Part shown: positions 1-64,000 of the stretch, in pieces | How positions within the stretch are numbered: position 1 is the stretch's first letter | Layout: each line of letters starts with the position of its first letter | Assembly: GCA_025363355.1 (NCBI GenBank) | Contig: JANYEB010000037.1 | Location: 1 to 64,000, forward strand | Length of the DNA stretch: 64,000 bases | Direction: 5' to 3' | Origin: Chitinophagaceae bacterium | GTDB lineage: Bacteria; Bacteroidota; Bacteroidia; Chitinophagales; Chitinophagaceae | Position numbers and translations under genes: made by a program | The notes under the pieces: model-generated | Databases searched by the model: none | The model's input: only the letters and a program-made list of their open reading frames with translations | Told to the model about the DNA's origin: nothing

Positions 1-1866
1 CATAGAACCTCTTCGCCACTACATCACGAAACTGCACAAGAATTTTTTACTGTATTAAACGATAAAGGCGATTTAGAAATAAAAGAAAGCGAGCAATATT
101 TTGATGAAGCCACTAATACTTTTTTAGCAGATAGATTTATAAAAGGAACTTGCCCAAATTGTGCTTATGATAGTGCTTTTGGCGATCAATGTGAAAAATG
201 TGGCAAAAGTTTAAGCCCTGAAGAATTGATAAATCCTGTATCAACTTTAAGTGGTAATCAACCTATAAAAAAAGCAACTAAGCATTGGTATTTACCACTC
301 AATAAACACGAAGATTTTTTGCGTGAATGGGTGTTAAAAGAACACGCAGCTGATTGGCGTGCAAATGTTGTGGGTCAAGTGAAAAGCTGGATTGATGGTG
401 GTTTGCAGCCACGAGCTGTTACAAGAGATTTGGATTGGGGGGTAAAAGTTCCAATTGATAATTCTAAAGTTCTTTATGTTTGGTTCGATGCTCCAATTGG
501 TTACATTTCTGCAACAAAACAATGGGCTTTAAATAATGGTAAAGATTGGAAGCCTTATTGGTATAATGATGATACTAAATTGGTTCATTTTATTGGAAAA
601 GATAATATTGTTTTTCACGCTATTATTTTTCCTGTGATGCTGAAATTGCACGGAAACATTTTGCCTACAAACGTTGCTAGCAACGAGTTTATGAATTTGG
701 AAGGCGATAAAATGAGTACAAGCCGTGGCTGGAGTATTGAAATGGATGACTATATAAATGATTGGATAAAACCAGAAAATGGTGGTGGGCAAATGGCTGA
801 TGCTTTGCGATATTATTTAACAGCCATTGCACCCGAAACAAAAGATAGTGAGTTCACTTGGAAAGGATTTCATCAATCATATAAAAGCGAACTAAGTGAT
901 ATTTTAGGAAATTTTGTAAACAGAACTTTTGTGTTGATGCACAAATTATGCAATGGAAAAGTGCCTATTTTTCATAACGATATTATTGATAATGAAGACA
1001 AAGAATTGATTGAAGCTATCCAAAATTCAAAACTTAAAATTGAAAATAATCTTGAAGATTGTAAGTTTAGAGATGCCCTATTTGATGTAATAGATTTAGC
1101 ACGAAAAGGCAATCAATTTTTGCAGAAAAAAGAACCTTGGAAACGTAAAGCAATTGATGGAAAATATTCAACAGAAGATCAACAACACATTGATAATTGC
1201 ATTCATCTTTGTTTACAATTAACAGCAAATCTTGCCATACTGATTAATCCTTTTTTGCCTTTTACTGCAAAACGATTAATATATATGATGAAGGTGGTTG
1301 ATAAAATGTTAGAGTGGTCAAATGCAGGCAGCGTAAAGCTTTTAAAGGTTGGTTATACTTTACGTCCACCAGAAATTCTGTTTAGAAAGATTGAAGATAG
1401 CGAGATAGAATTTCAAGTTGAAAAACTAAAAAATAAAGCCTCCCTAAATCCCTCCAAAGGAGGGACTTTAGAAACCTCAAACGCTAAGACTATGTCAAAT
1501 AATGAAGCTGTTTCACAGAATCCCTCTTTGGGGGACAAGGGGGCTATTGAGTTCTCTGATTTTGCAAAAATTGATTTAAAAATAGGAACAATAATTTCAG
1601 CAGAAAAAGTAGAAAAAGCCGATAAATTATTAAAGCTTGAAGTTGATTTAGGTTTTGAAAAAAGAACCATCGTTTCGGGTATTGCACTTCATTTTAAACC
1701 CCAAGAAATTGTTGGCAAACAAGTAACAGTTGTATGCAATTTGGCTCCAAGAAAAATGAGAGGGATAGAGAGCAATGGAATGATTTTAATGGCAGAAGAT
1801 AAAGCCGGAAAACTTCATTTTGTGAATCCTGACAATAAAATTGATGCAGGAAGTAGTGTAAGTTAA
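1..1866 (+). CDS. metG: Methionine--tRNA ligase, 5'-truncated by window edge; includes C-terminal EMAP/Trbp tRNA-binding domain
   Basis: Frame 1 is open from base 1 (HRTSSPLHHETAQEFF...CPNCAYDSAFGDQCEKCGKSL), upstream of the listed ORF start. Contains zinc-knuckle CPxC/CxxC, KMSTS (DKMSTSRGW) and C-terminal EFSDFAKIDLKIGTIISAEKVEKADKLLKLEVDLG. Confidence 0.96.
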   Translation, partial: HRTSSPLHHETAQEFFTVLNDKGDLEIKESEQYFDEATNTFLADRFIKGTCPNCAYDSAFGDQCEKCGKSLSPEELINPVSTLSGNQPIKKATKHWYLPLNKHEDFLREWVLKEHAADWRANVVGQVKSWIDGGLQPRAVTRDLDWGVKVPIDNSKVLYVWFDAPIGYISATKQWALNNGKDWKPYWYNDDTKLVHFIGKDNIVFHAIIFPVMLKLHGNILPTNVASNEFMNLEGDKMSTSRGWSIEMDDYINDWIKPENGGGQMADALRYYLTAIAPETKDSEFTWKGFHQSYKSELSDILGNFVNRTFVLMHKLCNGKVPIFHNDIIDNEDKELIEAIQNSKLKIENNLEDCKFRDALFDVIDLARKGNQFLQKKEPWKRKAIDGKYSTEDQQHIDNCIHLCLQLTANLAILINPFLPFTAKRLIYMMKVVDKMLEWSNAGSVKLLKVGYTLRPPEILFRKIEDSEIEFQVEKLKNKASLNPSKGGTLETSNAKTMSNNEAVSQNPSLGDKGAIEFSDFAKIDLKIGTIISAEKVEKADKLLKLEVDLGFEKRTIVSGIALHFKPQEIVGKQVTVVCNLAPRKMRGIESNGMILMAEDKAGKLHFVNPDNKIDAGSSVS

Positions 1867-1909
1867 TTGCACCTTTTTTCCACAGTTTTAAAACAAAAAA
1901 CAAAAAACC

Positions 1910-1939
1910 TTTGCTTATTTGCTAAAACCTATATTTTTG
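1910..1939 (+). promoter_or_regulatory. Putative Bacteroidota-type promoter of acpP (TTTG-18-TATTTTTG)
   Basis: TTTG at 1910-1913 and TATTTTTG at 1932-1939 match the -33 TTTG / -7 TAnnTTTG consensus, about 24 bp before the acpP ATG. Confidence 0.5.
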
Positions 1940-1962
1940 CTTTGTAACTAAAACATTTTACA

Positions 1963-2199
1963 ATGTCAGACATCGCTACAAGAGTTAAAAAAATCATCGT
2001 AGACAAATTAGGAGTTGATGAAGGAGAAGTAACAACAGAAGCTTCATTTACTAATGACCTAGGTGCAGATTCATTAGACACAGTTGAATTAATTATGGAG
2101 TTTGAAAAAGAATTCAACATCTCTATTCCAGATGAGCAAGCTGAAACCATTACTACTGTTGGTCAAGCTGTTGCTTATTTAGAAGAACACGCCAAATAA
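1963..2199 (+). CDS. acpP: Acyl carrier protein
   Basis: 78 aa with the [17 protein letters not shown] phosphopantetheine attachment motif. Confidence 0.97.
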
Positions 2200-2373
2200 G
2201 AAAAACTCTTAACTGGAATAATTTTAATCCGCCATTCTTTCGGCAATTGCCATAAGTTCGGCGGATTACTTATTAAATTAAACTTTTGTAAAACCAACTT
2301 TCTACTTTTGTGGTTAATAGTTGCGTTTTACACTTTAATAAAATAAACAATACTCAACAATAAAAGCTGCCTT

Positions 2374-3627
2374 ATGCAATTGAAAAGAGTAGTAGTTACA
2401 GGAATTGGAGCTTTAACGCCCATAGGAAATAATTTAGAAGATTATTGGAATAATTTAGTAAATGGTGTTTCTGGTGCAGCGGCCATCACCAATTTTGATG
2501 CCTCTAAGTTTAAAACAAGATTTGCTTGCGAGATTAAAAATTTTGACCCACATATTTATCTTGACAAAAAAGAAGCAAGAAAATTAGATAGATTTTCTCA
2601 ATTTGCAGTTGCTGTTAGTGATCAAGCAATGACAGATGCTGGTTTAAATAAAGATAATATCAATCCAGATAGAGTAGGTGTTGTTTTTGCAAGTGGAATA
2701 GGCGGTCTAACAACATTTCAACACGAAGTTGCAGACTTTACAAGAGGCGATGGAACGCCACGTTTCAATCCTTTTTTCATTCCAAAAATGATATTGGATA
2801 TTGCTGCTGGGCATATTAGTATGCGACACAATTTACGAGGTCCAAACTTTGCTGTCGTGAGTGCTTGTGCAAGTAGTACAAATGCCATTGGTGTTGCATT
2901 TGACACAATTCGTCTTGGAAAATCAGATATTATTTTAGCAGGTGGAAGTGAGGCGGTTATTAGCGAGGCTGGAGTTGCTGGTTTTAATGCAATGAAAGCA
3001 ATGAGCGAAAGAAACGATGAGCCAACAACTGCAAGCAGACCTTATGATAAAGACAGAGATGGTTTTGTAATGGGAGAAGCAGCTGGACTTTTAGTTTTAG
3101 AAGAATTGGAACACGCTAAAGCTCGTGGTGCAAAAATTTATTGCGAAATAATGGGCTGTGGTGCAACTGCAGATGCTCATCATCTTACTGCTCCACATCC
3201 TGAAGGATTGGGTGCAAAAAATGTAATGATTGCTGCATTGCAAGAGGCAGGAATGAAACCAGAAGAAATTGATTATATCAATACCCACGGAACATCTACA
3301 CCAATTGGTGATGGTGCAGAAGTGAAAGCAATTACAAAAGTTTTTGGAGAACACGCATATAATTTAAATATTAGTTCTACAAAAAGTATGACTGGGCATT
3401 GCCTTGGTGCAGCAGGTGTTATAGAAGCTATTGCTTGTATTAAAGCTGTGATGCACGATGTTATTCCTCCTACAATTAATCATTTTACCGATGATCCTGA
3501 GTTGGATCCTAAGTTAAATTTTACTTTTAATAAAGCTCAACATAGAACTGTAAATGCTGCATTGAGCAATACATTTGGTTTTGGTGGTCATAATGCTTGC
3601 GTTATTGTAAAAAAATATAAAGACTAG
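2374..3627 (+). CDS. fabF: Beta-ketoacyl-ACP synthase II
   Basis: 417 aa; MKRVVVTGIGALTPIGN start, SACASSTNAIG active-site Cys, NTHGTSTPIGD and GHCLGAAG motifs; follows acpP. Confidence 0.97.
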   Translation: MQLKRVVVTGIGALTPIGNNLEDYWNNLVNGVSGAAAITNFDASKFKTRFACEIKNFDPHIYLDKKEARKLDRFSQFAVAVSDQAMTDAGLNKDNINPDRVGVVFASGIGGLTTFQHEVADFTRGDGTPRFNPFFIPKMILDIAAGHISMRHNLRGPNFAVVSACASSTNAIGVAFDTIRLGKSDIILAGGSEAVISEAGVAGFNAMKAMSERNDEPTTASRPYDKDRDGFVMGEAAGLLVLEELEHAKARGAKIYCEIMGCGATADAHHLTAPHPEGLGAKNVMIAALQEAGMKPEEIDYINTHGTSTPIGDGAEVKAITKVFGEHAYNLNISSTKSMTGHCLGAAGVIEAIACIKAVMHDVIPPTINHFTDDPELDPKLNFTFNKAQHRTVNAALSNTFGFGGHNACVIVKKYKD

Positions 3628-3636
3628 AAATAATTA

Positions 3637-4350
3637 TTGAGTTTGCAAATACTATCAAACTTATTCAAATCATCTTCAAAAACTTCTTTTAAAAAGCAAG
3701 TAGAAAATATTATTGCTATTAGGATTGGTAATGTTGATTTATACGAAATTGCCCTCAGCCATCGCAGTGTTAAAGAAAGCCCAGATGCAAATAATGAGCG
3801 ACTTGAATATCTTGGAGATGCTATATTAAGTGCTATTGTTGCTGATTATCTTTTCAAAAGATATCCATATAAAGGTGAGGGTTTTTTAACTGAAATGAGA
3901 AGCAAAATGGTGAATCGCCAACAACTGAATGATATTGCTGTTAAAATGGGGTTTAGACAATTAATGCTTTACAATAAGCTAGATGCAACACTTCGCAATA
4001 GCCAAATTTTTGGTAATACATTAGAAGCAATTATTGGAGCTGTTTATTTAGATAAGGGATATATTAAAACCCAACAATGGGTGCAAAATCAAATTGTAAT
4101 GCCACATATGTTTGTTGATTCTCTTGAGGGAATTGACATTAATTTGAAAAACAAATTAATTGGTTGGGCAAATAAGAACGGCAAAACACTTTCTTTTGAT
4201 TTAGTAGAAGAAAAATTTGAAGGAAGTAGAAGACTATTTACAATAAATATAGTTGTTGAAGGAGAAGTAATTTCTGAAGGAAAAGCGTTTAGTAAAAAAG
4301 ATGCAAGTCTTGTTGCCACTCAGCTAGCGATAGAAAAGCTTAGTTTATAA
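3637..4350 (+). CDS. rnc: Ribonuclease III (TTG start)
   Basis: NERLEYLGDAILSAIVADYLF signature motif, then a C-terminal dsRNA-binding domain; follows fabF. Confidence 0.95.
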   Translation: MSLQILSNLFKSSSKTSFKKQVENIIAIRIGNVDLYEIALSHRSVKESPDANNERLEYLGDAILSAIVADYLFKRYPYKGEGFLTEMRSKMVNRQQLNDIAVKMGFRQLMLYNKLDATLRNSQIFGNTLEAIIGAVYLDKGYIKTQQWVQNQIVMPHMFVDSLEGIDINLKNKLIGWANKNGKTLSFDLVEEKFEGSRRLFTINIVVEGEVISEGKAFSKKDASLVATQLAIEKLSL

Positions 4351-4375
4351 AGTGATTTGTTAAATTGAGAGTATT

Positions 4376-4417
4376 AAAAAAGGGAGTAATATTTGTTGAA
4401 AATATTACTCCCTTTTT
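4376..4417. terminator. Bidirectional intrinsic terminator between convergent rnc and malQ
   Basis: AAAAAGGGAGTAATATT-loop-AATATTACTCCCTTTTT: long perfect stem with A/T tracts on both sides. Confidence 0.85.
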
Positions 4418-4435
4418 AGTTATTTATTATTGAGT

Positions 4436-7400
4436 TTATCTCCCACTAATCACTACACTTTCTTTCAACATTGCATTAAAATCATTGGCATTCATCAAAT
4501 CTTCTAAACTCATATTCATTCTATATTGCCAATAATGTTTAGGGTTTGATGGTACATTGATTCTTTCGTCATTAGGGTTTTCTCTTCTTAAATTTTCGTC
4601 CATTCCTAGCAAATCTTGCAGTTGAAAAATCGCCCACATTGCAGGGCTGTAAAGGTGTTGCGTAACAATTGCTTTATTAATCCAACCTTCGCAAAAGAAA
4701 GGAGCATCGCCCCATTGACCTAAATCGTTATTATAAAATTTTTGTGTTTTAGCTCTATCTTCTTCCCACCAACCACGAATAATACTCATATCGTGTGTGC
4801 TTGGTGTCACCACACTTAAATAAGGTGCATCGTTTGGATGAAAAAAATCTCTGCTGCTATCTTTTGGCATACGTTGAATTTCTAAACTCAACAAACCCAA
4901 TTGCTTCATTACATCAGGTACACAAGCTGGCACTAAGCCTAAGTCCTCGCCACAAATAAGCATATTGGTTACGCGGCGTAATGCAGGTAATTTTTGCATT
5001 GCTTCTTTTTGCCAAAAATCATCTTGACGTTTAAAGAAATAATCAACATATAACTCCTTTAATTGATGCTGAGAATTGTAATCTAAATTTTGAAAAGATG
5101 CTGTTTGTTCCATTCCAAAACGAAAATGAAATTGCTGTCCATTGGTTTCCTCAACTTCAAATAAAATAACGTTGCTGATTAAATTATATAAACCAATTTT
5201 AAGTTTTTCGTGCAAATTATTTTGTTCTAGAGAAGCAAAGTGTTTTTCCACCTCACGCTGTGTGGTAAAGCCTTTGCGAAGATTATAGTTGCCCGAACCA
5301 TCAGCTTCAACAAACACTTCTTTTACATAATCATTATCATATCCAAACTGTTCCCAAAGTGTATGTTCGGTAATAAATGGTTTTGTAAAACGATGATGAT
5401 TGAAGTTTATTCCTCGTCCAAAAATTTCGTTAATATGAACAGGAATTGCAGGAACAAAATGCCCCAAAATACCTTCTACTGCGTGCATTGGAATACTCCA
5501 AATTCTAAAAAAACCAAGAATATGATCTATTCTAAAAGCATCAAAATAGTAACTCATTTGCTCGAATCGTTGACGCCACCAAGCAAAATCATCTTGCTGC
5601 ATTTGTTGCCAATTGTAAGTTGGAAATCCCCAGTTTTGACCCTTCACTGCAAAATCATCTGGCGGAGCCCCAGCTTGTAAATTCATATTAAATAAATGGC
5701 TGTGTTCCCAAGCATCTGCACCGTATCTAAAAATACCAATAGCAATATCTCCTTTCACTACAATTCCTTTGGAATGTGCGTAAGCAGTGGCTTCTAGCAA
5801 TTGTATGTGTAAATGATATTGTATAAAATAGTGAAAAGAAATATCGTTGTACGCAGCAGACTTTTCGTTTGTAAGTTCTGCAATATCTTTTTTGTTATAA
5901 TGACGATACGCTGGCCATTCGTTGTAATTGGCAGTTTTATATTCATCTCTTAAATAACAAAAGACAGAATATGAAACTAGCCAATGTTTATTGTTATTGA
6001 AGAAGGTTTTATAGTCTTCACTCGCAAATGTTTTTTTGCTTTGCAGTAGAAATATTTTTTTAAGAAATGAAGTCTTCGTTTTTAATACTTCTTCATAGTC
6101 AACAGCATCTTTTGCATTTAGTGTTGCTTGCTTTTCATCTAATCTTTTTAACAAATATTCATTAACAGTATCGGTAGATTGTAATAAATTTATGTAAATA
6201 GGATTCAATGCAAATGCACTAATAGCTGCATAAGGATAACTATCTTGCCAACTGTTAGTTGCAGTAGTATCATTAATAGGAAGTATTTGAATTAATTTCA
6301 ATCCAACTTTGCTACTCCAATCTGCCAAAGCCTTGATATCATTGAATTCGCCAATGCCAAAACTGTTTTCGGTTTTTAAACTAAACACAGGAATCGCAAC
6401 ACCTGCACCCTTCCAAGTTGATGAAGGAAGGTTGGCAAAAGCATCGTTTACAATAGTTTGTTTATTAGGTTTTATGGCATCATACACCACACGATTATTA
6501 CCATCTTCAAATCTTATAAATTCTTTTTTAATAGTATCGTAAACACCATATTTATATGCAATAGGAAAATCTTCTTTGCTTAAATCAACGAATGCCTTGT
6601 ACTGCTCTTCATTGGCTGAACGCTGCATCAGTATTGGGTTTGCACTATCCCAGCTATTTAATTTTTTGTTGCTACCAACAATGCAAAGCGTTTGCCCTTT
6701 TGCAAGCAAAGGTGTTTTTGTTTGAAAAATATGGGTGTATTTTTTTGGAACAGATGCAGCAATTTCGGTTGCATTTTCTTTCAACAAAACGTTTTGAAAA
6801 GGCACTGTATAAAAAGCATTTTCGGCATAGCCAGTATAATTCCATCCATCAAGAATAAGTAGTTCTTCACTCTTAATTTTTGATAAATTAAATTGTTTAT
6901 CGTTACCACAATCGTATTGAATAGTGCCATCTAATGATTGGAGAAAATAGTTGTAAGTAATTATTTCATCTTTTAATTCAATACCTGTTAAATCAATATT
7001 TGCATACCAAAACTCATCGTTGAAATACTGCATTGACAGGGCTTTGGCGATATTTCCATTACCTAATAATTCGTGATTGCCCGTTATAAAAAGTGATTGC
7101 CCGTAGGTTGTTGTAAACTTTAGTTGAAAAACAATTGTTTGAAGTTTGAGGTTTGGCGTTTGAGGTTTTACAACTGTTTCTTGTTTCTCATTTCTTGTTT
7201 CTCGTTTTTCGCTAGTTGCCTTGATACTTTTTGGTTTTGACTTTTCAGTTTTAACTTCTGAAGCTATTCCTTTTTTAACTTCAACAATTGGTTGCAATGC
7301 TTTTGCAATTCCTTTAGCAAGTTCAGTTTTAGGCTTTGCAGTTTTTGCTACAACTTTTTTTGTTTCTGCAGCAACCTTTAAAGTTTTTGCAACAATTTTT

Positions 7401-7495
7401 TTAGGGTTCTTTTTTTTATCTTCAGTTTTAGCAGTTGCAGGCTTTGCCTTTACACTTTTAACTTTTTTGGCAGCAGTTATTTCTAATTCAGACAT
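4436..7495 (-). CDS. malQ: 4-alpha-glucanotransferase (amylomaltase), DPE2-like, with N-terminal CBM20-type domains and a Lys/Ala-rich N-terminal tail
   Basis: GH77 motifs (GDIAIGI, FDAFRIDHILGFFRIW, CGEDLGLVPACV). N-terminal repeats resemble starch-binding domains (GNHELLGNGNIAKAL, GSNKKLNSWD). Confidence 0.9.
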   Translation of the reverse strand: MSELEITAAKKVKSVKAKPATAKTEDKKKNPKKIVAKTLKVAAETKKVVAKTAKPKTELAKGIAKALQPIVEVKKGIASEVKTEKSKPKSIKATSEKRETRNEKQETVVKPQTPNLKLQTIVFQLKFTTTYGQSLFITGNHELLGNGNIAKALSMQYFNDEFWYANIDLTGIELKDEIITYNYFLQSLDGTIQYDCGNDKQFNLSKIKSEELLILDGWNYTGYAENAFYTVPFQNVLLKENATEIAASVPKKYTHIFQTKTPLLAKGQTLCIVGSNKKLNSWDSANPILMQRSANEEQYKAFVDLSKEDFPIAYKYGVYDTIKKEFIRFEDGNNRVVYDAIKPNKQTIVNDAFANLPSSTWKGAGVAIPVFSLKTENSFGIGEFNDIKALADWSSKVGLKLIQILPINDTTATNSWQDSYPYAAISAFALNPIYINLLQSTDTVNEYLLKRLDEKQATLNAKDAVDYEEVLKTKTSFLKKIFLLQSKKTFASEDYKTFFNNNKHWLVSYSVFCYLRDEYKTANYNEWPAYRHYNKKDIAELTNEKSAAYNDISFHYFIQYHLHIQLLEATAYAHSKGIVVKGDIAIGIFRYGADAWEHSHLFNMNLQAGAPPDDFAVKGQNWGFPTYNWQQMQQDDFAWWRQRFEQMSYYFDAFRIDHILGFFRIWSIPMHAVEGILGHFVPAIPVHINEIFGRGINFNHHRFTKPFITEHTLWEQFGYDNDYVKEVFVEADGSGNYNLRKGFTTQREVEKHFASLEQNNLHEKLKIGLYNLISNVILFEVEETNGQQFHFRFGMEQTASFQNLDYNSQHQLKELYVDYFFKRQDDFWQKEAMQKLPALRRVTNMLICGEDLGLVPACVPDVMKQLGLLSLEIQRMPKDSSRDFFHPNDAPYLSVVTPSTHDMSIIRGWWEEDRAKTQKFYNNDLGQWGDAPFFCEGWINKAIVTQHLYSPAMWAIFQLQDLLGMDENLRRENPNDERINVPSNPKHYWQYRMNMSLEDLMNANDFNAMLKESVVISGR

Positions 7496-7686
7496 ATCGT
7501 TTTGGTATTACTTTAAAATACTAATTGCAAAGTAATGAATAGATGTGTAAAATGCACACGTTGGTTGACTTTTTTTTGGTATCAAACAAAAAATTTTTGA
7601 AAGAAGTTAAATTACACAATAAGAATTTAACATTTTCGTTCATTATGATTGTGGTATGTCAAAGACTAAATGGCTATCTTTACTCT

Positions 7687-8910
7687 ATGAATTTATTCAA
7701 GAAAATACTTTTTCTGTTGTGTGTTTGTTTATTGGCAAATTGTACTAAGTACGTAGAAAAAACAAGTACTACTACCAATCCAACAGGAACTGTTAGCACA
7801 AATCCTGGTTCAAGTGGAACAAGTGGCAGTGGACCAATCATAGTTACTTACACTAGCACAAGCCCTTGTGCCCCAAGCAACGAGGTCTTTACTTTTAATT
7901 GTTCTGGAATAGGTGTGCCAGCAGGAGCCATTTTTGAGTGGTATTTTGGAGATGGGGTTGCTGGTTCAGGAGCAACTGTAACTCACGCTTATCAAGATGG
8001 AGGATATAAAAAAGTTTTAGTAAAAGTAAAAACTAGCAGTCAGCAAGATATTGGGGAAGTAACCATTAATGTAAAAACCTATGGACAGTTAGTTACACCT
8101 ATTGCATCTTTCTCTTATCAATTAAAAAATCAGGTTGGGATGCAAAGAACGTATGAGTTTCAAAGCAATAGTTCAATTGCCAATGGCTCGCTAAGCTACA
8201 AATGGGATTTTGGTGATGGAGGTACAAATACTGATAATAAAACAACACACACCTATCAACAAAAAACAACAGATCAAACTTTTACAGTGAAACTTACAGC
8301 ATTTAGTGATGCTGGTTGTGGTGATACTAAATCTATAGATATACTTGTTCCAGCAGCTTATAATATTACTGGAGGGTTTACTGTATCACAAACTAGCCCT
8401 TGTTTGCCAAGTAAAGAGGTTTTTACATTTACAGGACCCACTACCAATGTTCCAAGTGGAGCTATTTATAAATGGGACTTTGGTGATGGTGTTGCAGGTT
8501 CTATTTTAGGGAATCCTGTTACAAAATCTTATGCATACAATAATTCCTACTCTGTAACTTTAGTTATATACTACAATGGTGAAGAAATTTATCACGTTAT
8601 ACAACCCATTAAAAGTTATGGATTAGATGCTACACCCTCAGCTTCTTTTTCTGTGCAAAACATTAGCAATACATCTACAACTGCAACATATAACTTTAAT
8701 AACTCATCACAAGTAGCTGGTGGATTTTCAAACACACAATGGGATTGGGATTTTAATGATGGCAACACAAAAAGTGGTGCTTATCCAAATGTTGACAATA
8801 CTTTTAACAGAGGCACAACAGATAAAACATATACCATCAAAATGACTGTTAAAGCAAATTCTGGTTGTTCTGCAACTGCTACTAATACTGTTGTTATTCC
8901 AAAACAATAA
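7687..8910 (+). CDS. PKD-domain lipoprotein; start placed at 7687 rather than 7543
   Basis: Lipoprotein signal MNLFKKILFLLCVCLLANC. Several PKD signatures (WYFGDGVAGSG, WDFGDGGTNTDNKTTHTY, WDFGDGVAGS, WDWDFNDGNTKSG). Confidence 0.85.
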   Translation: MNLFKKILFLLCVCLLANCTKYVEKTSTTTNPTGTVSTNPGSSGTSGSGPIIVTYTSTSPCAPSNEVFTFNCSGIGVPAGAIFEWYFGDGVAGSGATVTHAYQDGGYKKVLVKVKTSSQQDIGEVTINVKTYGQLVTPIASFSYQLKNQVGMQRTYEFQSNSSIANGSLSYKWDFGDGGTNTDNKTTHTYQQKTTDQTFTVKLTAFSDAGCGDTKSIDILVPAAYNITGGFTVSQTSPCLPSKEVFTFTGPTTNVPSGAIYKWDFGDGVAGSILGNPVTKSYAYNNSYSVTLVIYYNGEEIYHVIQPIKSYGLDATPSASFSVQNISNTSTTATYNFNNSSQVAGGFSNTQWDWDFNDGNTKSGAYPNVDNTFNRGTTDKTYTIKMTVKANSGCSATATNTVVIPKQ

Positions 8911-8920
8911 AAATTGAATA

Positions 8921-9193
8921 ATGGATTTTGCAACTTTTAATTGGGCTGATTATATGGGTTTATTTGGTGCTTTTTTAAGTGCTATTACTTTTATTCCGCA
9001 AGTATTGCAAGCTTATAAAACTAAAAGCGTTAAAGACCTTAATTTATCAATGCTACTAATCGTTTTTACAAGCGTTATTATTTGGTTGGTTTATGGTTTT
9101 GCAAAAGGATTATTGCCAGTAATTATTGCTAACAGCATCATCTTGATTTTAAGTATTATTTTGCTTTATTTTAAAGCCACGTTTAAAAACTAG
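8921..9193 (+). CDS. SemiSWEET-type small sugar transporter (PQ-loop family)
   Basis: 90 aa, three TM segments, FIPQVLQAYKTKSVKDLN PQ-loop motif. Confidence 0.85.
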   Translation: MDFATFNWADYMGLFGAFLSAITFIPQVLQAYKTKSVKDLNLSMLLIVFTSVIIWLVYGFAKGLLPVIIANSIILILSIILLYFKATFKN

Positions 9194-9299
9194 TGAGGTT
9201 TAAAATATTTTTTTAACACTTTACCAATATCTCCTAACTATACATATTTTCGTTTAGTTAACACATCTCAACATCGTACATCTAACATCATAATTTTTT

Positions 9300-11402
9300 A
9301 TGTCAGTATTTAATCAAAACCGAAGCAGAGTGGTGCAAACCATTTTTGTGGTGGCTTTTGTAATCATATTACTTCAGTTAATCAATCTTCAAATAATATC
9401 TTCAAAATATAGAATAGCTGCCGATGAAAATGCTAATCTTAGAAAAACTATTTATCCCAATAGAGGAATCATTTTCGATAGAAAAAAACACAGTCTTTTA
9501 GAGAATGTGATAATGTATGATTTAATTGTAACACCATCAGAAACCAAAGGATTAGACACTTTGGCTTTTTGTAATATGATGGATATTGATACAACAGCCT
9601 ACAAAAAACGTATTTTAAAAATTCTTGGCAAAACAGGTAGTGCTGTTAAACCAGGAACTTTTGAAGCATTGCTAACGCCCGAAAAATATGCACGCCTTTC
9701 AGAAAATATGTATCGCTTTCCTGGTTTTTTATTAAGTGAACGTTCTGTTAGAAGTTATCCATACAATGCAGCAGGAAATGTACTTGGCTATATTGCAGAA
9801 GTTGATACTGGTTTTCTAAGAAGACATAAAGAGGAGGGCTACGAAATGGGTGATTATGTAGGCTTTACAGGGCTAGAAAGAACCTATGAAAAAGTGTTGA
9901 TGGGGCAACGAGGAGTAAAACGTCTTATAAAAGACAAACTTAGTCGTAATATGGGTTCTTACGAAAATGGACTGTTTGATACAGTTGCTATTGCAGGAAA
10001 AAATTTATACAGTAGCATTGATATTGAACTACAAAAATTGGGTGAAAAATTAATGACAGATAAGGTAGGAAGTATTGTTGCCATTAACCCTAAAACTGGT
10101 GGTATTTTATGTATGGTGAGTGCTCCAACTTATAACCCCAATTATTTAACTGGTCCAGAGAGAAGAAAACATTTTGGAGAACTTTTTACAGATCCACGAA
10201 AACCTTTAATTAACAGACCTGTTAGTAATAAATCATCGCCTGGCTCTACTTTTAAAACAGTTGTAGGTATTGTTGGTTTGGCAGAGGGCGTGATTGACGA
10301 ACACTATTCGTTAAGTTGTGGAGGTGCTTTCTGGGGCTGTGGCAATGGCAAACCAAAATGTTTAGATAAAGGAACATTTAATATTAAAGGTGCCATTGCT
10401 GTTAGTGATAACACTTTTTTTGCAACAGTATATAAAAAAATATTAGACCAAAATAAATATCCAAATACTGATACAGCTTTAGAAGTTTTCAATCGATATG
10501 CCCATTCTTTTGGATTAGGAAGTAAACTCGGAATTGATTTGCCATCTGAAACAAGAGGCAATATTCCATCCTCTGCATTTTACAGAAAAATGCACAGTGT
10601 TAAGTGGAACTCTTGCAATATTATCTCAAATGCAATTGGTCAAGGAGAGGTTGAGGCATCGCTTTTACAACTTGCAAACGTAATGGCAACTATTGCTAAT
10701 AAAGGGCATTTTTACACGCCACATTTGATTGATTCTATTGAAGGAGGAGATGAATATAAATTGCTAGCTAGTTATAAAATAAAGCATAATGTTTTAAATG
10801 TACCAGATAGTGTTTTTGAAGATGTACACGATGGAATGCAAGCTGTAATGGAGTATGGAACTGGTGCTGGTGTTAAAGTTGAAGGCATTACTATTTGTGG
10901 TAAAACGGGTACTGTTGAAAATTACACCAAGGGCGAAAAACAAAAAGACCACGCATTTTTTGGAGCATTTGCACCCAGAGAAAACCCAAGAATTGCTATT
11001 GCTGTAATGTGCGAAAATGCTGGTTTTGGCTCTCAATCATCTGCACCAATTGCTAGCTTATTAATTGAAAAATATTTAAGAGATAGTATTAAAGGAGATG
11101 AACGAAAAAAGCTTGAAGAAAAAATCACCAAAACCAAGTTGATTCCTAAAATAATGCAGCTGCAAATAGAAGCAATGGAGGCTTTAAGAAAGGCAAAATT
11201 AGATTCTGTTAATGGCTTGCTTGAGATGGATAAAGAAGGCAGAGACAGCTCAGAAGTTGAACAAGAAACTGAAAAGCCAGTAATATCAAACCCTTTGCCA
11301 GCAAGTCCAGTAAAAGATAGTAAAAAAACAAATGATACTTCTAGTGCTGCTTTGCTTAATGAAGAGAAAAAAAATAGTAAAGCTAAAAAAGCAGTTATTT
11401 AA
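9300..11402 (+). CDS. mrdA: Penicillin-binding protein 2 (peptidoglycan D,D-transpeptidase)
   Basis: N-terminal TM, dimerisation domain, SSPGSTFK (SxxK), SDN and KTGT motifs. Confidence 0.92.
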   Translation: MSVFNQNRSRVVQTIFVVAFVIILLQLINLQIISSKYRIAADENANLRKTIYPNRGIIFDRKKHSLLENVIMYDLIVTPSETKGLDTLAFCNMMDIDTTAYKKRILKILGKTGSAVKPGTFEALLTPEKYARLSENMYRFPGFLLSERSVRSYPYNAAGNVLGYIAEVDTGFLRRHKEEGYEMGDYVGFTGLERTYEKVLMGQRGVKRLIKDKLSRNMGSYENGLFDTVAIAGKNLYSSIDIELQKLGEKLMTDKVGSIVAINPKTGGILCMVSAPTYNPNYLTGPERRKHFGELFTDPRKPLINRPVSNKSSPGSTFKTVVGIVGLAEGVIDEHYSLSCGGAFWGCGNGKPKCLDKGTFNIKGAIAVSDNTFFATVYKKILDQNKYPNTDTALEVFNRYAHSFGLGSKLGIDLPSETRGNIPSSAFYRKMHSVKWNSCNIISNAIGQGEVEASLLQLANVMATIANKGHFYTPHLIDSIEGGDEYKLLASYKIKHNVLNVPDSVFEDVHDGMQAVMEYGTGAGVKVEGITICGKTGTVENYTKGEKQKDHAFFGAFAPRENPRIAIAVMCENAGFGSQSSAPIASLLIEKYLRDSIKGDERKKLEEKITKTKLIPKIMQLQIEAMEALRKAKLDSVNGLLEMDKEGRDSSEVEQETEKPVISNPLPASPVKDSKKTNDTSSAALLNEEKKNSKAKKAVI

Positions 11403-11518
11403 CTTTATGTGAGAATGTTTATTGAGCGTATTAAAATTTGTATTAAGAAGTCGTTACCAAAATTTTAATTCAGCCAATATTCTAAGTTGTTTATATTCAT
11501 GCCTCTAAAACAACGATT

Positions 11519-12259
11519 ATGCTTGAATGGCAAACAGGAAAAGTTATTGATATACAAGACGCTTCTTCCTCAACAAAACGGTTCTTTATAGAAATTCCAG
11601 TAACGCCCGATTTTGAATTCGAAGCTGGTCAGTTTGTAACACTTGATTTGCCCATTCACGAACAAAAAAATAAGCGTTGGCGTAGCTATTCTATTGCATC
11701 AGCACCAAATGGTACTAATATTATTGAACTAGTAATTGTATTGCTTGAAGGTGGTTTGGGCACCACCTATTTATTTAATCAGGTATCAATTGGTAGCGAG
11801 TTAACACTGCGTGGTCCACAGGGAAAATTCACATTACCAGAAACTATAGAAAAAGATTTATACCTTATTTGCACAGGCACTGGTATTGCACCATTTAGGT
11901 CGATGGTCAACTATATCCACGAAAATAATATATCACATAGAAATATTTATTTAGTGTTTGGCTGCAGACAGCTTGGCGATTGTTTGTATAAAGATGAGCT
12001 GCTAGCCTTGCAAGAAAAATTAGTTGGGTTTCATTATATGCCTTGCTTTTCAAGAGAAGTAGATGTGCCAAATTTTGGACACAAAGGTTATGTGCACGAA
12101 GCGTATACATCAATGGCTTTAACAAATAAAATTGATGAAGAGCTTGCTCCTTCTGCATTCTATTTGTGTGGCTGGAAAAATATGATTGATGAAGCCAAAC
12201 AACGAATTGTAGATTTAGGTTTTGATAGAAAAGCAATTCACTTAGAGTTGTATGGATAA
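11519..12259 (+). CDS. FAD/NAD(P)-binding ferredoxin reductase-type oxidoreductase
   Basis: RSYSIAS FAD motif, GPQGKFTLP, CTGTGIAPFRSM NAD(P)-binding motif, C-terminal CGWKNMIDEAK. Confidence 0.88.
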   Translation: MLEWQTGKVIDIQDASSSTKRFFIEIPVTPDFEFEAGQFVTLDLPIHEQKNKRWRSYSIASAPNGTNIIELVIVLLEGGLGTTYLFNQVSIGSELTLRGPQGKFTLPETIEKDLYLICTGTGIAPFRSMVNYIHENNISHRNIYLVFGCRQLGDCLYKDELLALQEKLVGFHYMPCFSREVDVPNFGHKGYVHEAYTSMALTNKIDEELAPSAFYLCGWKNMIDEAKQRIVDLGFDRKAIHLELYG

Positions 12260-12361
12260 TACTTTTATTTATAGAAGTATTTACAGCAATAATTTTTCTT
12301 TGTTAACGATGATAAATCAGTTAATTGTTGTTATCTATATTTGCTTTGTTTAACTACATAA

Positions 12362-13126
12362 ATGCAACCACTTTCAGTTTCTATTATCACATTTAATGAG
12401 GCAAAAAATATTGCTCGTTGTTTAGATAGCGTAAAAGATATCGCTAACGAAATTGTAGTGATAGATTCTAATTCTACTGACGACACAGAAAGCATTTGCA
12501 AGCAATATGGGGTTAAGTTTTACAAACAAGTTTTCTTAGGATATATTGAGCAAAAGAATTTTGCTTTAGAACACTGCAAACACAATGCTGTATTATGTTT
12601 AGATGCAGATGAGTGTTTAAGCCCTGAGCTGATACAATCTATTAAAAAAGCCAAACAAAACGATTTTCCTGGCTATGCTTATGTAATGAATCGTTGCACA
12701 AATTTTTGTGGTAAATGGATTAAACATGGCACTTGGTATCCTGATAGGAAATTAAGATTATTCAACAAACAAAAAGGGAAATGGGGTGGCGTTAATCCAC
12801 ACGACAAAATTGAAATGCGAGGCAATGTTAAGTCTGTGTTTTTAAAAGGAGATATACATCATTATAGTTATTACACAGTTGAGGAAGTATTAACGCAGCA
12901 AAACAAATTCACAACTATACAAGCTAAAGCAATGTTTGATCAAGGAAAACGTAGTAGTTTATTTAAACTATTTGTTAATCCTCTTACAGCTTTTATAAGT
13001 GGCTATATTTTTAAGCTTGGTTTTTTAGACGGTGTTGATGGATTCTTTATTGCATCAACAGTATCATATAATACAATGGTTAAATATTACAAGTTGATGA
13101 GGTTGCAGAGGGAAAAACAGCAATGA
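12362..13126 (+). CDS. Glycosyltransferase family 2 (WaaE/KdtX-like)
   Basis: SVSIITFNEAKNIARCLDSVKDIANEIVVIDSNSTDDTE and LDADECLSPEL motifs. Confidence 0.88.
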   Translation: MQPLSVSIITFNEAKNIARCLDSVKDIANEIVVIDSNSTDDTESICKQYGVKFYKQVFLGYIEQKNFALEHCKHNAVLCLDADECLSPELIQSIKKAKQNDFPGYAYVMNRCTNFCGKWIKHGTWYPDRKLRLFNKQKGKWGGVNPHDKIEMRGNVKSVFLKGDIHHYSYYTVEEVLTQQNKFTTIQAKAMFDQGKRSSLFKLFVNPLTAFISGYIFKLGFLDGVDGFFIASTVSYNTMVKYYKLMRLQREKQQ

Positions 13127-13144
13127 AAAAACGTGAAATCCACA

Positions 13145-14143
13145 TCAACGTTTTCTGAAAAAATAATCATTGATTCTCGTTGGCTTTTCTGTTGCATCAA
13201 CAATGGTGTTAGTTCCAATAATGATAGTTTTTATTATTTCAGCAATGAGATTACAATCGATTGTTTGTATTTCATCTTTTAAATGATGGTAGAATTCATC
13301 ATCGGGAGAAGTTGCTAAAATCGTATGTGCTGGAATTCTTTTATGAACAAAAGGTATATTATCTGAACGCCAAAATAAGTTTTCATATTTAAAAGGATCG
13401 CTTTCAATAAAACTTCTTCCATATTTTTTTAAGTCATATTTTTTTAGGTTTCTGTTTAATATATTAATCAAATTAGAATACTCACAGCCAGTCATATAAG
13501 GTTTGCTTTTTTCAAAATGACTTCTTCCAATCATGTCAAAATTTATCATTGCTACTACTGCATTTTCATCTACTTGCTTTGCAGAAAACTTTGAACCTAA
13601 TAAACCAACTTCTTCCCCAGTAAATGCAATAAACATAATGCTTCGTTCATTATTGTTTGCTATGGAAAAATACTTTGCTAGGGTAATCAAGGCACTCACT
13701 CCAGAAGCATTGTCATTTGCACCATTAAAAATTGTATCATACTCTTCTGCAACGCTATCTCGCCTGAAGTTTGGATGTGGGTTTGTTTTTAGTGTGCCAA
13801 TATGGTCATAATGTGCTGAAAAAATGATTAACTCATTCGGCTTACTTTTTCCTTTTAGCAACCCAATAACATTGTTACCTATAGAATCAATCTTTTCAAA
13901 ATATCCGTTCAATCCCTGCACTTGTTTTAATCCAATATTCTGAAAACTTTTGGCAATGATGAGTGCAGCTTTTAAGTTTTCTGCTGTACCAGTTAACCTG
14001 CCATTTAAACTATCAGAAGATAATGTTTCAATAATAGCGTGAATTGAGTCTACATTAATGGTTACATCCATCAACTGCTGTGAAGTTGCAGCTTTTGAAA
14101 ATAAAATTAATACACAAGATAATATTATGAATTTGTTTCTCAT
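13145..14143 (-). CDS. Secreted M28-family metallopeptidase
   Basis: N-terminal signal peptide; SAHYDHIGT, NGANDNASGVSALI and FTGEEVGLLGS motifs. Confidence 0.9.
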   Translation of the reverse strand: MRNKFIILSCVLILFSKAATSQQLMDVTINVDSIHAIIETLSSDSLNGRLTGTAENLKAALIIAKSFQNIGLKQVQGLNGYFEKIDSIGNNVIGLLKGKSKPNELIIFSAHYDHIGTLKTNPHPNFRRDSVAEEYDTIFNGANDNASGVSALITLAKYFSIANNNERSIMFIAFTGEEVGLLGSKFSAKQVDENAVVAMINFDMIGRSHFEKSKPYMTGCEYSNLINILNRNLKKYDLKKYGRSFIESDPFKYENLFWRSDNIPFVHKRIPAHTILATSPDDEFYHHLKDEIQTIDCNLIAEIIKTIIIGTNTIVDATEKPTRINDYFFRKR

Positions 14144-14153
14144 TTCTTACTTT

Positions 14154-14885
14154 CTATAACAATTTAGCAGCTTTTTCTAAATCTTCAGGTGTATCAATTT
14201 CAACGCCCATATAATCTGCAACAACCATTTTTAAAGGAATTCCATTTTCTAAATACCTAAGACATTCAATTTTTTCAGCAACTTCTAAAGGCGTCATTTC
14301 CCATTTGGTAAAATTCATTAAAGCTTGCTTGCGAAATGCATACACACCAATATGTTCATAATAAATAGGCGTCACATTTTTGTCTCTGTGATATGGAATA
14401 ACACTTCGGCTAAACATCAATGAATTCATATTTTTATCAACAGCTACTTTAACATAGTTGGGATCTGCAATAGATTTCTCATCTTTTAAAATCTGCATTA
14501 AGCTGGCTACTTGCACACTATTATCATTAAATTCTTCAAGCAATTTTTCAATGGGTTCTCGTTTAACAAAAGGTTCATCGCCTTGTACATTTACAATTAT
14601 ATCAATATCTAAATCTATTGCTGCTTCTGCAATTCTGTCACTACCACTTTCGTGAGAACGCTTACTCATAATAGCTTTGCCACCACTGTTAGTAATTTCA
14701 TTAAAAATGATATCACTATCTGTTACAATAATTACTTCATTAAACAATCCTGTTGCAATGGTGTTATCGTAAGTGTGACGAATAACTGTTTTGTTGCCCA
14801 GCATTTGCATTAGCTTGGCAGGAAATCTAGTGGCAGCATACCTTGCAGGAATCATTGCAACTTTTGTAAGTGATGATGAATTCAT
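14154..14885 (-). CDS. kdsB: 3-deoxy-manno-octulosonate cytidylyltransferase
   Basis: MIPARYAATRFPAKLM, VQGDEPFV and IEQLECLRYLENG-like (KIECLRYLENGIPL) motifs; start trimmed to MNSSSLTKV. Confidence 0.95.
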   Translation of the reverse strand: MNSSSLTKVAMIPARYAATRFPAKLMQMLGNKTVIRHTYDNTIATGLFNEVIIVTDSDIIFNEITNSGGKAIMSKRSHESGSDRIAEAAIDLDIDIIVNVQGDEPFVKREPIEKLLEEFNDNSVQVASLMQILKDEKSIADPNYVKVAVDKNMNSLMFSRSVIPYHRDKNVTPIYYEHIGVYAFRKQALMNFTKWEMTPLEVAEKIECLRYLENGIPLKMVVADYMGVEIDTPEDLEKAAKLL

Positions 14886-14967
14886 ATTTTCTATATTAAA
14901 AAACAAATTTAGTTGCTTGGTTTTATGTATTGATGAATAAACTTAATATTGTATCAACAAATCTTAT

Positions 14968-15912
14968 ATGTCATTTTCTGTCAACATCAATCAATCAAAA
15001 ACTTATCAATCAATTATTTTATCTGATGATGTATCAAATACAGTAGCTGAAATTTTTTGTTTTGGTGGTTTATTAAACTCTTTTTCAATTGAGCAAGATG
15101 GAGAATTGTTTAACCTAGTGGATGCTTATACAGATACTGATGATGCTATTGCAAAACGAAACACTTGGTTTAAAAGTTGCAGACTAAGTCCATTTCCTTG
15201 TAGACTAAAAAATGGAGTTTATGAATTGCACAACGAGCAATTTAAAATTGAAAAATTTTATTTAGGAGAGAACGCAATGCACGGAATTATTTATGATGCT
15301 ATTTATGATATTACAAAAACTGAAGCCAATGAAAACTATGCTTTGGTTGATTTAAGTTATGATTATAAAGGAGAAGACAAAGGATATCCATTTGCTTTTA
15401 GCACAAGACTTATTTGGAAACTTGAAGCAAATAATTTGTTAAGCGTTAGTTCTTATGTAATCAATAAAAGCAATGCAATAATTCCTTATTGTGAAGGATG
15501 GCATCCATATTTTAAATTGGATAGTCCTGTTGATGATTGCACATTAGAATTTGATGCAAGTGATTTACTAGAACTCGACTCAAACAGTATCCCAACTGGA
15601 AATTTAATTGAAGAAAAAAGATTCAACCAACCAACACTACTTAAAAATATTTCTTTAGATAACTGTTTTGTTTTAGATAAAAAAATAAAACAGCCTAAAT
15701 GTATTTTGAAGGGAAAACAATTGGCTCTAAGTGTTATTCCTGCTGCATCTTATCCTTATTTACAAATCTTTACACCAGACCATAAGGAGAATATTGCCAT
15801 TGAAAATTTAAGTGCTGCACCCGATGCTTTTAATAATAAAATTGGGCTGCAAATGTTGCAACCCAATCAAGAATATTATTTTAAAACGAGTTACCAAATA
15901 GAAAAATTATAG
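14968..15912 (+). CDS. Aldose 1-epimerase family protein
   Basis: GWHPYFKL and late YLQIFTPDHKENIAIENLSAAPDAFN are mutarotase-like motifs. Confidence 0.85.
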   Translation: MSFSVNINQSKTYQSIILSDDVSNTVAEIFCFGGLLNSFSIEQDGELFNLVDAYTDTDDAIAKRNTWFKSCRLSPFPCRLKNGVYELHNEQFKIEKFYLGENAMHGIIYDAIYDITKTEANENYALVDLSYDYKGEDKGYPFAFSTRLIWKLEANNLLSVSSYVINKSNAIIPYCEGWHPYFKLDSPVDDCTLEFDASDLLELDSNSIPTGNLIEEKRFNQPTLLKNISLDNCFVLDKKIKQPKCILKGKQLALSVIPAASYPYLQIFTPDHKENIAIENLSAAPDAFNNKIGLQMLQPNQEYYFKTSYQIEKL

Positions 15913-16575
15913 TTATACAGTAGCACTTTTTTTACTGATAAATGTTTGTGCTATTGATTTAATGGTATAATAAAATACAGCCATCATTGCAGCAAATAAA
16001 ATAGTAAAACCCCAAGTAGTTGTGTGATGAAATGGATGTATGATTCTTTGAAACGAAGCATCAAACAAACCATCAATATCTGTAATAATATTCCAACTAT
16101 TAAAACGCAAAAATCTACCTATATAAATTCCATAGCCACATAATAAAAAACTGGTAAGAACAATTGATTTTACAACAGTTGGTTTTAGATGTCTTGAAAG
16201 AAATTGCTCCACTTGAATTAGTGATATTAATCCTATAATTAAACCATTCCAAACAGCACTAATACAGATAAGCAAATCGAACCAATATGGTATAGGTGGA
16301 CGTTCTACATAATGAAAAAAATCTGTAATAATATATGGAGCATTGGGATAGAAAAACAGCCAACCAAAAATTATAATTATTGATTTTATGCCTAACTTTT
16401 TCTGTTTGAGCAAATGACTACTTAACACCAAAGGAGTGATTGCAAGAAATATATTCCACACAAAAAATATATACGTTAAACTATGTGTTAATACAATTCT
16501 TGTTGTTAGCAAAAGCATTGTAAATGCTACAGACAAGACGAACATTTTATTTGTTGCTGTTATTTTATTTTTCAT
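15913..16575 (-). CDS. DUF1361-family multi-pass membrane protein
   Basis: FFYPNAPYIITDFFH and YGIYIGRFLRFNSWNI resemble the DUF1361 family. Confidence 0.75.
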   Translation of the reverse strand: MKNKITATNKMFVLSVAFTMLLLTTRIVLTHSLTYIFFVWNIFLAITPLVLSSHLLKQKKLGIKSIIIIFGWLFFYPNAPYIITDFFHYVERPPIPYWFDLLICISAVWNGLIIGLISLIQVEQFLSRHLKPTVVKSIVLTSFLLCGYGIYIGRFLRFNSWNIITDIDGLFDASFQRIIHPFHHTTTWGFTILFAAMMAVFYYTIKSIAQTFISKKSATV

Positions 16576-16932
16576 TTATAAAATTTTAGGTAAGAAAATA
16601 ATTAAGCCAATAATTACACTAATAATAGCAGCCCACATTACAGCAGCTGCTGCAATATCTTTAACAATTTTAATAATAGGATGATATTCTTCTTGCACCA
16701 CATTGCATAGGTTTTCAATGGCTGTGTTCAGCATTTCTAAACCTATCACAAATCCAATACACACTACAACAAACAGCCATTCGGTTGTGCTAATTCTCAA
16801 ACCAACTGCTAGTGCTATTGCCAAAGCCGCAATGGCTAATTGTATGATTCCATTTATTTCGTGCAAGAAGAAATATCTCATCCCATTAAAAGCATTTGAA
16901 ATCGCTTCTAAAAAACTTTTATTTTTTTTCAT
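16576..16932 (-). CDS. dgkA: Diacylglycerol/undecaprenol kinase family protein
   Basis: 118 aa, small multi-TM; GLEMLNTAIENLCNVVQEEYHPIIKIVKDIAAAAV matches the DgkA signature. Confidence 0.92.
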   Translation of the reverse strand: MKKNKSFLEAISNAFNGMRYFFLHEINGIIQLAIAALAIALAVGLRISTTEWLFVVVCIGFVIGLEMLNTAIENLCNVVQEEYHPIIKIVKDIAAAAVMWAAIISVIIGLIIFLPKIL

Positions 16933-17000
16933 TTATGAATTTTAATGGATACTAAACAAGCTTTGTTCAGCATCCATTGTAAATGTTTTAAAACTTTATT

Positions 17001-18896
17001 TTATTCAGCAGCAGTGCCATACCAATTAATTTTTCTGCTACCAAACATTACTAATGCAAGGATGATGAATAAACCAATACTTCCAACAAGTAATGCAGCA
17101 TCTTCTAATCTTATAAGCACAAAAATGAAAGCGTATAAACAGGTAAGTAAGCTACCAAAAACACTAGCTGTTTTAATACTTTTAAAATGACTTTTTGCAT
17201 ACAATGTAATGAGCATTACTGTTGCTAAAGCTGCAATTAAATAAGCATAATCGAATAAAATAAATTCACTGATTGATAATAATAATGTGAAGAATATAAC
17301 CAATGCTATTCCTATTAAAACATATTGAACAGGGTGAATTGGTTTCTTTTGCATCAACTCTATAATAAAGAACAGTGCAAAGGTTAATCCAATAAATAAG
17401 ATGGCATATTTTACACTGCGATTTGTTTTTGTATATTGGTCTGCAGGCTGCACCATACTAACACCAAAAGCAAGATTTTGCTTGTTGAAATTGAAATCTT
17501 TTAGCACTGTACCAAAAGGAAGATTGGCATTGTTAAAACTCCACTTTGCTTGAAATCCTTGTTCGTTTACATCTCTTGTTCCTGGTAAATTACTACCATC
17601 AAATTTGGGATCTTTCCAAGTTGATTTGATATCAAAATTGCTATTGGCACTTAAGGGAATAAAGTGCAATCTTTCACTTCCTTTTATTTTTAATTGCATA
17701 TCAAAAATCAAAGATTTTTGTAGGTCTTCTAAAGTTAGAGCTACGTTGGCAGACAAGCCAATTGCCTCAATATCTTTTGTTGTAGATTCTGTTCTAACAT
17801 ATTCTTCCTGACCATTACTAACTGGTGTTGCAATAGTTTCAAATTGTTTGGTTGGTAATCCTGGTGCTAAATCATATTTTGTTCCATTAAAACTAATATT
17901 TACCTTTTCTTCAATACCTTTAAAGTCACTGATGCCATAGCAAATTTTTGCTTCACTAAGTTGTAACGAACTTAGCTCTATATCTTTTGGTAACTGTATT
18001 TTAAAGTTGCCTGTCGTTTTTATATCACTTCTATAAAGAAGAATTTTATATATAGAACGAGGTCTGATTTCTGGATTGATTGTTCCGCTAACGTTTAAGT
18101 TTTCTGGCAACAAGTAAAGATGCTTTTTTACTAATTCATCGTTTTCTTTTACCTGATAAGGGATGTATAAATAAGGACCAGAAAGGGTTTGTTGTGTTGA
18201 CCATCCGTTGGTTACATCTTTAACTACTTCCTGCTGCCTTTTTTCTCGTTCAGATACCAGATTGCTCACAAACACAGTTGGGATTAGCATTAATAAAATC
18301 AATGCACCTGTTACAACTCCTTTAAAAAGAATTTTGTTTGCACTGTTTGATTCTGGTTTCTTACTCTTCCAATCTGTAGAAGGATTGATGTTTACATTTT
18401 CGTTTGCATTGTTGCCAAAATTTGTGGCATCTTGAAATTGATTTTGTTCCATAAAATTGTTGATTTGAGATGATGAAAAATAATTATTGATTGATTTGTG
18501 AATAATTGAAATAGCTATAAGTGAACAGAGGAAAAGTGCTAGAGATGCAATGGCAGTATGATATATAAAATTGGTTAACAAACTCTCGCTGCTGGAGTTG
18601 ATTAATCCAAACAAAACAGCATAAGGGAGTGTGGATATAAAGCAGATTAAATACAACAATTGCAATTTTACTTTTTGCTGTATGTTTTTGCGTTGTTCTA
18701 TCCAAGGAAGAGTGAGAAGTAAAATGATAAATACAGGCAAACTGCATAGTATAGAAAAGATAAATGCTATAATACAGTAAATGGTTAATGATGTATCAAA
18801 AATTATTGCATACATCAACCATCCAATTGCAAATACTGCACAAGTTAAAAACCAAATTGAAGCAGCTATGTTTGTTTTTGAAACTCGATTATTCAT
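17001..18896 (-). CDS. creD: CreD family inner-membrane protein with an additional ~160-aa N-terminal membrane domain
   Basis: LIPTVFVSNLVSEREKRQQEVVKDVTNGWSTQQTLSGPYLYIPY and the C-terminal multi-TM block are CreD-like. The first ~160 aa form a separate 4-TM region. Confidence 0.85.
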   Translation of the reverse strand: MNNRVSKTNIAASIWFLTCAVFAIGWLMYAIIFDTSLTIYCIIAFIFSILCSLPVFIILLLTLPWIEQRKNIQQKVKLQLLYLICFISTLPYAVLFGLINSSSESLLTNFIYHTAIASLALFLCSLIAISIIHKSINNYFSSSQINNFMEQNQFQDATNFGNNANENVNINPSTDWKSKKPESNSANKILFKGVVTGALILLMLIPTVFVSNLVSEREKRQQEVVKDVTNGWSTQQTLSGPYLYIPYQVKENDELVKKHLYLLPENLNVSGTINPEIRPRSIYKILLYRSDIKTTGNFKIQLPKDIELSSLQLSEAKICYGISDFKGIEEKVNISFNGTKYDLAPGLPTKQFETIATPVSNGQEEYVRTESTTKDIEAIGLSANVALTLEDLQKSLIFDMQLKIKGSERLHFIPLSANSNFDIKSTWKDPKFDGSNLPGTRDVNEQGFQAKWSFNNANLPFGTVLKDFNFNKQNLAFGVSMVQPADQYTKTNRSVKYAILFIGLTFALFFIIELMQKKPIHPVQYVLIGIALVIFFTLLLSISEFILFDYAYLIAALATVMLITLYAKSHFKSIKTASVFGSLLTCLYAFIFVLIRLEDAALLVGSIGLFIILALVMFGSRKINWYGTAAE

Positions 18897-18899
18897 TTG

Positions 18900-19304
18900 T
18901 TAATAGATTAAATATTCTTGAGAAGATGGATTAAGATGCTCATCGATTTGGGTTCTGGTTTTATGAATACCCATCCAACCGGCAACAATAGCTGCCAATG
19001 GAAAAAGCATTAACCAGCCTACATTCCAAACGTTTTTCCAAACGCCAAAAACACCAATAAGCGAGTAAGCAAAAGCAACTCCAATAGGAACAGCAAGAAT
19101 CAATATCAACCACTTTAAATCTGGATTAATGTTTGAAGATTTTACCAAGAGAAAAATAAGCGTATAAATAAGCCAAGCTATTATTCCAAAACCAACTGCT
19201 AGTAGCAAGGAATAACCATACATAATTGGCACTGCAATAACTGGCAGTGTTATAAGTGCGTAACTTAAAAGTGCATACCTAAATGTTATAAATGTTTGCT
19301 TCAT
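18900..19304 (-). CDS. Small hydrophobic membrane protein of the creD locus
   Basis: 134 aa, predicted four hydrophobic segments, 3 bp from creD, same strand. Confidence 0.6.
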   Translation of the reverse strand: MKQTFITFRYALLSYALITLPVIAVPIMYGYSLLLAVGFGIIAWLIYTLIFLLVKSSNINPDLKWLILILAVPIGVAFAYSLIGVFGVWKNVWNVGWLMLFPLAAIVAGWMGIHKTRTQIDEHLNPSSQEYLIY

Positions 19305-19346
19305 ATTAAAAGTGCTTTGAAATTCAAAGTGTATGTATAAAAAAAA

Positions 19347-19643
19347 TTATTTAGTTGAGTTAATCATTTTTTCAAGTGCTTCTATGTGTTGTTTAAAAGC
19401 TTTTTCGCCAACTTTTGTTGTTGTATATGTTGTATTGGTTTTTCTACCAATAAAACCTTTTAAAACTTTGATGTATCCACTTTCTTCTAAACCTTTTATA
19501 TGGCTTGCCAAGTTGCCATCTGTTATTTGCAATAGCTCTTTCAAGTCGTTAAAGTTTATTTCATCATTTACCATTAAAGCACTCATTATGCCTAATCGTA
19601 TTCGATTATCAAAAACCTTATTTAAATGTTGAATTGGGTTCAT
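19347..19643 (-). CDS. Winged-helix transcriptional regulator of the creD locus
   Basis: RLGIMSALMVNDEINFNDLKELLQITDGNLASHIKGLEESGYIKVLKGFIGRKTNTTYTTT is a typical wHTH. Confidence 0.85.
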   Translation of the reverse strand: MNPIQHLNKVFDNRIRLGIMSALMVNDEINFNDLKELLQITDGNLASHIKGLEESGYIKVLKGFIGRKTNTTYTTTKVGEKAFKQHIEALEKMINSTK

Positions 19644-19680
19644 TTTTTTAGTTTCATTATCACATCATCACAACTACAGA

Positions 19681-20343
19681 TTATTCTCTCTCATATTTAT
19701 TCCACATATACATACCATATAATATGTGCAAAATGCCAAAACCAATTGCCCAAAAGTATAGCCCAAATCCAACGAACCAAAGATTGATTAACCCCAATGC
19801 TATTTGGCAATAACCTAAGTATCTAACTTCACCTAGTGTATATTTAGAGGCATTAACCAAAGCCAAACCATAGAATATTAAACAGCCTGGTGCAATTAAT
19901 CCATAAGCCTCGTTCTCTATTAATTTTAATAAGTATATTCCTCCAGCAATCATTGGTATCATTACATTAACAAACAAACGTTTTGAGGTAGAACCCCATA
20001 GTGGTGTATTTGTTTTTTTGCTGCGTAAATAGGTAAATAAAAAAGATAGTAAAAAGGATGCTATAAAAGTTACAACAGCAATTACAAACAAACGATTACC
20101 CATAAAAGACTCAATGCTAACATTGCCAGTTTTAGAGGTTTCGTAAATAGTAGTATCTAAAGTTTTTAAAATATTTCCTCTACTAGTCGAGATAACATCA
20201 TAAGCAAAATAAGCTCCTACTAAAGCACAAGAGCCTGCTGCAATACCACTTAATCCACTTAAACTAATGAAACGACTACTGCGTTCCATCATTTGTTTTA
20301 TGTGATGTAAATCTTCTTGATGTTCTTGATTTGTGATATTCAT
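19681..20343 (-). CDS. Multi-pass membrane protein of the creD locus
   Basis: 220 aa, several TM segments; first gene of a four-gene co-directional run with wHTH and creD. Confidence 0.65.
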   Translation of the reverse strand: MNITNQEHQEDLHHIKQMMERSSRFISLSGLSGIAAGSCALVGAYFAYDVISTSRGNILKTLDTTIYETSKTGNVSIESFMGNRLFVIAVVTFIASFLLSFLFTYLRSKKTNTPLWGSTSKRLFVNVMIPMIAGGIYLLKLIENEAYGLIAPGCLIFYGLALVNASKYTLGEVRYLGYCQIALGLINLWFVGFGLYFWAIGFGILHILYGMYMWNKYERE

Positions 20344-20422
20344 AAAAGCACTTTGAAATACAAAGTAAATAGAACTATTTTAATTGACCAAATTTTTTAA
20401 AATTTATTGAGGGAAATATTGG

Positions 20423-23170
20423 TTACTCCATCACAGGTCTCAACCACCTTTCCATTTCATCTTTGCTCATTCCCTTGCGTTTGGTATAATCTTCAAACTG
20501 GTCTTGCTGAATTTTACCTACACCAAAATACTGGCTTTGAGGATGGCTGAAATACCAGCCACAAACGCTGCTTGCAGGAAACATTGCAAGGCTTTCGGTT
20601 AAGGTAATGCCTGTGTTTTCTGTAGCATTTAGCAAGTCAAATAATTTATACTTTTCTGTATGGTCTGGGCAAGCAGGATAGCCTGGTGCAGGACGAATAC
20701 CTTGGTATTTTTCGTGAATTAAATCTTCGTTGGTTAATGCTTCTTCTTTTACATAACCCCAATATTCTTTTCTTGTTTTCTCGTGAAGATATTCTGCAAA
20801 AGCCTCTGCCAGTCTATCTGCTAGGGCTTGCAACATTATTTTATAATAATCATCCAATGCCGTTTCAAAAGCCTTAATGTGTGGCTCAATACCGTGAATT
20901 GTTACTGCGAAAGCACCTAAGAAATCATTGTTTGATTGTTTGGTGTTTGTTATTTCTGTTTGATTGTTGTTTTGTTGTTTGGGTTTTATAAAATCTGCTA
21001 AACTTAAATTTGGTTGCCCAGCTGCTTTTTGAATTTGTTGACGTAAATTTTCTAATTGAACAGTTGATGAATTATTGTTTACAAATATGCTATCATCTTG
21101 CGATGCTGCTTCCCAAAAACCAACAACACCTTTTGGTGTCAGCCAGTTTTCTGCTATGATTTTATCTAATAATGTATTCGCATCGTTATACAATTTAGTA
21201 GCTTCAACACCCACAATTGTATCACTTAAAATAGCAGGGAAATTGCCGTGCATTTCCCAAGCAATAAAAAATGGTTTCCAATCAATATAAACTCTCAAAT
21301 CCTTTACAGTAATATCTTCAATTGTTTTAATGCCAGTAAATGTTGGTGCAATGGGTGTGTAGTTATCCCAATCAATCTTCACTTTATTTTTTACAGCATC
21401 TTCATATTTTAAATAAGTTTTGGAAGACTTTTTATTGTCGAAACTCTCTTTTAGTTTTCTGTATTCTTCTTTAACATCAATCAAGAAGTTCTCCTTAGCA
21501 TCGGGGTTTAAAAGGCTTCCAGCAACTGTTACACTTCTACTGGCATCCAACACGTGCACCACACCATTGCCATATTCTGGTGCAATTTTTACAGATGTGT
21601 GCATACGACTTGTTGTTGCACCACCAATCAGTAAAGGTTGTGTCATTCCACGGCGTTTCATCTCTTTTGCAATGTGTACCATTTCATCAAGACTTGGTGT
21701 AATTAACCCACTTAAACCAATAATAGCAGCACTGCATTTTACAGCTTCTTCCAATATTTTATCTGTAGCCACCATCACGCCTAAATCAACAATATTATAG
21801 CCATTGCAACCCAGCACAACGCCCACAATATTTTTACCAATATCGTGTACATCACCTTTTACTGTTGCCAATAAAATGGTGGCAGCACCGGCACTTTCTT
21901 CATTAATAGTTCCTGCTAAAAGGTGTGCTTGTTTTCTGTCTTCTTTTTCTTGTTCGATATAAGGTGTAAGAATAGCAACGGATTTTTTCATTACCCTTGC
22001 ACTCTTTACAACCTGTGGCAAAAACATTTTACCAGCACCAAATAAATCACCCACAATATCCATCCCTGCCATTAAGGGTCCTTCAATAACATCTAATGGT
22101 CGAGGGTATTTTTGACGAGCTTCTTCGGTATCTGCATCTATAAATTCTGTAATACCATTTACCAATGCGTGAGCCAATCTTTTTTCTACAGATTCACCAC
22201 GCCAGGCAGCATCTACTTTCTCTTCTTTGTCTTTAGCCTTAACGGTTGTGGCAAATTCAATTAGCTTTTCTGTGGCTTCGTTATTATCATTGTTGATGTT
22301 TAAAATAACGTCTTCGCAAAGTTGTTTTAAGTTGGGTTCTATTTGGTCGTACACAATCATTTGCCCAGCATTTACAATGCCCATATCCATACCAGCCTTA
22401 ATAGCATAGTAAAGGAAAACAGAATGCATTGCTTCACGTACAGGCTCATTACCTCTAAAAGAAAAAGAGAGATTGCTAACACCACCACTAATTTTTACTA
22501 AAGGATATTTTTGTTTGATGATACGAGTGGCTTCTATAAAATCAACACCATAATTATTATGTTCTTCAAGCCCTGTTGCTATGGCAAAAATGTTTAAATC
22601 GAAAATGATATCTTGAGGGTTAAAACCAACTTCGTTTACCAATATTTTATAAGCACGTTCAGCGATATCAACTTTGCGTTTCATAGTGTCGGCTTGTCCT
22701 TGTTCATCAAAAGCCATTACAATAACTGCTGCACCAAAAGCCAAACAAATTTCTGCTTGTTCCCGAAATTTATCTTCACCTTCTTTCATTGAAATACTAT
22801 TGACAATACACTTGCCTTGTACACATTTTAGCCCAGCTTCAATAATCTCAAACTTACTGCTATCAATCATTATAGGGATTTTAGCAATATCTGGTTCGCT
22901 TTGAATGAGGTTTAAAAAAGTAGTCATTGCTTGCTTGCCATCGAGTAAAGCATCATCCATATTTACATCAATTACCTGAGCACCATTTTCTACTTGTTGG
23001 CGTGCAACAGATAATGCTTCTTCGTATTGATTATTGAGAATAAGTTTTGCAAATTTCTTTGAGCCAGTAACATTGGTTCTTTCACCAACGTTTACAAAGT
23101 TTGTTTCTGGTCTCACCACAAGTGGCTCTAATCCACTCAATCTAAGAAAAGGTTTAATCGTTGCTTGCAT
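20423..23170 (-). CDS. metH: Methionine synthase, B12-dependent: pterin-binding, cap/B12-binding and SAM-activation domains (no homocysteine-binding domain)
   Basis: [38 protein letters not shown] (B12 DxHxxG) and [15 protein letters not shown] activation motif; start at MQATIKPF. Confidence 0.95.
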
Positions 23171-23227
23171 AGTTGCAAAAATAGGCAATGTGGATTATTA
23201 GTTTAGTAATCATCATATCTGTAAAAT

Positions 23228-23264
23228 AAAAGAGGCTGCCCTTTTAAGACAGCCTCTTTCTTTG
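23228..23264 (-). terminator. Intrinsic terminator downstream of acyl-CoA dehydrogenase
   Basis: AAAGAGGCTG-cccttttaaga-CAGCCTCTTT stem with flanking A/T tracts. Confidence 0.75.
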
Positions 23265-23277
23265 TTATGATAGTTTA

Positions 23278-25089
23278 TTAGAAACAGTAACTATTCGCTT
23301 CAATCAATTTCGCTGCAATTCTTCTTCTACTTTCCTTCGTGTTAAAGGGTTCTACTTTGGTAAAACGTTTTAACCCAATATGCATCATTCTAAGTTCATC
23401 TCCTTCTGCAAAACTGTTTAAAGCATCTTTACCTGCTTTATTAATTTTATCTGCTGCATCATATAAGTATGTCTTCATTATATCGGCACAAATTGCAGCT
23501 TTTTCGTTGTTCTTAGCAGTCATTTTCATCACCCTTAACAATGCACTTTCACAATGAAAAACTTCAATCATCATATCTGCAATATTCATCAACACTTCTT
23601 GTTCTTTTTCTAATTGCATCATTAGTTTTTGAACAGCAGCACCAGCAACCATTAGAATAGCTTTTTTAAAGTTGTTGATGTATTTGATTTCTTTGGCAAA
23701 AGGTGTTTCATCTTCACTACCAAAATCTGGAATACTCATTAATTCCTTTTGGACATTCATTGCGGGTGTCATTAAATCAAGCTTGCCTTTCATAGAACGT
23801 TTTAACATCATATCAACTGTAAGCAAACGATTAATTTCATTAGTGCCTTCATAAATTCTGTTGATACGACTATCTCTGTATGCTTTGCTAATTATATATT
23901 CATCACTAAAACCATTGCCACCATGAACTTGCACACCCTCATCAACTACAAAATCTAAAACCTCACTACCAAATACTTTTAGCATTGCACATTCGATTGC
24001 ATATTCTTCAGCAGCTCCAAGCAAAGCGTGGGCAAAGGTTTCGCCTTTTTCAAGCAGTTCTTCTTCTTTAATGTCAATCCATTTGCTCGTTCTATATAAT
24101 GCACTTTCGCACACCCACATTCTGATTGCCATTTCTGCTAACTTATGTTTTATAGCACCAAATTTTGCAATAGGCATTTTAAATTGTTCACGAGTATTTG
24201 CATATTGAATTGTAGTTGTTGTTGCACGTTTTGCACCACCCAAAGTAGCAGCACAAAGTTTTAAACGACCAATGTTTAAGATGTTAAAAGCAATGATATG
24301 TCCTTTGCCAATTTCGCCTAAAACATTTTCAACAGGCACTTTACAGTCTTGAAAATATAGCTGCACAGTTGATGAACCTTTGATACCCATTTTATGTTCT
24401 TCTGGTCCTTGCGTAAAACCCTCAAACCCACGTTCTATAATGAATGCAGTAAATTGTGTTCCATCAATTTTAGCAAACACTGTGTAAACATCTGCAAAAC
24501 CACCATTGGTTATCCAACACTTTTGTCCATTCAATAAATAGTGTTTTCCATCTGCACTTAAAGTGGCTGTTGTTTTTGCACTTAAAGCATCGCTGCCACT
24601 ATTGGGTTCTGTTAAACCATAAGCTCCTTTAAATTCACCACTTGCCAACTTAGGAATGTATTTTAGTTTTTGCTCCTCTGTTCCAAAATATAAAATGGGC
24701 AAACTGCCAATGCCTGTATGTGCAGCAATAGCAACACTAAAACTATGGCCACCACCTAAGCCTTCATTTACGATGGTTGCAGTAATAAAATCTTTTCCAA
24801 GTCCGCCATATTGTTCAGGAAAAGCAGTTGATAGCAAACCTTGTTCACCAGCTTTTACTATTAAACTTTGCATTAAACCTTCTTCTTGCTTGTCAATTTG
24901 CTCAACAATAGGATAAATTTCTGCATCTAAAAACTGTTGACACATTTCCATTACCATTAATTGCTCTTCATTGAAATCCTCTGGTGTAAAGGTTTCTAGG
25001 GCATTACTTTCTTTTATTAAGAATGAACCGCCAACCCCCAACCCCTGAAGGGGAGTTAAGAAAAATTGATTTGTGTTTTGAAGTTTCAT
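23278..25089 (-). CDS. Acyl-CoA dehydrogenase
   Basis: GLTEPNSGSDA, CWITNGG, RINRIYEGTNEINR; ~600-aa Bacteroidota-type with C-terminal extension. Confidence 0.93.
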   Translation of the reverse strand: MKLQNTNQFFLTPLQGLGVGGSFLIKESNALETFTPEDFNEEQLMVMEMCQQFLDAEIYPIVEQIDKQEEGLMQSLIVKAGEQGLLSTAFPEQYGGLGKDFITATIVNEGLGGGHSFSVAIAAHTGIGSLPILYFGTEEQKLKYIPKLASGEFKGAYGLTEPNSGSDALSAKTTATLSADGKHYLLNGQKCWITNGGFADVYTVFAKIDGTQFTAFIIERGFEGFTQGPEEHKMGIKGSSTVQLYFQDCKVPVENVLGEIGKGHIIAFNILNIGRLKLCAATLGGAKRATTTTIQYANTREQFKMPIAKFGAIKHKLAEMAIRMWVCESALYRTSKWIDIKEEELLEKGETFAHALLGAAEEYAIECAMLKVFGSEVLDFVVDEGVQVHGGNGFSDEYIISKAYRDSRINRIYEGTNEINRLLTVDMMLKRSMKGKLDLMTPAMNVQKELMSIPDFGSEDETPFAKEIKYINNFKKAILMVAGAAVQKLMMQLEKEQEVLMNIADMMIEVFHCESALLRVMKMTAKNNEKAAICADIMKTYLYDAADKINKAGKDALNSFAEGDELRMMHIGLKRFTKVEPFNTKESRRRIAAKLIEANSYCF

Positions 25090-25152
25090 ATTAGTATTTT
25101 AATATTTTATAAATTGTATATCGTAGTTCTAAAATCGCAAGAGAGACTCCCT

Positions 25153-25602
25153 TTAGGGATTAGTGGTCAAATTATCATATACTTTTTGCAAAACATTCTT
25201 CACTGTTTCTATTTCATTTTTTGTAATACCAACCAGTGCTTCATCCATTGTTTGATTGGCAATTTCTATGGTTTGATCTTGAAGATTTTTAGCAATAGTT
25301 GAAAGGAAAATATAATTGACTCTTTTGTCGGTTTCGCTAGCCTTACGTTCAACTAAACCAAGTTTTGCCAAATTGTCTATAAGCCTTGTAATACTTGGTT
25401 TATCTCTAAAAGTTTTATCGCAAAGTTGTTGTTGATTTAAGCCATCTTCTTTCCAAAGATGATATAGAATACTCCATTGCTCGATTGTTATTTCTAACCC
25501 AGCAGCTCTAAAGTTTTTTTGCATACGACGTGCAATTGCAGCAGCAGCCATTGCATTAATAACGCTGTAAAGTTCACCACGTTTAAACTGATTGTTTGCC
25601 AT
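25153..25602 (-). CDS. MarR family transcriptional regulator
   Basis: QWSILYHLWKEDGLNQQQLCDKTFRDKPSITRLIDNLAKLGLVERKASETDKRVNYIFLS. Confidence 0.9.
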   Translation of the reverse strand: MANNQFKRGELYSVINAMAAAAIARRMQKNFRAAGLEITIEQWSILYHLWKEDGLNQQQLCDKTFRDKPSITRLIDNLAKLGLVERKASETDKRVNYIFLSTIAKNLQDQTIEIANQTMDEALVGITKNEIETVKNVLQKVYDNLTTNP

Positions 25603-25819
25603 AATAGTTGTTTATGCAACTATTCAAAGGTGAGGAGAGATTTTGATATGGCAAAATGAATTTTAAATAATCTTGAGTAGTCTGTCAAAATTATCTGTAC
25701 ATGTTTTCTCTCACAAAATACATCAGAAAACGCAGAATTTGTATTGTACTTTTTCTGCGAGCATATTAATATCACTTAATTCTGCACGAGTACTTAAATG
25801 GATTTATTGGAGTTCTAGA

Positions 25820-27700
25820 TTACGCTAATATTTCACTCAACTCTAACCAACGAAGTTCTTTCTCTTCAAGGATTTGAGCTATTTCGCCAATACGTAAACT
25901 CATTTTATTTATTTCATCAAAACTTAAATTTTCCATTGTTAGTTTATACTCAATTTCTTTTTTCTCAGCTTCAAGTTTTGGCATTTCTTTTTCAAGTTGT
26001 TCAAATTCGTGCTTGTCTTTAAAAGATATTTTTTTATTTGATTTTTGTTGTTCAAAAACTTTTGCTTCTTGCACTTTTGCAGCAGCAACTTGTTTTGTTT
26101 TTGCTGCTTCCTCATCTTGCCAAATTCTATATTGACTATAATTCCCAGGATAATCTCTCACTGAAGCATTGCCTTCAAAAACTAATAAATGGTCAACCAA
26201 TCTATCCATAAAATATCTATCGTGACTTACAATTACAACACAACCAGGGTAATCTTGCAAAAAGTTTTCTAACACAGCCAATGTTGGCAAATCAAGATCG
26301 TTGGTAGGTTCATCTAAAATTAAGAAGTTGGGATTTTTAAATAGAATTGCTAATAGTTGCAAACGCTTTTTTTCTCCTCCACTCAGTGATTGTAAATAAG
26401 TGTATTGCTTTTCTGGGGTAAATAAAAATAACTCTAAAAACTGAGCAGCACTTAAACTTCCACCATTTGCCAAAGGAAAGTTTTCGGCAATATCTTTTAC
26501 ATATTCTATTACTCTAACATTGTCTTTTATTGCTAATCCTTGTTGAGAAAAATTGCCAAAAACAATGGTATCGCCAATGTTTACTTTTCCTGAATCTGGA
26601 GTTTCTAATTCTTGAATAATATTTAAGAAAGTTGATTTTCCAACTCCATTTTTCCCAATGATACCAAGCCTTTCACCTTTATTAAAAGTATAATCAAAGC
26701 CTTTAAGAATTTCTTTTTCGCCATAAGATTTATATACTTTTTTTAGTTCAATTACCTTCCCTCCAATCCTACTCATTTTAATTTGAAGCTGCACTTGGTT
26801 GTCTTCCATTTTTTTGGAAGCTTTATCCTTTATATCATAGAAATTATCTTGTCTGCTTTTGGATTTTGTGGTTCTTGCTTTTGGTTGCTTACGCATCCAC
26901 TCTAGCTCTTTCCTAAACTCACTTTTGGCTTTATCTATGTTAGCTTGTTCGTTTTCTATACGTGCTGCTTTTTTCTCTAAATAATTATCATAATCTCCTT
27001 TGTAAACATATAAATCTTCTCTTTCCAACTCCCAAATTTCGTTACAAACAGCATCTAAAAAATATCTATCGTGGGTAACCATTAACAGCGTTACATTTTC
27101 ACTTAATAAATAATTTTCAAGCCACTCAATCATTTCAACATCTAAATGATTGGTAGGTTCATCCATAATTAGTAAAGTATGATTTTGTTCAAATCCAATA
27201 TCAATCAATGTTCTAGCCAAAGCAACTCGTTTTCTTTGTCCACCACTTAATGTGCTTACAATTTGTTGCAGGTGATGAATATTTAGTTTGCCAAGTATTT
27301 GTTTCACCTTAGCTTCAAAATCCCAAGCCTGCATTTCTTCCATTAATACAATTGCATCTTGAATTGCATCTGTATCGTTTAGTTCTTCAGCTAATTCATA
27401 ACTTCTAATTGCTTTTACAGCAGGATGATTTGCGTGAAGAATATTATCAATAATACTTTTTTCATCTTCTAAATTGGGGTCTTGTTCAAACAAGGCAACA
27501 GTAACCTCTTTATTAATCCATACTTTTCCTTCATCGGCAGTCTCTTGACCAGAAAGAATTTTTAGTAAGGTTGATTTACCGGTTCCATTTCTTGCTATCA
27601 AGGCAATTTTATCTCCTTGAGAAATATGAAAAGTAATATTTGAAAACAATGGCGTAATGCCATAAGATTTTGTGAGTTTTTCTACCGAAACATAATGCAT
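25820..27700 (-). CDS. ABC-F family ATP-binding protein (Uup-like)
   Basis: Two ABC domains: GKSTLLKILSG / LSGGQRKRVALARTL / LLIMDEPTNHLD and GKSTFLNII / LSGGEKKRLQLL / LILDEPTNDLD, with C-terminal coiled coil. Confidence 0.94.
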   Translation of the reverse strand: MHYVSVEKLTKSYGITPLFSNITFHISQGDKIALIARNGTGKSTLLKILSGQETADEGKVWINKEVTVALFEQDPNLEDEKSIIDNILHANHPAVKAIRSYELAEELNDTDAIQDAIVLMEEMQAWDFEAKVKQILGKLNIHHLQQIVSTLSGGQRKRVALARTLIDIGFEQNHTLLIMDEPTNHLDVEMIEWLENYLLSENVTLLMVTHDRYFLDAVCNEIWELEREDLYVYKGDYDNYLEKKAARIENEQANIDKAKSEFRKELEWMRKQPKARTTKSKSRQDNFYDIKDKASKKMEDNQVQLQIKMSRIGGKVIELKKVYKSYGEKEILKGFDYTFNKGERLGIIGKNGVGKSTFLNIIQELETPDSGKVNIGDTIVFGNFSQQGLAIKDNVRVIEYVKDIAENFPLANGGSLSAAQFLELFLFTPEKQYTYLQSLSGGEKKRLQLLAILFKNPNFLILDEPTNDLDLPTLAVLENFLQDYPGCVVIVSHDRYFMDRLVDHLLVFEGNASVRDYPGNYSQYRIWQDEEAAKTKQVAAAKVQEAKVFEQQKSNKKISFKDKHEFEQLEKEMPKLEAEKKEIEYKLTMENLSFDEINKMSLRIGEIAQILEEKELRWLELSEILA

Positions 27701-27799
27701 AGCTGCGAAAATAGTTTAAGGTTTGAGGTTTAGTGTTTAAAGTTTTTAAAGCTTGCGAAATGGGAAATAAAATAATATCAGACTTGATGATTTTTATCT

Positions 27800-28222
27800 T
27801 TGCTTTCTAATAGAAAATTGAAAAAAATTAGTAATATATTATTGTTTGATGGGGTTTGCAATTTATGCAATTCATCTGTAAAATTTGTGTTAAAACACGA
27901 CAAAAGAAAGATAATAAAATTTGCTTCTTTGCAATCAAAAAAAGGCGAGGAATTGCTGCAATTTCATAAAATTTCTCAGCGTTCAATAAACTCTTTTATT
28001 TATTTAAGAGAAGATAAAATAATGCTGAAATCTACAGCAGCACTGTATTTAGCAAAAGATTTAGCAGGACTTTGTAAATTGTTTTTTGTATTTATAATTG
28101 TTCCAAGACCGATAAGAGATTTTGTATATTCAATTATTTCAAAGAACAGATATAAATGGTTTGGCAAAAGTGATTCTTGTATGATTCCCTCTGCTGATTT
28201 TAAAGATAGATTCTTGGTGTAG
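27800..28222 (+). CDS. DCC-family thiol-disulfide oxidoreductase-like protein (DUF393)
   Basis: ILLFDGVCNLCNSSVKFVLKHDKRKIIKFASLQS. Confidence 0.88.
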   Translation: MLSNRKLKKISNILLFDGVCNLCNSSVKFVLKHDKRKIIKFASLQSKKGEELLQFHKISQRSINSFIYLREDKIMLKSTAALYLAKDLAGLCKLFFVFIIVPRPIRDFVYSIISKNRYKWFGKSDSCMIPSADFKDRFLV

Positions 28223-28523
28223 ATGGCATATAGATTTTTAGGAATTCTTTAACATATTCAATTAAACGAATTATAAAAGCTAAGGTCTTTAATACGGGAC
28301 TTTATAAAATAATTTTATAAAAGCAACGGAAAAGAAAAAATGTTCGTCTATATAGTTAGAAGGTTAGAAATCTAAAAGAATATAAAGAACGTAGATAATA
28401 ATAGTGAAAGGGCAATTAAAATTTTAACATTTTGTTGCAGTGTTTTGGCAAAGGTTTTGATAAGTAGTGTTTACAATAAATATTCTAAATATTTATTTTT
28501 CTCATAAGCAGTTAGTTTTGGTT

Positions 28524-28558
28524 GAGGGCTCGATTTCCATCGAGCCCAATCTTTTTTT
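28524..28558 (+). terminator. Intrinsic terminator-like hairpin oriented on + strand
   Basis: GGGCTCGA-tttcca-TCGAGCCC, then CAATCTTTTTTT. Confidence 0.6.
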
Positions 28559-29762
28559 AGTACTTACCCAATTGTATATCTTTCAACCAATCAACTATCC
28601 CTTTGTAAATTTGTGCAGCCGTTTGTGTATGAAATTTTGGGTTCGCTAATTTCTTTTCATCATTGATATTACTTAGAAAACCAACTTCAAGTAAACAATT
28701 TACAAAGTCTGTAGGACCACTTAAACCAAAATTGAAACTGCCAACGTTACCATATTCATCTAATCCAATTTCCTTCATTCTTTTTAATATGGTTTGACTG
28801 ACAGGTCTAAAGCCAATATGTCTGTAAAATGTGCCACAACCTTTTACTTCTTTATCTGAATTTGAATTTAAATGAATGCTAATTAGTAAATCTGGATTGT
28901 TTTGTTGTAAAGAGATGATTCTATCTTTCATTTCTAGTGTTGTGTCAGACTCTCTAGTCATAAAAATATTTTTTACACCTTTAGTTTTTAAATATTTCTG
29001 TAGTTGTTTGGCAAATAACAAAGTATAGGTTTTTTCTAAAATGTTTGTAGTGGTTCCTGCTGCTCCAGAATTTGTTCCTCCGTGTCCTGCATCAATTGCA
29101 ATTTTTATGTTTTTAACATCTAAATTTTTTGGTTGTTGTTTTACCTTAATAATTAGTTGGTTGTTGTTATAGTTTATAGAATAGCCCCAATGTGCTGCGT
29201 GTTTAAGTTCTATAGTTACCAACATTACATCTTCTTCGGTTTGACGATAATAAACGTTTTTAATTTCTTTAAGTGTAGATGGTAATTGTGTTATCCAGTT
29301 TGTATTACTTTGAACACTAAATATTTCTAATTGAATAGCAGCAGGCTCTGTTTGCATCCAAGCTCTATATGGAAGTTTTTCATCCATATTGATAACTACT
29401 ACATCATAAGAACTATCTGTGCCATAAACTCTAAAATTTGCTGTAAGGTGATAGGGCTTTTCTTTTACTGCTGAATCTGGTTTCAAATAAACCTTATCGA
29501 CATAAGCAGAACGATATTTTGAAATTTGTACTTTCCAAGGGCTAACACTTGTATCTGTTACCTTAAACAAAATACCAGTATCTATATAGCCCATTTTGGC
29601 ACCACCAAGTCTATCATCACCTAAACCATATAATAAAGCAGGTAATTTGCCAGTGCTTTTGGCAAAAAAATCTTTTTTTGTTTGAACAATTGGCTGAGTT
29701 GGCTGTGAACAGCCACTATAAAAAAAGCTAATAAGTATCGTGAACAAGTGAATTTTTTTCAT
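28557..29762 (-). CDS. N-acetylmuramoyl-L-alanine amidase (Amidase_3, lipoprotein)
   Basis: IAIDAGHGGTNSGAAG, TRESDTTLEMKDRI, ISIHLNSNSD, CLLEVGFLSN; lipobox FYSGCSQ. Confidence 0.92.
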   Translation of the reverse strand: MKKIHLFTILISFFYSGCSQPTQPIVQTKKDFFAKSTGKLPALLYGLGDDRLGGAKMGYIDTGILFKVTDTSVSPWKVQISKYRSAYVDKVYLKPDSAVKEKPYHLTANFRVYGTDSSYDVVVINMDEKLPYRAWMQTEPAAIQLEIFSVQSNTNWITQLPSTLKEIKNVYYRQTEEDVMLVTIELKHAAHWGYSINYNNNQLIIKVKQQPKNLDVKNIKIAIDAGHGGTNSGAAGTTTNILEKTYTLLFAKQLQKYLKTKGVKNIFMTRESDTTLEMKDRIISLQQNNPDLLISIHLNSNSDKEVKGCGTFYRHIGFRPVSQTILKRMKEIGLDEYGNVGSFNFGLSGPTDFVNCLLEVGFLSNINDEKKLANPKFHTQTAAQIYKGIVDWLKDIQLGKY

Positions 29763-29887
29763 ACTAGATGTAATTAAATTAGTGAATTAAACCTTAACAA
29801 CGAAGTTATATTGCAACATAACACATAACAAAATATTCTTACCCACTTCATTACTCAAAGCCTATTTTTGCCACCTAAAATTTAAAA

Positions 29888-30538
29888 ATGAAGTTTTATA
29901 ATACGTTGATTCGTTATAGATTTTTTCTTGGACTACTAGCTATTGCTTTGGCTGTTTTAGTTACAGTTAAAGCTGGATTTTGGCCAGCATTTATTTTATA
30001 TTTTGCTGGGGTAATTGCATTGTTTAGTCATTTTTTTATAGGTCCACTAAGACTTGTTCAAGAGCCAATGGAGGAAGGTAGAATTGAAGAAGTGGAGAAA
30101 ATATTAAATAGTATTAAGTTTCCTAATTTGCTGTACAAACCTATTCGCTCTACTTACTATACTTTAAAAGGTAATTTGGCAATGATGAAGCAAGATTTTG
30201 ATGGTGCTGAAAAGCATTTAAAAATGAGTAGTGCTTTAGGCTCACCAATGCCAGAAGCTGAAGGAGCAAATAAACTTCAACTTGGAATGATGAGTTTACA
30301 AAAAGGAGATTTTAAACAAGGAGAAAGTTATATTAGAGCAGCTATCAGATTAGGAATTTCTGACAAAGAAAGTGAAGCAATCGCTTATTTAAGTATGTGC
30401 CAAATATTTATGAATAAACGTGAGTTTAGAGCTGCAAAAGATTACTTTAGAAAAACAAAGGCACTTAAACCAACTGCTAAACAAACATTAGATCAAATTA
30501 AAGAGGTTGAAAAATATATTTCTAGAATGCCAGGATAA
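29888..30538 (+). CDS. Membrane-anchored tetratricopeptide-repeat protein
   Basis: Two N-terminal TM segments, then TPR-like helices (GNLAMMKQDFDGAEKHL, KGDFKQGESYIRAAI, KREFRAAKDYFRKTKAL). Confidence 0.65.
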   Translation: MKFYNTLIRYRFFLGLLAIALAVLVTVKAGFWPAFILYFAGVIALFSHFFIGPLRLVQEPMEEGRIEEVEKILNSIKFPNLLYKPIRSTYYTLKGNLAMMKQDFDGAEKHLKMSSALGSPMPEAEGANKLQLGMMSLQKGDFKQGESYIRAAIRLGISDKESEAIAYLSMCQIFMNKREFRAAKDYFRKTKALKPTAKQTLDQIKEVEKYISRMPG

Positions 30539-30558
30539 TTTCCTAATTATACTTTATT

Positions 30559-30590
30559 AAACACCAACCATATAGTTGGTGTTTTTTGTT
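30559..30590 (+). terminator. Intrinsic terminator after TPR membrane protein
   Basis: AAACACCAAC-catata-GTTGGTGTTTTTT. Confidence 0.85.
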
Positions 30591-30627
30591 TTTAGCAAGT
30601 AATTTGAAACCACATATTTTAGCAGCG

Positions 30628-30912
30628 ATGTTTAAGTATTTGTATTCAAAACTATTAATTGGGTTGATTGCTGTTATTTGTTTATGCACTTCTTGTTAAA
30701 ACAATAATTCCTACACAGATAAACGCTATAAAGCAAGGGTTGATAGTGTTTAGGAACCCATTTTAAAACATTATACAGAAACTTTTTATTTTACTAATAG
30801 CTTAAGAATAATTGATTCTATCTATATCTATAGTAAAGAAAAACATAAAACTATCTTAGATGTTATCATTTTCATTTTCTTAACATTTAAATACTATTTT
30901 ATAAATAGATAA
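30628..30912 (+). pseudogene. Probable decayed small lipoprotein gene with two in-frame stops
   Basis: In-frame reading: MFKYLYSKLLIGLIAVICLCTSC*NNNSYTDKRYKARVDSV*EPILKHYTETFYFTNSLRIIDSIYIYSKEKHKTI... Stops at 30697-30699 (TAA) and 30751-30753 (TAG). Confidence 0.6.
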
Positions 30913-30928
30913 CATATCAACTTTAAAA

Positions 30929-32989
30929 ATGAGAGTTTTAATATTTAATCTAATTTTCTGCTTCACTTTTATTTCACTTAAAACGGATGCACAGAATAAT
31001 GAACAAATAAGTCAACTTGCAAGAGATTCTATTGCATTTAATAAATTTTCAGATTCCTGTATAGCGAATAATGCAAAAGATTATTTAATTGAGGTTTACG
31101 ATAAATTAATCGTTGATGGTAAACTGGAAACACTACCATCACATCTTCGTTTTTTACAATCGCTATACGCCACTATGGATCATAATAACTACACACAAAA
31201 TAATTATTTTGTGTGTAGTTATATAGGCAGAATTATTTCTAAATATCATCTTGATGAAAACACACCCATCAAATATTTTAACGAGTCAATAAACATTGCT
31301 GAACAACTTCCTAACAAATGCCTAGTGCCTCTAACCTATAAGTATTTAGCATCCTTTTATTCAGATGTTAGACATAATTTATTAAAAACTTATGAGTATA
31401 ACAATATGATGATAGCTTACTTTAAGCAAAATAAAATGAATGGCATTATTGATTGTGGTGTTGATGCCAATATTGGAGCATCGGTAATCAGCTTTTATTT
31501 AGAAGACTATAATAGAGGTATCGCTCAGTTAAACGAAAGTATTGCTATTGTAAAAAAACTGAATAAACCCAAACGACTATATGACCTTTATAAAAGACGA
31601 AGCTTTTATGAAATGGAACTTTTAAGGTATGATGATGTATTAAAAACAATTGATACTGCTGAAATAATTGTTCAAAACCTATCAAATAAACAACAACTTG
31701 GAAATTTTATTAATGCTATCAGATTTAATGTGTTTGCAAATCAAGGGAAGTATGAAGATGCTGCTGAATACTCTAAAGTTATTGATGCAGAACAATTAAA
31801 ACAAGACAATGATGATTATTTTGATTATATGAATAACGTAATTAAAATGAATATTTTTTTTAATCAATTTAAAGATGCAGAAGTTAATATTGAAGGTTAT
31901 TCATCTTTATTAAAGCCCTGGAATATTCAGCGTTGGAGAAAACTATATGAAACAAAATACTTATTAGCAAAAAAAACAAATGATTATCAAACGGCATTAA
32001 ATGCTTATGAAAAGTTTAGATATTACGATGATTCTGTACACAGACAAAAGCAGCATTTGGTTATTATGGATCAGCAAGTAAAATATGAAACAAAGGAAAA
32101 AGATAATTTGTTGAAAGTGGAAATCAACAACAATGCTATATACCGTTTAGTGGTCATTTGTATAAGCTTAATGGCTTGTATTATTATACTCTTGATTTAT
32201 ATAAACTTTAAAAGAAGTAAAAAAAGTGTGAAAAAGCTAACACTATTAAATAACACAGTTAACCAACAAAAAAATCAAGTAGAATTAGCATTAATACAAG
32301 TTGAAAAAGCCAATAAAGACAAGGATAGAATTTTAAATGTTGTGGCTCACGACCTACGAAATCCTATTGGTGCTATTGCTAATTTTTTAGACATTGCACA
32401 AGTTAAATATGAACATAGTGAAGAAGAGGAACAGATATTAAGAACCAGCCAACAAGCAGCAGTTCACTCACTAACATTAATCAATGATTTGCTAGAAGTG
32501 AACCAAATGCAGGAAGGCAATTTAGTAATCAATAAAACCCGGATTGATATTAAACAATTAGCAGAACAGTCTATAGAATACTTACGATATAAAGCCATTG
32601 CAAAACAACAAACTATTATTTTGCAAGCACCAGAGAAAAGTTATTATGTAAATGCAGATGCCGAAAAACTACAAAGAGTTATTTCCAATTTAATAGATAA
32701 TGCTGTTAAGTTTAGTTATATTGGCAAAGAGGTAATGGTAAATATTCATCAACAACAAGAGCAAGTTGAAATTAGCATTACAGATAATGGCGTTGGTATT
32801 CCACCAAACATCATAGAACAATTGTTTACAGCTTCCATCACCGTAAAAAGAAAAGGAACAAATAACGAAAAATCTAATGGATTAGGCTTATCAATTTGTA
32901 AACAAATAATAGAAGCACATAATGGAAAAATATTTGTTGAAAGTATTGAGGGAAAAGGTACTTGCTTTACTGTGCAATTACTTGTTTAA
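30929..32989 (+). CDS. TPR sensor histidine kinase (signal peptide, TPR sensor, TM, HisKA, HATPase_c)
   Basis: NVVAHDLRNPIGAIANFLD H-box, NLIDNAVKFS N-box, ITDNGVGIP and SNGLGLSICKQII G-boxes; N-terminal helical repeats and one TM before the kinase core. Confidence 0.92.
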   Translation: MRVLIFNLIFCFTFISLKTDAQNNEQISQLARDSIAFNKFSDSCIANNAKDYLIEVYDKLIVDGKLETLPSHLRFLQSLYATMDHNNYTQNNYFVCSYIGRIISKYHLDENTPIKYFNESINIAEQLPNKCLVPLTYKYLASFYSDVRHNLLKTYEYNNMMIAYFKQNKMNGIIDCGVDANIGASVISFYLEDYNRGIAQLNESIAIVKKLNKPKRLYDLYKRRSFYEMELLRYDDVLKTIDTAEIIVQNLSNKQQLGNFINAIRFNVFANQGKYEDAAEYSKVIDAEQLKQDNDDYFDYMNNVIKMNIFFNQFKDAEVNIEGYSSLLKPWNIQRWRKLYETKYLLAKKTNDYQTALNAYEKFRYYDDSVHRQKQHLVIMDQQVKYETKEKDNLLKVEINNNAIYRLVVICISLMACIIILLIYINFKRSKKSVKKLTLLNNTVNQQKNQVELALIQVEKANKDKDRILNVVAHDLRNPIGAIANFLDIAQVKYEHSEEEEQILRTSQQAAVHSLTLINDLLEVNQMQEGNLVINKTRIDIKQLAEQSIEYLRYKAIAKQQTIILQAPEKSYYVNADAEKLQRVISNLIDNAVKFSYIGKEVMVNIHQQQEQVEISITDNGVGIPPNIIEQLFTASITVKRKGTNNEKSNGLGLSICKQIIEAHNGKIFVESIEGKGTCFTVQLLV
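31185..31222. repeat. Perfect 38-bp palindrome within the histidine kinase CDS
   Basis: ATAACTACACACAAAATAA|TTATTTTGTGTGTAGTTAT; arms of 19 bp with no loop, checked base by base. Confidence 0.97.
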
Positions 32990-33031
32990 ATGAGTTGTCA
33001 ACCTTTTAAAGGTTAGCAATGCTAAAAAATA

Positions 33032-33784
33032 TTATCCCACTATATTCAATCTTTGCTTTACATCTTTTATGTAGGCTTTTGTAATAGCAATTTTTTTAAT
33101 TGGAGTTGCAATCTCATCTTCATCAATTTCGGTAATGCAACCTATTTGCACGGCTTCGCTTCTGTTTACTTGCAAAAAGGTATCTTGTAAATGTTTAGGC
33201 ACTTGAAACTTTAAAGTCATTGCCAAAGAGCTGCGAACATAGTGTTCTGATTTGTCTTGAAACATAAGCACAGTATAGTTATCGGCAGATGATAATAACA
33301 CTACATCTTTCCACTCCACTCGTTTTAATTTATTTCTTGTTTTAATGAAGAAGAAATCTGCTGCTAGATTTTGCTGCAACGAGCCAGTTTGTTTATTACT
33401 AAAATTTTGAATGGCAGTTTGAATGCAAGCAAACAAGGTTGCTGCATTTGGAGGTTTTACCAAATAAGCAGCAGGATTTGCTTTTATTGCTTCGGCAATA
33501 ATTGCAGTATCTGAAATGCCCGTTATAAAAATAAATGGCAAACGATACAAATTATTAATCATAGCTCCTATTTCAATGCCACTGCGGGTGCCATTCAAAT
33601 CAATATCTACCAGGGCTATGTCAAAATGTTCTTTATTTAAAAAACTAATAGCAGCTTCAAGTGTGTGTGCAATACCTTTTACAGTAAAGCCAAATTCTTT
33701 CAGCATCATGTTCATACTATCGGCTGTTATAGGGTCATCTTCTATTATTAACACTTGTATTTCTTGTAAACTTTCTTGTATCAT
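33032..33784 (-). CDS. LytTR-family response regulator (REC + LytTR); start placed at MIQESLQEIQ
   Basis: VLIIEDDPITADSMNMML, DIALVDIDLNGTRSG, PFIFITG, YLVKPPN (receiver), then FFIKTRNKLKRVEWKDVVLLSSADNYTVL...VRSSLAMTL...FLQVNRSEAV (LytTR). Confidence 0.92.
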   Translation of the reverse strand: MIQESLQEIQVLIIEDDPITADSMNMMLKEFGFTVKGIAHTLEAAISFLNKEHFDIALVDIDLNGTRSGIEIGAMINNLYRLPFIFITGISDTAIIAEAIKANPAAYLVKPPNAATLFACIQTAIQNFSNKQTGSLQQNLAADFFFIKTRNKLKRVEWKDVVLLSSADNYTVLMFQDKSEHYVRSSLAMTLKFQVPKHLQDTFLQVNRSEAVQIGCITEIDEDEIATPIKKIAITKAYIKDVKQRLNIVG

Positions 33785-33840
33785 TTGTGTTTTTTTAGAA
33801 ACTGCAAAGTACAGGCAATATAGCTGCCACCATTTTTTTT

Positions 33841-33903
33841 CATCTACAAAAAATGATGTTTCATCCACAAAAAAAGACTGTTCATCACCAAACATTAAAA
33901 AAT
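33841..33903. repeat. Direct repeat, three units at exact 21-bp spacing, upstream of the LytTR regulator; candidate LytTR operator
   Basis: Units begin at 33841 (CATCTACAAAAAATG), 33862 (CATCCACAAAAAAAG) and 33883 (CATCACCAAAC). The same unit occurs at 35174 and 35195. Confidence 0.75.
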
Positions 33904-34012
33904 AATAACTGGTTGTAGCAATTTTAACTTCTCATTAAAATTGTTAATTAATAGAGAGGTTAATTAACAGCCCCTTAAGGCGTAACTGCTTTAGGGGTTT
34001 TTTTTCAAAAAA

Positions 34013-34048
34013 AGAGTTGCCAACCTTCAAAAGGCTGGCAACTCTTTG
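34013..34048 (-). terminator. Intrinsic terminator of the hypothetical gene at 34065
   Basis: AAAGAGTTGCCAACCTT-caa-AAGGCTGGCAACTCTTT with an upstream A-tract (T-tract on - strand). Confidence 0.75.
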
Positions 34049-34064
34049 TAAAACGCTATATAAC

Positions 34065-34820
34065 TTATTTGCCTTCTTCTTTCTTTGGCTCTTCTTTTTT
34101 CTTAACAAGAGTTGCTACTATTAATTGTTTATATTGATCAATGGTGCTATTCATATTATCTATACAAGTTTTAATAGCAGTAGTATCTAAACCATCTGCT
34201 AATGCTGTACTATATCTTGAAGAAACAATATTAACTAAAGCATCGTAAGCAGTTTTTGCCTCTGGTCTTAATGCTGTAAAGCTTTTTACTTTTTTATCAT
34301 CGCTAATGCTGGTTGTTCTGTTTTTATATAAATCTATAAAGGCATTATTAGCCACTTCAATTTCATCAATCCATTCCACTCCGTCAATTACAGCAAGTGC
34401 AGCTATAAGGTCGTTTTTTGTTGTGCAATCTTTGGCAATAGTGCTAAGTGTTGCCGATTCTGCTGCATTATTTTCTCCTGCAATATCGCTACCAAAAGCT
34501 TTTAGGTAATTAAGTATAGCAGTGGCAGCATCCCTTTTTGCTTGCTTAGGATTTTTTTGTAGGGCTTTTAACCAAGCCACAAACCCCGATATAGCAATAT
34601 CTCTTCTTTTATCGGCTGCAATTAGTTTTTGAGTTTCTTCGTTGGCAGCTTCAATGGCAAGTGCTGTTTGCAAATCGGGTAGCAAACTGTTTAGTGCATC
34701 TCGTTCGGGTTTAATCTTGCTTTTTACAACATCTGTTTTGTTGGCAATGCCAATAATGAGGGTTAAAAACATAAAGAACTCTTTAGCCGTAAGATCTTTT
34801 GTTGAAATTTTGTGAATCAT
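34065..34820 (-). CDS. Hypothetical helical protein, possibly DUF6261-like; start trimmed to MIHKISTKDL
   Basis: Helix-rich ~250 aa with a C-terminal Lys/Glu tail (VKKKEEPKKEEGK); own terminator. Family name is from recall, not a search. Confidence 0.5.
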   Translation of the reverse strand: MIHKISTKDLTAKEFFMFLTLIIGIANKTDVVKSKIKPERDALNSLLPDLQTALAIEAANEETQKLIAADKRRDIAISGFVAWLKALQKNPKQAKRDAATAILNYLKAFGSDIAGENNAAESATLSTIAKDCTTKNDLIAALAVIDGVEWIDEIEVANNAFIDLYKNRTTSISDDKKVKSFTALRPEAKTAYDALVNIVSSRYSTALADGLDTTAIKTCIDNMNSTIDQYKQLIVATLVKKKEEPKKEEGK

Positions 34821-34912
34821 AACTTTTTGAATTTTAAGTGTGAAGAATGAATTTCGAAAATAAGACACCCTTTTTTCTTTTCAAAAAAATAAGTGTTAAA
34901 ATTTTCTAAACA

Positions 34913-35158
34913 TTATTTCAAACTGAAATTGAGCAAAAGAAGTTTCTGTGGCATTATTTCAAAGTGAAATTGGTCAAAAGAAGTTTCCGTGGGGTTATTT
35001 CAAACTGAAATTGGGTAAGAGAAGTTTCCGTGGTGTTATTTCAAAGTGAAATTGAGCAAAAGAAGTTTCTGTGGCATTATTTCAAAGTGAAATTGAGCAA
35101 AAGAAGTTTCTGTGGCATTATTTCAAAGTGAAATTGAATAAAAGAAGTTTCCTTAGCT
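34913..35158. repeat. Noncoding tandem array: 6 units of exactly 41 bp, each with a TTTCA-N3-TGAAA dyad
   Basis: Units start at 34913, 34954, 34995, 35036, 35077, 35118. Consensus TTATTTCAAAGTGAAATTGAGCAAAAGAAGTTTCTGTGGCA; units 4 and 5 are identical. Confidence 0.97.
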
Positions 35159-35173
35159 TAATGTTCAATTTCT

Positions 35174-35215
35174 CATCCACAAAAAAAGCTAGTTCATCCA
35201 CAAAAAAAGTGGGTT
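35174..35215. promoter_or_regulatory. Pair of 21-bp direct repeats upstream of the Cys-repeat T9SS protein; candidate LytTR operator
   Basis: CATCCACAAAAAAAGCTAGTT (35174) and CATCCACAAAAAAAGTGGGTT (35195); same 15-mer as in the promoter of the LytTR gene. Confidence 0.75.
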
Positions 35216-35284
35216 TAGTCCCAGTGTGGGTGTAAGAAATGTATTTTTCATTTTTTTTACATTCTTTAACCAAAACAAAAAAGT

Positions 35285-38200
35285 ATGAAAACAGAAATTA
35301 CTACACCAAAGCAAGTAAAAGCATCTTTACTAATTCTATTTTTATGTGGAATGTTTTTTAATGGTTTTTCACAGTCTTTAACTATAACCACACCCGATGC
35401 AACTTTTTGCGAAGGAGGGTATAGATATATTTACGCCAACTTTACCCCCCCAACTAATATACAAAATTATGTTGGTTATCAAATAACTGATATTAGATGG
35501 TATAAAAGTGGTCCTTACGGCACTACTTTAATACCTAGTAACCTCTACGGTTACCTCTCTTGTTATGCATACGAAACAGGGCGATATTATTGTCAAATTG
35601 ATTATAGTATTAAGACTTCATACCAATACGTAACAAGTACCTACTGCTGCCAATCTGGTCCATTTGGATCTTGCAAGAAATACTGTAATAATTATGCAAC
35701 AGGATACACAACTCAAAACTATTATCAACTTTGGTCGAATAACTCTTGCTATATAACAGTAAAACCTAAATCTTACACAACACAACACATTTCTATTTGT
35801 AGTAATGCTTTGCCATATAATTGGAATGGCTATTCTTTGTATAGCGAGGGTACCTATTATAAGACTCTATACAACTCAGTTGGCTGCGATAGTGTAGTAA
35901 CCTTGAATTTAAGCGTAGGAACTTCTGGTGCAACTTCTTACGATAGTGCTATTGTTTGCAGTAGTGGATTACCCTATAGTTGGAATGGATTGAGTCTTTC
36001 AACTGCTGGGGATTATTCACAAAACTTCACTTCTGCAAGTGGTTGTGACAGCATTGCTAACTTTAAATTAATTGTCAGTGCAGCTAACACATCATCAAAT
36101 TATGCTACTACCTGCAGCAGCTCTTTGCCATATTTATGGAATGGAATTAGTTGCGATAGTTCGGGGACTTACTCAAAAATATTTAATTCACCGGGTGGTT
36201 GCGATAGTGTAGCTGTTTTAAACCTAACCGTGCATCAAACAACATCATCTGTCACCAATATTCTTGCCTGCCAAAATGCAGTGCCGTTTTGGTGGAATAA
36301 TAAGCTTGTTAATGTAGGAAGCGATACTGTACATCTTACAAATGCTACTGGCTGCGATAGTATTGCAATTGTAAACGTTACTATTAAGCCTGTTGGCACT
36401 TCAACACGAACTGTTAATATTTGCCCTACGGGTTTGCCTTATGCCTGGAACAATAGCACTTATGGAACAGCAGGTGTATATACACAACTATTTACAACAA
36501 ATAGTGGCTGCGATAGTGTTGCTACCCTTAATTTAATTGTAAACACGCCAACTTCCTCAACAAATAATATAGGTATTTGTCAATCTGCATTGCCTTACAG
36601 TTGGAACGGTAATAGCTACACATCAGCAGGAACTTACAGTGTTCATTTAATAAATGCCAATGGATGCGATAGTGTAGCTACTCTAAATCTATATATTAAT
36701 AGCACAAGTAGTACCACACAAAGTATATTGGTTTGTCAAAGCAGTTTACCTTATTTATGGAATGGTAATAGTTATTCCACAGCTGGAACTTATATAGCAC
36801 ATTTAAACAACAGCAATGGATGTGATAGTTCTGTTACATTATACTTAAGCGTTTCATCTGCAGATTCATCTTCAACATCTGTAACAATCTGCCGTTCTCA
36901 ACTACCATACAGTTGGAATGGACTTGTATGCCAACAAGCGGGTAAATACCTAGTCCATTTGTCTACAAAAAAGGGTTGTGATAGTTTAGCATATTTAAAT
37001 CTAAATGTAATAGCACAAGTAAAAAAAGTCACTGTGCAATCATCTGTTTCTCCTAACGATTCGGTTTGTTTTTCAAAACCAATTACTTTCACTGCAATCC
37101 CAACAATTGACTCGTCATTATGTAACCTTTCAAATAATTTATTCTCATTCAACTGGAGGAAAAATAATACCGAAATTAGAATATCAAATACAGTAATCTA
37201 TTCTAGTTCCACCTATATAGATAGTATTTCTAAGGGGAATGACTCCATATTTATATACTTATTATCAACTGAATTGCCTGGCACTACAAACACTTATTGT
37301 ACAGATGGTGGGTTTCTTATTCGTAGCATCAATACAATTGTTACAAAAGTAAAAACACCTAAGGTAATGCCTGTTATAACTTTTCGACCTACTTATCCAT
37401 CATACGCTACAATTTTTGATTCAAAGACAGGAATTTTAGATCAAGGGTTAATTAGTCTTTGTTCTGTTAATGATTATTTAACTGCAGAATCTAATGTAAC
37501 GAATGGCATTTGGAGTGCTCAAGATACTAACTTAATTAAAATAACCACTTCAATAGTAAATAATAAGCAAACTGCAATTTTGAAAGCAACAGGTTTGAAT
37601 GGCGTTGCTAAAGTGTTATACAAGACCAATGATAATGGATGTTCAATTACGCTTACTGGAACAATTGCAATTGATACAATTAACCTACTAAACAATGCAA
37701 TTATTACAGGGCCTTCAGAAACTTGCTCTGGCACTATAGTACAGTACACATCTTCTGTGTCTGGTGGTTTATGGACAACCTATAACAGTGGTTTATATCT
37801 TCAGGGTACAGGTCGATATGGGGAGTTTAATGCTAAAATAGGATCAGCATTTTTACCTCAGAATGTTTATGCAAATACTTATATCGGTTATTATAAGGAT
37901 CATTACAATGCAACGGGATCTTGCCGTAGTTACATACAAAAAACTGTTAAAATTCATCCTGCACCTACTGCTTATCCAGTTATTAACGGTCCTTCTTCTA
38001 TTTGTGTTGGTTCAACAGCACAGTTCTCTAGTAATTTCCCTATAGGTTACTGGTCGTGTACTGGTGGAGCAACGGTAAATGGAGGAACTGGCGAGTTTAA
38101 AGCTGGAGCTGCAGGAGGCACTTATCTTTTATATAATGCTGTAGTGAATTCTATGGGATGCACTAATTCTACTACAAAGACAATTACAATCAACCCACTG

Positions 38201-38776
38201 CCAGCAGTACCATTAATATCTTTTGGCTCAAATGCTGGCAATCCGACAGCAGGAACAGGCTTATCTGGTCAATACTGTGTAGGTAAGAAGTTCACATTAG
38301 TAGGCAATCCAACTGGTGGACACTTTACGTTTACAAATACGGCCACAGCAATTATAGCAGATAGTTTGGTATCAGCTAACAATTGGTGGGGAACTGTGAA
38401 AATAGTAGGTGTAGGAACAGGTAATATAGTTTATACAGTTACGAATGCATCAGGTTGTTCAAACTTTAGATCTATGGTAGGAAAAGGAGTAGCTTGTGCA
38501 GGTAGAGGTGTAGACATCAACAGTGATGCTACTAAACCAGTATTTGACTTTACAATGTATCCAAATCCTGCAAAAGGGTATATCAACTTAAATGTTGAAA
38601 CCTTAGTTGGTGCTGGAAGTATTGTAGTTACAGACTTATATGGCAAAACAGTTAAGTCTCAACCTTTGAGTATGGGAACAAACACAGTAGATATTGCTAA
38701 TCTAAGTAAAGGGTTTTACTTGGTAAGTACGATTACAAGCGAAGGAAAAACAACTAAGAAATTAGTGGTGGAATAA
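35285..38776 (+). CDS. Large secreted T9SS cargo protein with 8 Cys-containing ~50-aa repeats and type-A sorting domain
   Basis: Signal peptide (LLILFLCGMFFNGFSQS). Repeats of form C-x4-LPYxWNG...GTY...GCDSVATLNLxV. C-terminal MYPNPAKGYINLNVE...VTDLYGKTV...LSKGFYLVSTITSEGKTTKKLVVE. Confidence 0.92.
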   Translation: MKTEITTPKQVKASLLILFLCGMFFNGFSQSLTITTPDATFCEGGYRYIYANFTPPTNIQNYVGYQITDIRWYKSGPYGTTLIPSNLYGYLSCYAYETGRYYCQIDYSIKTSYQYVTSTYCCQSGPFGSCKKYCNNYATGYTTQNYYQLWSNNSCYITVKPKSYTTQHISICSNALPYNWNGYSLYSEGTYYKTLYNSVGCDSVVTLNLSVGTSGATSYDSAIVCSSGLPYSWNGLSLSTAGDYSQNFTSASGCDSIANFKLIVSAANTSSNYATTCSSSLPYLWNGISCDSSGTYSKIFNSPGGCDSVAVLNLTVHQTTSSVTNILACQNAVPFWWNNKLVNVGSDTVHLTNATGCDSIAIVNVTIKPVGTSTRTVNICPTGLPYAWNNSTYGTAGVYTQLFTTNSGCDSVATLNLIVNTPTSSTNNIGICQSALPYSWNGNSYTSAGTYSVHLINANGCDSVATLNLYINSTSSTTQSILVCQSSLPYLWNGNSYSTAGTYIAHLNNSNGCDSSVTLYLSVSSADSSSTSVTICRSQLPYSWNGLVCQQAGKYLVHLSTKKGCDSLAYLNLNVIAQVKKVTVQSSVSPNDSVCFSKPITFTAIPTIDSSLCNLSNNLFSFNWRKNNTEIRISNTVIYSSSTYIDSISKGNDSIFIYLLSTELPGTTNTYCTDGGFLIRSINTIVTKVKTPKVMPVITFRPTYPSYATIFDSKTGILDQGLISLCSVNDYLTAESNVTNGIWSAQDTNLIKITTSIVNNKQTAILKATGLNGVAKVLYKTNDNGCSITLTGTIAIDTINLLNNAIITGPSETCSGTIVQYTSSVSGGLWTTYNSGLYLQGTGRYGEFNAKIGSAFLPQNVYANTYIGYYKDHYNATGSCRSYIQKTVKIHPAPTAYPVINGPSSICVGSTAQFSSNFPIGYWSCTGGATVNGGTGEFKAGAAGGTYLLYNAVVNSMGCTNSTTKTITINPLPAVPLISFGSNAGNPTAGTGLSGQYCVGKKFTLVGNPTGGHFTFTNTATAIIADSLVSANNWWGTVKIVGVGTGNIVYTVTNASGCSNFRSMVGKGVACAGRGVDINSDATKPVFDFTMYPNPAKGYINLNVETLVGAGSIVVTDLYGKTVKSQPLSMGTNTVDIANLSKGFYLVSTITSEGKTTKKLVVE

Positions 38777-38810
38777 TTAACTAATATCACTAGGTTATTA
38801 GTTAATCAAC

Positions 38811-38846
38811 AAACGCCCTTGAAGCACATTGCTTCAAGGGCGTTTT
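38811..38846. terminator. Bidirectional intrinsic terminator between T9SS cargo gene and dienelactone hydrolase
   Basis: AAACGCCCTTGAAGC-acatt-GCTTCAAGGGCGTTT. Confidence 0.85.
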
Positions 38847-38863
38847 ATATTTAATGTTATTTT

Positions 38864-39742
38864 CTACATTCTTTCTTTCAAAAAAGCAATTGCTTTTGAA
38901 TATGCATCTTGTGTATATTCTTTATTAAAACTTGGGTTAGATGGATTTGCAAAACCGTGACCTGCCTCATAGCGGTGTAAAGATATTTTCTTTCCAACAG
39001 TTTTCATATTTGCTTCAAACGTATTTACCACTTCTTGCGAAATACCTTTGTCTTGATTGCCAAAAAATCCAATAACATCGCAGTTAATTGTTTTTAATCT
39101 CTCAACATCTTTTTCTGGTCTGCCATAATACATTACACATCCTTTTGCTTGTTTACCAGCAAGAATAGTTGATTGCAAACTCCAGCCTCCACCAAAACAC
39201 CAACCTACAGTATAGATATTTGCTTTTTTTCCTGCATAAGTAATAGCAGCATTTACAATGGCTTCTAATCTTTCTTTTTTTGCACTGCTCATAAATGCCA
39301 TTGCACTGTCTGGTGTGGTAGCAAGCTTTCCATCATACATATCAATTGCTAAAACATTTACATTGTCTAAATCAGTATAGTATTTATCTGCTTCTCTTTT
39401 AATGTAATCATTCAGACCCCACCATTCTTGAATTACAAATAACCATTTATTACTTTTCTTTTTACTCTTAATAAAATATCCACCAGCATTTGTGCCATCA
39501 GCAGCTACAAATTGAATACTGGTTCCTAAAGGGTTTTCTAATTTAAAGTTTGTTGGCTTTGGATGCAACATTGCAAATCCCGGCTTTGCAGCATCTAATT
39601 GAATCATTTCTCTGGTTTCAATGTTGAAACAGCTTACATAGCATTCTGGCGTAAGTGGTTTTGGAGTTTCTTTTTTAAATGTGTAGCTGAACAATAATGC
39701 TGTTGCAAAAGCAGCAACTGTAATTAGTGATAATTTTTTCAT
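38864..39742 (-). CDS. Secreted dienelactone hydrolase family protein
   Basis: VIQEWWGLNDYIKREADKY, VGWCFGGGWSLQ (nucleophile Cys), GHGFANP. Confidence 0.9.
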   Translation of the reverse strand: MKKLSLITVAAFATALLFSYTFKKETPKPLTPECYVSCFNIETREMIQLDAAKPGFAMLHPKPTNFKLENPLGTSIQFVAADGTNAGGYFIKSKKKSNKWLFVIQEWWGLNDYIKREADKYYTDLDNVNVLAIDMYDGKLATTPDSAMAFMSSAKKERLEAIVNAAITYAGKKANIYTVGWCFGGGWSLQSTILAGKQAKGCVMYYGRPEKDVERLKTINCDVIGFFGNQDKGISQEVVNTFEANMKTVGKKISLHRYEAGHGFANPSNPSFNKEYTQDAYSKAIAFLKERM

Positions 39743-39920
39743 TGATTTTTATTTTAGTGTGAAAATAGATGCTATTGTTATGTTTGATGCAGAATCACTT
39801 GTTACAAGGTCTATTTTTTCTCATCTCAAAAATTATAATAAACTTTAGTAGAATGTTAAAGATTTCAAAATTTTAATCCATTTGCTTATCATCCTATAAA
39901 TTTACATTGTAATTATTTTT

Positions 39921-41036
39921 ATGAAGCAATTGAGATTGATTATTGTATTGACGTTAGCTATTGTTTGCACAAAAAACTATGCTCAGTTTAGGAAGTATTC
40001 TAACGAATTTTTAAACATTGGTGCTGGAGCAAGAGGTTTAGGAATGGGTGGTGCACAAATTGTTTCTGTTGACGATGGAACTGCTGGTTATTGGAATCCT
40101 GCTGGATTGGTTTTTGTGAAAAATAATCCGAACCTTGCTTTAATGCACGCCGATTATTTTGGAGGCATTGGAAAATACGATTTTATTGGATTGGCTTTGC
40201 CGTCAAAAAATGGCAATAAAACTTTGGGCATCAGTTTTATGCGTTTTGCAGTTGACGATATTCCTAACACATTATTTTTAGTAAATCCTGATGGGTCTAT
40301 TGACTATAACAATATTTCTACTTTTTCATCTGCCGATTATGCTGTATTGCTATCATATTCTCAAATAGTAAAACAAACAAACAAAGAGTTTTTTAGTATC
40401 GGAGGCAATGTGAAAATCATTCGCAGACAAGTAGGCAGTTTTGCTAATGCTTGGGGTTTTGGTATTGACCTTGGTGCGATGTATAGAAAAGACAAATGGA
40501 AATTTGCAGCTGTTTTAAGAGATGCAACTACCACCTTCAACGCTTGGAGTTTTACTTTCACTGAAAGAGAAAAGGAAGTTTTATACTTAACCAATAACGA
40601 TATTCCTGTTAAAAGCACAGAAAATACTGCACCACGATTAATATTAGGTGCTGGCAGAGATTTTAAAATAAATGATAAACTAAATTTATACGCCGAGGCA
40701 AATTTGCATTTAACATTTGATGGTAAAAGAAACTCGGTTATTAGTTCTAATGTTTTAAACATAGATCCTAACATTGGCTTAGAAGCACAGTATAATAAAG
40801 TGCTTTTTGTGAGAGCAGGTATTTCTAATTTTCAACAAGCATTAAGCGATGGCGATACAACCAATCAAAAAAAAGTATGGATTTATCAACCAAGTTTAGG
40901 TGTAGGATTTAAGTTGAGTAATGTTGGCATAGATTATGCCTTTACAAACCTAGCTAATCAATCAAATCCATTATATACACACGTATTTTCTTTAAAGGTT
41001 GATTTGATAAATAATGTTAAAAGAAAAAAACAATAG
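39921..41036 (+). CDS. PorV/PorQ-family outer-membrane protein
   Basis: FLNIGAGARGLGMGGAQIVSVDDGTAGYWNPAGLVF; predicted beta-rich, signal peptide. Confidence 0.88.
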   Translation: MKQLRLIIVLTLAIVCTKNYAQFRKYSNEFLNIGAGARGLGMGGAQIVSVDDGTAGYWNPAGLVFVKNNPNLALMHADYFGGIGKYDFIGLALPSKNGNKTLGISFMRFAVDDIPNTLFLVNPDGSIDYNNISTFSSADYAVLLSYSQIVKQTNKEFFSIGGNVKIIRRQVGSFANAWGFGIDLGAMYRKDKWKFAAVLRDATTTFNAWSFTFTEREKEVLYLTNNDIPVKSTENTAPRLILGAGRDFKINDKLNLYAEANLHLTFDGKRNSVISSNVLNIDPNIGLEAQYNKVLFVRAGISNFQQALSDGDTTNQKKVWIYQPSLGVGFKLSNVGIDYAFTNLANQSNPLYTHVFSLKVDLINNVKRKKQ

Positions 41037-41150
41037 ATATTTTACAAAGTTTTTTGTAAGTAATTCACTAAATGCTCGTATCCATTAAAACAATTTTAAC
41101 TTCTTAGTTTTAAGATTCACTAATTTATTTGCCGTATAATTTTATATAAA

Positions 41151-41606
41151 ATGAAAAAAACACTTACGCTGATTCTGGGGTTTACTTTTTGCCTTTTAAA
41201 TTTTGCTAAAGCTCAAGTTAAAGATCCAGTTAGCTGGACTTATGAAGCAAAAAAGAAAACTGGTAATACTTACGACTTAGTTATTACTGCAACATTACCA
41301 AAACCGTGGCATATCTATTCTCAAAATTCTGGTGCCGATGGTCCAATTCCTACAACCATAACATTTAATCCAAACCCTTTAATTACTAGGGAAGGAAAGG
41401 TTATTGAAACAGGAAAATTGGTTAAGTTTTTTGATAAAAATTTTAATACAAATGTTCTCTATTACAGCGAGAAGGTGGTGTTTACCCAAAGTATTAAATT
41501 AAAAACCAAGGCCAAAACTGTTGTAACTGGAAAGGTTGAATTTATGGTTTGTGATGATGAAAAATGTTTGCCCCCAACTAAAAAAGCATTTACAATAAAA
41601 CTGTAA
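41151..41606 (+). CDS. Stand-alone DsbD N-terminal-like domain protein
   Basis: PKPWHIYSQNSGADGPIPTTITF...VEFMVCDDEKCLPPTKKAFTI. Confidence 0.85.
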   Translation: MKKTLTLILGFTFCLLNFAKAQVKDPVSWTYEAKKKTGNTYDLVITATLPKPWHIYSQNSGADGPIPTTITFNPNPLITREGKVIETGKLVKFFDKNFNTNVLYYSEKVVFTQSIKLKTKAKTVVTGKVEFMVCDDEKCLPPTKKAFTIKL

Positions 41607-41620
41607 AAAAATTTACAAGG

Positions 41621-41686
41621 TACGATTTTAGAATTACGATTTTATGTTTTATAAATCGTAATTCTTAATTCCAAAATCGTAATTAC
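41621..41686. repeat. Imperfect inverted repeat (ACGATTTT/AAAATCGT) in the intergenic region before dsbD
   Basis: TACGATTTTAGAATTACGATTT...ATAAATCGTAATTCTTAATTCCAAAATCGTAATTA. Confidence 0.7.
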
Positions 41687-41715
41687 TTAGTGCCTTTGTG
41701 GCAAAATCATTCTCA

Positions 41716-43647
41716 ATGAAAAAAATATTCTCTTTACTTTTTGCTGTTGTATTTTGTCTTGCTTCTTTTTCTCAAGATAGTTTAGTTTGGAAAATATCAG
41801 CAAAAAAAATAACAGATTCTACCTATCAAATTACTGCAAATAGCACAATTGCAAAAGGATGGCATTTGTATGCTAATAATCCAACTGTTGCAGGTTTAGA
41901 AGAGTCGAATGTAAAATTTGTTTTTCAGCTAGACAATATTAAAACTGTAGATGAAATTTCAGCTAGCCCAAAAGTCGAAACGATTAAAGACGTCTTGTTT
42001 GAGAATGCCGTTGTAAATGTTTATACAAATGATATTCAGTTAAAGCAAACAATTAAAATAAATGGTATTGTTCCCGCCATAATAAAAGCAAGTGTAGCTG
42101 GATTTATTGCTAAAGAAACAGAACTAATACCACTTGCTGAAATACAAGCTGAGTTTGCATTAGAAGGGGGTATTGCAGCTTCAACTAATAATATTAGACT
42201 AGGTTCTGTTGATATTAAAAACCCTGTTAACCAATGTGGCGATAAAATAGAAAAAGGAAGCTTGTGGACTGTATTTTTGTTAGGTCTTGTTGGAGGATTT
42301 ATTGCATTATTTACACCATGTATGTTTCCTATGATTCCTGTAACGGTTTCATTTTTTACAAAGCGTTCGCCTACCAGAAAAAAGGGAATTCAAAATGGTT
42401 TGTTGTATGGTTTTTTCATCTTTGCAATTTATGCTTTGGCAAGTACACCATTTCATTTGCTGAACCTGAACAGCGAAATATTTAATAGCATTTCCACCAG
42501 TCCGACTCTTAATATTATTTTCTTCATCATCTTCATTATTTTTTCTATTGCATTTTTTGGATACTTCGAAATAACGCTCCCACACAGCATTGCAGGCAAA
42601 GCAGATAGTAAAAGTAATTTAGGTAGCAGCATAGGGATTTTCTTTATGGCTCTTACTTTGGTGATTGTCTCTTTCTCTTGCACTGGCGTTATTTTAGGAA
42701 CACTTTTAGTTGGCACATCAAGTGGTGGTGCTTGGGCTTTAACAGTTGGTATGAGTGGCTTTGGCATTGCATTGGGTTTGCCTTTTGCATTGTTTGCCAT
42801 CTTTCCAAATTGGTTAGAAAACTTGCCTAAAAGTGGTGGTTGGTTAGATACAGTTAAAAAAGTATTGGCATTTGTTGAAGTTGCATTGGCTCTTAAATTT
42901 CTTTCAAATGCAGACTTAGTAAGCCATTGGGGCTTATTGAAGCGTGAAGTGTTTATTGCTTTATGGATTGTCGTGTGCATTGGGCTGGCTTTATATTCTT
43001 TCGGAATATTGCTTTTGCCACACGATTATAAAGGACAAAAAATTGGCACAGGAAGAAAAACAATTGGTGGTATTGCCATATTATTTGTATTATATTTAGC
43101 ACCAGGATTAACCAAAACTAAATACGCTAACCTTACTTTATTAAGTGGTATCGTACCTCCATTAAGCTATAGTGTGTATGCAGATGAAGCAAGGTTTAAA
43201 GGGCTAGAACCTAATGTTATTAACGATTATGATAAAGCTCTTGAAATGGCAAAAGCACAACACAAGCCTTTATTAATAGACTTCACAGGATGGGCTTGTG
43301 CTAATTGCAGAAGAATGGAAGAACAAGTGTGGACGAATAAAGAAGTGGCAAAAATAATTCGTGAAAATTTTATTTTGGTTTCACTTTATGTAGATGATAA
43401 AGCCAAACTGCCTGTTGAAAAAAGAATAATGAACTACAAAACCATAGATGGCAATGTGAAAGATATTATTACCATTGGCGACAGATATGCAACATTTGAA
43501 TCGGAAAACTTTAATCAGGTTTCTCAACCACTATATGTAATGCTTGATAACAATGAAAAACTTCTAGCTTTTCCTGTGGGTGCTACATTTGATGCAAAAA
43601 AATATTTGTCTTGGTTAGAATGTGGGGTAAAGGGATTTAAGCAATAA
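41716..43647 (+). CDS. dsbD: Thiol:disulfide interchange protein DsbD
   Basis: nDsbD-like N-terminus, CcdA-like TM core (GGFIALFTPCMFPMIPVTVSFF), C-terminal thioredoxin motif DFTGWACANCRRME. Confidence 0.93.
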   Translation: MKKIFSLLFAVVFCLASFSQDSLVWKISAKKITDSTYQITANSTIAKGWHLYANNPTVAGLEESNVKFVFQLDNIKTVDEISASPKVETIKDVLFENAVVNVYTNDIQLKQTIKINGIVPAIIKASVAGFIAKETELIPLAEIQAEFALEGGIAASTNNIRLGSVDIKNPVNQCGDKIEKGSLWTVFLLGLVGGFIALFTPCMFPMIPVTVSFFTKRSPTRKKGIQNGLLYGFFIFAIYALASTPFHLLNLNSEIFNSISTSPTLNIIFFIIFIIFSIAFFGYFEITLPHSIAGKADSKSNLGSSIGIFFMALTLVIVSFSCTGVILGTLLVGTSSGGAWALTVGMSGFGIALGLPFALFAIFPNWLENLPKSGGWLDTVKKVLAFVEVALALKFLSNADLVSHWGLLKREVFIALWIVVCIGLALYSFGILLLPHDYKGQKIGTGRKTIGGIAILFVLYLAPGLTKTKYANLTLLSGIVPPLSYSVYADEARFKGLEPNVINDYDKALEMAKAQHKPLLIDFTGWACANCRRMEEQVWTNKEVAKIIRENFILVSLYVDDKAKLPVEKRIMNYKTIDGNVKDIITIGDRYATFESENFNQVSQPLYVMLDNNEKLLAFPVGATFDAKKYLSWLECGVKGFKQ

Positions 43648-43654
43648 ATTGATT

Positions 43655-44053
43655 TTATCTACTAATTCCAGTAATTAAAAATACAACGCTCAGATAAATC
43701 CACAATACAGAAAATAATATGTGGATGATTGTTTCAAAAAATTTGCCTTTCCAAAGTTTGGGAGAATAAACAAAAAATTGAAATAGCAATCTTGCAAACC
43801 AAAATGCAAACATCCCCAGTGCAACGGTTTTACCTAATTTGGTATTAATTATTTCTTCTGCGTTAAAAAGACACAATAAACCCATTAAAAAAACTGTAGC
43901 TGCAATAAAAAAAGTATGCACGTATATCATTTGTCTATTGATTAGACTAATATTTTGCAACTCTTTTTTCCAATTAAAATACTTTGGAAAGACAATGTGT
44001 ATAATACTTAGTAGCATTAATAGTAAGCCAATTATTTTAAGGTGTATTTCCAT
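43655..44053 (-). CDS. Small multi-TM membrane protein
   Basis: 132 aa, four hydrophobic segments, overlaps the start-proximal gene by 17 bp, same strand. Confidence 0.6.
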   Translation of the reverse strand: MEIHLKIIGLLLMLLSIIHIVFPKYFNWKKELQNISLINRQMIYVHTFFIAATVFLMGLLCLFNAEEIINTKLGKTVALGMFAFWFARLLFQFFVYSPKLWKGKFFETIIHILFSVLWIYLSVVFLITGISR

Positions 44054-44828
44054 TTTTTGATAATATAAAAGTTGAAATAAATGGAGTTATTTTGAAATTA
44101 CTACTTAATTGCAATTCTGCCTTTTTAAAAGTGTTTAGCCAATTACTTTGCGAGTAAAAATGCAAGAAACCAATATTAAATGCAAGAAAGTTCATTATGT
44201 CTCTTTGATGCTCAACAACAATAATTTTTCCATCATTTGAAATAGATTCTTTTAATTGTTTAAAGAAGTTGATTCTTTCAGCCTCATTTCTTATTTCGTG
44301 TGCTGCCAATATTAAAAATATTGCACCAAAGTGATTGCTATTTACTGAAACATTTTTTGTATCAATTTGTAATGTATTGTGATGTGGAGGATATGTTTTT
44401 CTGGCTCTTTCTATAGACATTTCGGTATGTTTATTTTTGTCATAAAAATCATAAACATTCAATATTGCATTGGGAAAATGATTTGCTAGTAATGCACTTG
44501 TTTCATCAAAACCAGCATTAATGTTTGCAATATTTGTAAATGAGTTTGAATGAATATTTTGCAACCAATCTAGCGTATATAAATTTGAATAATCGTAGAT
44601 ATAATAGGATACTGCAAGCGAAATGGTTATGCTGAAAACAATTAGAAAAACAAGAATGATACTGATTAAATGAAACTGTTGTGGCAAGTAATTTAAAGCG
44701 ATTAATAAGAAGGAAATAAATACAAAAGCTATTACATAAAAGTGCCAGTTAAATCGAATAATATTTGTAACACCTTGAAGGGGTTTTCTGCCTATGGTTT
44801 CCATAATTCTATTTTGCCTTTTTTCCAA
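44037..44828 (-). CDS. Membrane-anchored class I SAM-dependent methyltransferase-like protein
   Basis: Two N-terminal TM helices, then a Rossmann-like order (NINAGFDETSALLANHFPNAILNVYDFYD...GAIFLILAAHEIRNEAERINFFKQLKESISNDGKIIVVEHQRD). Confidence 0.6.
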   Translation of the reverse strand: MEKRQNRIMETIGRKPLQGVTNIIRFNWHFYVIAFVFISFLLIALNYLPQQFHLISIILVFLIVFSITISLAVSYYIYDYSNLYTLDWLQNIHSNSFTNIANINAGFDETSALLANHFPNAILNVYDFYDKNKHTEMSIERARKTYPPHHNTLQIDTKNVSVNSNHFGAIFLILAAHEIRNEAERINFFKQLKESISNDGKIIVVEHQRDIMNFLAFNIGFLHFYSQSNWLNTFKKAELQLSSNFKITPFISTFILSKNGNTP

Positions 44829-45529
44829 TAGTATGGAATATTTTTTATTATAAAAGCATTTGCTAATTGTATATCCCTAAACGATTTGCTATCGATAAAA
44901 CCAATCTGATGTTTAACTACTTCTACTGGTTGTGGAATCCAGTTTTCTCTAACACCCTCTATAATGAGCACTTCATTTGTACTTGAGTTAAATGTAAATG
45001 TAAAAGGCAGTGGTCCTGCAAATTTTCTAGCTTCTTTCCAATCTTTGAAAGGAGAGTTTATCGGCAGAGCAATATCAACAGCTTTATTATTTATTGTTAT
45101 ACTAATATCAGATTTTTTTGATATTATTTGTAAACTACGCTCACTTTTTTTAAAAGCAATATCTGTTTGCAGATAATTGTAATGCGTGAAAATATTGCCC
45201 AAAAAAGACATCTTCTTTTTATTTGTTTCAGACTTTAAAATATACAGCCCTCGTAATTTTTTCCCCTTTGTATTTGTATATCTCACAAATATTCTAAAGC
45301 CAATTAATATAAAATTGTTTCCCATAAACTTGGGAAATCCTTTTGGTCTAAGGTCTTTTGTTTGCACAAAAGCAGCTGCAATAAAACCATAAGTATCATT
45401 TAATGTATCTAACTCTAAACAAGAAGGTAGCAGGGGCTGTAATTCTTCTTTTGCAACAGCATAAGAAAGCACCAAAGAACTTTCGAAAAAAGCCTCAACA
45501 GCAAATGGATGATTCTTTAGTGAAAGCAT
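44792..45529 (-). CDS. DUF2071 (YqjF)/acetoacetate-decarboxylase-like protein
   Basis: SYAVAKEELQPLLPSCLELDTLNDTYGFIAAAFVQTKDLRPKGFP pattern; overlaps next gene by 37 bp. Confidence 0.65.
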   Translation of the reverse strand: MLSLKNHPFAVEAFFESSLVLSYAVAKEELQPLLPSCLELDTLNDTYGFIAAAFVQTKDLRPKGFPKFMGNNFILIGFRIFVRYTNTKGKKLRGLYILKSETNKKKMSFLGNIFTHYNYLQTDIAFKKSERSLQIISKKSDISITINNKAVDIALPINSPFKDWKEARKFAGPLPFTFTFNSSTNEVLIIEGVRENWIPQPVEVVKHQIGFIDSKSFRDIQLANAFIIKNIPYYWKKGKIELWKP

Positions 45530-45530
45530 A

Positions 45531-45857
45531 TTAAGATTTTCTTTTACTGATTACGAATTGATGGGCATAAATTATAGCAATGAAAATTGCAGCAAAAACG
45601 ATGTTTAATTTGCCATATAGTAATAAATCTGGCACTGCAAAAAACTCGATAATGTTCATTGTTGCAATAATTATCATTTGCAAAACAGCACACCACTTTG
45701 ACTGGATTTTACTAACAATCCATACAAACATTAACACTTCTAAAATGCCAATTGTTTTGGTAAAAAATAATGCATAATCATTGCCTAAGATTCTAGATAC
45801 AATCTCTTGATGACGTGGAACAAAATTCAGCACCTTACAAAACAATCCATTAATCAA
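45531..45857 (-). CDS. DoxX-like membrane protein
   Basis: 108 aa, four TM helices, TKTIGILEVLMFVWIVSK; first gene of the four-gene run. Confidence 0.65.
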   Translation of the reverse strand: MINGLFCKVLNFVPRHQEIVSRILGNDYALFFTKTIGILEVLMFVWIVSKIQSKWCAVLQMIIIATMNIIEFFAVPDLLLYGKLNIVFAAIFIAIIYAHQFVISKRKS

Positions 45858-45931
45858 CCATACCAGAGCGATGGCGTAATTTAAAATGGTATTTATATGT
45901 TTCTGGGTAATATTTATAAAGAGTTAAAAAA

Positions 45932-47956
45932 TTACTGAACTCGTTTTAATCTTAATTGTTGAATTGGAGCAACAATTAATGGGAATTTTTCTACTGTAAC
46001 ATTGCTGGCATCAAGCCCAAAACCTCGCTCCTCACTAAGACTTATTTCTTTTAACCAAAAGTATAATTTCATTATCACTCTTTCAATAAATGGTAGTTCA
46101 TTATCCTGACTTAAAAATTTCTCTAGAACCACAAATTGAAAATCTCCTGTAACATTATTTTTCTCTAAACTTTCGTAACGACTTGTAATGTCTACTTCTT
46201 TATTTGCCATTAAATCTTGCACTACTTTCTTAAACATCAAGTTTATTTTTTGTTCAACCCTAAAACCTAATCTAAATTCAACTCTAATAATATCGTTAGC
46301 AACAATGTGGTCAACAGTATATTCACAAGTATTGGGTTCATCTAAAACATCAACGTGAACAAACCAATAAATATCTGCACGTTTTGGCTTTTTATTTAAA
46401 ATAGAATAAATGATTTTATGTTCAATCTCCTTGCTATTGTTTGCACTGGTCATATACACCAAATGTGTTGCATATTTTGCAATAGTGGTGTCCTCACTTA
46501 GTTCCTTCATTTGTGTAACATAGTGTTGCAAACGAACAAACTCAACATATCTATTCTTAATTTTTCTACTTCTAAACCACACATACATTATAGCAAATAA
46601 TCCTCCACCAACAATTACAGCAATATAACCACCCTTGGGAAATTTGTCTAAATTGGCAATAAGAAAAGAAATTTCTATTGCCAAGTACACTACCAGATAC
46701 AAATAAATGAGACCTTTTTTGGCACGATGACTTACTAAAAAATTAGCAAATAAAATTGAAGTGCTAATCATGCACAAAGTAATAGCCAAGCCATACGCAG
46801 CCTCCATATTAGAAGAACTCTTGAAGTATAAAACAATGCCAACACAACCTGCAAAAAGCATCCAATTAATTCCTCTAATATAAGTTTGCCCTTTTTCATC
46901 TGTAGGAAAAGATACTTTTAATTTAGGCCACAAATTCAATCGCATTGCTTCTGCAATCAGCGTAAACGAACCAGTAATTAAAGCCTGACTTGCAATAACA
47001 GCAGCTACTGTAGCAATGATAACGCCAACCAATTTAAACTGCTGAGGCATTACACCATAGAAAGGATTAAATCCTTCGTTTACCATTGCTTCGGTAACTT
47101 TTGTAATTATTTTTCCTTTGTAAATTGGTTGAGAAAGCAACCAAGCCCCCTGACCTAAATAATTTACTATTAAACAGATTTTTACAAAAATCCACGAGTA
47201 ACGAATATTGTTTTTGCCACAATGTCCCAAATCGCTATACAAAGCTTCTGCTCCTGTGGTACATAAAAATACTGCTCCCATTATCCAAAAACCTTGGGGA
47301 TAATGCACTAATAAATCATACGCATAATAAGGATTAAATGCTTTAAAAATACTTGAGTCAATGTGCATAAAACCCAATGTAGCCAACATTAAAAACCAAA
47401 TGCCCATTAAAGGTCCAAATAATTTTCCAATTGAAGTAGTGCCAAATTGTTGCAGCAAAAAAAGCACCGTTAAAATGCCAATAACAATATAAACGATTAC
47501 CAAACTTCCTTCTTGTATTTCAAAATGGGGTAGCTGTTTTAAACCTTCAACAGCCGATGTTACAGATATTGGGGGCGTTATCATTCCATCTGCTAAAAGT
47601 GCAGCCCCACCAAGCATTGCAGGTATTACAAGCCATTTTTTTCTTCGCCTTACTAAGGCATACAAACTAAAAATTCCACCTTCACCTTTGTTATCAGCTT
47701 GCAGCGTAAGAATAACATATTTGAATGTTGTCTGTAAAGTAAGTGTCCAAATAATGCACGACAACCCACCTAAAATAAGTTGCTCTGTAATTACTTTGTC
47801 TTTGATAATTGCGTTGAGAACGTAGAGAGGAGAAGTACCTATATCGCCATAAATAATTCCTAAAGCAATAATTAATCCTGCTGCTGAAACCCTGTTGATA
47901 TGCTTGCCCACAAAAAGTGAAGTTGGTTGAGAAATAAAGTACAAATGTATAAGCAA
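45932..47956 (-). CDS. kup: KUP-family potassium transporter
   Basis: LGIIYGDIGTSPLYVLNAI, LQADNKGEGGIFSLYALVRRR, GAVFLCTTGAEALYSDLGHCGKNNIRYSW. Confidence 0.96.
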   Translation of the reverse strand: MLIHLYFISQPTSLFVGKHINRVSAAGLIIALGIIYGDIGTSPLYVLNAIIKDKVITEQLILGGLSCIIWTLTLQTTFKYVILTLQADNKGEGGIFSLYALVRRRKKWLVIPAMLGGAALLADGMITPPISVTSAVEGLKQLPHFEIQEGSLVIVYIVIGILTVLFLLQQFGTTSIGKLFGPLMGIWFLMLATLGFMHIDSSIFKAFNPYYAYDLLVHYPQGFWIMGAVFLCTTGAEALYSDLGHCGKNNIRYSWIFVKICLIVNYLGQGAWLLSQPIYKGKIITKVTEAMVNEGFNPFYGVMPQQFKLVGVIIATVAAVIASQALITGSFTLIAEAMRLNLWPKLKVSFPTDEKGQTYIRGINWMLFAGCVGIVLYFKSSSNMEAAYGLAITLCMISTSILFANFLVSHRAKKGLIYLYLVVYLAIEISFLIANLDKFPKGGYIAVIVGGGLFAIMYVWFRSRKIKNRYVEFVRLQHYVTQMKELSEDTTIAKYATHLVYMTSANNSKEIEHKIIYSILNKKPKRADIYWFVHVDVLDEPNTCEYTVDHIVANDIIRVEFRLGFRVEQKINLMFKKVVQDLMANKEVDITSRYESLEKNNVTGDFQFVVLEKFLSQDNELPFIERVIMKLYFWLKEISLSEERGFGLDASNVTVEKFPLIVAPIQQLRLKRVQ

Positions 47957-48108
47957 ACCGACGATTGTAAAGATTATTTTGTGATAAGCAAGAATTGATA
48001 TTACCTATTATGTAAACAAATCAAAATTTTCATCTATATAGTTTTATCAGTTAGTAGTGTGTTTAGCATTACTTTTGAGTAAGGATTTAGACGTTTAATT
48101 TTTGATAT

Positions 48109-49626
48109 ATGAAGAAGATATTTTTTTGTTTGATGATAATTTTTTATAGCCATTTAGCATTTGCACAAAAAATCATTTACACCGAACCCGATAGAGATGA
48201 TGCTCGTGATATGAAGTATGAAGTGATTGGCAAAATAAATGGAAAGTTTTTGGTTTATAAAGCATCGCAAAACACACATTATATCAGTGCTTTTGATGGA
48301 GAAATGAAACTACTTAGCAAACAAAAACTAGACTATTTAACAGACAGGGTTTTTAATGTTGATTTTGTGAAGTATCCAGATTTTGCATACCTATTTTATC
48401 AATATCAAAAAAGAAATATCATCTATTGTATGGCTGCAAAAATTGATGCAGATGGAAAGAAAATTGGTGAGGTAATACAGCTAGATACCACAGATTCAAG
48501 AGAGGTTCAAAACAATAAAATTTATTCTTTTGTTCAAAGTGCAGACAAGCAAAAAATTGCTTTTTTCAAAATAAACACAATGGATAGTAAAATCCATTAC
48601 ATCACAACACTTTTGTTTGATAATAATCTTACGCTTATTAATAAATCATCCGAAGCTGTTTTAATGGCTAATCGTAACAGTTATTTAACAGCATTTGAGG
48701 TTAATAATAAAGGAGGTTTTGCTTTTTTAAATGCAACCAGCAGTAGTGGAAACGATAATATTAGCAAACTTGTGTTAATTATAAAAGAACCTAATAGCCC
48801 ATTCAAATACTATGACATTAAAAAGCTTGAAAATGTTTTTTTAGATGAAGTGAAAATAAAAGCAGATAACATCAATAATCAATACTTAATAACTTCTTTC
48901 TATAGCAATAAACGTCGAGGAGATGTACAAGGTGTTTATGTAAGCATTTGGGATAATATCAATGACACAGAAAAAGTTTCAACAAAAACTGCATTTAACG
49001 ACGAGTTTAGAAGTGATGCAAAAGGAGATGCTACAGTTAAAGCTGCATTTAACGATTATTTTCTTAAAGAAATTGTAGCAAAAAAAGATGGAGGTTTTTT
49101 GGCAGTAACAGAATGTGAGTACACTAGCACAAGAGGGGGAAATAATTTAAACAGATGGGATTATTTAAACAGTTCTTCAAGTTTTGGTTCAGGGGGATTT
49201 TATTCAATGAACTCGCCAGGCTTTAGTTCTTATCCTTGGTCCAGATATGGAAACTCAAGTGGCATAACGAGATATTATGCAGATAATGTTGCTGTGATAA
49301 GTTTTGATTCTACAGGAAAAATTCAATGGAGCAATGTTGTTCGTAAATCTCAATTTGATGATGATGTAGATGCATTTATTGGGTTTGGAATGTTTAATTC
49401 AGGCAATCAGCTTAAAATTTTATTTAATGTGTTAGAAAGAGGGCAACGAATTTTAAACGAGCAAAGTATAACAACCGATGGTCAAATTATTAGAAGTTCA
49501 ACATTAAAAGGATTAGACAAAGGCTACGACTTTATGCCACGAAATGCTAAACAAGTTGCAGCAAGGCAAATAATAGTTCCTTGTATGTTGCGTACTTTTC
49601 TTTGTTTTGCAAAAATTGATTATTAA
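48109..49626 (+). CDS. Secreted hypothetical protein
   Basis: Signal peptide MKKIFFCLMIIFYSHLAFAQ; 505 aa, Ser/Gly-rich segment; no family recognised. Confidence 0.7.
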   Translation: MKKIFFCLMIIFYSHLAFAQKIIYTEPDRDDARDMKYEVIGKINGKFLVYKASQNTHYISAFDGEMKLLSKQKLDYLTDRVFNVDFVKYPDFAYLFYQYQKRNIIYCMAAKIDADGKKIGEVIQLDTTDSREVQNNKIYSFVQSADKQKIAFFKINTMDSKIHYITTLLFDNNLTLINKSSEAVLMANRNSYLTAFEVNNKGGFAFLNATSSSGNDNISKLVLIIKEPNSPFKYYDIKKLENVFLDEVKIKADNINNQYLITSFYSNKRRGDVQGVYVSIWDNINDTEKVSTKTAFNDEFRSDAKGDATVKAAFNDYFLKEIVAKKDGGFLAVTECEYTSTRGGNNLNRWDYLNSSSSFGSGGFYSMNSPGFSSYPWSRYGNSSGITRYYADNVAVISFDSTGKIQWSNVVRKSQFDDDVDAFIGFGMFNSGNQLKILFNVLERGQRILNEQSITTDGQIIRSSTLKGLDKGYDFMPRNAKQVAARQIIVPCMLRTFLCFAKIDY

Positions 49627-49631
49627 ATACA

Positions 49632-50609
49632 GTGATTTCCATTTTTAGAGACAAATCTATTATTGCCATTTTTGGTTTGGTGTTATGTGCATTGCTTATA
49701 CACCTTCACATCTTTACTGTTCCTGTTATTATAAAAGCAGATGCAGACACTGGTGTGTTTTCTTTGGTTCTAAAAACATACTTAACACGGCTACAACCTT
49801 TTGTTATTAATTTCATCTACATAGCTTTATTGTTATTGCAAGCAATAAGATTAAATATAGTATTGAACGATAGCAAAATGTTTAACAAAGCTGGCTTTAC
49901 AACAGGGTTTGCATATATATTACTGTCTGGCTTGCTTTTAAATGCATATACATTAACTCCAGCATTACTTACAATTAGTTTGATAATATTGATTGTAAAA
50001 AATGCTTTTTCACTATACAATAATCCTTCTGCAAAAGGCTTGATTTTTAATATTGGATTTATTAGCACGCTAAGTGTTATTTGCTATCAACCAAGTATTC
50101 TATTGTTGGTTGCAGTGATGTTTGCTTTAGGAATATTACGTGCTTTTAGACCTGCAGAATGGTTGATTTTAATTCTTGGAATGATAGCTCCAACCTATTT
50201 ATTATTATCTGGCCTTTTTTTATTCGATAAGATGAACTTGTTGCCAATGTTTTTGCCCAAAATACATTTTGCAGTTTCAATAATAAAAGACCCTTGGTAT
50301 TGGTTCAATTTGTCAACAATTGTAGTTTTGGTAATTGCAGGCTTGATTTTATGGTATCCAAACAGCAATAGAATGGTTATTCAAACAAGAAAAAACTGGG
50401 TCGTAATGCTTGTTTTTTCATTGTTATTATTATTGGGTTTATTTGCTTTTAATGCCAACAATCAGTTTCCCGAAATTTTATGTTTGGTTCCTATGGCTGC
50501 ATTTCTTTCAAATTATTTTCTTTATACCCGAAGATCAATATTGGCTAATTTATTAGTCTTGATATCCGTTGTCTTAGTTGTACATCATAATTTACAAATA
50601 ATGAGGTAG
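49632..50609 (+). CDS. Multi-pass membrane protein, DUF6427-like (GTG start)
   Basis: 325 aa, about ten hydrophobic segments; 6 bp after preceding gene. Confidence 0.65.
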   Translation: MISIFRDKSIIAIFGLVLCALLIHLHIFTVPVIIKADADTGVFSLVLKTYLTRLQPFVINFIYIALLLLQAIRLNIVLNDSKMFNKAGFTTGFAYILLSGLLLNAYTLTPALLTISLIILIVKNAFSLYNNPSAKGLIFNIGFISTLSVICYQPSILLLVAVMFALGILRAFRPAEWLILILGMIAPTYLLLSGLFLFDKMNLLPMFLPKIHFAVSIIKDPWYWFNLSTIVVLVIAGLILWYPNSNRMVIQTRKNWVVMLVFSLLLLLGLFAFNANNQFPEILCLVPMAAFLSNYFLYTRRSILANLLVLISVVLVVHHNLQIMR

Positions 50610-50738
50610 GCTTTTTGGGTTATGCACATTTTAATGATATAAGAGTTTCGCCAAATTAATAAATTCAATACAAAAAGATATAAAATTCTAACTAGAAAAA
50701 AAATGTCTAAGGCTTTTTGCTGAAACCACAAAATTCAA

Positions 50739-50770
50739 TTTGTCTATATTATCCACATCCCCTACTTTTG
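50739..50770 (+). promoter_or_regulatory. Bacteroidota-type promoter (TTTG-20-TACTTTTG) upstream of rpoC
   Basis: TTTG 50739-50742, TACTTTTG 50763-50770, spacer 20 bp. Confidence 0.55.
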
Positions 50771-50920
50771 CAAACTCTAATTTGGTTAGTAGTATCTTTT
50801 AAAAAAATGGGTTACATTTCTTTTGTTCAACAGTAATAAAAAGAGTGCCTTTATGTCTTAGAGGCAATATAAAAATAAGTCATCAAACCCCAATCTACAA
50901 AGAGCTACAATCCAACTAAT

Positions 50921-50942
50921 TAAATTGAATGCATTCAATTTA
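50921..50942. repeat. Perfect 22-bp palindrome 60 bp upstream of rpoC
   Basis: TAAATTGAATGCATTCAATTTA, self-reverse-complementary. Confidence 0.95.
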
Positions 50943-51002
50943 TTGCTATACTATTTAGTAATAAATGAGTTTTTTATAAATACTAAATCATAAATATAAT
51001 TT

Positions 51003-54000
51003 ATGGCACTGAAAAAAGAAGTCAATCGCACCAAGAGTACCTTCTCACAAATTACCATCAGCCTTGCCTCTCCAGATTCTATTTTGGAAAGAAGTTTTGG
51101 CGAAGTTTTAAAGCCTGAAACCATTAACTATCGCACCTATAAACCAGAAAGAGATGGTTTGTTTTGCGAAAGAATTTTTGGACCAGTAAAAGACTTTGAA
51201 TGTGCTTGTGGAAAATACAAACGTATTCGTTACAAGGGTATTGTTTGTGATCGTTGTGGTGTTGAAGTTACAGAAAAGAAAGTGCGTAGAGAAAGAATGG
51301 GACACGTTAAATTAGTTGTTCCTGTTGTTCATATTTGGTATTTCAAAAGCTTACCTAACAAGATTGGTTATTTGTTAGGAATGAGTTCTAAAAAAATTGA
51401 AAGTATTGTATACTACGAGCGTTATGTAGTAATACAAGGTGGCGTTAAAGATTCTTTGGGTGTTGGAGATTTGTTGAGTGAAGAAGAATATTTAGATATT
51501 CTTGATAATTTGCCAAAAGACAACCAATATTTACCTGACGAAGATCCTCAAAAATTCATTGCTAAAATGGGTGCTGAGTCAATCAGTGACTTGTTAGCTA
51601 GATTAGATTTAGATGAATTAAGCTATCAATTGCGTAATGCAGCTGCAACAGAAACATCTCAACAAAGAAAAGCTGATGCTTTAAAAAGATTGAGTGTTGT
51701 TGAAGCTTTCAGAGATTCTGCTTTAAGAATTACAAACCGTCCAGAATGGATGGTGATGCAATATATTCCAGTTATTCCACCAGAATTAAGACCATTGGTT
51801 CCTTTAGATGGTGGTCGTTTTGCAAGTTCTGATTTGAACGATTTATATCGTCGTGTCATTATTAGAAACAATCGTTTAAAAAGATTAATGGAGATTAAAG
51901 CTCCAGAAGTTATCTTAAGAAACGAAAAAAGAATGTTGCAAGAAGCAATAGATTCTTTATTCGATAACTCAAGAAAATCAAATGCTGTTAAAGCAGATGG
52001 TGGACGTGCTTTAAAATCTTTAAGTGATGTACTTAAAGGTAAACAAGGTCGTTTCCGTCAAAACTTATTAGGTAAACGTGTGGATTATTCAGGTCGTTCT
52101 GTTATCGTTGTAGGACCAGAGTTGAAAATGCACGAATGTGGTTTACCAAAAGATATGGCTGCAGAACTTTTCAAGCCATTTGTTATTCGTAAATTAATTG
52201 AAAGAGGTATTGTAAAAACAGTAAAATCAGCTAAGAAATTAGTAGATAAAAAAGAAGCTGTTATTTGGGATATCTTAGAAAATATTTTGAAAGGACATCC
52301 AATTATGTTGAACCGTGCCCCAACGCTTCACAGATTGTCAATCCAATCGTTCCAACCAAAATTAGTTGAAGGAAAAGCAATTCAGTTGCACCCATTGGTA
52401 ACTGCATCTTTCAACGCCGATTTCGATGGTGACCAAATGGCGGTTCACGTTCCATTAAGTAGTGCTGCAATATTAGAAGCACAGTTATTAATGTTAGCCT
52501 CGCACAACATTTTGAATCCACAAAACGGAACGCCAATTACGCTTCCTTCACAAGATATGGTGCTTGGTTTATATTATATGACCAAACCTAAAAAATCTAC
52601 TGAGACAGAAAAGGTAAGAGGCGAAGGAAAAATATTCTACAATTTAGATGAAGTTATCATTGCTTACAATGAAAATACAGTAGATCTTCACGCAGCAATT
52701 AAAGTAAAAACTCCTGTTCGTCAAAATGGACAGTTATCTTCTAAAATAATTGAAACTACAGTTGGCAGAGCTTTGTTTAACCAATATGTCCCAGAAGAAG
52801 TTGGATATATTAATGCTCTTTTAACCAAAAAGAATTTAAGAGAAATTATTGGTGATATTATTAAAATTACCAACGTTCCTAAAACTGCTAAATTCCTTGA
52901 TGAAATTAAAACTTTAGGTTTTAGAATGGCATTTAGAGGCGGTTTGAGCTTTAGTATCAATGATCTTATTGTACCAGATTTAAAAGCTGAATTATTAGCT
53001 AGTGCTAAAGAAGAAGTTGATGAAGCTTGGGAAAACTATAATATGGGTCTTATTACCAATAACGAGCGTTATAACCAAGTTATTGATATTTGGGGTAGAG
53101 TAGATACTAAAATTACTGATACCCTAATTAGAGAAATGGCAACAGATAAACAAGGATTTAATGCCGTTTATATGATGCTAGATTCTGGAGCAAGAGGTAG
53201 TAAAACTCAGGTAAAACAGTTAGTTGGTATTCGTGGATTGATGGCTAAACCAAGAAAATCTGGTTCATCAGGAAGTGAGGTAATTGAAAATCCAATTCTT
53301 TCTAATTTTAAAGGTGGATTGAACGTATTGGATTACTTCATCTCTACGCACGGTGCTAGAAAAGGTCTTGCAGATACGGCGTTAAAAACAGCAGATGCTG
53401 GTTATTTAACAAGAAGATTGGTTGACGTTTCTCAAGATGTTGTTATTGCTGATGATGATTGTGGTACATTAAGAGGTATCAATACTTCAGCACTAAAAGA
53501 TAACGAAGATATTATTGAAAACTTAGCAGATAGAATTGAAGGAAGAACATCGTTACACGATGTATTTAATCCTTTAACTGATGAACTAATTATTAAGGCT
53601 GGCGAAGAGATTAGTGCAGACGTAGCTAAAGAAATTGAAGAAAGCGGTATTGATGCAGTTGAAATTCGTTCTGTTCTTACTTGCGAAGCTAAACGTGGCG
53701 TTTGTGTTAAATGTTATGGTAAAAACTTGGCAACAGGTTATATTGCTCAACGTGGAGATGCAGTTGGTATTATTGCAGCTCAGTCAATTGGAGAGCCTGG
53801 TACACAGCTTACGTTACGTACCTTCCACGTGGGTGGGGTTGCTGGTAGTGCAAACATTGAAAATGGTTTATTAGCTCGTTTCGATGGTACTATTCAGTTT
53901 GATGGTTTACGTTCTGTTGCTGCGGTAAATAATGAGGGAAATAAAATTCAAATAGTTATTGGACGTACAGGTGAAGTTAGAATTACAGATGTTAAAGCTG

Positions 54001-55289
54001 ATAAATTATTAATCACCAATAACGTTCCTTATGGATCAACTTTACTTGTTAAAGATGGCCAACACGTGAAAAAAGGTGAAATGATTTGCTCTTGGGATCC
54101 ATTTAACAACGTAATTGTTGCTGAACAAAATGGTACCATTGTGTATGAATCTATCTTAGATGGTATTACTTATCGTGATGAGTCTGATGATCAAACAGGT
54201 CACAGAGAAAAAGTGGTAATTGAAACTAAAGACAAAACAAAAATCCCAACCATTATTGTTAATGGTAAAGATGAAAAACAATACAATTTACCTGTAGGTA
54301 GTCATATCGTTGTTGAACAAGGCGATGAGGTGAAAGCTGGTCAGGTATTAGTTAAAATACCACGTGTTCTTGGAAAATTAAGAGATATTACTGGAGGTCT
54401 TCCTCGTGTAACTGAATTATTTGAAGCACGTAATCCTGGTAATCCTGCTATTGTTTGTGAAATTGATGGTGTTGTTACTTTTGGTAATGTTAAACGTGGT
54501 AATAGAGAAATCGTTGTTACAAGTAAAGATGAAACAATTAAAAAATATCTTGTTCCACTAACACGTCAAATTCTTGTTCAAGATGGAGACTTTGTTAAAG
54601 CAGGTGCACCATTGTCTGATGGTCAAATTGCTCCTTATGATATCTTAAATATCAAAGGTCCATTTGCAGTTCAAGAATATGTTGTAAATGAAATTCAAGA
54701 GGTTTATCGTTTACAAGGTGTACGTATCAATGATAAACACATTGAAGTAATTGTTCGTCAAATGATGAAAAAAGTTGAAATCAAAGATGCTGGTGATACC
54801 AAATTCTTAGAGGAAGATTTAGAAGACAGATTTGACTTTATTAACGAGAACGACAGAATCTACGATAAAAAAGTTGTTACAGAACCAGGAGAAAGTACAA
54901 AAATGCGTGCTGGTCAAATTGTAACACTTAGAGAGTTAAGAGAAGAAAATTCAGTTCTTCGTCGTGCAGATAAAAAACCTGTTGAAGTTCGTGATGCACA
55001 ACCAGCAACTGCAACTCCAGTGTTGTTAGGTATCACAAAAGCCTCATTGGGTGTGCCAAGTTGGATTTCTGCTGCATCATTCCAAGAAACTACCAAAGTA
55101 TTAAGCCAAGCTGCTATCAATGGTAAAACAGATGGAATGTTAGGCTTGAAAGAAAACGTTATTACTGGTCACTTAATTCCTGCAGGAACTGGACAACGTG
55201 AGTTTGAAAATATGATTGTAGGAAGTAAAGAAGAGTACGAAGTATTAACTACGGCTCGTGAAGCACTGAATTTTGATGATGAAGAATAA
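51003..55289 (+). CDS. rpoC: DNA-directed RNA polymerase subunit beta'
   Basis: [36 protein letters not shown] zinc site, [16 protein letters not shown] catalytic Asp motif, [16 protein letters not shown]. Confidence 0.99.
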
Positions 55290-55313
55290 GATCATTATTG
55301 ATCTAAAATAATA

Positions 55314-55348
55314 AAAAAGCCCTAGAATTTTTCTAGGGCTTTTTTATT
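55314..55348 (+). terminator. Intrinsic terminator after rpoC
   Basis: AAAAAAGCCCTAGA-atttt-TCTAGGGCTTTTTT. Confidence 0.9.
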
Positions 55349-55452
55349 TCCACAATGTTAAAGTTTTTATAATATTACGAAAGTAATAACTAACAAAACA
55401 GTCAGTTCTCTTCTACACCATTAACTTCGTAGTGAATTAATAAAACTGCAAA

Positions 55453-55710
55453 ATGAATCTTTTTGTTACTGGACTTTTGAATGATATGGACGATGTTGAT
55501 TTAAAAGAAATGTTTGAGTTGTATGGAGAAGTAAAATCTGCCAAGGTTATTATGGATAAGTTTACTAATAAAACACGTGGTTTTGGTTTTGTAGATATGC
55601 CTAATGACGAAGAAGCAAAAGCTACAATCAACCTGTTGAATGGCGTTAAATTAGGCAGAAAACAAATGTCTGTTCAAATGGCAGAGCCACAAACAAATTC
55701 TAGACGCTAG
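55453..55710 (+). CDS. RRM-type RNA-binding protein
   Basis: NLFVTGLLNDM RNP2-like and TRGFGFVDM RNP1 motifs; 85 aa. Confidence 0.92.
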   Translation: MNLFVTGLLNDMDDVDLKEMFELYGEVKSAKVIMDKFTNKTRGFGFVDMPNDEEAKATINLLNGVKLGRKQMSVQMAEPQTNSRR

Positions 55711-55716
55711 TTAATA

Positions 55717-56214
55717 TTATTTCTTAGCATTATCACTTTCTAACTTAAGTCCATTTGCTACGGCAAATTTCTTTTGTGCAGATAAAACTTCGTTGGTTAT
55801 AGTTTGTCTTCTACCGACAATGGTTTGTAATTCTTCTACTTTAATATTTCTTGCTTCATCAGTTGTTGCTTTACCATAACTTTCATAAGTTGTATATGCA
55901 CTTTTCATAAATGCAAAGTAGCGTAAGTAAGCAGCCTTAAAATTTTCTGCTTCTGCTATATCTGGTGTGTGTAAACCTTTAATTTCATCTATGGCTTTTT
56001 GTATTTTCTGAGCCATCTTCTCTCCAGCAATACTAATGCTATCATATTGTTGATGTTCAAAATATTTTCCAATCTTCTCTTCAGTTAGTGTAATGTCAGG
56101 CAATAATACTTGCTCCTTATTCACAATTTCTTGATTAAAGTTTAAAGCAATTTTAGTTTTACAAGATACAAAGGTTAGTGCTAGTAATAAAACAAGCAAT
56201 GATTTTCTAAGCAT
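55717..56214 (-). CDS. Hypothetical lipoprotein
   Basis: MLRKSLLVLLLALTFVSCK lipobox; helical 165 aa. Confidence 0.65.
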   Translation of the reverse strand: MLRKSLLVLLLALTFVSCKTKIALNFNQEIVNKEQVLLPDITLTEEKIGKYFEHQQYDSISIAGEKMAQKIQKAIDEIKGLHTPDIAEAENFKAAYLRYFAFMKSAYTTYESYGKATTDEARNIKVEELQTIVGRRQTITNEVLSAQKKFAVANGLKLESDNAKK

Positions 56215-56288
56215 AAGTTTAGTTTAAAGTTTTGTGTTTCAAATGTAATTATATAATTTGCCAGAGCAAATAATTATTTAGAAACCAA

Positions 56289-57467
56289 TTACATTTCCAG
56301 CACCATTTTATTTTGTATGATATGAAACAACTTAATGCTTAATGCTTGAAAAAGCATTTTACCATTGGCATTTCTTTCAATGTAATAGCTAGCTTTATCA
56401 AGCTCTTCAACCATTGCTTCTTGTTGGCTAACACTTGCAATTTTATTAAGACGTTGAGCAAAATCTTTTTCGTTTTCTGGTAGCATTACATTCTCTACAC
56501 CCAATACTTTTATTCTGATACTTTGTTGCAATAAGTGATTAAAATATCTTAAGAATTGCTTTTGTTTTTCTCTACCAATTTTGCTGATTTCATCAACCCA
56601 TTTTATTTGCTCGGGCAACATTTTTCTAATGATAAATTTCAACCAATCTTTAGCAAGACTTTGCCAGTCTTCTTCGCTGTGTTGTAGCAAATGCAATGCT
56701 TCGCGATAGTTACCTTCACTAATACCAGCTATTTGTCTAGCCGTTTCAGCAGGTACATTTGCTCTTTCAATTAAAGCCCTTTCTATATCACTTGTTTGTA
56801 GTTGAGGAACTTTTACTAACTGACATCTACTTAGTATAGTTTGCAAAACCAATTCTTCATTTTCGGCAACTAAAATAAACAAAGTATTTGCAGGGGGTTC
56901 TTCAATAAGTTTTAATAATTTATTACCTTCTTTACCCAAATATTCTGGCATCCAAAGCACCAATACTTTATACTCTGCTTCATAAGGTTTAAGACTTAAT
57001 TTTCTGATAATGTCGTTGCATTCATCAGCAGTAATATTTCCTTGTTTATTTTCTGCATTGATGGATTGCAACCAATCATAAGCATTGGCATAAGGGGCGA
57101 TTTTTACAAATTCTCTAAAGTCAGCAATGTAATCTGCACTGGTTGGTTTCTCGCCAGCTTTTCTAGGAATCACAGGAAAAGAAAAATGTAAATCAGGATG
57201 AATTAATTGTTCTGCACGTTGTTTAGCAGCATTCATTTCATCTTCATTATTGCTTGGTAAAGCACTCATTCCTCCAAATAAATCCTCCACAACAGGAACT
57301 GCTTTAGGTTGGCATACCACATACTTTGCAAACTCAATAGCCAAAGGCAAAGCACCACTTCCTTCTTTTCCTAAAAAAATTAAAGCGTGGCTCAATCTAT
57401 TGTGTTGCACCATATCTTGTAAATGTGCTTTCACAGCTTCTTGCCCTATAACATTGTTCCAATTCAT
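56289..57467 (-). CDS. holB: DNA polymerase III subunit delta'
   Basis: MNWNNVIGQEAVKAHLQDMVQHNRLSHALIFLGKEGSGALPLA; NKLLKLIEEPPANTLFILVAENEELVLQTILSRCQLVKV. Confidence 0.93.
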   Translation of the reverse strand: MNWNNVIGQEAVKAHLQDMVQHNRLSHALIFLGKEGSGALPLAIEFAKYVVCQPKAVPVVEDLFGGMSALPSNNEDEMNAAKQRAEQLIHPDLHFSFPVIPRKAGEKPTSADYIADFREFVKIAPYANAYDWLQSINAENKQGNITADECNDIIRKLSLKPYEAEYKVLVLWMPEYLGKEGNKLLKLIEEPPANTLFILVAENEELVLQTILSRCQLVKVPQLQTSDIERALIERANVPAETARQIAGISEGNYREALHLLQHSEEDWQSLAKDWLKFIIRKMLPEQIKWVDEISKIGREKQKQFLRYFNHLLQQSIRIKVLGVENVMLPENEKDFAQRLNKIASVSQQEAMVEELDKASYYIERNANGKMLFQALSIKLFHIIQNKMVLEM

Positions 57468-57619
57468 TACTGCAAATAAACAATTTTAGATGCGAAGATT
57501 TGAAGATTTCTTATTTCAAGATTCGCAAGTGTGTTGCCCATTAAATTATTTTACAAGAAGTTATGTATTTCTTTATTTTCGAGTGAAAATTGAATTTGTT
57601 TTTACACTAAATAAAACTT

Positions 57620-58288
57620 ATGCTGCAACCATCAACAATTAAATTTATTAAAGATTTAAAGAAAAATAATACCAAAGAATGGTTTGATGCCAATAGAAAA
57701 ATATACGAAGCTGCTAAAGCCGATTTTTTAAATTTAACAGAAGCCGTTTTAAAAGCCATTACTGCTAAAGATGAAACGCTGGCTCATTTAGAAGCTAAGA
57801 AATGTGTATTTAGAATTAACAGAGATGTTCGATTTAGTAAAGATAAAAGCCCATATAAAACCAATATGGGAATGAGTATTAGCAAAGGAGGAAAGTTAGC
57901 AATGAGTGCTGGTTATTATTTTCATTTAGAGCCAGGAGCTTGTTTTATTGGTGGTGGAATTTATATGCCAATGCCAGATGAGGTTAAAAAAATTCGTCAG
58001 GAAATTGATTATAACTGGGAAGAATTTAAAAAGATAATTACATCTAAAAAATTTGTTGCTGTTTTTGGCGATGTTACTAAATCTGCAGAATTTTCTTTGG
58101 TTCGCCCACCAAAAGGTTACGATGAAACTAACCCTGCAATAGATTACATAAAACTCAAAAGTTGGATTGCAAGTACTGCTTTACAAGATGTAGAGCTTGC
58201 AGATAAAAATTTAGTAAAGAAAATTGTAACAGTATTTGAGGTAATGAAACCTTTAATAAATTTTTTGAATCGAGGAATTGAGAGTTAA
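57620..58288 (+). CDS. DUF2461 (TIGR02453-type) protein
   Basis: FIKDLKKNNTKEWFDANRKIYEAAKADF...FRINRDVRFSKDKSPYKTNMGMSIS...GYYFHLEPGACFIGGGIYMP. Confidence 0.88.
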   Translation: MLQPSTIKFIKDLKKNNTKEWFDANRKIYEAAKADFLNLTEAVLKAITAKDETLAHLEAKKCVFRINRDVRFSKDKSPYKTNMGMSISKGGKLAMSAGYYFHLEPGACFIGGGIYMPMPDEVKKIRQEIDYNWEEFKKIITSKKFVAVFGDVTKSAEFSLVRPPKGYDETNPAIDYIKLKSWIASTALQDVELADKNLVKKIVTVFEVMKPLINFLNRGIES

Positions 58289-58386
58289 AATTTTAACAAA
58301 ACTTTATTTTTTCCATTCCATAAAGATTTCTTTACTTTATATCGGCAAATATTAAAGCCACTAACTTCTCACCAATCCCAACAAAT

Positions 58387-61300
58387 ATGGAATCTCTCAA
58401 ACGCTTGCCAATCTTAGTATTGGCTTTATCAGTATGTGTATTATCTATTAGTTTTTCATCTTGCAAAAAGAAAAAATTATTTCAGGTTGACCCCGAGTTT
58501 AGCAAGTATATCGATGCATATACTTCTGGTGTTGTTTCTAAAAAAACTTCATTTAAAATTCAACTGGCAACAGATGCCGCTGCCACTCATACTGTCAATG
58601 AAAACATTAAAGAAACATTGTTTGAATTTTCTCCTGCTGTGGAGGGAAAAGCATTTTGGGTGGATGCAAGAACAATAGAATTTAAACCAAACAAAGATTT
58701 AGATATTGATAAGCTGTATGAAGTAGAATTCAAGCTGAGCAAGGTTTTGAACGTACCCCAAAAATTTAAAGAATTTAGGTTTAATGTTCAAACAGCAAAA
58801 CCATCATTCCAAATTAATGATAATGGTTTACGAAGTTTAGGCAAAGAAACAATGATGCTGACTGGCGAAATTGTTACTGCCGATGTGGAAGAAAGCAAAA
58901 AGGTAGAAAGTATTTTATCTGCAACAATTAACACATCAAATCTTGCTATAAAATGGCAGCATAATGAGATTAATAAAACCCATAGTTATACAATAGAAAA
59001 TATCAAAAGAACTAATGCTGCTGGTAGCTTGATATTGAAGTGGGATGGAGCACCAATTAGTGCTAATATAAAAGATCAGAAAGAGATTTCTATTCCTGCA
59101 ATTGGAGATTTTAAAGTAATGGATATTAAAGTTATTCAAGAGCAGGAGCAATATGCATTGGTGCAGTTTAGTGATCCATTAATGATTGGTCAGCAACTTG
59201 AAGGCCTAATTGGCATTAGCCAGCAAGAAAATCTTAGTTACACAATACTTGGTAGCGAAGTAAAAGTATATGCCAGTGGTAAATTGGATGGCGGTTATAC
59301 TGCAACTGTTTTAGAAGGCATTCAAAATATGTGGGGCGATAAATTAACAAAGGCTTTCACCTCTCAAATATTTTTTGAAAATCGATTACCATCAGTAAAA
59401 ATTCACGGCAAAGGAGTGATTTTACCTAATAGTGGAGGTAAAATTTTATTACCTTTCGATGCAACAAATCTTAAAGCTGTTGATGTTAGTATTATTAAAG
59501 TGTATGAAAATAATATCCCTCAGTTTTTTCAAAATAATAAAATAGATGGTGATGATAATTTAAGAAGAGTAGCTCGACCAACTGTGCAGGCTACTGTTAA
59601 ACTAGATGATGATAAAAGCCTGAATCTTCACAAAAAGAACAGGTTTTCTTTAGACCTTGATAAATATATAAAAACTGAACCGGGAGCCATCTATCATATC
59701 ACCATTGGCTTCAGACCTTCATATTCACTATATACCTGCACCACAAAACCTGATGGTGATGAAGAAAGTAATAATGAAGATGAAGAAGAATATCGTTATG
59801 GCAGAGATGAAAATGTAGATGATGACGATGCTTTTTGGCGTAGATATGATAGTTATTATCCTTATGGATACAACTGGGATCAAAGAGATAATCCTTGCAG
59901 CAAAGCTTATTATAATAAAGAAAGATTTGCATCAAGAAATATTCTTGCAACCAATATTGGCTTAACTGCAAAGCGTGGTAGTAACAACAGTTTGATGGTG
60001 GCTGTAAATAATATCATTAGCACTGAACCAATTGCTGGGGTTGAATTACAGGCATTGGATTATCAGCAACAGATAGTTGGTAAAGGCAGTACTAACAGTG
60101 ATGGTATTGCTATGCTTGAATTAAAACGAAAACCTTATTTACTTGTTGCAAAAAAAGGAAACGAGAAAAGTTATTTAAGATTAGATGATGGTAGCAGTTT
60201 GCCATTAGCAAGATTTAATATTGATGGAGCTCAGGTGAAAAACGGTATCAAAGGCTTTGTGTTTGGAGAACGTGGAGTATGGCGTCCTGGTGATAGCTTA
60301 TTCTTGGGCTGCATTATTGAAGATAAAGAAAAGAAATTGCCTGCAGGTCATCCTGTAGAAATGGAATTGATTTCTCCAAGAGGTCAACTTTATAAACGAC
60401 TGGTTACACCTAACGCAGAAGATGGATACAATGTATTTAGAACTGCAACAGATGCCAATGCTCCAACTGGCAACTGGTTATGTAAAGTAAAAGTGGGTGG
60501 TGCTGTTTTTGAAAAAACAATTAAGATAGAAACTGTAATGCCTAACCGACTAAAGATTGATTTAAACTTTGGTGATGCAAAAGCTTTGGGTAAAAACGTT
60601 ACGGCTCAGGGAACACTTTCTGCAAAATGGTTATTTGGTGCCGATGCTCAAAATTTAAAAGCAAGAGTTGATGCACAACTTTATAGAAAGAATACCATGT
60701 TTGAAAAGTATAGTGATTATGAGTTTGACAATCCGATTTCATCTTTTTCATCTCAATCAAAAACAATATTTGATGGGAGTTTAAATGAAAAAGGTGTTGC
60801 TAATATTAGTCCACAGTTCGAAGCTGGAAATGATGCACCAGGAATGTTGCTAGCCAATTTGATGGTGAAAGTATTTGAACCTGGTGGCAATTTCAGTATG
60901 GATAATATCAGTTTTCCATACCATCCATATTCATCATATATTGGTTTAAAAATACCAGAAGAAACCAGTGGCTGGGGTTATTTACAAAACAATAAAATAT
61001 ATCCTCTAAAGCTTGTTGATGTAAATACAAATGGAATAGCAACTAGTGGTAATACAGATGTGGAAGTGCAGTTGTATAAAATTCAATGGAGATGGTGGTG
61101 GGATAGAAGTGAAGACGATTTTAGCAACTTTACACAAGACTCCTACAACAAACTCATTAAAAAAGAAACACAATCTATTGCTGCTGGTAAAGGTGTATAT
61201 AATCTAAAACTAACTGCTGCCGATTATGGTCGCTATCTTATTTTATTTAAGGATATAAGAAGCGGACACACTACTGGAAAATCTTTTTATGTGGATGATT

Positions 61301-63948
61301 ATGTACATCAAAGCTATGCAGAGCAAAACGATGCATCTTCAATTGCAATGTTATCTTTTACATCAGATAAAGCTAAATATAGTGTGGGCGAGGAATGTAA
61401 ATTAACAGTGCCTTCTCCTGCAAATGGTAAAATGCTTGTGAGCATTGAAACAGGAACCAAAGTGTTGCAAACAAAATGGGTGAGCACAAGCAAAGGTGAA
61501 ACAAACTATAGTTTTAAGATTGATAGAACTATGACACCAAATATTTATGTAAATATCAGTATGCTACAACCACACGCCCAAACATTAAACGACTTACCTA
61601 TAAGAATGTATGGTGTAATTCCTGTTGAGGTGGAGGATAAAAATACCATCCTGAAACCTATTATTAAAATGAACGATGTCATTAGGCCCGAAGAAAAAAC
61701 TTCTATCACAGTATCTGAACAAAATGGCCAATCAATGACTTATTGCATCGCCATTGTTGATGAAGGACTGCTTGATTTAACACATTTTAAAACGCCGAAT
61801 CCGCATAGTGCATTTTATGCCAAAGAAGCATTAGGTGTTAAAAGCTGGGATGTGTATGATTATGTTATTGGTGCCTGGGGTGGTCAGCTAGATAGAATAC
61901 TTACAATTGGTGGTGATGCTGAGGGGGACGATGCTGCTAAAACACGCAGAGCTAACAGATTTAAATCTATAGTGCAATACTATGGACCATTTAAAACTAA
62001 CGGTGGTAGTAAAACACACAGCTTTACTTTACCTAACTATATGGGTAGTGTTAGGGCAATGGTGATAGCAGCAGGCAATGGTGCTTATGGTGCTGCTGAA
62101 AAAAGTGTAAAGGTGAAAAAACCTTTGATGCTTTTGGCAACAATGCCTAGAGTTTTAGGTCCTGGTGAGGATTTAAAAATTCCTGTAACTGTTTTTTCAA
62201 CAGATAATAATATCAAAAATGTAAACATTAGTATTCAAAGTAATCCAATGATTGAAGTGCCTACTGGTGCTACTAACATCACGTTTAACGCAACAGGAGA
62301 GCAGGTAATTTATATCAACGCTAAAGTTAAAAATACAACAGGTATTGGTAAGATAAAAGTGGTGGCAAGTAGTGGCAATACATCTGCCTATCACGAAATA
62401 GAAATTGATGTGCGTAATCCAAACCCTTATATCACGCAGGTTTCAGAATACACACTGCAGGCAGGGCAAAGTATGAACGCTACTGTAGCAACAATTGGCG
62501 ATGCAAGTAGCAGTAAAGCAACTGTTGAAATTTCATCTATCCCAGCTATCAATTTACAAAAGCGATTATCTTATTTAATTCAATATCCACACGGATGTAT
62601 AGAACAAACAACTTCGTCTGTATTTCCTCAATTAGCATTAAATAGTTTGATGGATTTGAATGATAAACAAAAAGCAGATATTGATAGAAATATTAAAGTA
62701 GCTATTCAAAAAATACAAAACTTTCAAACAGGTGATGGTGGCTTTAGTTACTGGGCAGGCAATATGGATGCTGATGAATGGGGAACAAATTATGCTGGCC
62801 ATTTTTTATTAGAAGCTAGTGCTAAAGGATTCAATGTTTCTTCTTCTATGCTTGGCTCGTGGAAAGCATATCAACGTAATAAAGCAAACGCCTGGAGCAT
62901 TTCTGCTGCTCCTTGGTATGGTACAGATTTAACACAGGCTTACAGGCTCTATCTTCTGGCATTGGCAAAAGCTCCAGAACAAGGTGCTATGAACAGACTA
63001 AGAGAATCTAAGTTTATTACTGCCGAAGCTAAATGGAGATTAGCTGCTGCTTATTACCTCTGTGGACAAACACAAGTTGCCAATATGCTGATTAGTGGTT
63101 TACCAACAACATTTTCTCCACGCCCTTATTGGGGTATCAGCTATGGTAGTGATGTGCGAGATGATGCAATGGTGCTGGAAGCATTAGCATTAATGAAACG
63201 TCGTGGTGAAGCAGAGCAACTAGTGAGAACTATTGCTAGTAAACTATCTCAGGAAACTTGGTATAGCACACAGACTACAGCTTATAGTTTAATAGCCATT
63301 GCAAAGTATTGTGGCGATAATGGTGGCCAAAAAATTACCGCTAGTGGAACAGCTGGAGCGACCAATATTAATATCAACTCTAACTCTAGTATTGCACAGC
63401 AAGTAGTGGGCTGGCAAAATGGCAAAGCCGTTGTAAAGCTTACCAATAAAGGGTCTAATGTTTTGTACGTAAGACTGATTAATCAGGGACAACCCATTGG
63501 AATGAATCCTGTGGCATACAAAAACAATCCAAATGTATTGCAGCTAAGTGTTATTTATTTAAACACAAATGGAGTCCCAATTGATGTTGCCAAACTTAAA
63601 CAAGGAACCGATTTTGTGGCAAAGGTTGTTATTACAAATCCTGGCACAAGGGGTGCTTATTCTCAAATGGCTTTATCACAAATGTTTCCTAGTGGATGGG
63701 AAATTTTGAACACAAGAATGTATAATAGTGAGGGTGCATTTCAATCATCTAAAAGTGATTATATGGATATTAGAGATGATAGGGTGTATCAATATTTTAA
63801 TATCAACAGCAAAGAAACGCTTACCTATTATGTGCAGTTAAATGCAGCTTATTTAGGCAAATATTATTTGCCAGGTGTTTATTGCGAAGCAATGTATGAT
63901 AACACAATTAGTGCAGGTACTAGTGGCAGGGTGGTAGAAGTGGAGTAA
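58387..63948 (+). CDS. Bacterial alpha-2-macroglobulin family lipoprotein
   Basis: Lipobox SISFSSCK; VYDYVIGAWGGQ, GFVFGERGVWRPGDSLFLG MG domains; thioester motif GCIEQTTS (CIEQ at 62596-62607). Confidence 0.94.
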   Translation: MESLKRLPILVLALSVCVLSISFSSCKKKKLFQVDPEFSKYIDAYTSGVVSKKTSFKIQLATDAAATHTVNENIKETLFEFSPAVEGKAFWVDARTIEFKPNKDLDIDKLYEVEFKLSKVLNVPQKFKEFRFNVQTAKPSFQINDNGLRSLGKETMMLTGEIVTADVEESKKVESILSATINTSNLAIKWQHNEINKTHSYTIENIKRTNAAGSLILKWDGAPISANIKDQKEISIPAIGDFKVMDIKVIQEQEQYALVQFSDPLMIGQQLEGLIGISQQENLSYTILGSEVKVYASGKLDGGYTATVLEGIQNMWGDKLTKAFTSQIFFENRLPSVKIHGKGVILPNSGGKILLPFDATNLKAVDVSIIKVYENNIPQFFQNNKIDGDDNLRRVARPTVQATVKLDDDKSLNLHKKNRFSLDLDKYIKTEPGAIYHITIGFRPSYSLYTCTTKPDGDEESNNEDEEEYRYGRDENVDDDDAFWRRYDSYYPYGYNWDQRDNPCSKAYYNKERFASRNILATNIGLTAKRGSNNSLMVAVNNIISTEPIAGVELQALDYQQQIVGKGSTNSDGIAMLELKRKPYLLVAKKGNEKSYLRLDDGSSLPLARFNIDGAQVKNGIKGFVFGERGVWRPGDSLFLGCIIEDKEKKLPAGHPVEMELISPRGQLYKRLVTPNAEDGYNVFRTATDANAPTGNWLCKVKVGGAVFEKTIKIETVMPNRLKIDLNFGDAKALGKNVTAQGTLSAKWLFGADAQNLKARVDAQLYRKNTMFEKYSDYEFDNPISSFSSQSKTIFDGSLNEKGVANISPQFEAGNDAPGMLLANLMVKVFEPGGNFSMDNISFPYHPYSSYIGLKIPEETSGWGYLQNNKIYPLKLVDVNTNGIATSGNTDVEVQLYKIQWRWWWDRSEDDFSNFTQDSYNKLIKKETQSIAAGKGVYNLKLTAADYGRYLILFKDIRSGHTTGKSFYVDDYVHQSYAEQNDASSIAMLSFTSDKAKYSVGEECKLTVPSPANGKMLVSIETGTKVLQTKWVSTSKGETNYSFKIDRTMTPNIYVNISMLQPHAQTLNDLPIRMYGVIPVEVEDKNTILKPIIKMNDVIRPEEKTSITVSEQNGQSMTYCIAIVDEGLLDLTHFKTPNPHSAFYAKEALGVKSWDVYDYVIGAWGGQLDRILTIGGDAEGDDAAKTRRANRFKSIVQYYGPFKTNGGSKTHSFTLPNYMGSVRAMVIAAGNGAYGAAEKSVKVKKPLMLLATMPRVLGPGEDLKIPVTVFSTDNNIKNVNISIQSNPMIEVPTGATNITFNATGEQVIYINAKVKNTTGIGKIKVVASSGNTSAYHEIEIDVRNPNPYITQVSEYTLQAGQSMNATVATIGDASSSKATVEISSIPAINLQKRLSYLIQYPHGCIEQTTSSVFPQLALNSLMDLNDKQKADIDRNIKVAIQKIQNFQTGDGGFSYWAGNMDADEWGTNYAGHFLLEASAKGFNVSSSMLGSWKAYQRNKANAWSISAAPWYGTDLTQAYRLYLLALAKAPEQGAMNRLRESKFITAEAKWRLAAAYYLCGQTQVANMLISGLPTTFSPRPYWGISYGSDVRDDAMVLEALALMKRRGEAEQLVRTIASKLSQETWYSTQTTAYSLIAIAKYCGDNGGQKITASGTAGATNININSNSSIAQQVVGWQNGKAVVKLTNKGSNVLYVRLINQGQPIGMNPVAYKNNPNVLQLSVIYLNTNGVPIDVAKLKQGTDFVAKVVITNPGTRGAYSQMALSQMFPSGWEILNTRMYNSEGAFQSSKSDYMDIRDDRVYQYFNINSKETLTYYVQLNAAYLGKYYLPGVYCEAMYDNTISAGTSGRVVEVE

Positions 63949-64000
63949 TGATAAGAAATGATTTCTTTATTGATAGTTCATCCGTTTAAACAATTAAACG

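Follow-up and report, generated by a model that had tools for sequence, protein, structure and literature searches.

A direct repeat with a period of exactly 21 bp precedes, in the window studied (the whole 64,000-nt stretch of a Chitinophagaceae genome that was analysed), both the gene for a REC-LytTR response regulator and one that encodes a large secreted protein with a type IX secretion system (T9SS) sorting domain (Table 1). Since related bacteria keep the same arrangement, the repeat is very probably this regulator's switch, that is, the operator through which it would control its own gene and that of one T9SS cargo protein; we put the probability of this reading at about 0.84. An earlier note on the window had proposed such autoregulation together with control of the adhesin-like gene, and had placed the probable start of the regulator gene at 33784 and the T9SS ATG about 90 bp beyond the second repeat pair, in agreement with the starts found here (33784 and 35285). 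Comparison of genomes argues for the proposal: the motif tracks the orthologues of the regulator over five genera, keeps a fixed distance to a −7-like box, and in its other occurrences precedes T9SS cargo genes. Missing from the earlier note were the DUF6261 gene, the six-copy 41-bp array and the AGTCCCA companion of the copy on the T9SS side.

Table 1. Genes and sequence elements of the locus (window coordinates)
Feature	Position	Strand	Basis or remarks
Histidine kinase (HisKA + HATPase_c), 686 aa	30929..32989	+	Pfam; convergent with the regulator gene
REC-LytTR response regulator, 250 aa	33032..33784	-	Pfam Response_reg 61.7 bits, LytTR 29.7 bits
Putative −7 box of the regulator gene, TACTTTGC	33804..33811	-	Comparison with TAnnTTTG/TAnnTTGY (PMC9723704)
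Putative operator copy 1, facing the regulator	33839..33889	-	GTAGATGAA and GTGGATGAA 21 bp apart, degenerate third unit GGTGATGAA
DUF6261 gene, between the two operator copies	34065..34820	-	Pfam PF19775
41-bp tandem array, ~5.9 copies, beside operator copy 2	34911..35151		TRF score 377
Putative operator copy 2, facing the T9SS cargo gene	35172..35207	+	CTCATCCAC and TTCATCCAC units, 21 bp apart
AGTCCCA companion element	35217..35223	+	Lies 22 bp past the last operator unit, on the side of the T9SS gene
Large secreted protein, 1163 aa, C-terminal T9SS sorting domain	35285..38776	+	Por_Secre_tail, E=7e-13

The 21-bp repeat is confined to two promoters of the genome

The CATC-type units described earlier were all present at their positions with the exact period of 21: CATCTACAAAAAA begins at 33841 and CATCCACAAAAAA at 33862, 35174 and 35195, and the third unit in front of the regulator gene (CATCACCAAACA, at 33883) is in register and degenerate. 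The 15-mer CATCCACAAAAAAAG, previously counted three times, has exactly three copies in the whole 3.6 Mb genome, all of them at this locus. A genome-wide scan, which the earlier note had recommended for defining a regulon, located the tandem CATCYACAAAAAA pair (21 bp apart, 0 mismatches) at exactly two places in the 3.6 Mb, namely these two promoters, and with up to 3 mismatches tolerated it added only weak matches at chance level; the predicted regulon has no members but these two promoters. When the window was resampled (order 1), none of 20 resamples had such a pair, versus the 2 observed, and the reversed-pattern control, run with the refined pattern, gave 0 matches in this genome. The 21-bp repeat is real, and not the product of chance.

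Read in gene orientation, the repeat takes the form GTGGATGAA-12 bp-GTGGATGAA, which is the 9-12-9 layout of LytTR operators (two direct repeats of ~9 bp with a spacer of 11–13 bp). The unit shows no obvious match to the AgrA/ComE-type LytTR consensus. Read on the strand of the T9SS gene (TCCACAAAA), it resembles the ACCACTTAN-type repeats of PMC6193735 in part only; the sequences of such units are reported to vary widely.

The motif accompanies the close orthologues of the regulator

The LytTR domain of the regulator (PF04397) gave a modest score, 29.7 bits, above the cut-off of 22.6. Orthologues were sought among genomes of the family and order, drawn twice (299 and 399 genomes). Besides the window's own regulator, six close orthologues were recovered at 65–91% identity, after which identity drops to ~44%; these six belong to the window's genus and four others, five genera in all. 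The resulting set of seven is made up of G000 (this genome), G136, G048, G021, G202, G038 and G620, and the LVDIDLNG region of the regulator was aligned across all of them. The motif GTGG(A/T)(T/C)GAA-12 bp-GTGG(A/T)(T/C)GAA lies, exact or degenerate, upstream of all seven genes in regulator orientation: apart from this genome, the pattern matches G136, G048, G021 and G202, while G038 and G620 carry degenerate forms. The spacer is of 12 bp at both promoters here and in five genomes, and of 13 bp in the degenerate G620 copy.

When up to 3 mismatches were allowed, one or two matches per genome were obtained in five orthologue-bearing genomes, and none with the reversed control. A looser pattern, run over 399 family genomes, found a match in eight, its reversed control providing one. 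Five of the eight are orthologue carriers, in which the match is at the locus or, in the case of G021, before a second cargo gene; none of the extra matches (G179, G348 and G286) lies beside a LytTR gene. The motif was absent from this genome's other six LytTR genes, which rules it out as a general LytTR motif, and the regulator homologues of ~44% identity showed no sign of it in their upstream regions.

The repeats abut the putative promoter of the regulator gene

A TACTTTGC-like box lies shortly upstream of the regulator start codon in all seven orthologues. In this genome, 39 bp separate the start of the proximal operator unit from that of the TTTGC in TACTTTGC, and in 7/7 orthologues the proximal 9-mer starts 38–40 bp before the TTTGC of the box. 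The −7 element of Bacteroidetes is TAnnTTTG, and a one-base-shorter form, TAnnTTGY (SM5), is known in Flavobacterium psychrophilum (PMC9723704). The sequence of TACTTTGC would fit an SM5-like TAnnTTGY box as well as a variant sigma-A box, TAnnTTTG; the upstream counts bearing on this choice were taken within the window, and are very few. The TACTTTGC box also precedes another gene of the window (start at 7495, minus strand).

With the box assigned in this way, the repeats stand just upstream of the putative regulator promoter, directly against its −33 region. The autoregulatory LytTR operators of Streptococcus mutans consist of 9-bp repeats with 12-bp spacers, lie 4–11 bp upstream of the −35 box, and act positively (PMC6193735). 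Since an operator abutting the −33 region occupies a position typical of activation, autoregulation would most likely be positive. On the cargo side, the intergenic sequences compared contain no recognizable −7 box at a constant distance from the operator or downstream of AGTCCCA.

Gene order is conserved and the cargo proteins differ

The conserved order is that of a histidine kinase gene, the convergent LytTR gene, the operator, and the gene of a large secreted protein in divergent orientation. The kinase adjoins the regulator in all six relatives; it has HisKA and HATPase domains, and the neighbouring regulator a REC domain with its phospho-acceptor Asp (Pfam and the aligned LVDIDLNG region), and the two are likely partners. 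A single operator lies between the regulator gene and the divergent secreted-protein gene in G048, G038, G202 and G620, while in this genome and its closest relative, G136, the operator is duplicated, with one copy per gene. In G021 the main cargo region is masked, and a second operator copy precedes the gene for another sorting-domain protein on contig C80.

The AGTCCCA element was present on the cargo-facing copies of all seven genomes, 22–23 bp from the operator in the direction of the cargo gene, and absent from the two operator copies that face the regulator alone. Since it segregates with the cargo gene, it may be a promoter or binding element of the cargo side. It was also considered as an exact third 21-bp unit, but its spacing of 22–23 bp and its different sequence led us to treat it as a separate element.

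The bodies of the cargo proteins differ, with beta-propeller, FG-GAP, NHL/laminin-G and Ig-like architectures. A type A sorting domain (Por_Secre_tail) was found at six sampled sites (the window, G136, G048, the second site of G021, G202 and G620), and none was detected in the split cargo gene of G038. The cargo proteins of G000 and G136 have a common C-terminal region with 45% identity. In G038, the cargo gene beside the operator consists of two ORFs (L046 3977-8744), and a frameshift or an assembly error is possible. In G048, two cargo genes (L043 4408-8778 and 12415-18555) flank the regulator-kinase pair; their products share ~1040 residues at 82% identity, and only the gene on the regulator side has the operator.

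Between the two operator copies of the window lie a DUF6261 gene and a tandem array. The mechanical ORF of the former is listed from a GTG at 34868, and an ATG lies at 34820; the gene is absent at the corresponding place in the relatives and, on this comparison, is outside the conserved module. The 41-bp array has an internal inverted repeat (ATTTCAAAGTGAAAT). It was rejected as a part of the operator because related copies of its unit form a short array between convergent genes on another contig (G000:C115:2942-3016), and it was treated as a separate, probably independent, intergenic repeat. No array of the 41-bp type was seen in the intergenic sequences of the relatives with a single shared operator. 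In G136, a diverged array with a period of about 41–42 bp lies between the two operator copies (L024 3740-4150).

Proposed mechanism and descent of the module

According to the mechanism proposed, the regulator would be phosphorylated by the convergent histidine kinase and would then bind both operator copies, two molecules probably sitting two turns apart on the same face of the helix, as with other LytTR proteins. Binding at the regulator's own promoter would produce positive autoregulation, and binding at the second promoter would control the T9SS cargo gene, with AGTCCCA perhaps serving as an additional element on that side. The ancestral form was probably a single operator common to the divergent pair; here it would have been duplicated, each gene keeping a copy after DNA was inserted between them.

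RpoB groups G202 with G000 and G136 (92.6%), far from G021 (82%). By regulator sequence, G202 instead has its nearest neighbours in G038 and G620 (73%), and the regulators of G021 and G000 show an unusually high similarity (78%). Like the regulator, and unlike the RpoB grouping, the proximal operator unit unites G202, G038 and G620, in all of which it reads GACGAA. This discordance between regulator and RpoB suggests that the regulatory module moved horizontally; ancient paralogy is a possible explanation as well. More tentatively, the locus may be viewed as a horizontally moving module of kinase, LytTR regulator and private operator whose sole outside target is one T9SS cargo gene, with the cargo swapped between species while the operator and AGTCCCA are kept, and with the operator at times copied to other cargo genes (the second site of G021) or split in two (this genome). 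We hold this broader picture to be somewhat short of an even chance.

Relation to known systems

The candidate operator resembles those of AgrA (agr P2/P3) and of HdrR and BrsR of S. mutans in having two direct repeats of ~9 bp separated by 12 bp (PMC6193735, PMC4227749), placed just upstream of the promoter's upstream box and in front of both the regulator's own gene and a target gene. It differs from them in the sequence of the repeat, in that the target is a T9SS cargo gene in Bacteroidota, in the extra AGTCCCA on the target side, and in that a convergent kinase of the HisKA type accompanies the regulator. With the LytTR Regulatory Systems (LRS) it shares a LytTR protein and autoregulatory direct repeats upstream of that protein's promoter. 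In an LRS, however, the LytTR regulator shares its operon with a membrane inhibitor, whereas here a receiver-domain regulator goes with a histidine kinase; no gene for a membrane inhibitor lies beside the regulator, whose neighbours are the convergent kinase and, upstream, DUF6261 or a secreted protein. Another two-component system of the phylum with a bearing on type IX secretion is PorXY-SigP of Porphyromonas gingivalis. PorX is not known to be a LytTR protein. The PorXY-SigP cascade is described as acting on the secretion machinery via an ECF sigma factor (PMC4800418, PMC5005315), whereas here the regulator would act on one adjacent cargo gene.

Systems of this kind are known, and the new details are the operator sequence, the private two-promoter regulon, the exchange of cargo and the AGTCCCA companion. 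No description of a LytTR operator in Bacteroidota was found in the literature searched. With this locus, a LytTR response regulator of the phylum would have an operator that is both specific and conserved, and a single sensor system would be tied to a single secreted surface protein, which makes the regulation of individual T9SS cargos testable. Its private, one-target design and its changing cargo suggest a sense-and-display cassette.

Alternative explanations of the repeats

A different factor, such as a global regulator or an ECF-associated activator, might bind the repeats and control both genes. The link between motif and regulator was drawn from sequence, and AGTCCCA shows that at least one further conserved element exists on the cargo side; we nevertheless regard this explanation as unlikely, since the motif occurs only with the orthologue group of this regulator and at one or two places per genome, which argues against a global regulator, for which more sites would be expected. 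Moreover, the 9-12-9 geometry is typical of LytTR proteins, and the GACGAA variant tracks the regulator clade formed by G202, G038 and G620 although RpoB places G202 with the window's genus. Intrinsic curvature or UP-like elements, generated by A-tracts 21 bp apart with no dedicated binding protein, would suit the runs of six or seven consecutive A/T that most units contain and that recur every two helical turns. This is very improbable, however: the A-tract, interrupted as it is in G048 (TTTATT) and G021 (TTTCTT), is no better conserved than the GTGG..GAA core, and curvature leaves the restriction to the orthologues of a single regulator unexplained. We give slightly less credence still to the idea that the repeats are a small intergenic element, mobile or tandem, that plays no part in regulation and is comparable to the 41-bp array. 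A tandem array of another unit does directly adjoin operator copy 2, but the 41-bp unit also lies elsewhere between convergent genes, while the 21-bp pair is confined to these promoters and has been kept across five genera at a fixed distance from the promoter.

The idea that the repeats are coding, as an N-terminal heptapeptide extension of the regulator, was rejected on the stop codons of the orthologues and the position of the promoter, and we allow it next to no probability. The period of 21 does keep the frame, which in this genome is open to an upstream ATG and reads DEQSFFV/DETSFFV/DEKKWW, as the earlier note had described. Yet the open frames of the orthologues span 250–275 codons as against 299 here (stop to stop), a TAA follows the repeats in G136, a conserved −7 box lies between the repeats and the ATG, and the copy of the repeats that precedes the T9SS gene lies in no conserved frame. 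Since the frame is open through the repeats in this genome only, and the promoter lies downstream of them, the repeats are not coding. The earlier warning about a mis-extended N-terminus was justified, and in practice gene callers should not extend this regulator into its operator. The mechanical ORF at the operator copy on contig C80 of G021 (L045 3671-3706), where the cargo gene is unlinked, also extends through the operator, and is a start-site trap like that of the window.

Follow-up and report, generated by a model that had tools for sequence, protein, structure and literature searches.

Heterocystous cyanobacteria carry long tandem repeats (LTRR) that belong to one conserved 37-bp sequence family. 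The LTRR are named in PMC2408588, and among the Bacteroidota the BrickBuilt elements of Porphyromonas gingivalis consist of spacer-free tandem repeats of 23 nt, always intergenic and dispersed, which constitute a single sequence family with 19 copies in strain ATCC 33277, marked by a leader end, a tail end and inverted termini (PMC4596501). Subirana and Messeguer, in the available part of their prokaryotic-satellite survey (2019, PMC6749651), put the periods of long repeats down to multiples of 3 (coding). The operators of LytTR regulators are built from two or three direct repeats of about 9 bp that are 10–13 bp apart (PMC11347149).

The window (the whole 64,000-nucleotide stretch of Chitinophagaceae DNA analysed here) contains a tandem array of 41-bp units between two divergent genes. 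The features concerned are as follows.

34065–34820, minus strand: DUF6261 protein (Pfam DUF6261, 4e-25; the ORF is listed to 34868, with the ATG at 34820 the likely start)
34913–35158, plus strand: tandem array of six 41-bp units (TRF, repeat finder, units printed)
34915–34929, no strand: dyad ATTTCA-N3-TGAAAT of unit 1 (from the sequence; recurs in each unit at 41-bp spacing, the last copy at 35120–35134)
35285–38776, plus strand: 1163-aa protein with a type IX secretion (T9SS) sorting tail (Pfam Por_Secre_tail, 7e-13; TIGR04183)

Read by eye in register, 34913–35158 comprises six units without gaps, whose first bases are at 34913, 34954, 34995, 35036, 35077 and 35118, and TRF reports a period-41 array at 34911–35151 with 5.9 copies, 90% matches, 0% indels and a score of 377. 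The fourth and fifth units are identical, and the first differs from both by nothing but a C for G in the middle of the dyad. TRF, the repeat finder and the register thus confirm the exact array of six that the first-pass annotation had described, and its account of units 1, 4 and 5 is likewise correct, as are its placement of the array between divergent genes (DUF6261 on the minus strand, the T9SS-sorted protein on the plus strand) and of 21-bp direct repeats separating the array from the start of the T9SS gene. The TTTCA-N3-TGAAA that it saw in every unit extends to ATTTCA-N3-TGAAAT, present in six of six. The array was also rightly taken to be non-coding: it lies between ORFs, and since the unit is 41 bp and no ORF spans the array, a coding repeat is ruled out. 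With at least four contiguous, head-to-tail, non-coding units of 10–200 nt it is a prokaryotic satellite or minisatellite. The units are contiguous and without spacers, which excludes a CRISPR array, and intrinsically curved DNA is excluded by the 10.5-bp A/T signal of the window array (p = 0.37 against shuffled units). The 41-mer has no match in dinucleotide shuffles of the window.

The promoter consensus of Bacteroidota type is TTTG-N18-TANNTTTG, and on the minus strand of 34913–35158 four units carry TTTG-N18-TTCTTTTG, one mismatch away and directed at DUF6261. The ORF list of the related genome G001 has no DUF6261 ORF at the corresponding place. The T9SS protein has about 34–45 matches per genome in G000, G001 and G002, many of them ORFs with long coding repeats of 147–156 bp.

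The 21-bp direct repeats next to the array have a counterpart, not remarked on in the first-pass annotation, upstream of a nearby regulatory gene.

30929–32989, plus strand: sensor histidine kinase that probably acts with the regulator (Pfam HisKA, HATPase_c; a related kinase adjoins the regulator in G001)
33032–33784, minus strand: LytTR-family response regulator with receiver and LytTR DNA-binding domains (Pfam Response_reg, LytTR)
33839–33889, plus strand: presumed LytTR operator ahead of the regulator gene (retained in G001 and G003)
35172–35222, plus strand: LytTR operator presumed to serve the T9SS gene (the pattern occurs in the genome at this locus only; in G001 it is conserved ahead of the T9SS counterpart)

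The T9SS gene is preceded by the half-sites CTCATCCAC (35172–35180), TTCATCCAC (35193–35201) and a degenerate third, TTTAGTCCC (35214–35222), in 21-bp steps; those before the regulator gene (33839–33889) are TTCATCTAC, TTCATCCAC and TTCATCACC, with the same step. With 21-bp steps and 12-bp gaps, the TTCATCCAC half-sites fit the definition of a LytTR operator. Written as TTCATCCAC-N12-TTCATCCAC, the box pair matches the genome solely at 33839–33892 (upstream of the LytTR gene) and 35172–35204 (upstream of the T9SS gene), and the reversed control pattern has no match in the genome. The pair co-occurs with the regulator across the genus: the three genomes that have the regulator (G000, G001 and G003, at 100, 91 and 65% identity) have the pair, solely at the regulator's locus, and G002, where the best regulator match is partial and 36% identical, does not. 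It stands at the same two places in G001 (regulator 91% identical), and upstream of the regulator gene only in G003 (65%), in which no T9SS relative was found. The regulator itself is likely to start with MIQESLQ at 33784, and its G001 ortholog, 91% identical, starts at the same place; the ORF finder call (33032–33895, minus strand) adds 37 codons that run through the 21-bp boxes.

What is conserved for regulation at the T9SS promoter is the presumed LytTR box pair, and we infer that the regulator at 33032–33784 acts through these boxes on both its own gene and the T9SS gene. Judged from sequence, the switch of the T9SS gene is most likely the predicted LytTR box triplet at 35172–35222, not the 41-bp array. 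The array is not itself a LytTR operator, as the box-pair pattern does not match it with 3 mismatches allowed.

Searches with the array in the 3.6-Mb assembly give a single further match (C115:2912–3016, 82% identical), a sister array of 2.9 copies (three units) with a period of 41 bp, which the first-pass annotation did not mention. Two genes converge on it, an ORF whose end is at 2901 and a methyltransferase gene whose end is at 3032, and the array fills the gap; the sister site is not a promoter. The unit occupies two loci, one of them away from promoters, which goes part of the way towards the outcome that the first-pass annotation had set against its own proposal, a dispersed repeat unrelated to promoters. 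Similarity between the loci is limited to the units, with no shared leader or tail and no terminal inverted repeats, and a BrickBuilt-type MITE is ruled out. In 199 relatives and 398 phylum genomes the unit has only lone matches of 26–43 nt, and plasmids have none; a family dispersed across relatives was rejected, the two lone matches that were inspected, L024 and L025, looking like chance and belonging to no array. A world-wide conserved 41-bp family was rejected too, since paired TTTCAAASTGAAA occurs in only 7 stretches of a GTDB scan. Six of the 7 are arrays, in unrelated phyla, with periods of 42, 40, 42, 52, 42 and 41; that they share the period preference is suggestive, the stretches having been chosen by the paired-core pattern itself. 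On a contig of Fundicoccus ignavus (L026, 6353–7773), about 1.5 kb of sequence holds two 42-bp arrays that are unrelated to each other.

At the syntenic site in the congener G001, between the two box clusters, there is a 42-bp array of 9.8 copies with a different sequence. The similarity of the window 41-mer to this 42-mer is not above that of shuffles (p = 0.13), and homology is unsupported. The G001 array has a second copy of 3.4 units between two T9SS genes (C93:1698–1848) and no copy in the other three genomes.

These comparisons bear on whether a dimeric regulator bound to the six dyads tunes transcription of DUF6261, the T9SS gene or both. The site between divergent genes would suit such an operator array, as would dyad arms that are invariant (see below) and the near-matches to the promoter consensus that four minus-strand units direct at DUF6261. 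The sister array, however, lies in a convergent gap, the array is not conserved at the syntenic promoter of G001, and the LytTR boxes account for the conservation at the promoter, so that we regard an operator specific to the flanking genes as possible yet improbable. The dedicated operator for the divergent promoters that had been proposed at first is unsupported because the sister array is convergent, the array is replaced in G001 by an unrelated one and conservation is confined to the box pair; arrays of this class moreover occur in all gene contexts. An eye-catching array beside a promoter can mislead, and the conserved regulatory sites here are the plainer 21-bp boxes that adjoin it.

The array has company. 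A TRF survey for arrays with a period of at least 15, covering stretches of three species (G000, G001 and G002) with 115 kb of intergenic DNA, gives 33 intergenic arrays of many unrelated sequences. Their periods are 21 bp (15 arrays), 42 bp (8), 84 bp (2), 126 bp (1), 41 bp (2) and 20, 24, 33 or 87 bp (five together). Multiples of 21 bp account for 26 of the 33, with 2 more at 41 bp (binomial p about 1e-27 for the 26, under the crude null that periods of 15–130 are equally likely), and ten dinucleotide shuffles yield two arrays in total. Lags 21 and 42 are the highest in the intergenic autocorrelation of samples of G000, G001 and G002. Lag 21 is also high in G008 (another genus of the same family) and in G169 (another family of the same order), where a 21-bp array of 6.5 copies is found (L125); 21-bp arrays were not seen in samples of four other families, E. 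coli or G136 (same order), and G200 (same class) has 20, 21 and 22 bp. Most of the surveyed stretches were selected for T9SS genes, and ten arbitrary contigs together with the remainder of the window's contig show the same period pattern. The arrays lie between co-directional genes (14), divergent genes (9), convergent genes (5) or at contig edges (5), and their position is not tied to promoters. Unit length is quantised, and sequence is replaced between species. We tentatively assign the window array to a genus-wide class of intergenic arrays whose units measure two or four helical turns (21 or 42 bp, here 41). With only 7 LytTR genes in the genome, 21-bp arrays in general are unlikely to be LytTR operators.

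Two further loci deserve mention. One 21-bp array sits in a duplicated segment of 290 bp, whose two copies in the window genome (L063 14861–15140 and L182 1960–2240) are 82% identical. Contig C23 of G003 (L137) is very A-rich, has many low-complexity repeats and is possibly foreign to the assembly.

Several features of the units suggest constraint. First, 19 arrays compared with their own consensus have 23 gaps per 454 mismatches, and orthologous non-coding DNA of G000 and G001 has 47 gap openings per 213 substitutions; indels are about fourfold scarcer in the arrays than in ordinary intergenic DNA (Fisher p about 1e-8), a deficit that is suggestive only, because TRF is biased towards arrays without gaps and the alignments compared differ in method. 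Second, when the nine window and sister units are aligned, 21 of the 41 columns vary, although none of the 12 dyad-arm columns does (p = 1.6e-5), and variation in the dyad is confined to the third spacer base. Of the earlier argument from a unit of four helical turns to dyads bound by a dimeric regulator, one half stands: period quantisation and invariant arms suggest that spacing matters. The other half, a regulator of the flanking promoters, is unsupported. Across the class the excess of dyads is modest (mean z 0.63), and 10.5-bp A/T phasing was not found in 24 arrays (combined p = 0.33).

The window genome also has a 42-bp family with a 7–8-bp stem and a variable loop at several loci. Its CTTTCGGG/CCCGAAAG stems occur at four (L143 519–622, L183, L184 and L185), L183 and L184 having common flanks and a paralogous neighbouring gene start. 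At one locus of the family the pair is changed to CTTGCGGG/CCCGCAAG, the arm still being complementary. This change, the conserved stem with its variable loop and the folding of both strands of the window array, better than that of shuffles (z -2.6 and -3.3), would be in keeping with an element that acts as RNA, its transcribed units forming serial hairpins of a terminator-like or stabilising kind. Tandem dyads nevertheless fold by construction, stem covariation is nil in the window family and elsewhere not above shuffles except marginally, and the window array has no Rfam RNA, tRNA or terminator match; we consider such a role very improbable.

The explanation that we favour, although with reserve, is that of helix-phased dyad arrays, both as a sequence class and in their role. 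Each unit would present its ATTTCA-N3-TGAAAT dyad on roughly the same face of the DNA, selection would hold arm sequence and spacing while the linkers drift, and the arrays would offer a dimeric or architectural DNA-binding protein a series of docking sites. Local amplification would create arrays, with occasional spread to second sites and quick replacement between species. There are objections. One sequence-specific partner cannot explain unrelated units; the dyad excess is modest, A/T phasing is lacking and the tests of stem covariation are weak; TRF ascertainment favours indel-free arrays, and 41 bp is 42 minus one base.

Nearly as likely is a neutral minisatellite, made and erased by slippage or unequal recombination, whose 21/42-bp step reflects a mutational mechanism such as a two-turn register of strand exchange. 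The unrelated sequences, the presence of arrays in all gene contexts, their loss or replacement between congeners and the modest dyad excess all fit this, and some dispersal has occurred through duplicated flanks, not units (L183/L184 and L063/L182). It accords less well with the indel deficit, with arms that are invariant although linkers vary, and with the recurrence of an array of unrelated sequence beside the LytTR boxes in G001. A broader reading, not tied to either explanation, seems rather unlikely, namely an undescribed Bacteroidota class of arbitrary sequence and of length locked to two or four turns, by a phase-sensing protein or by duplication that measures turns, in which the 40–42-bp and 52-bp dyad arrays of other phyla would be included. 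If the quantised period holds in complete genomes, it becomes testable what counts two helical turns in non-coding DNA; in these bacteria the candidates are a binding protein and the duplication machinery.

Comparison with the known systems separates the boxes from the array. The boxes resemble the CoxC/RcoM LytTR operators, in which three direct repeats follow one another at intervals of about two helical turns (PMC11347149), and the likeness covers the boxes only, the 41-bp array having dyads and not half-sites. The TAACTGA heptamer repeats (PMC4679880) are a different repeat. The LTRR, also tandem repeats without spacers, resemble the window array in unit size and in their intergenic location, and the sequences are unrelated. 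Prokaryotic satellites share with the arrays described here a non-coding tandem organisation, mostly unrelated sequences and rare dispersal, and the available part of that survey (PMC6749651) describes no 21/42-bp non-coding class. Within the open-access literature the nearest described element in the phylum is BrickBuilt (PMC4596501), which like the window array consists of spacer-free intergenic tandem repeats in the Bacteroidota; unlike it, the window and sister arrays have solely their units in common, and the arrays here form many unrelated few-copy families quantised at 21/42 bp.
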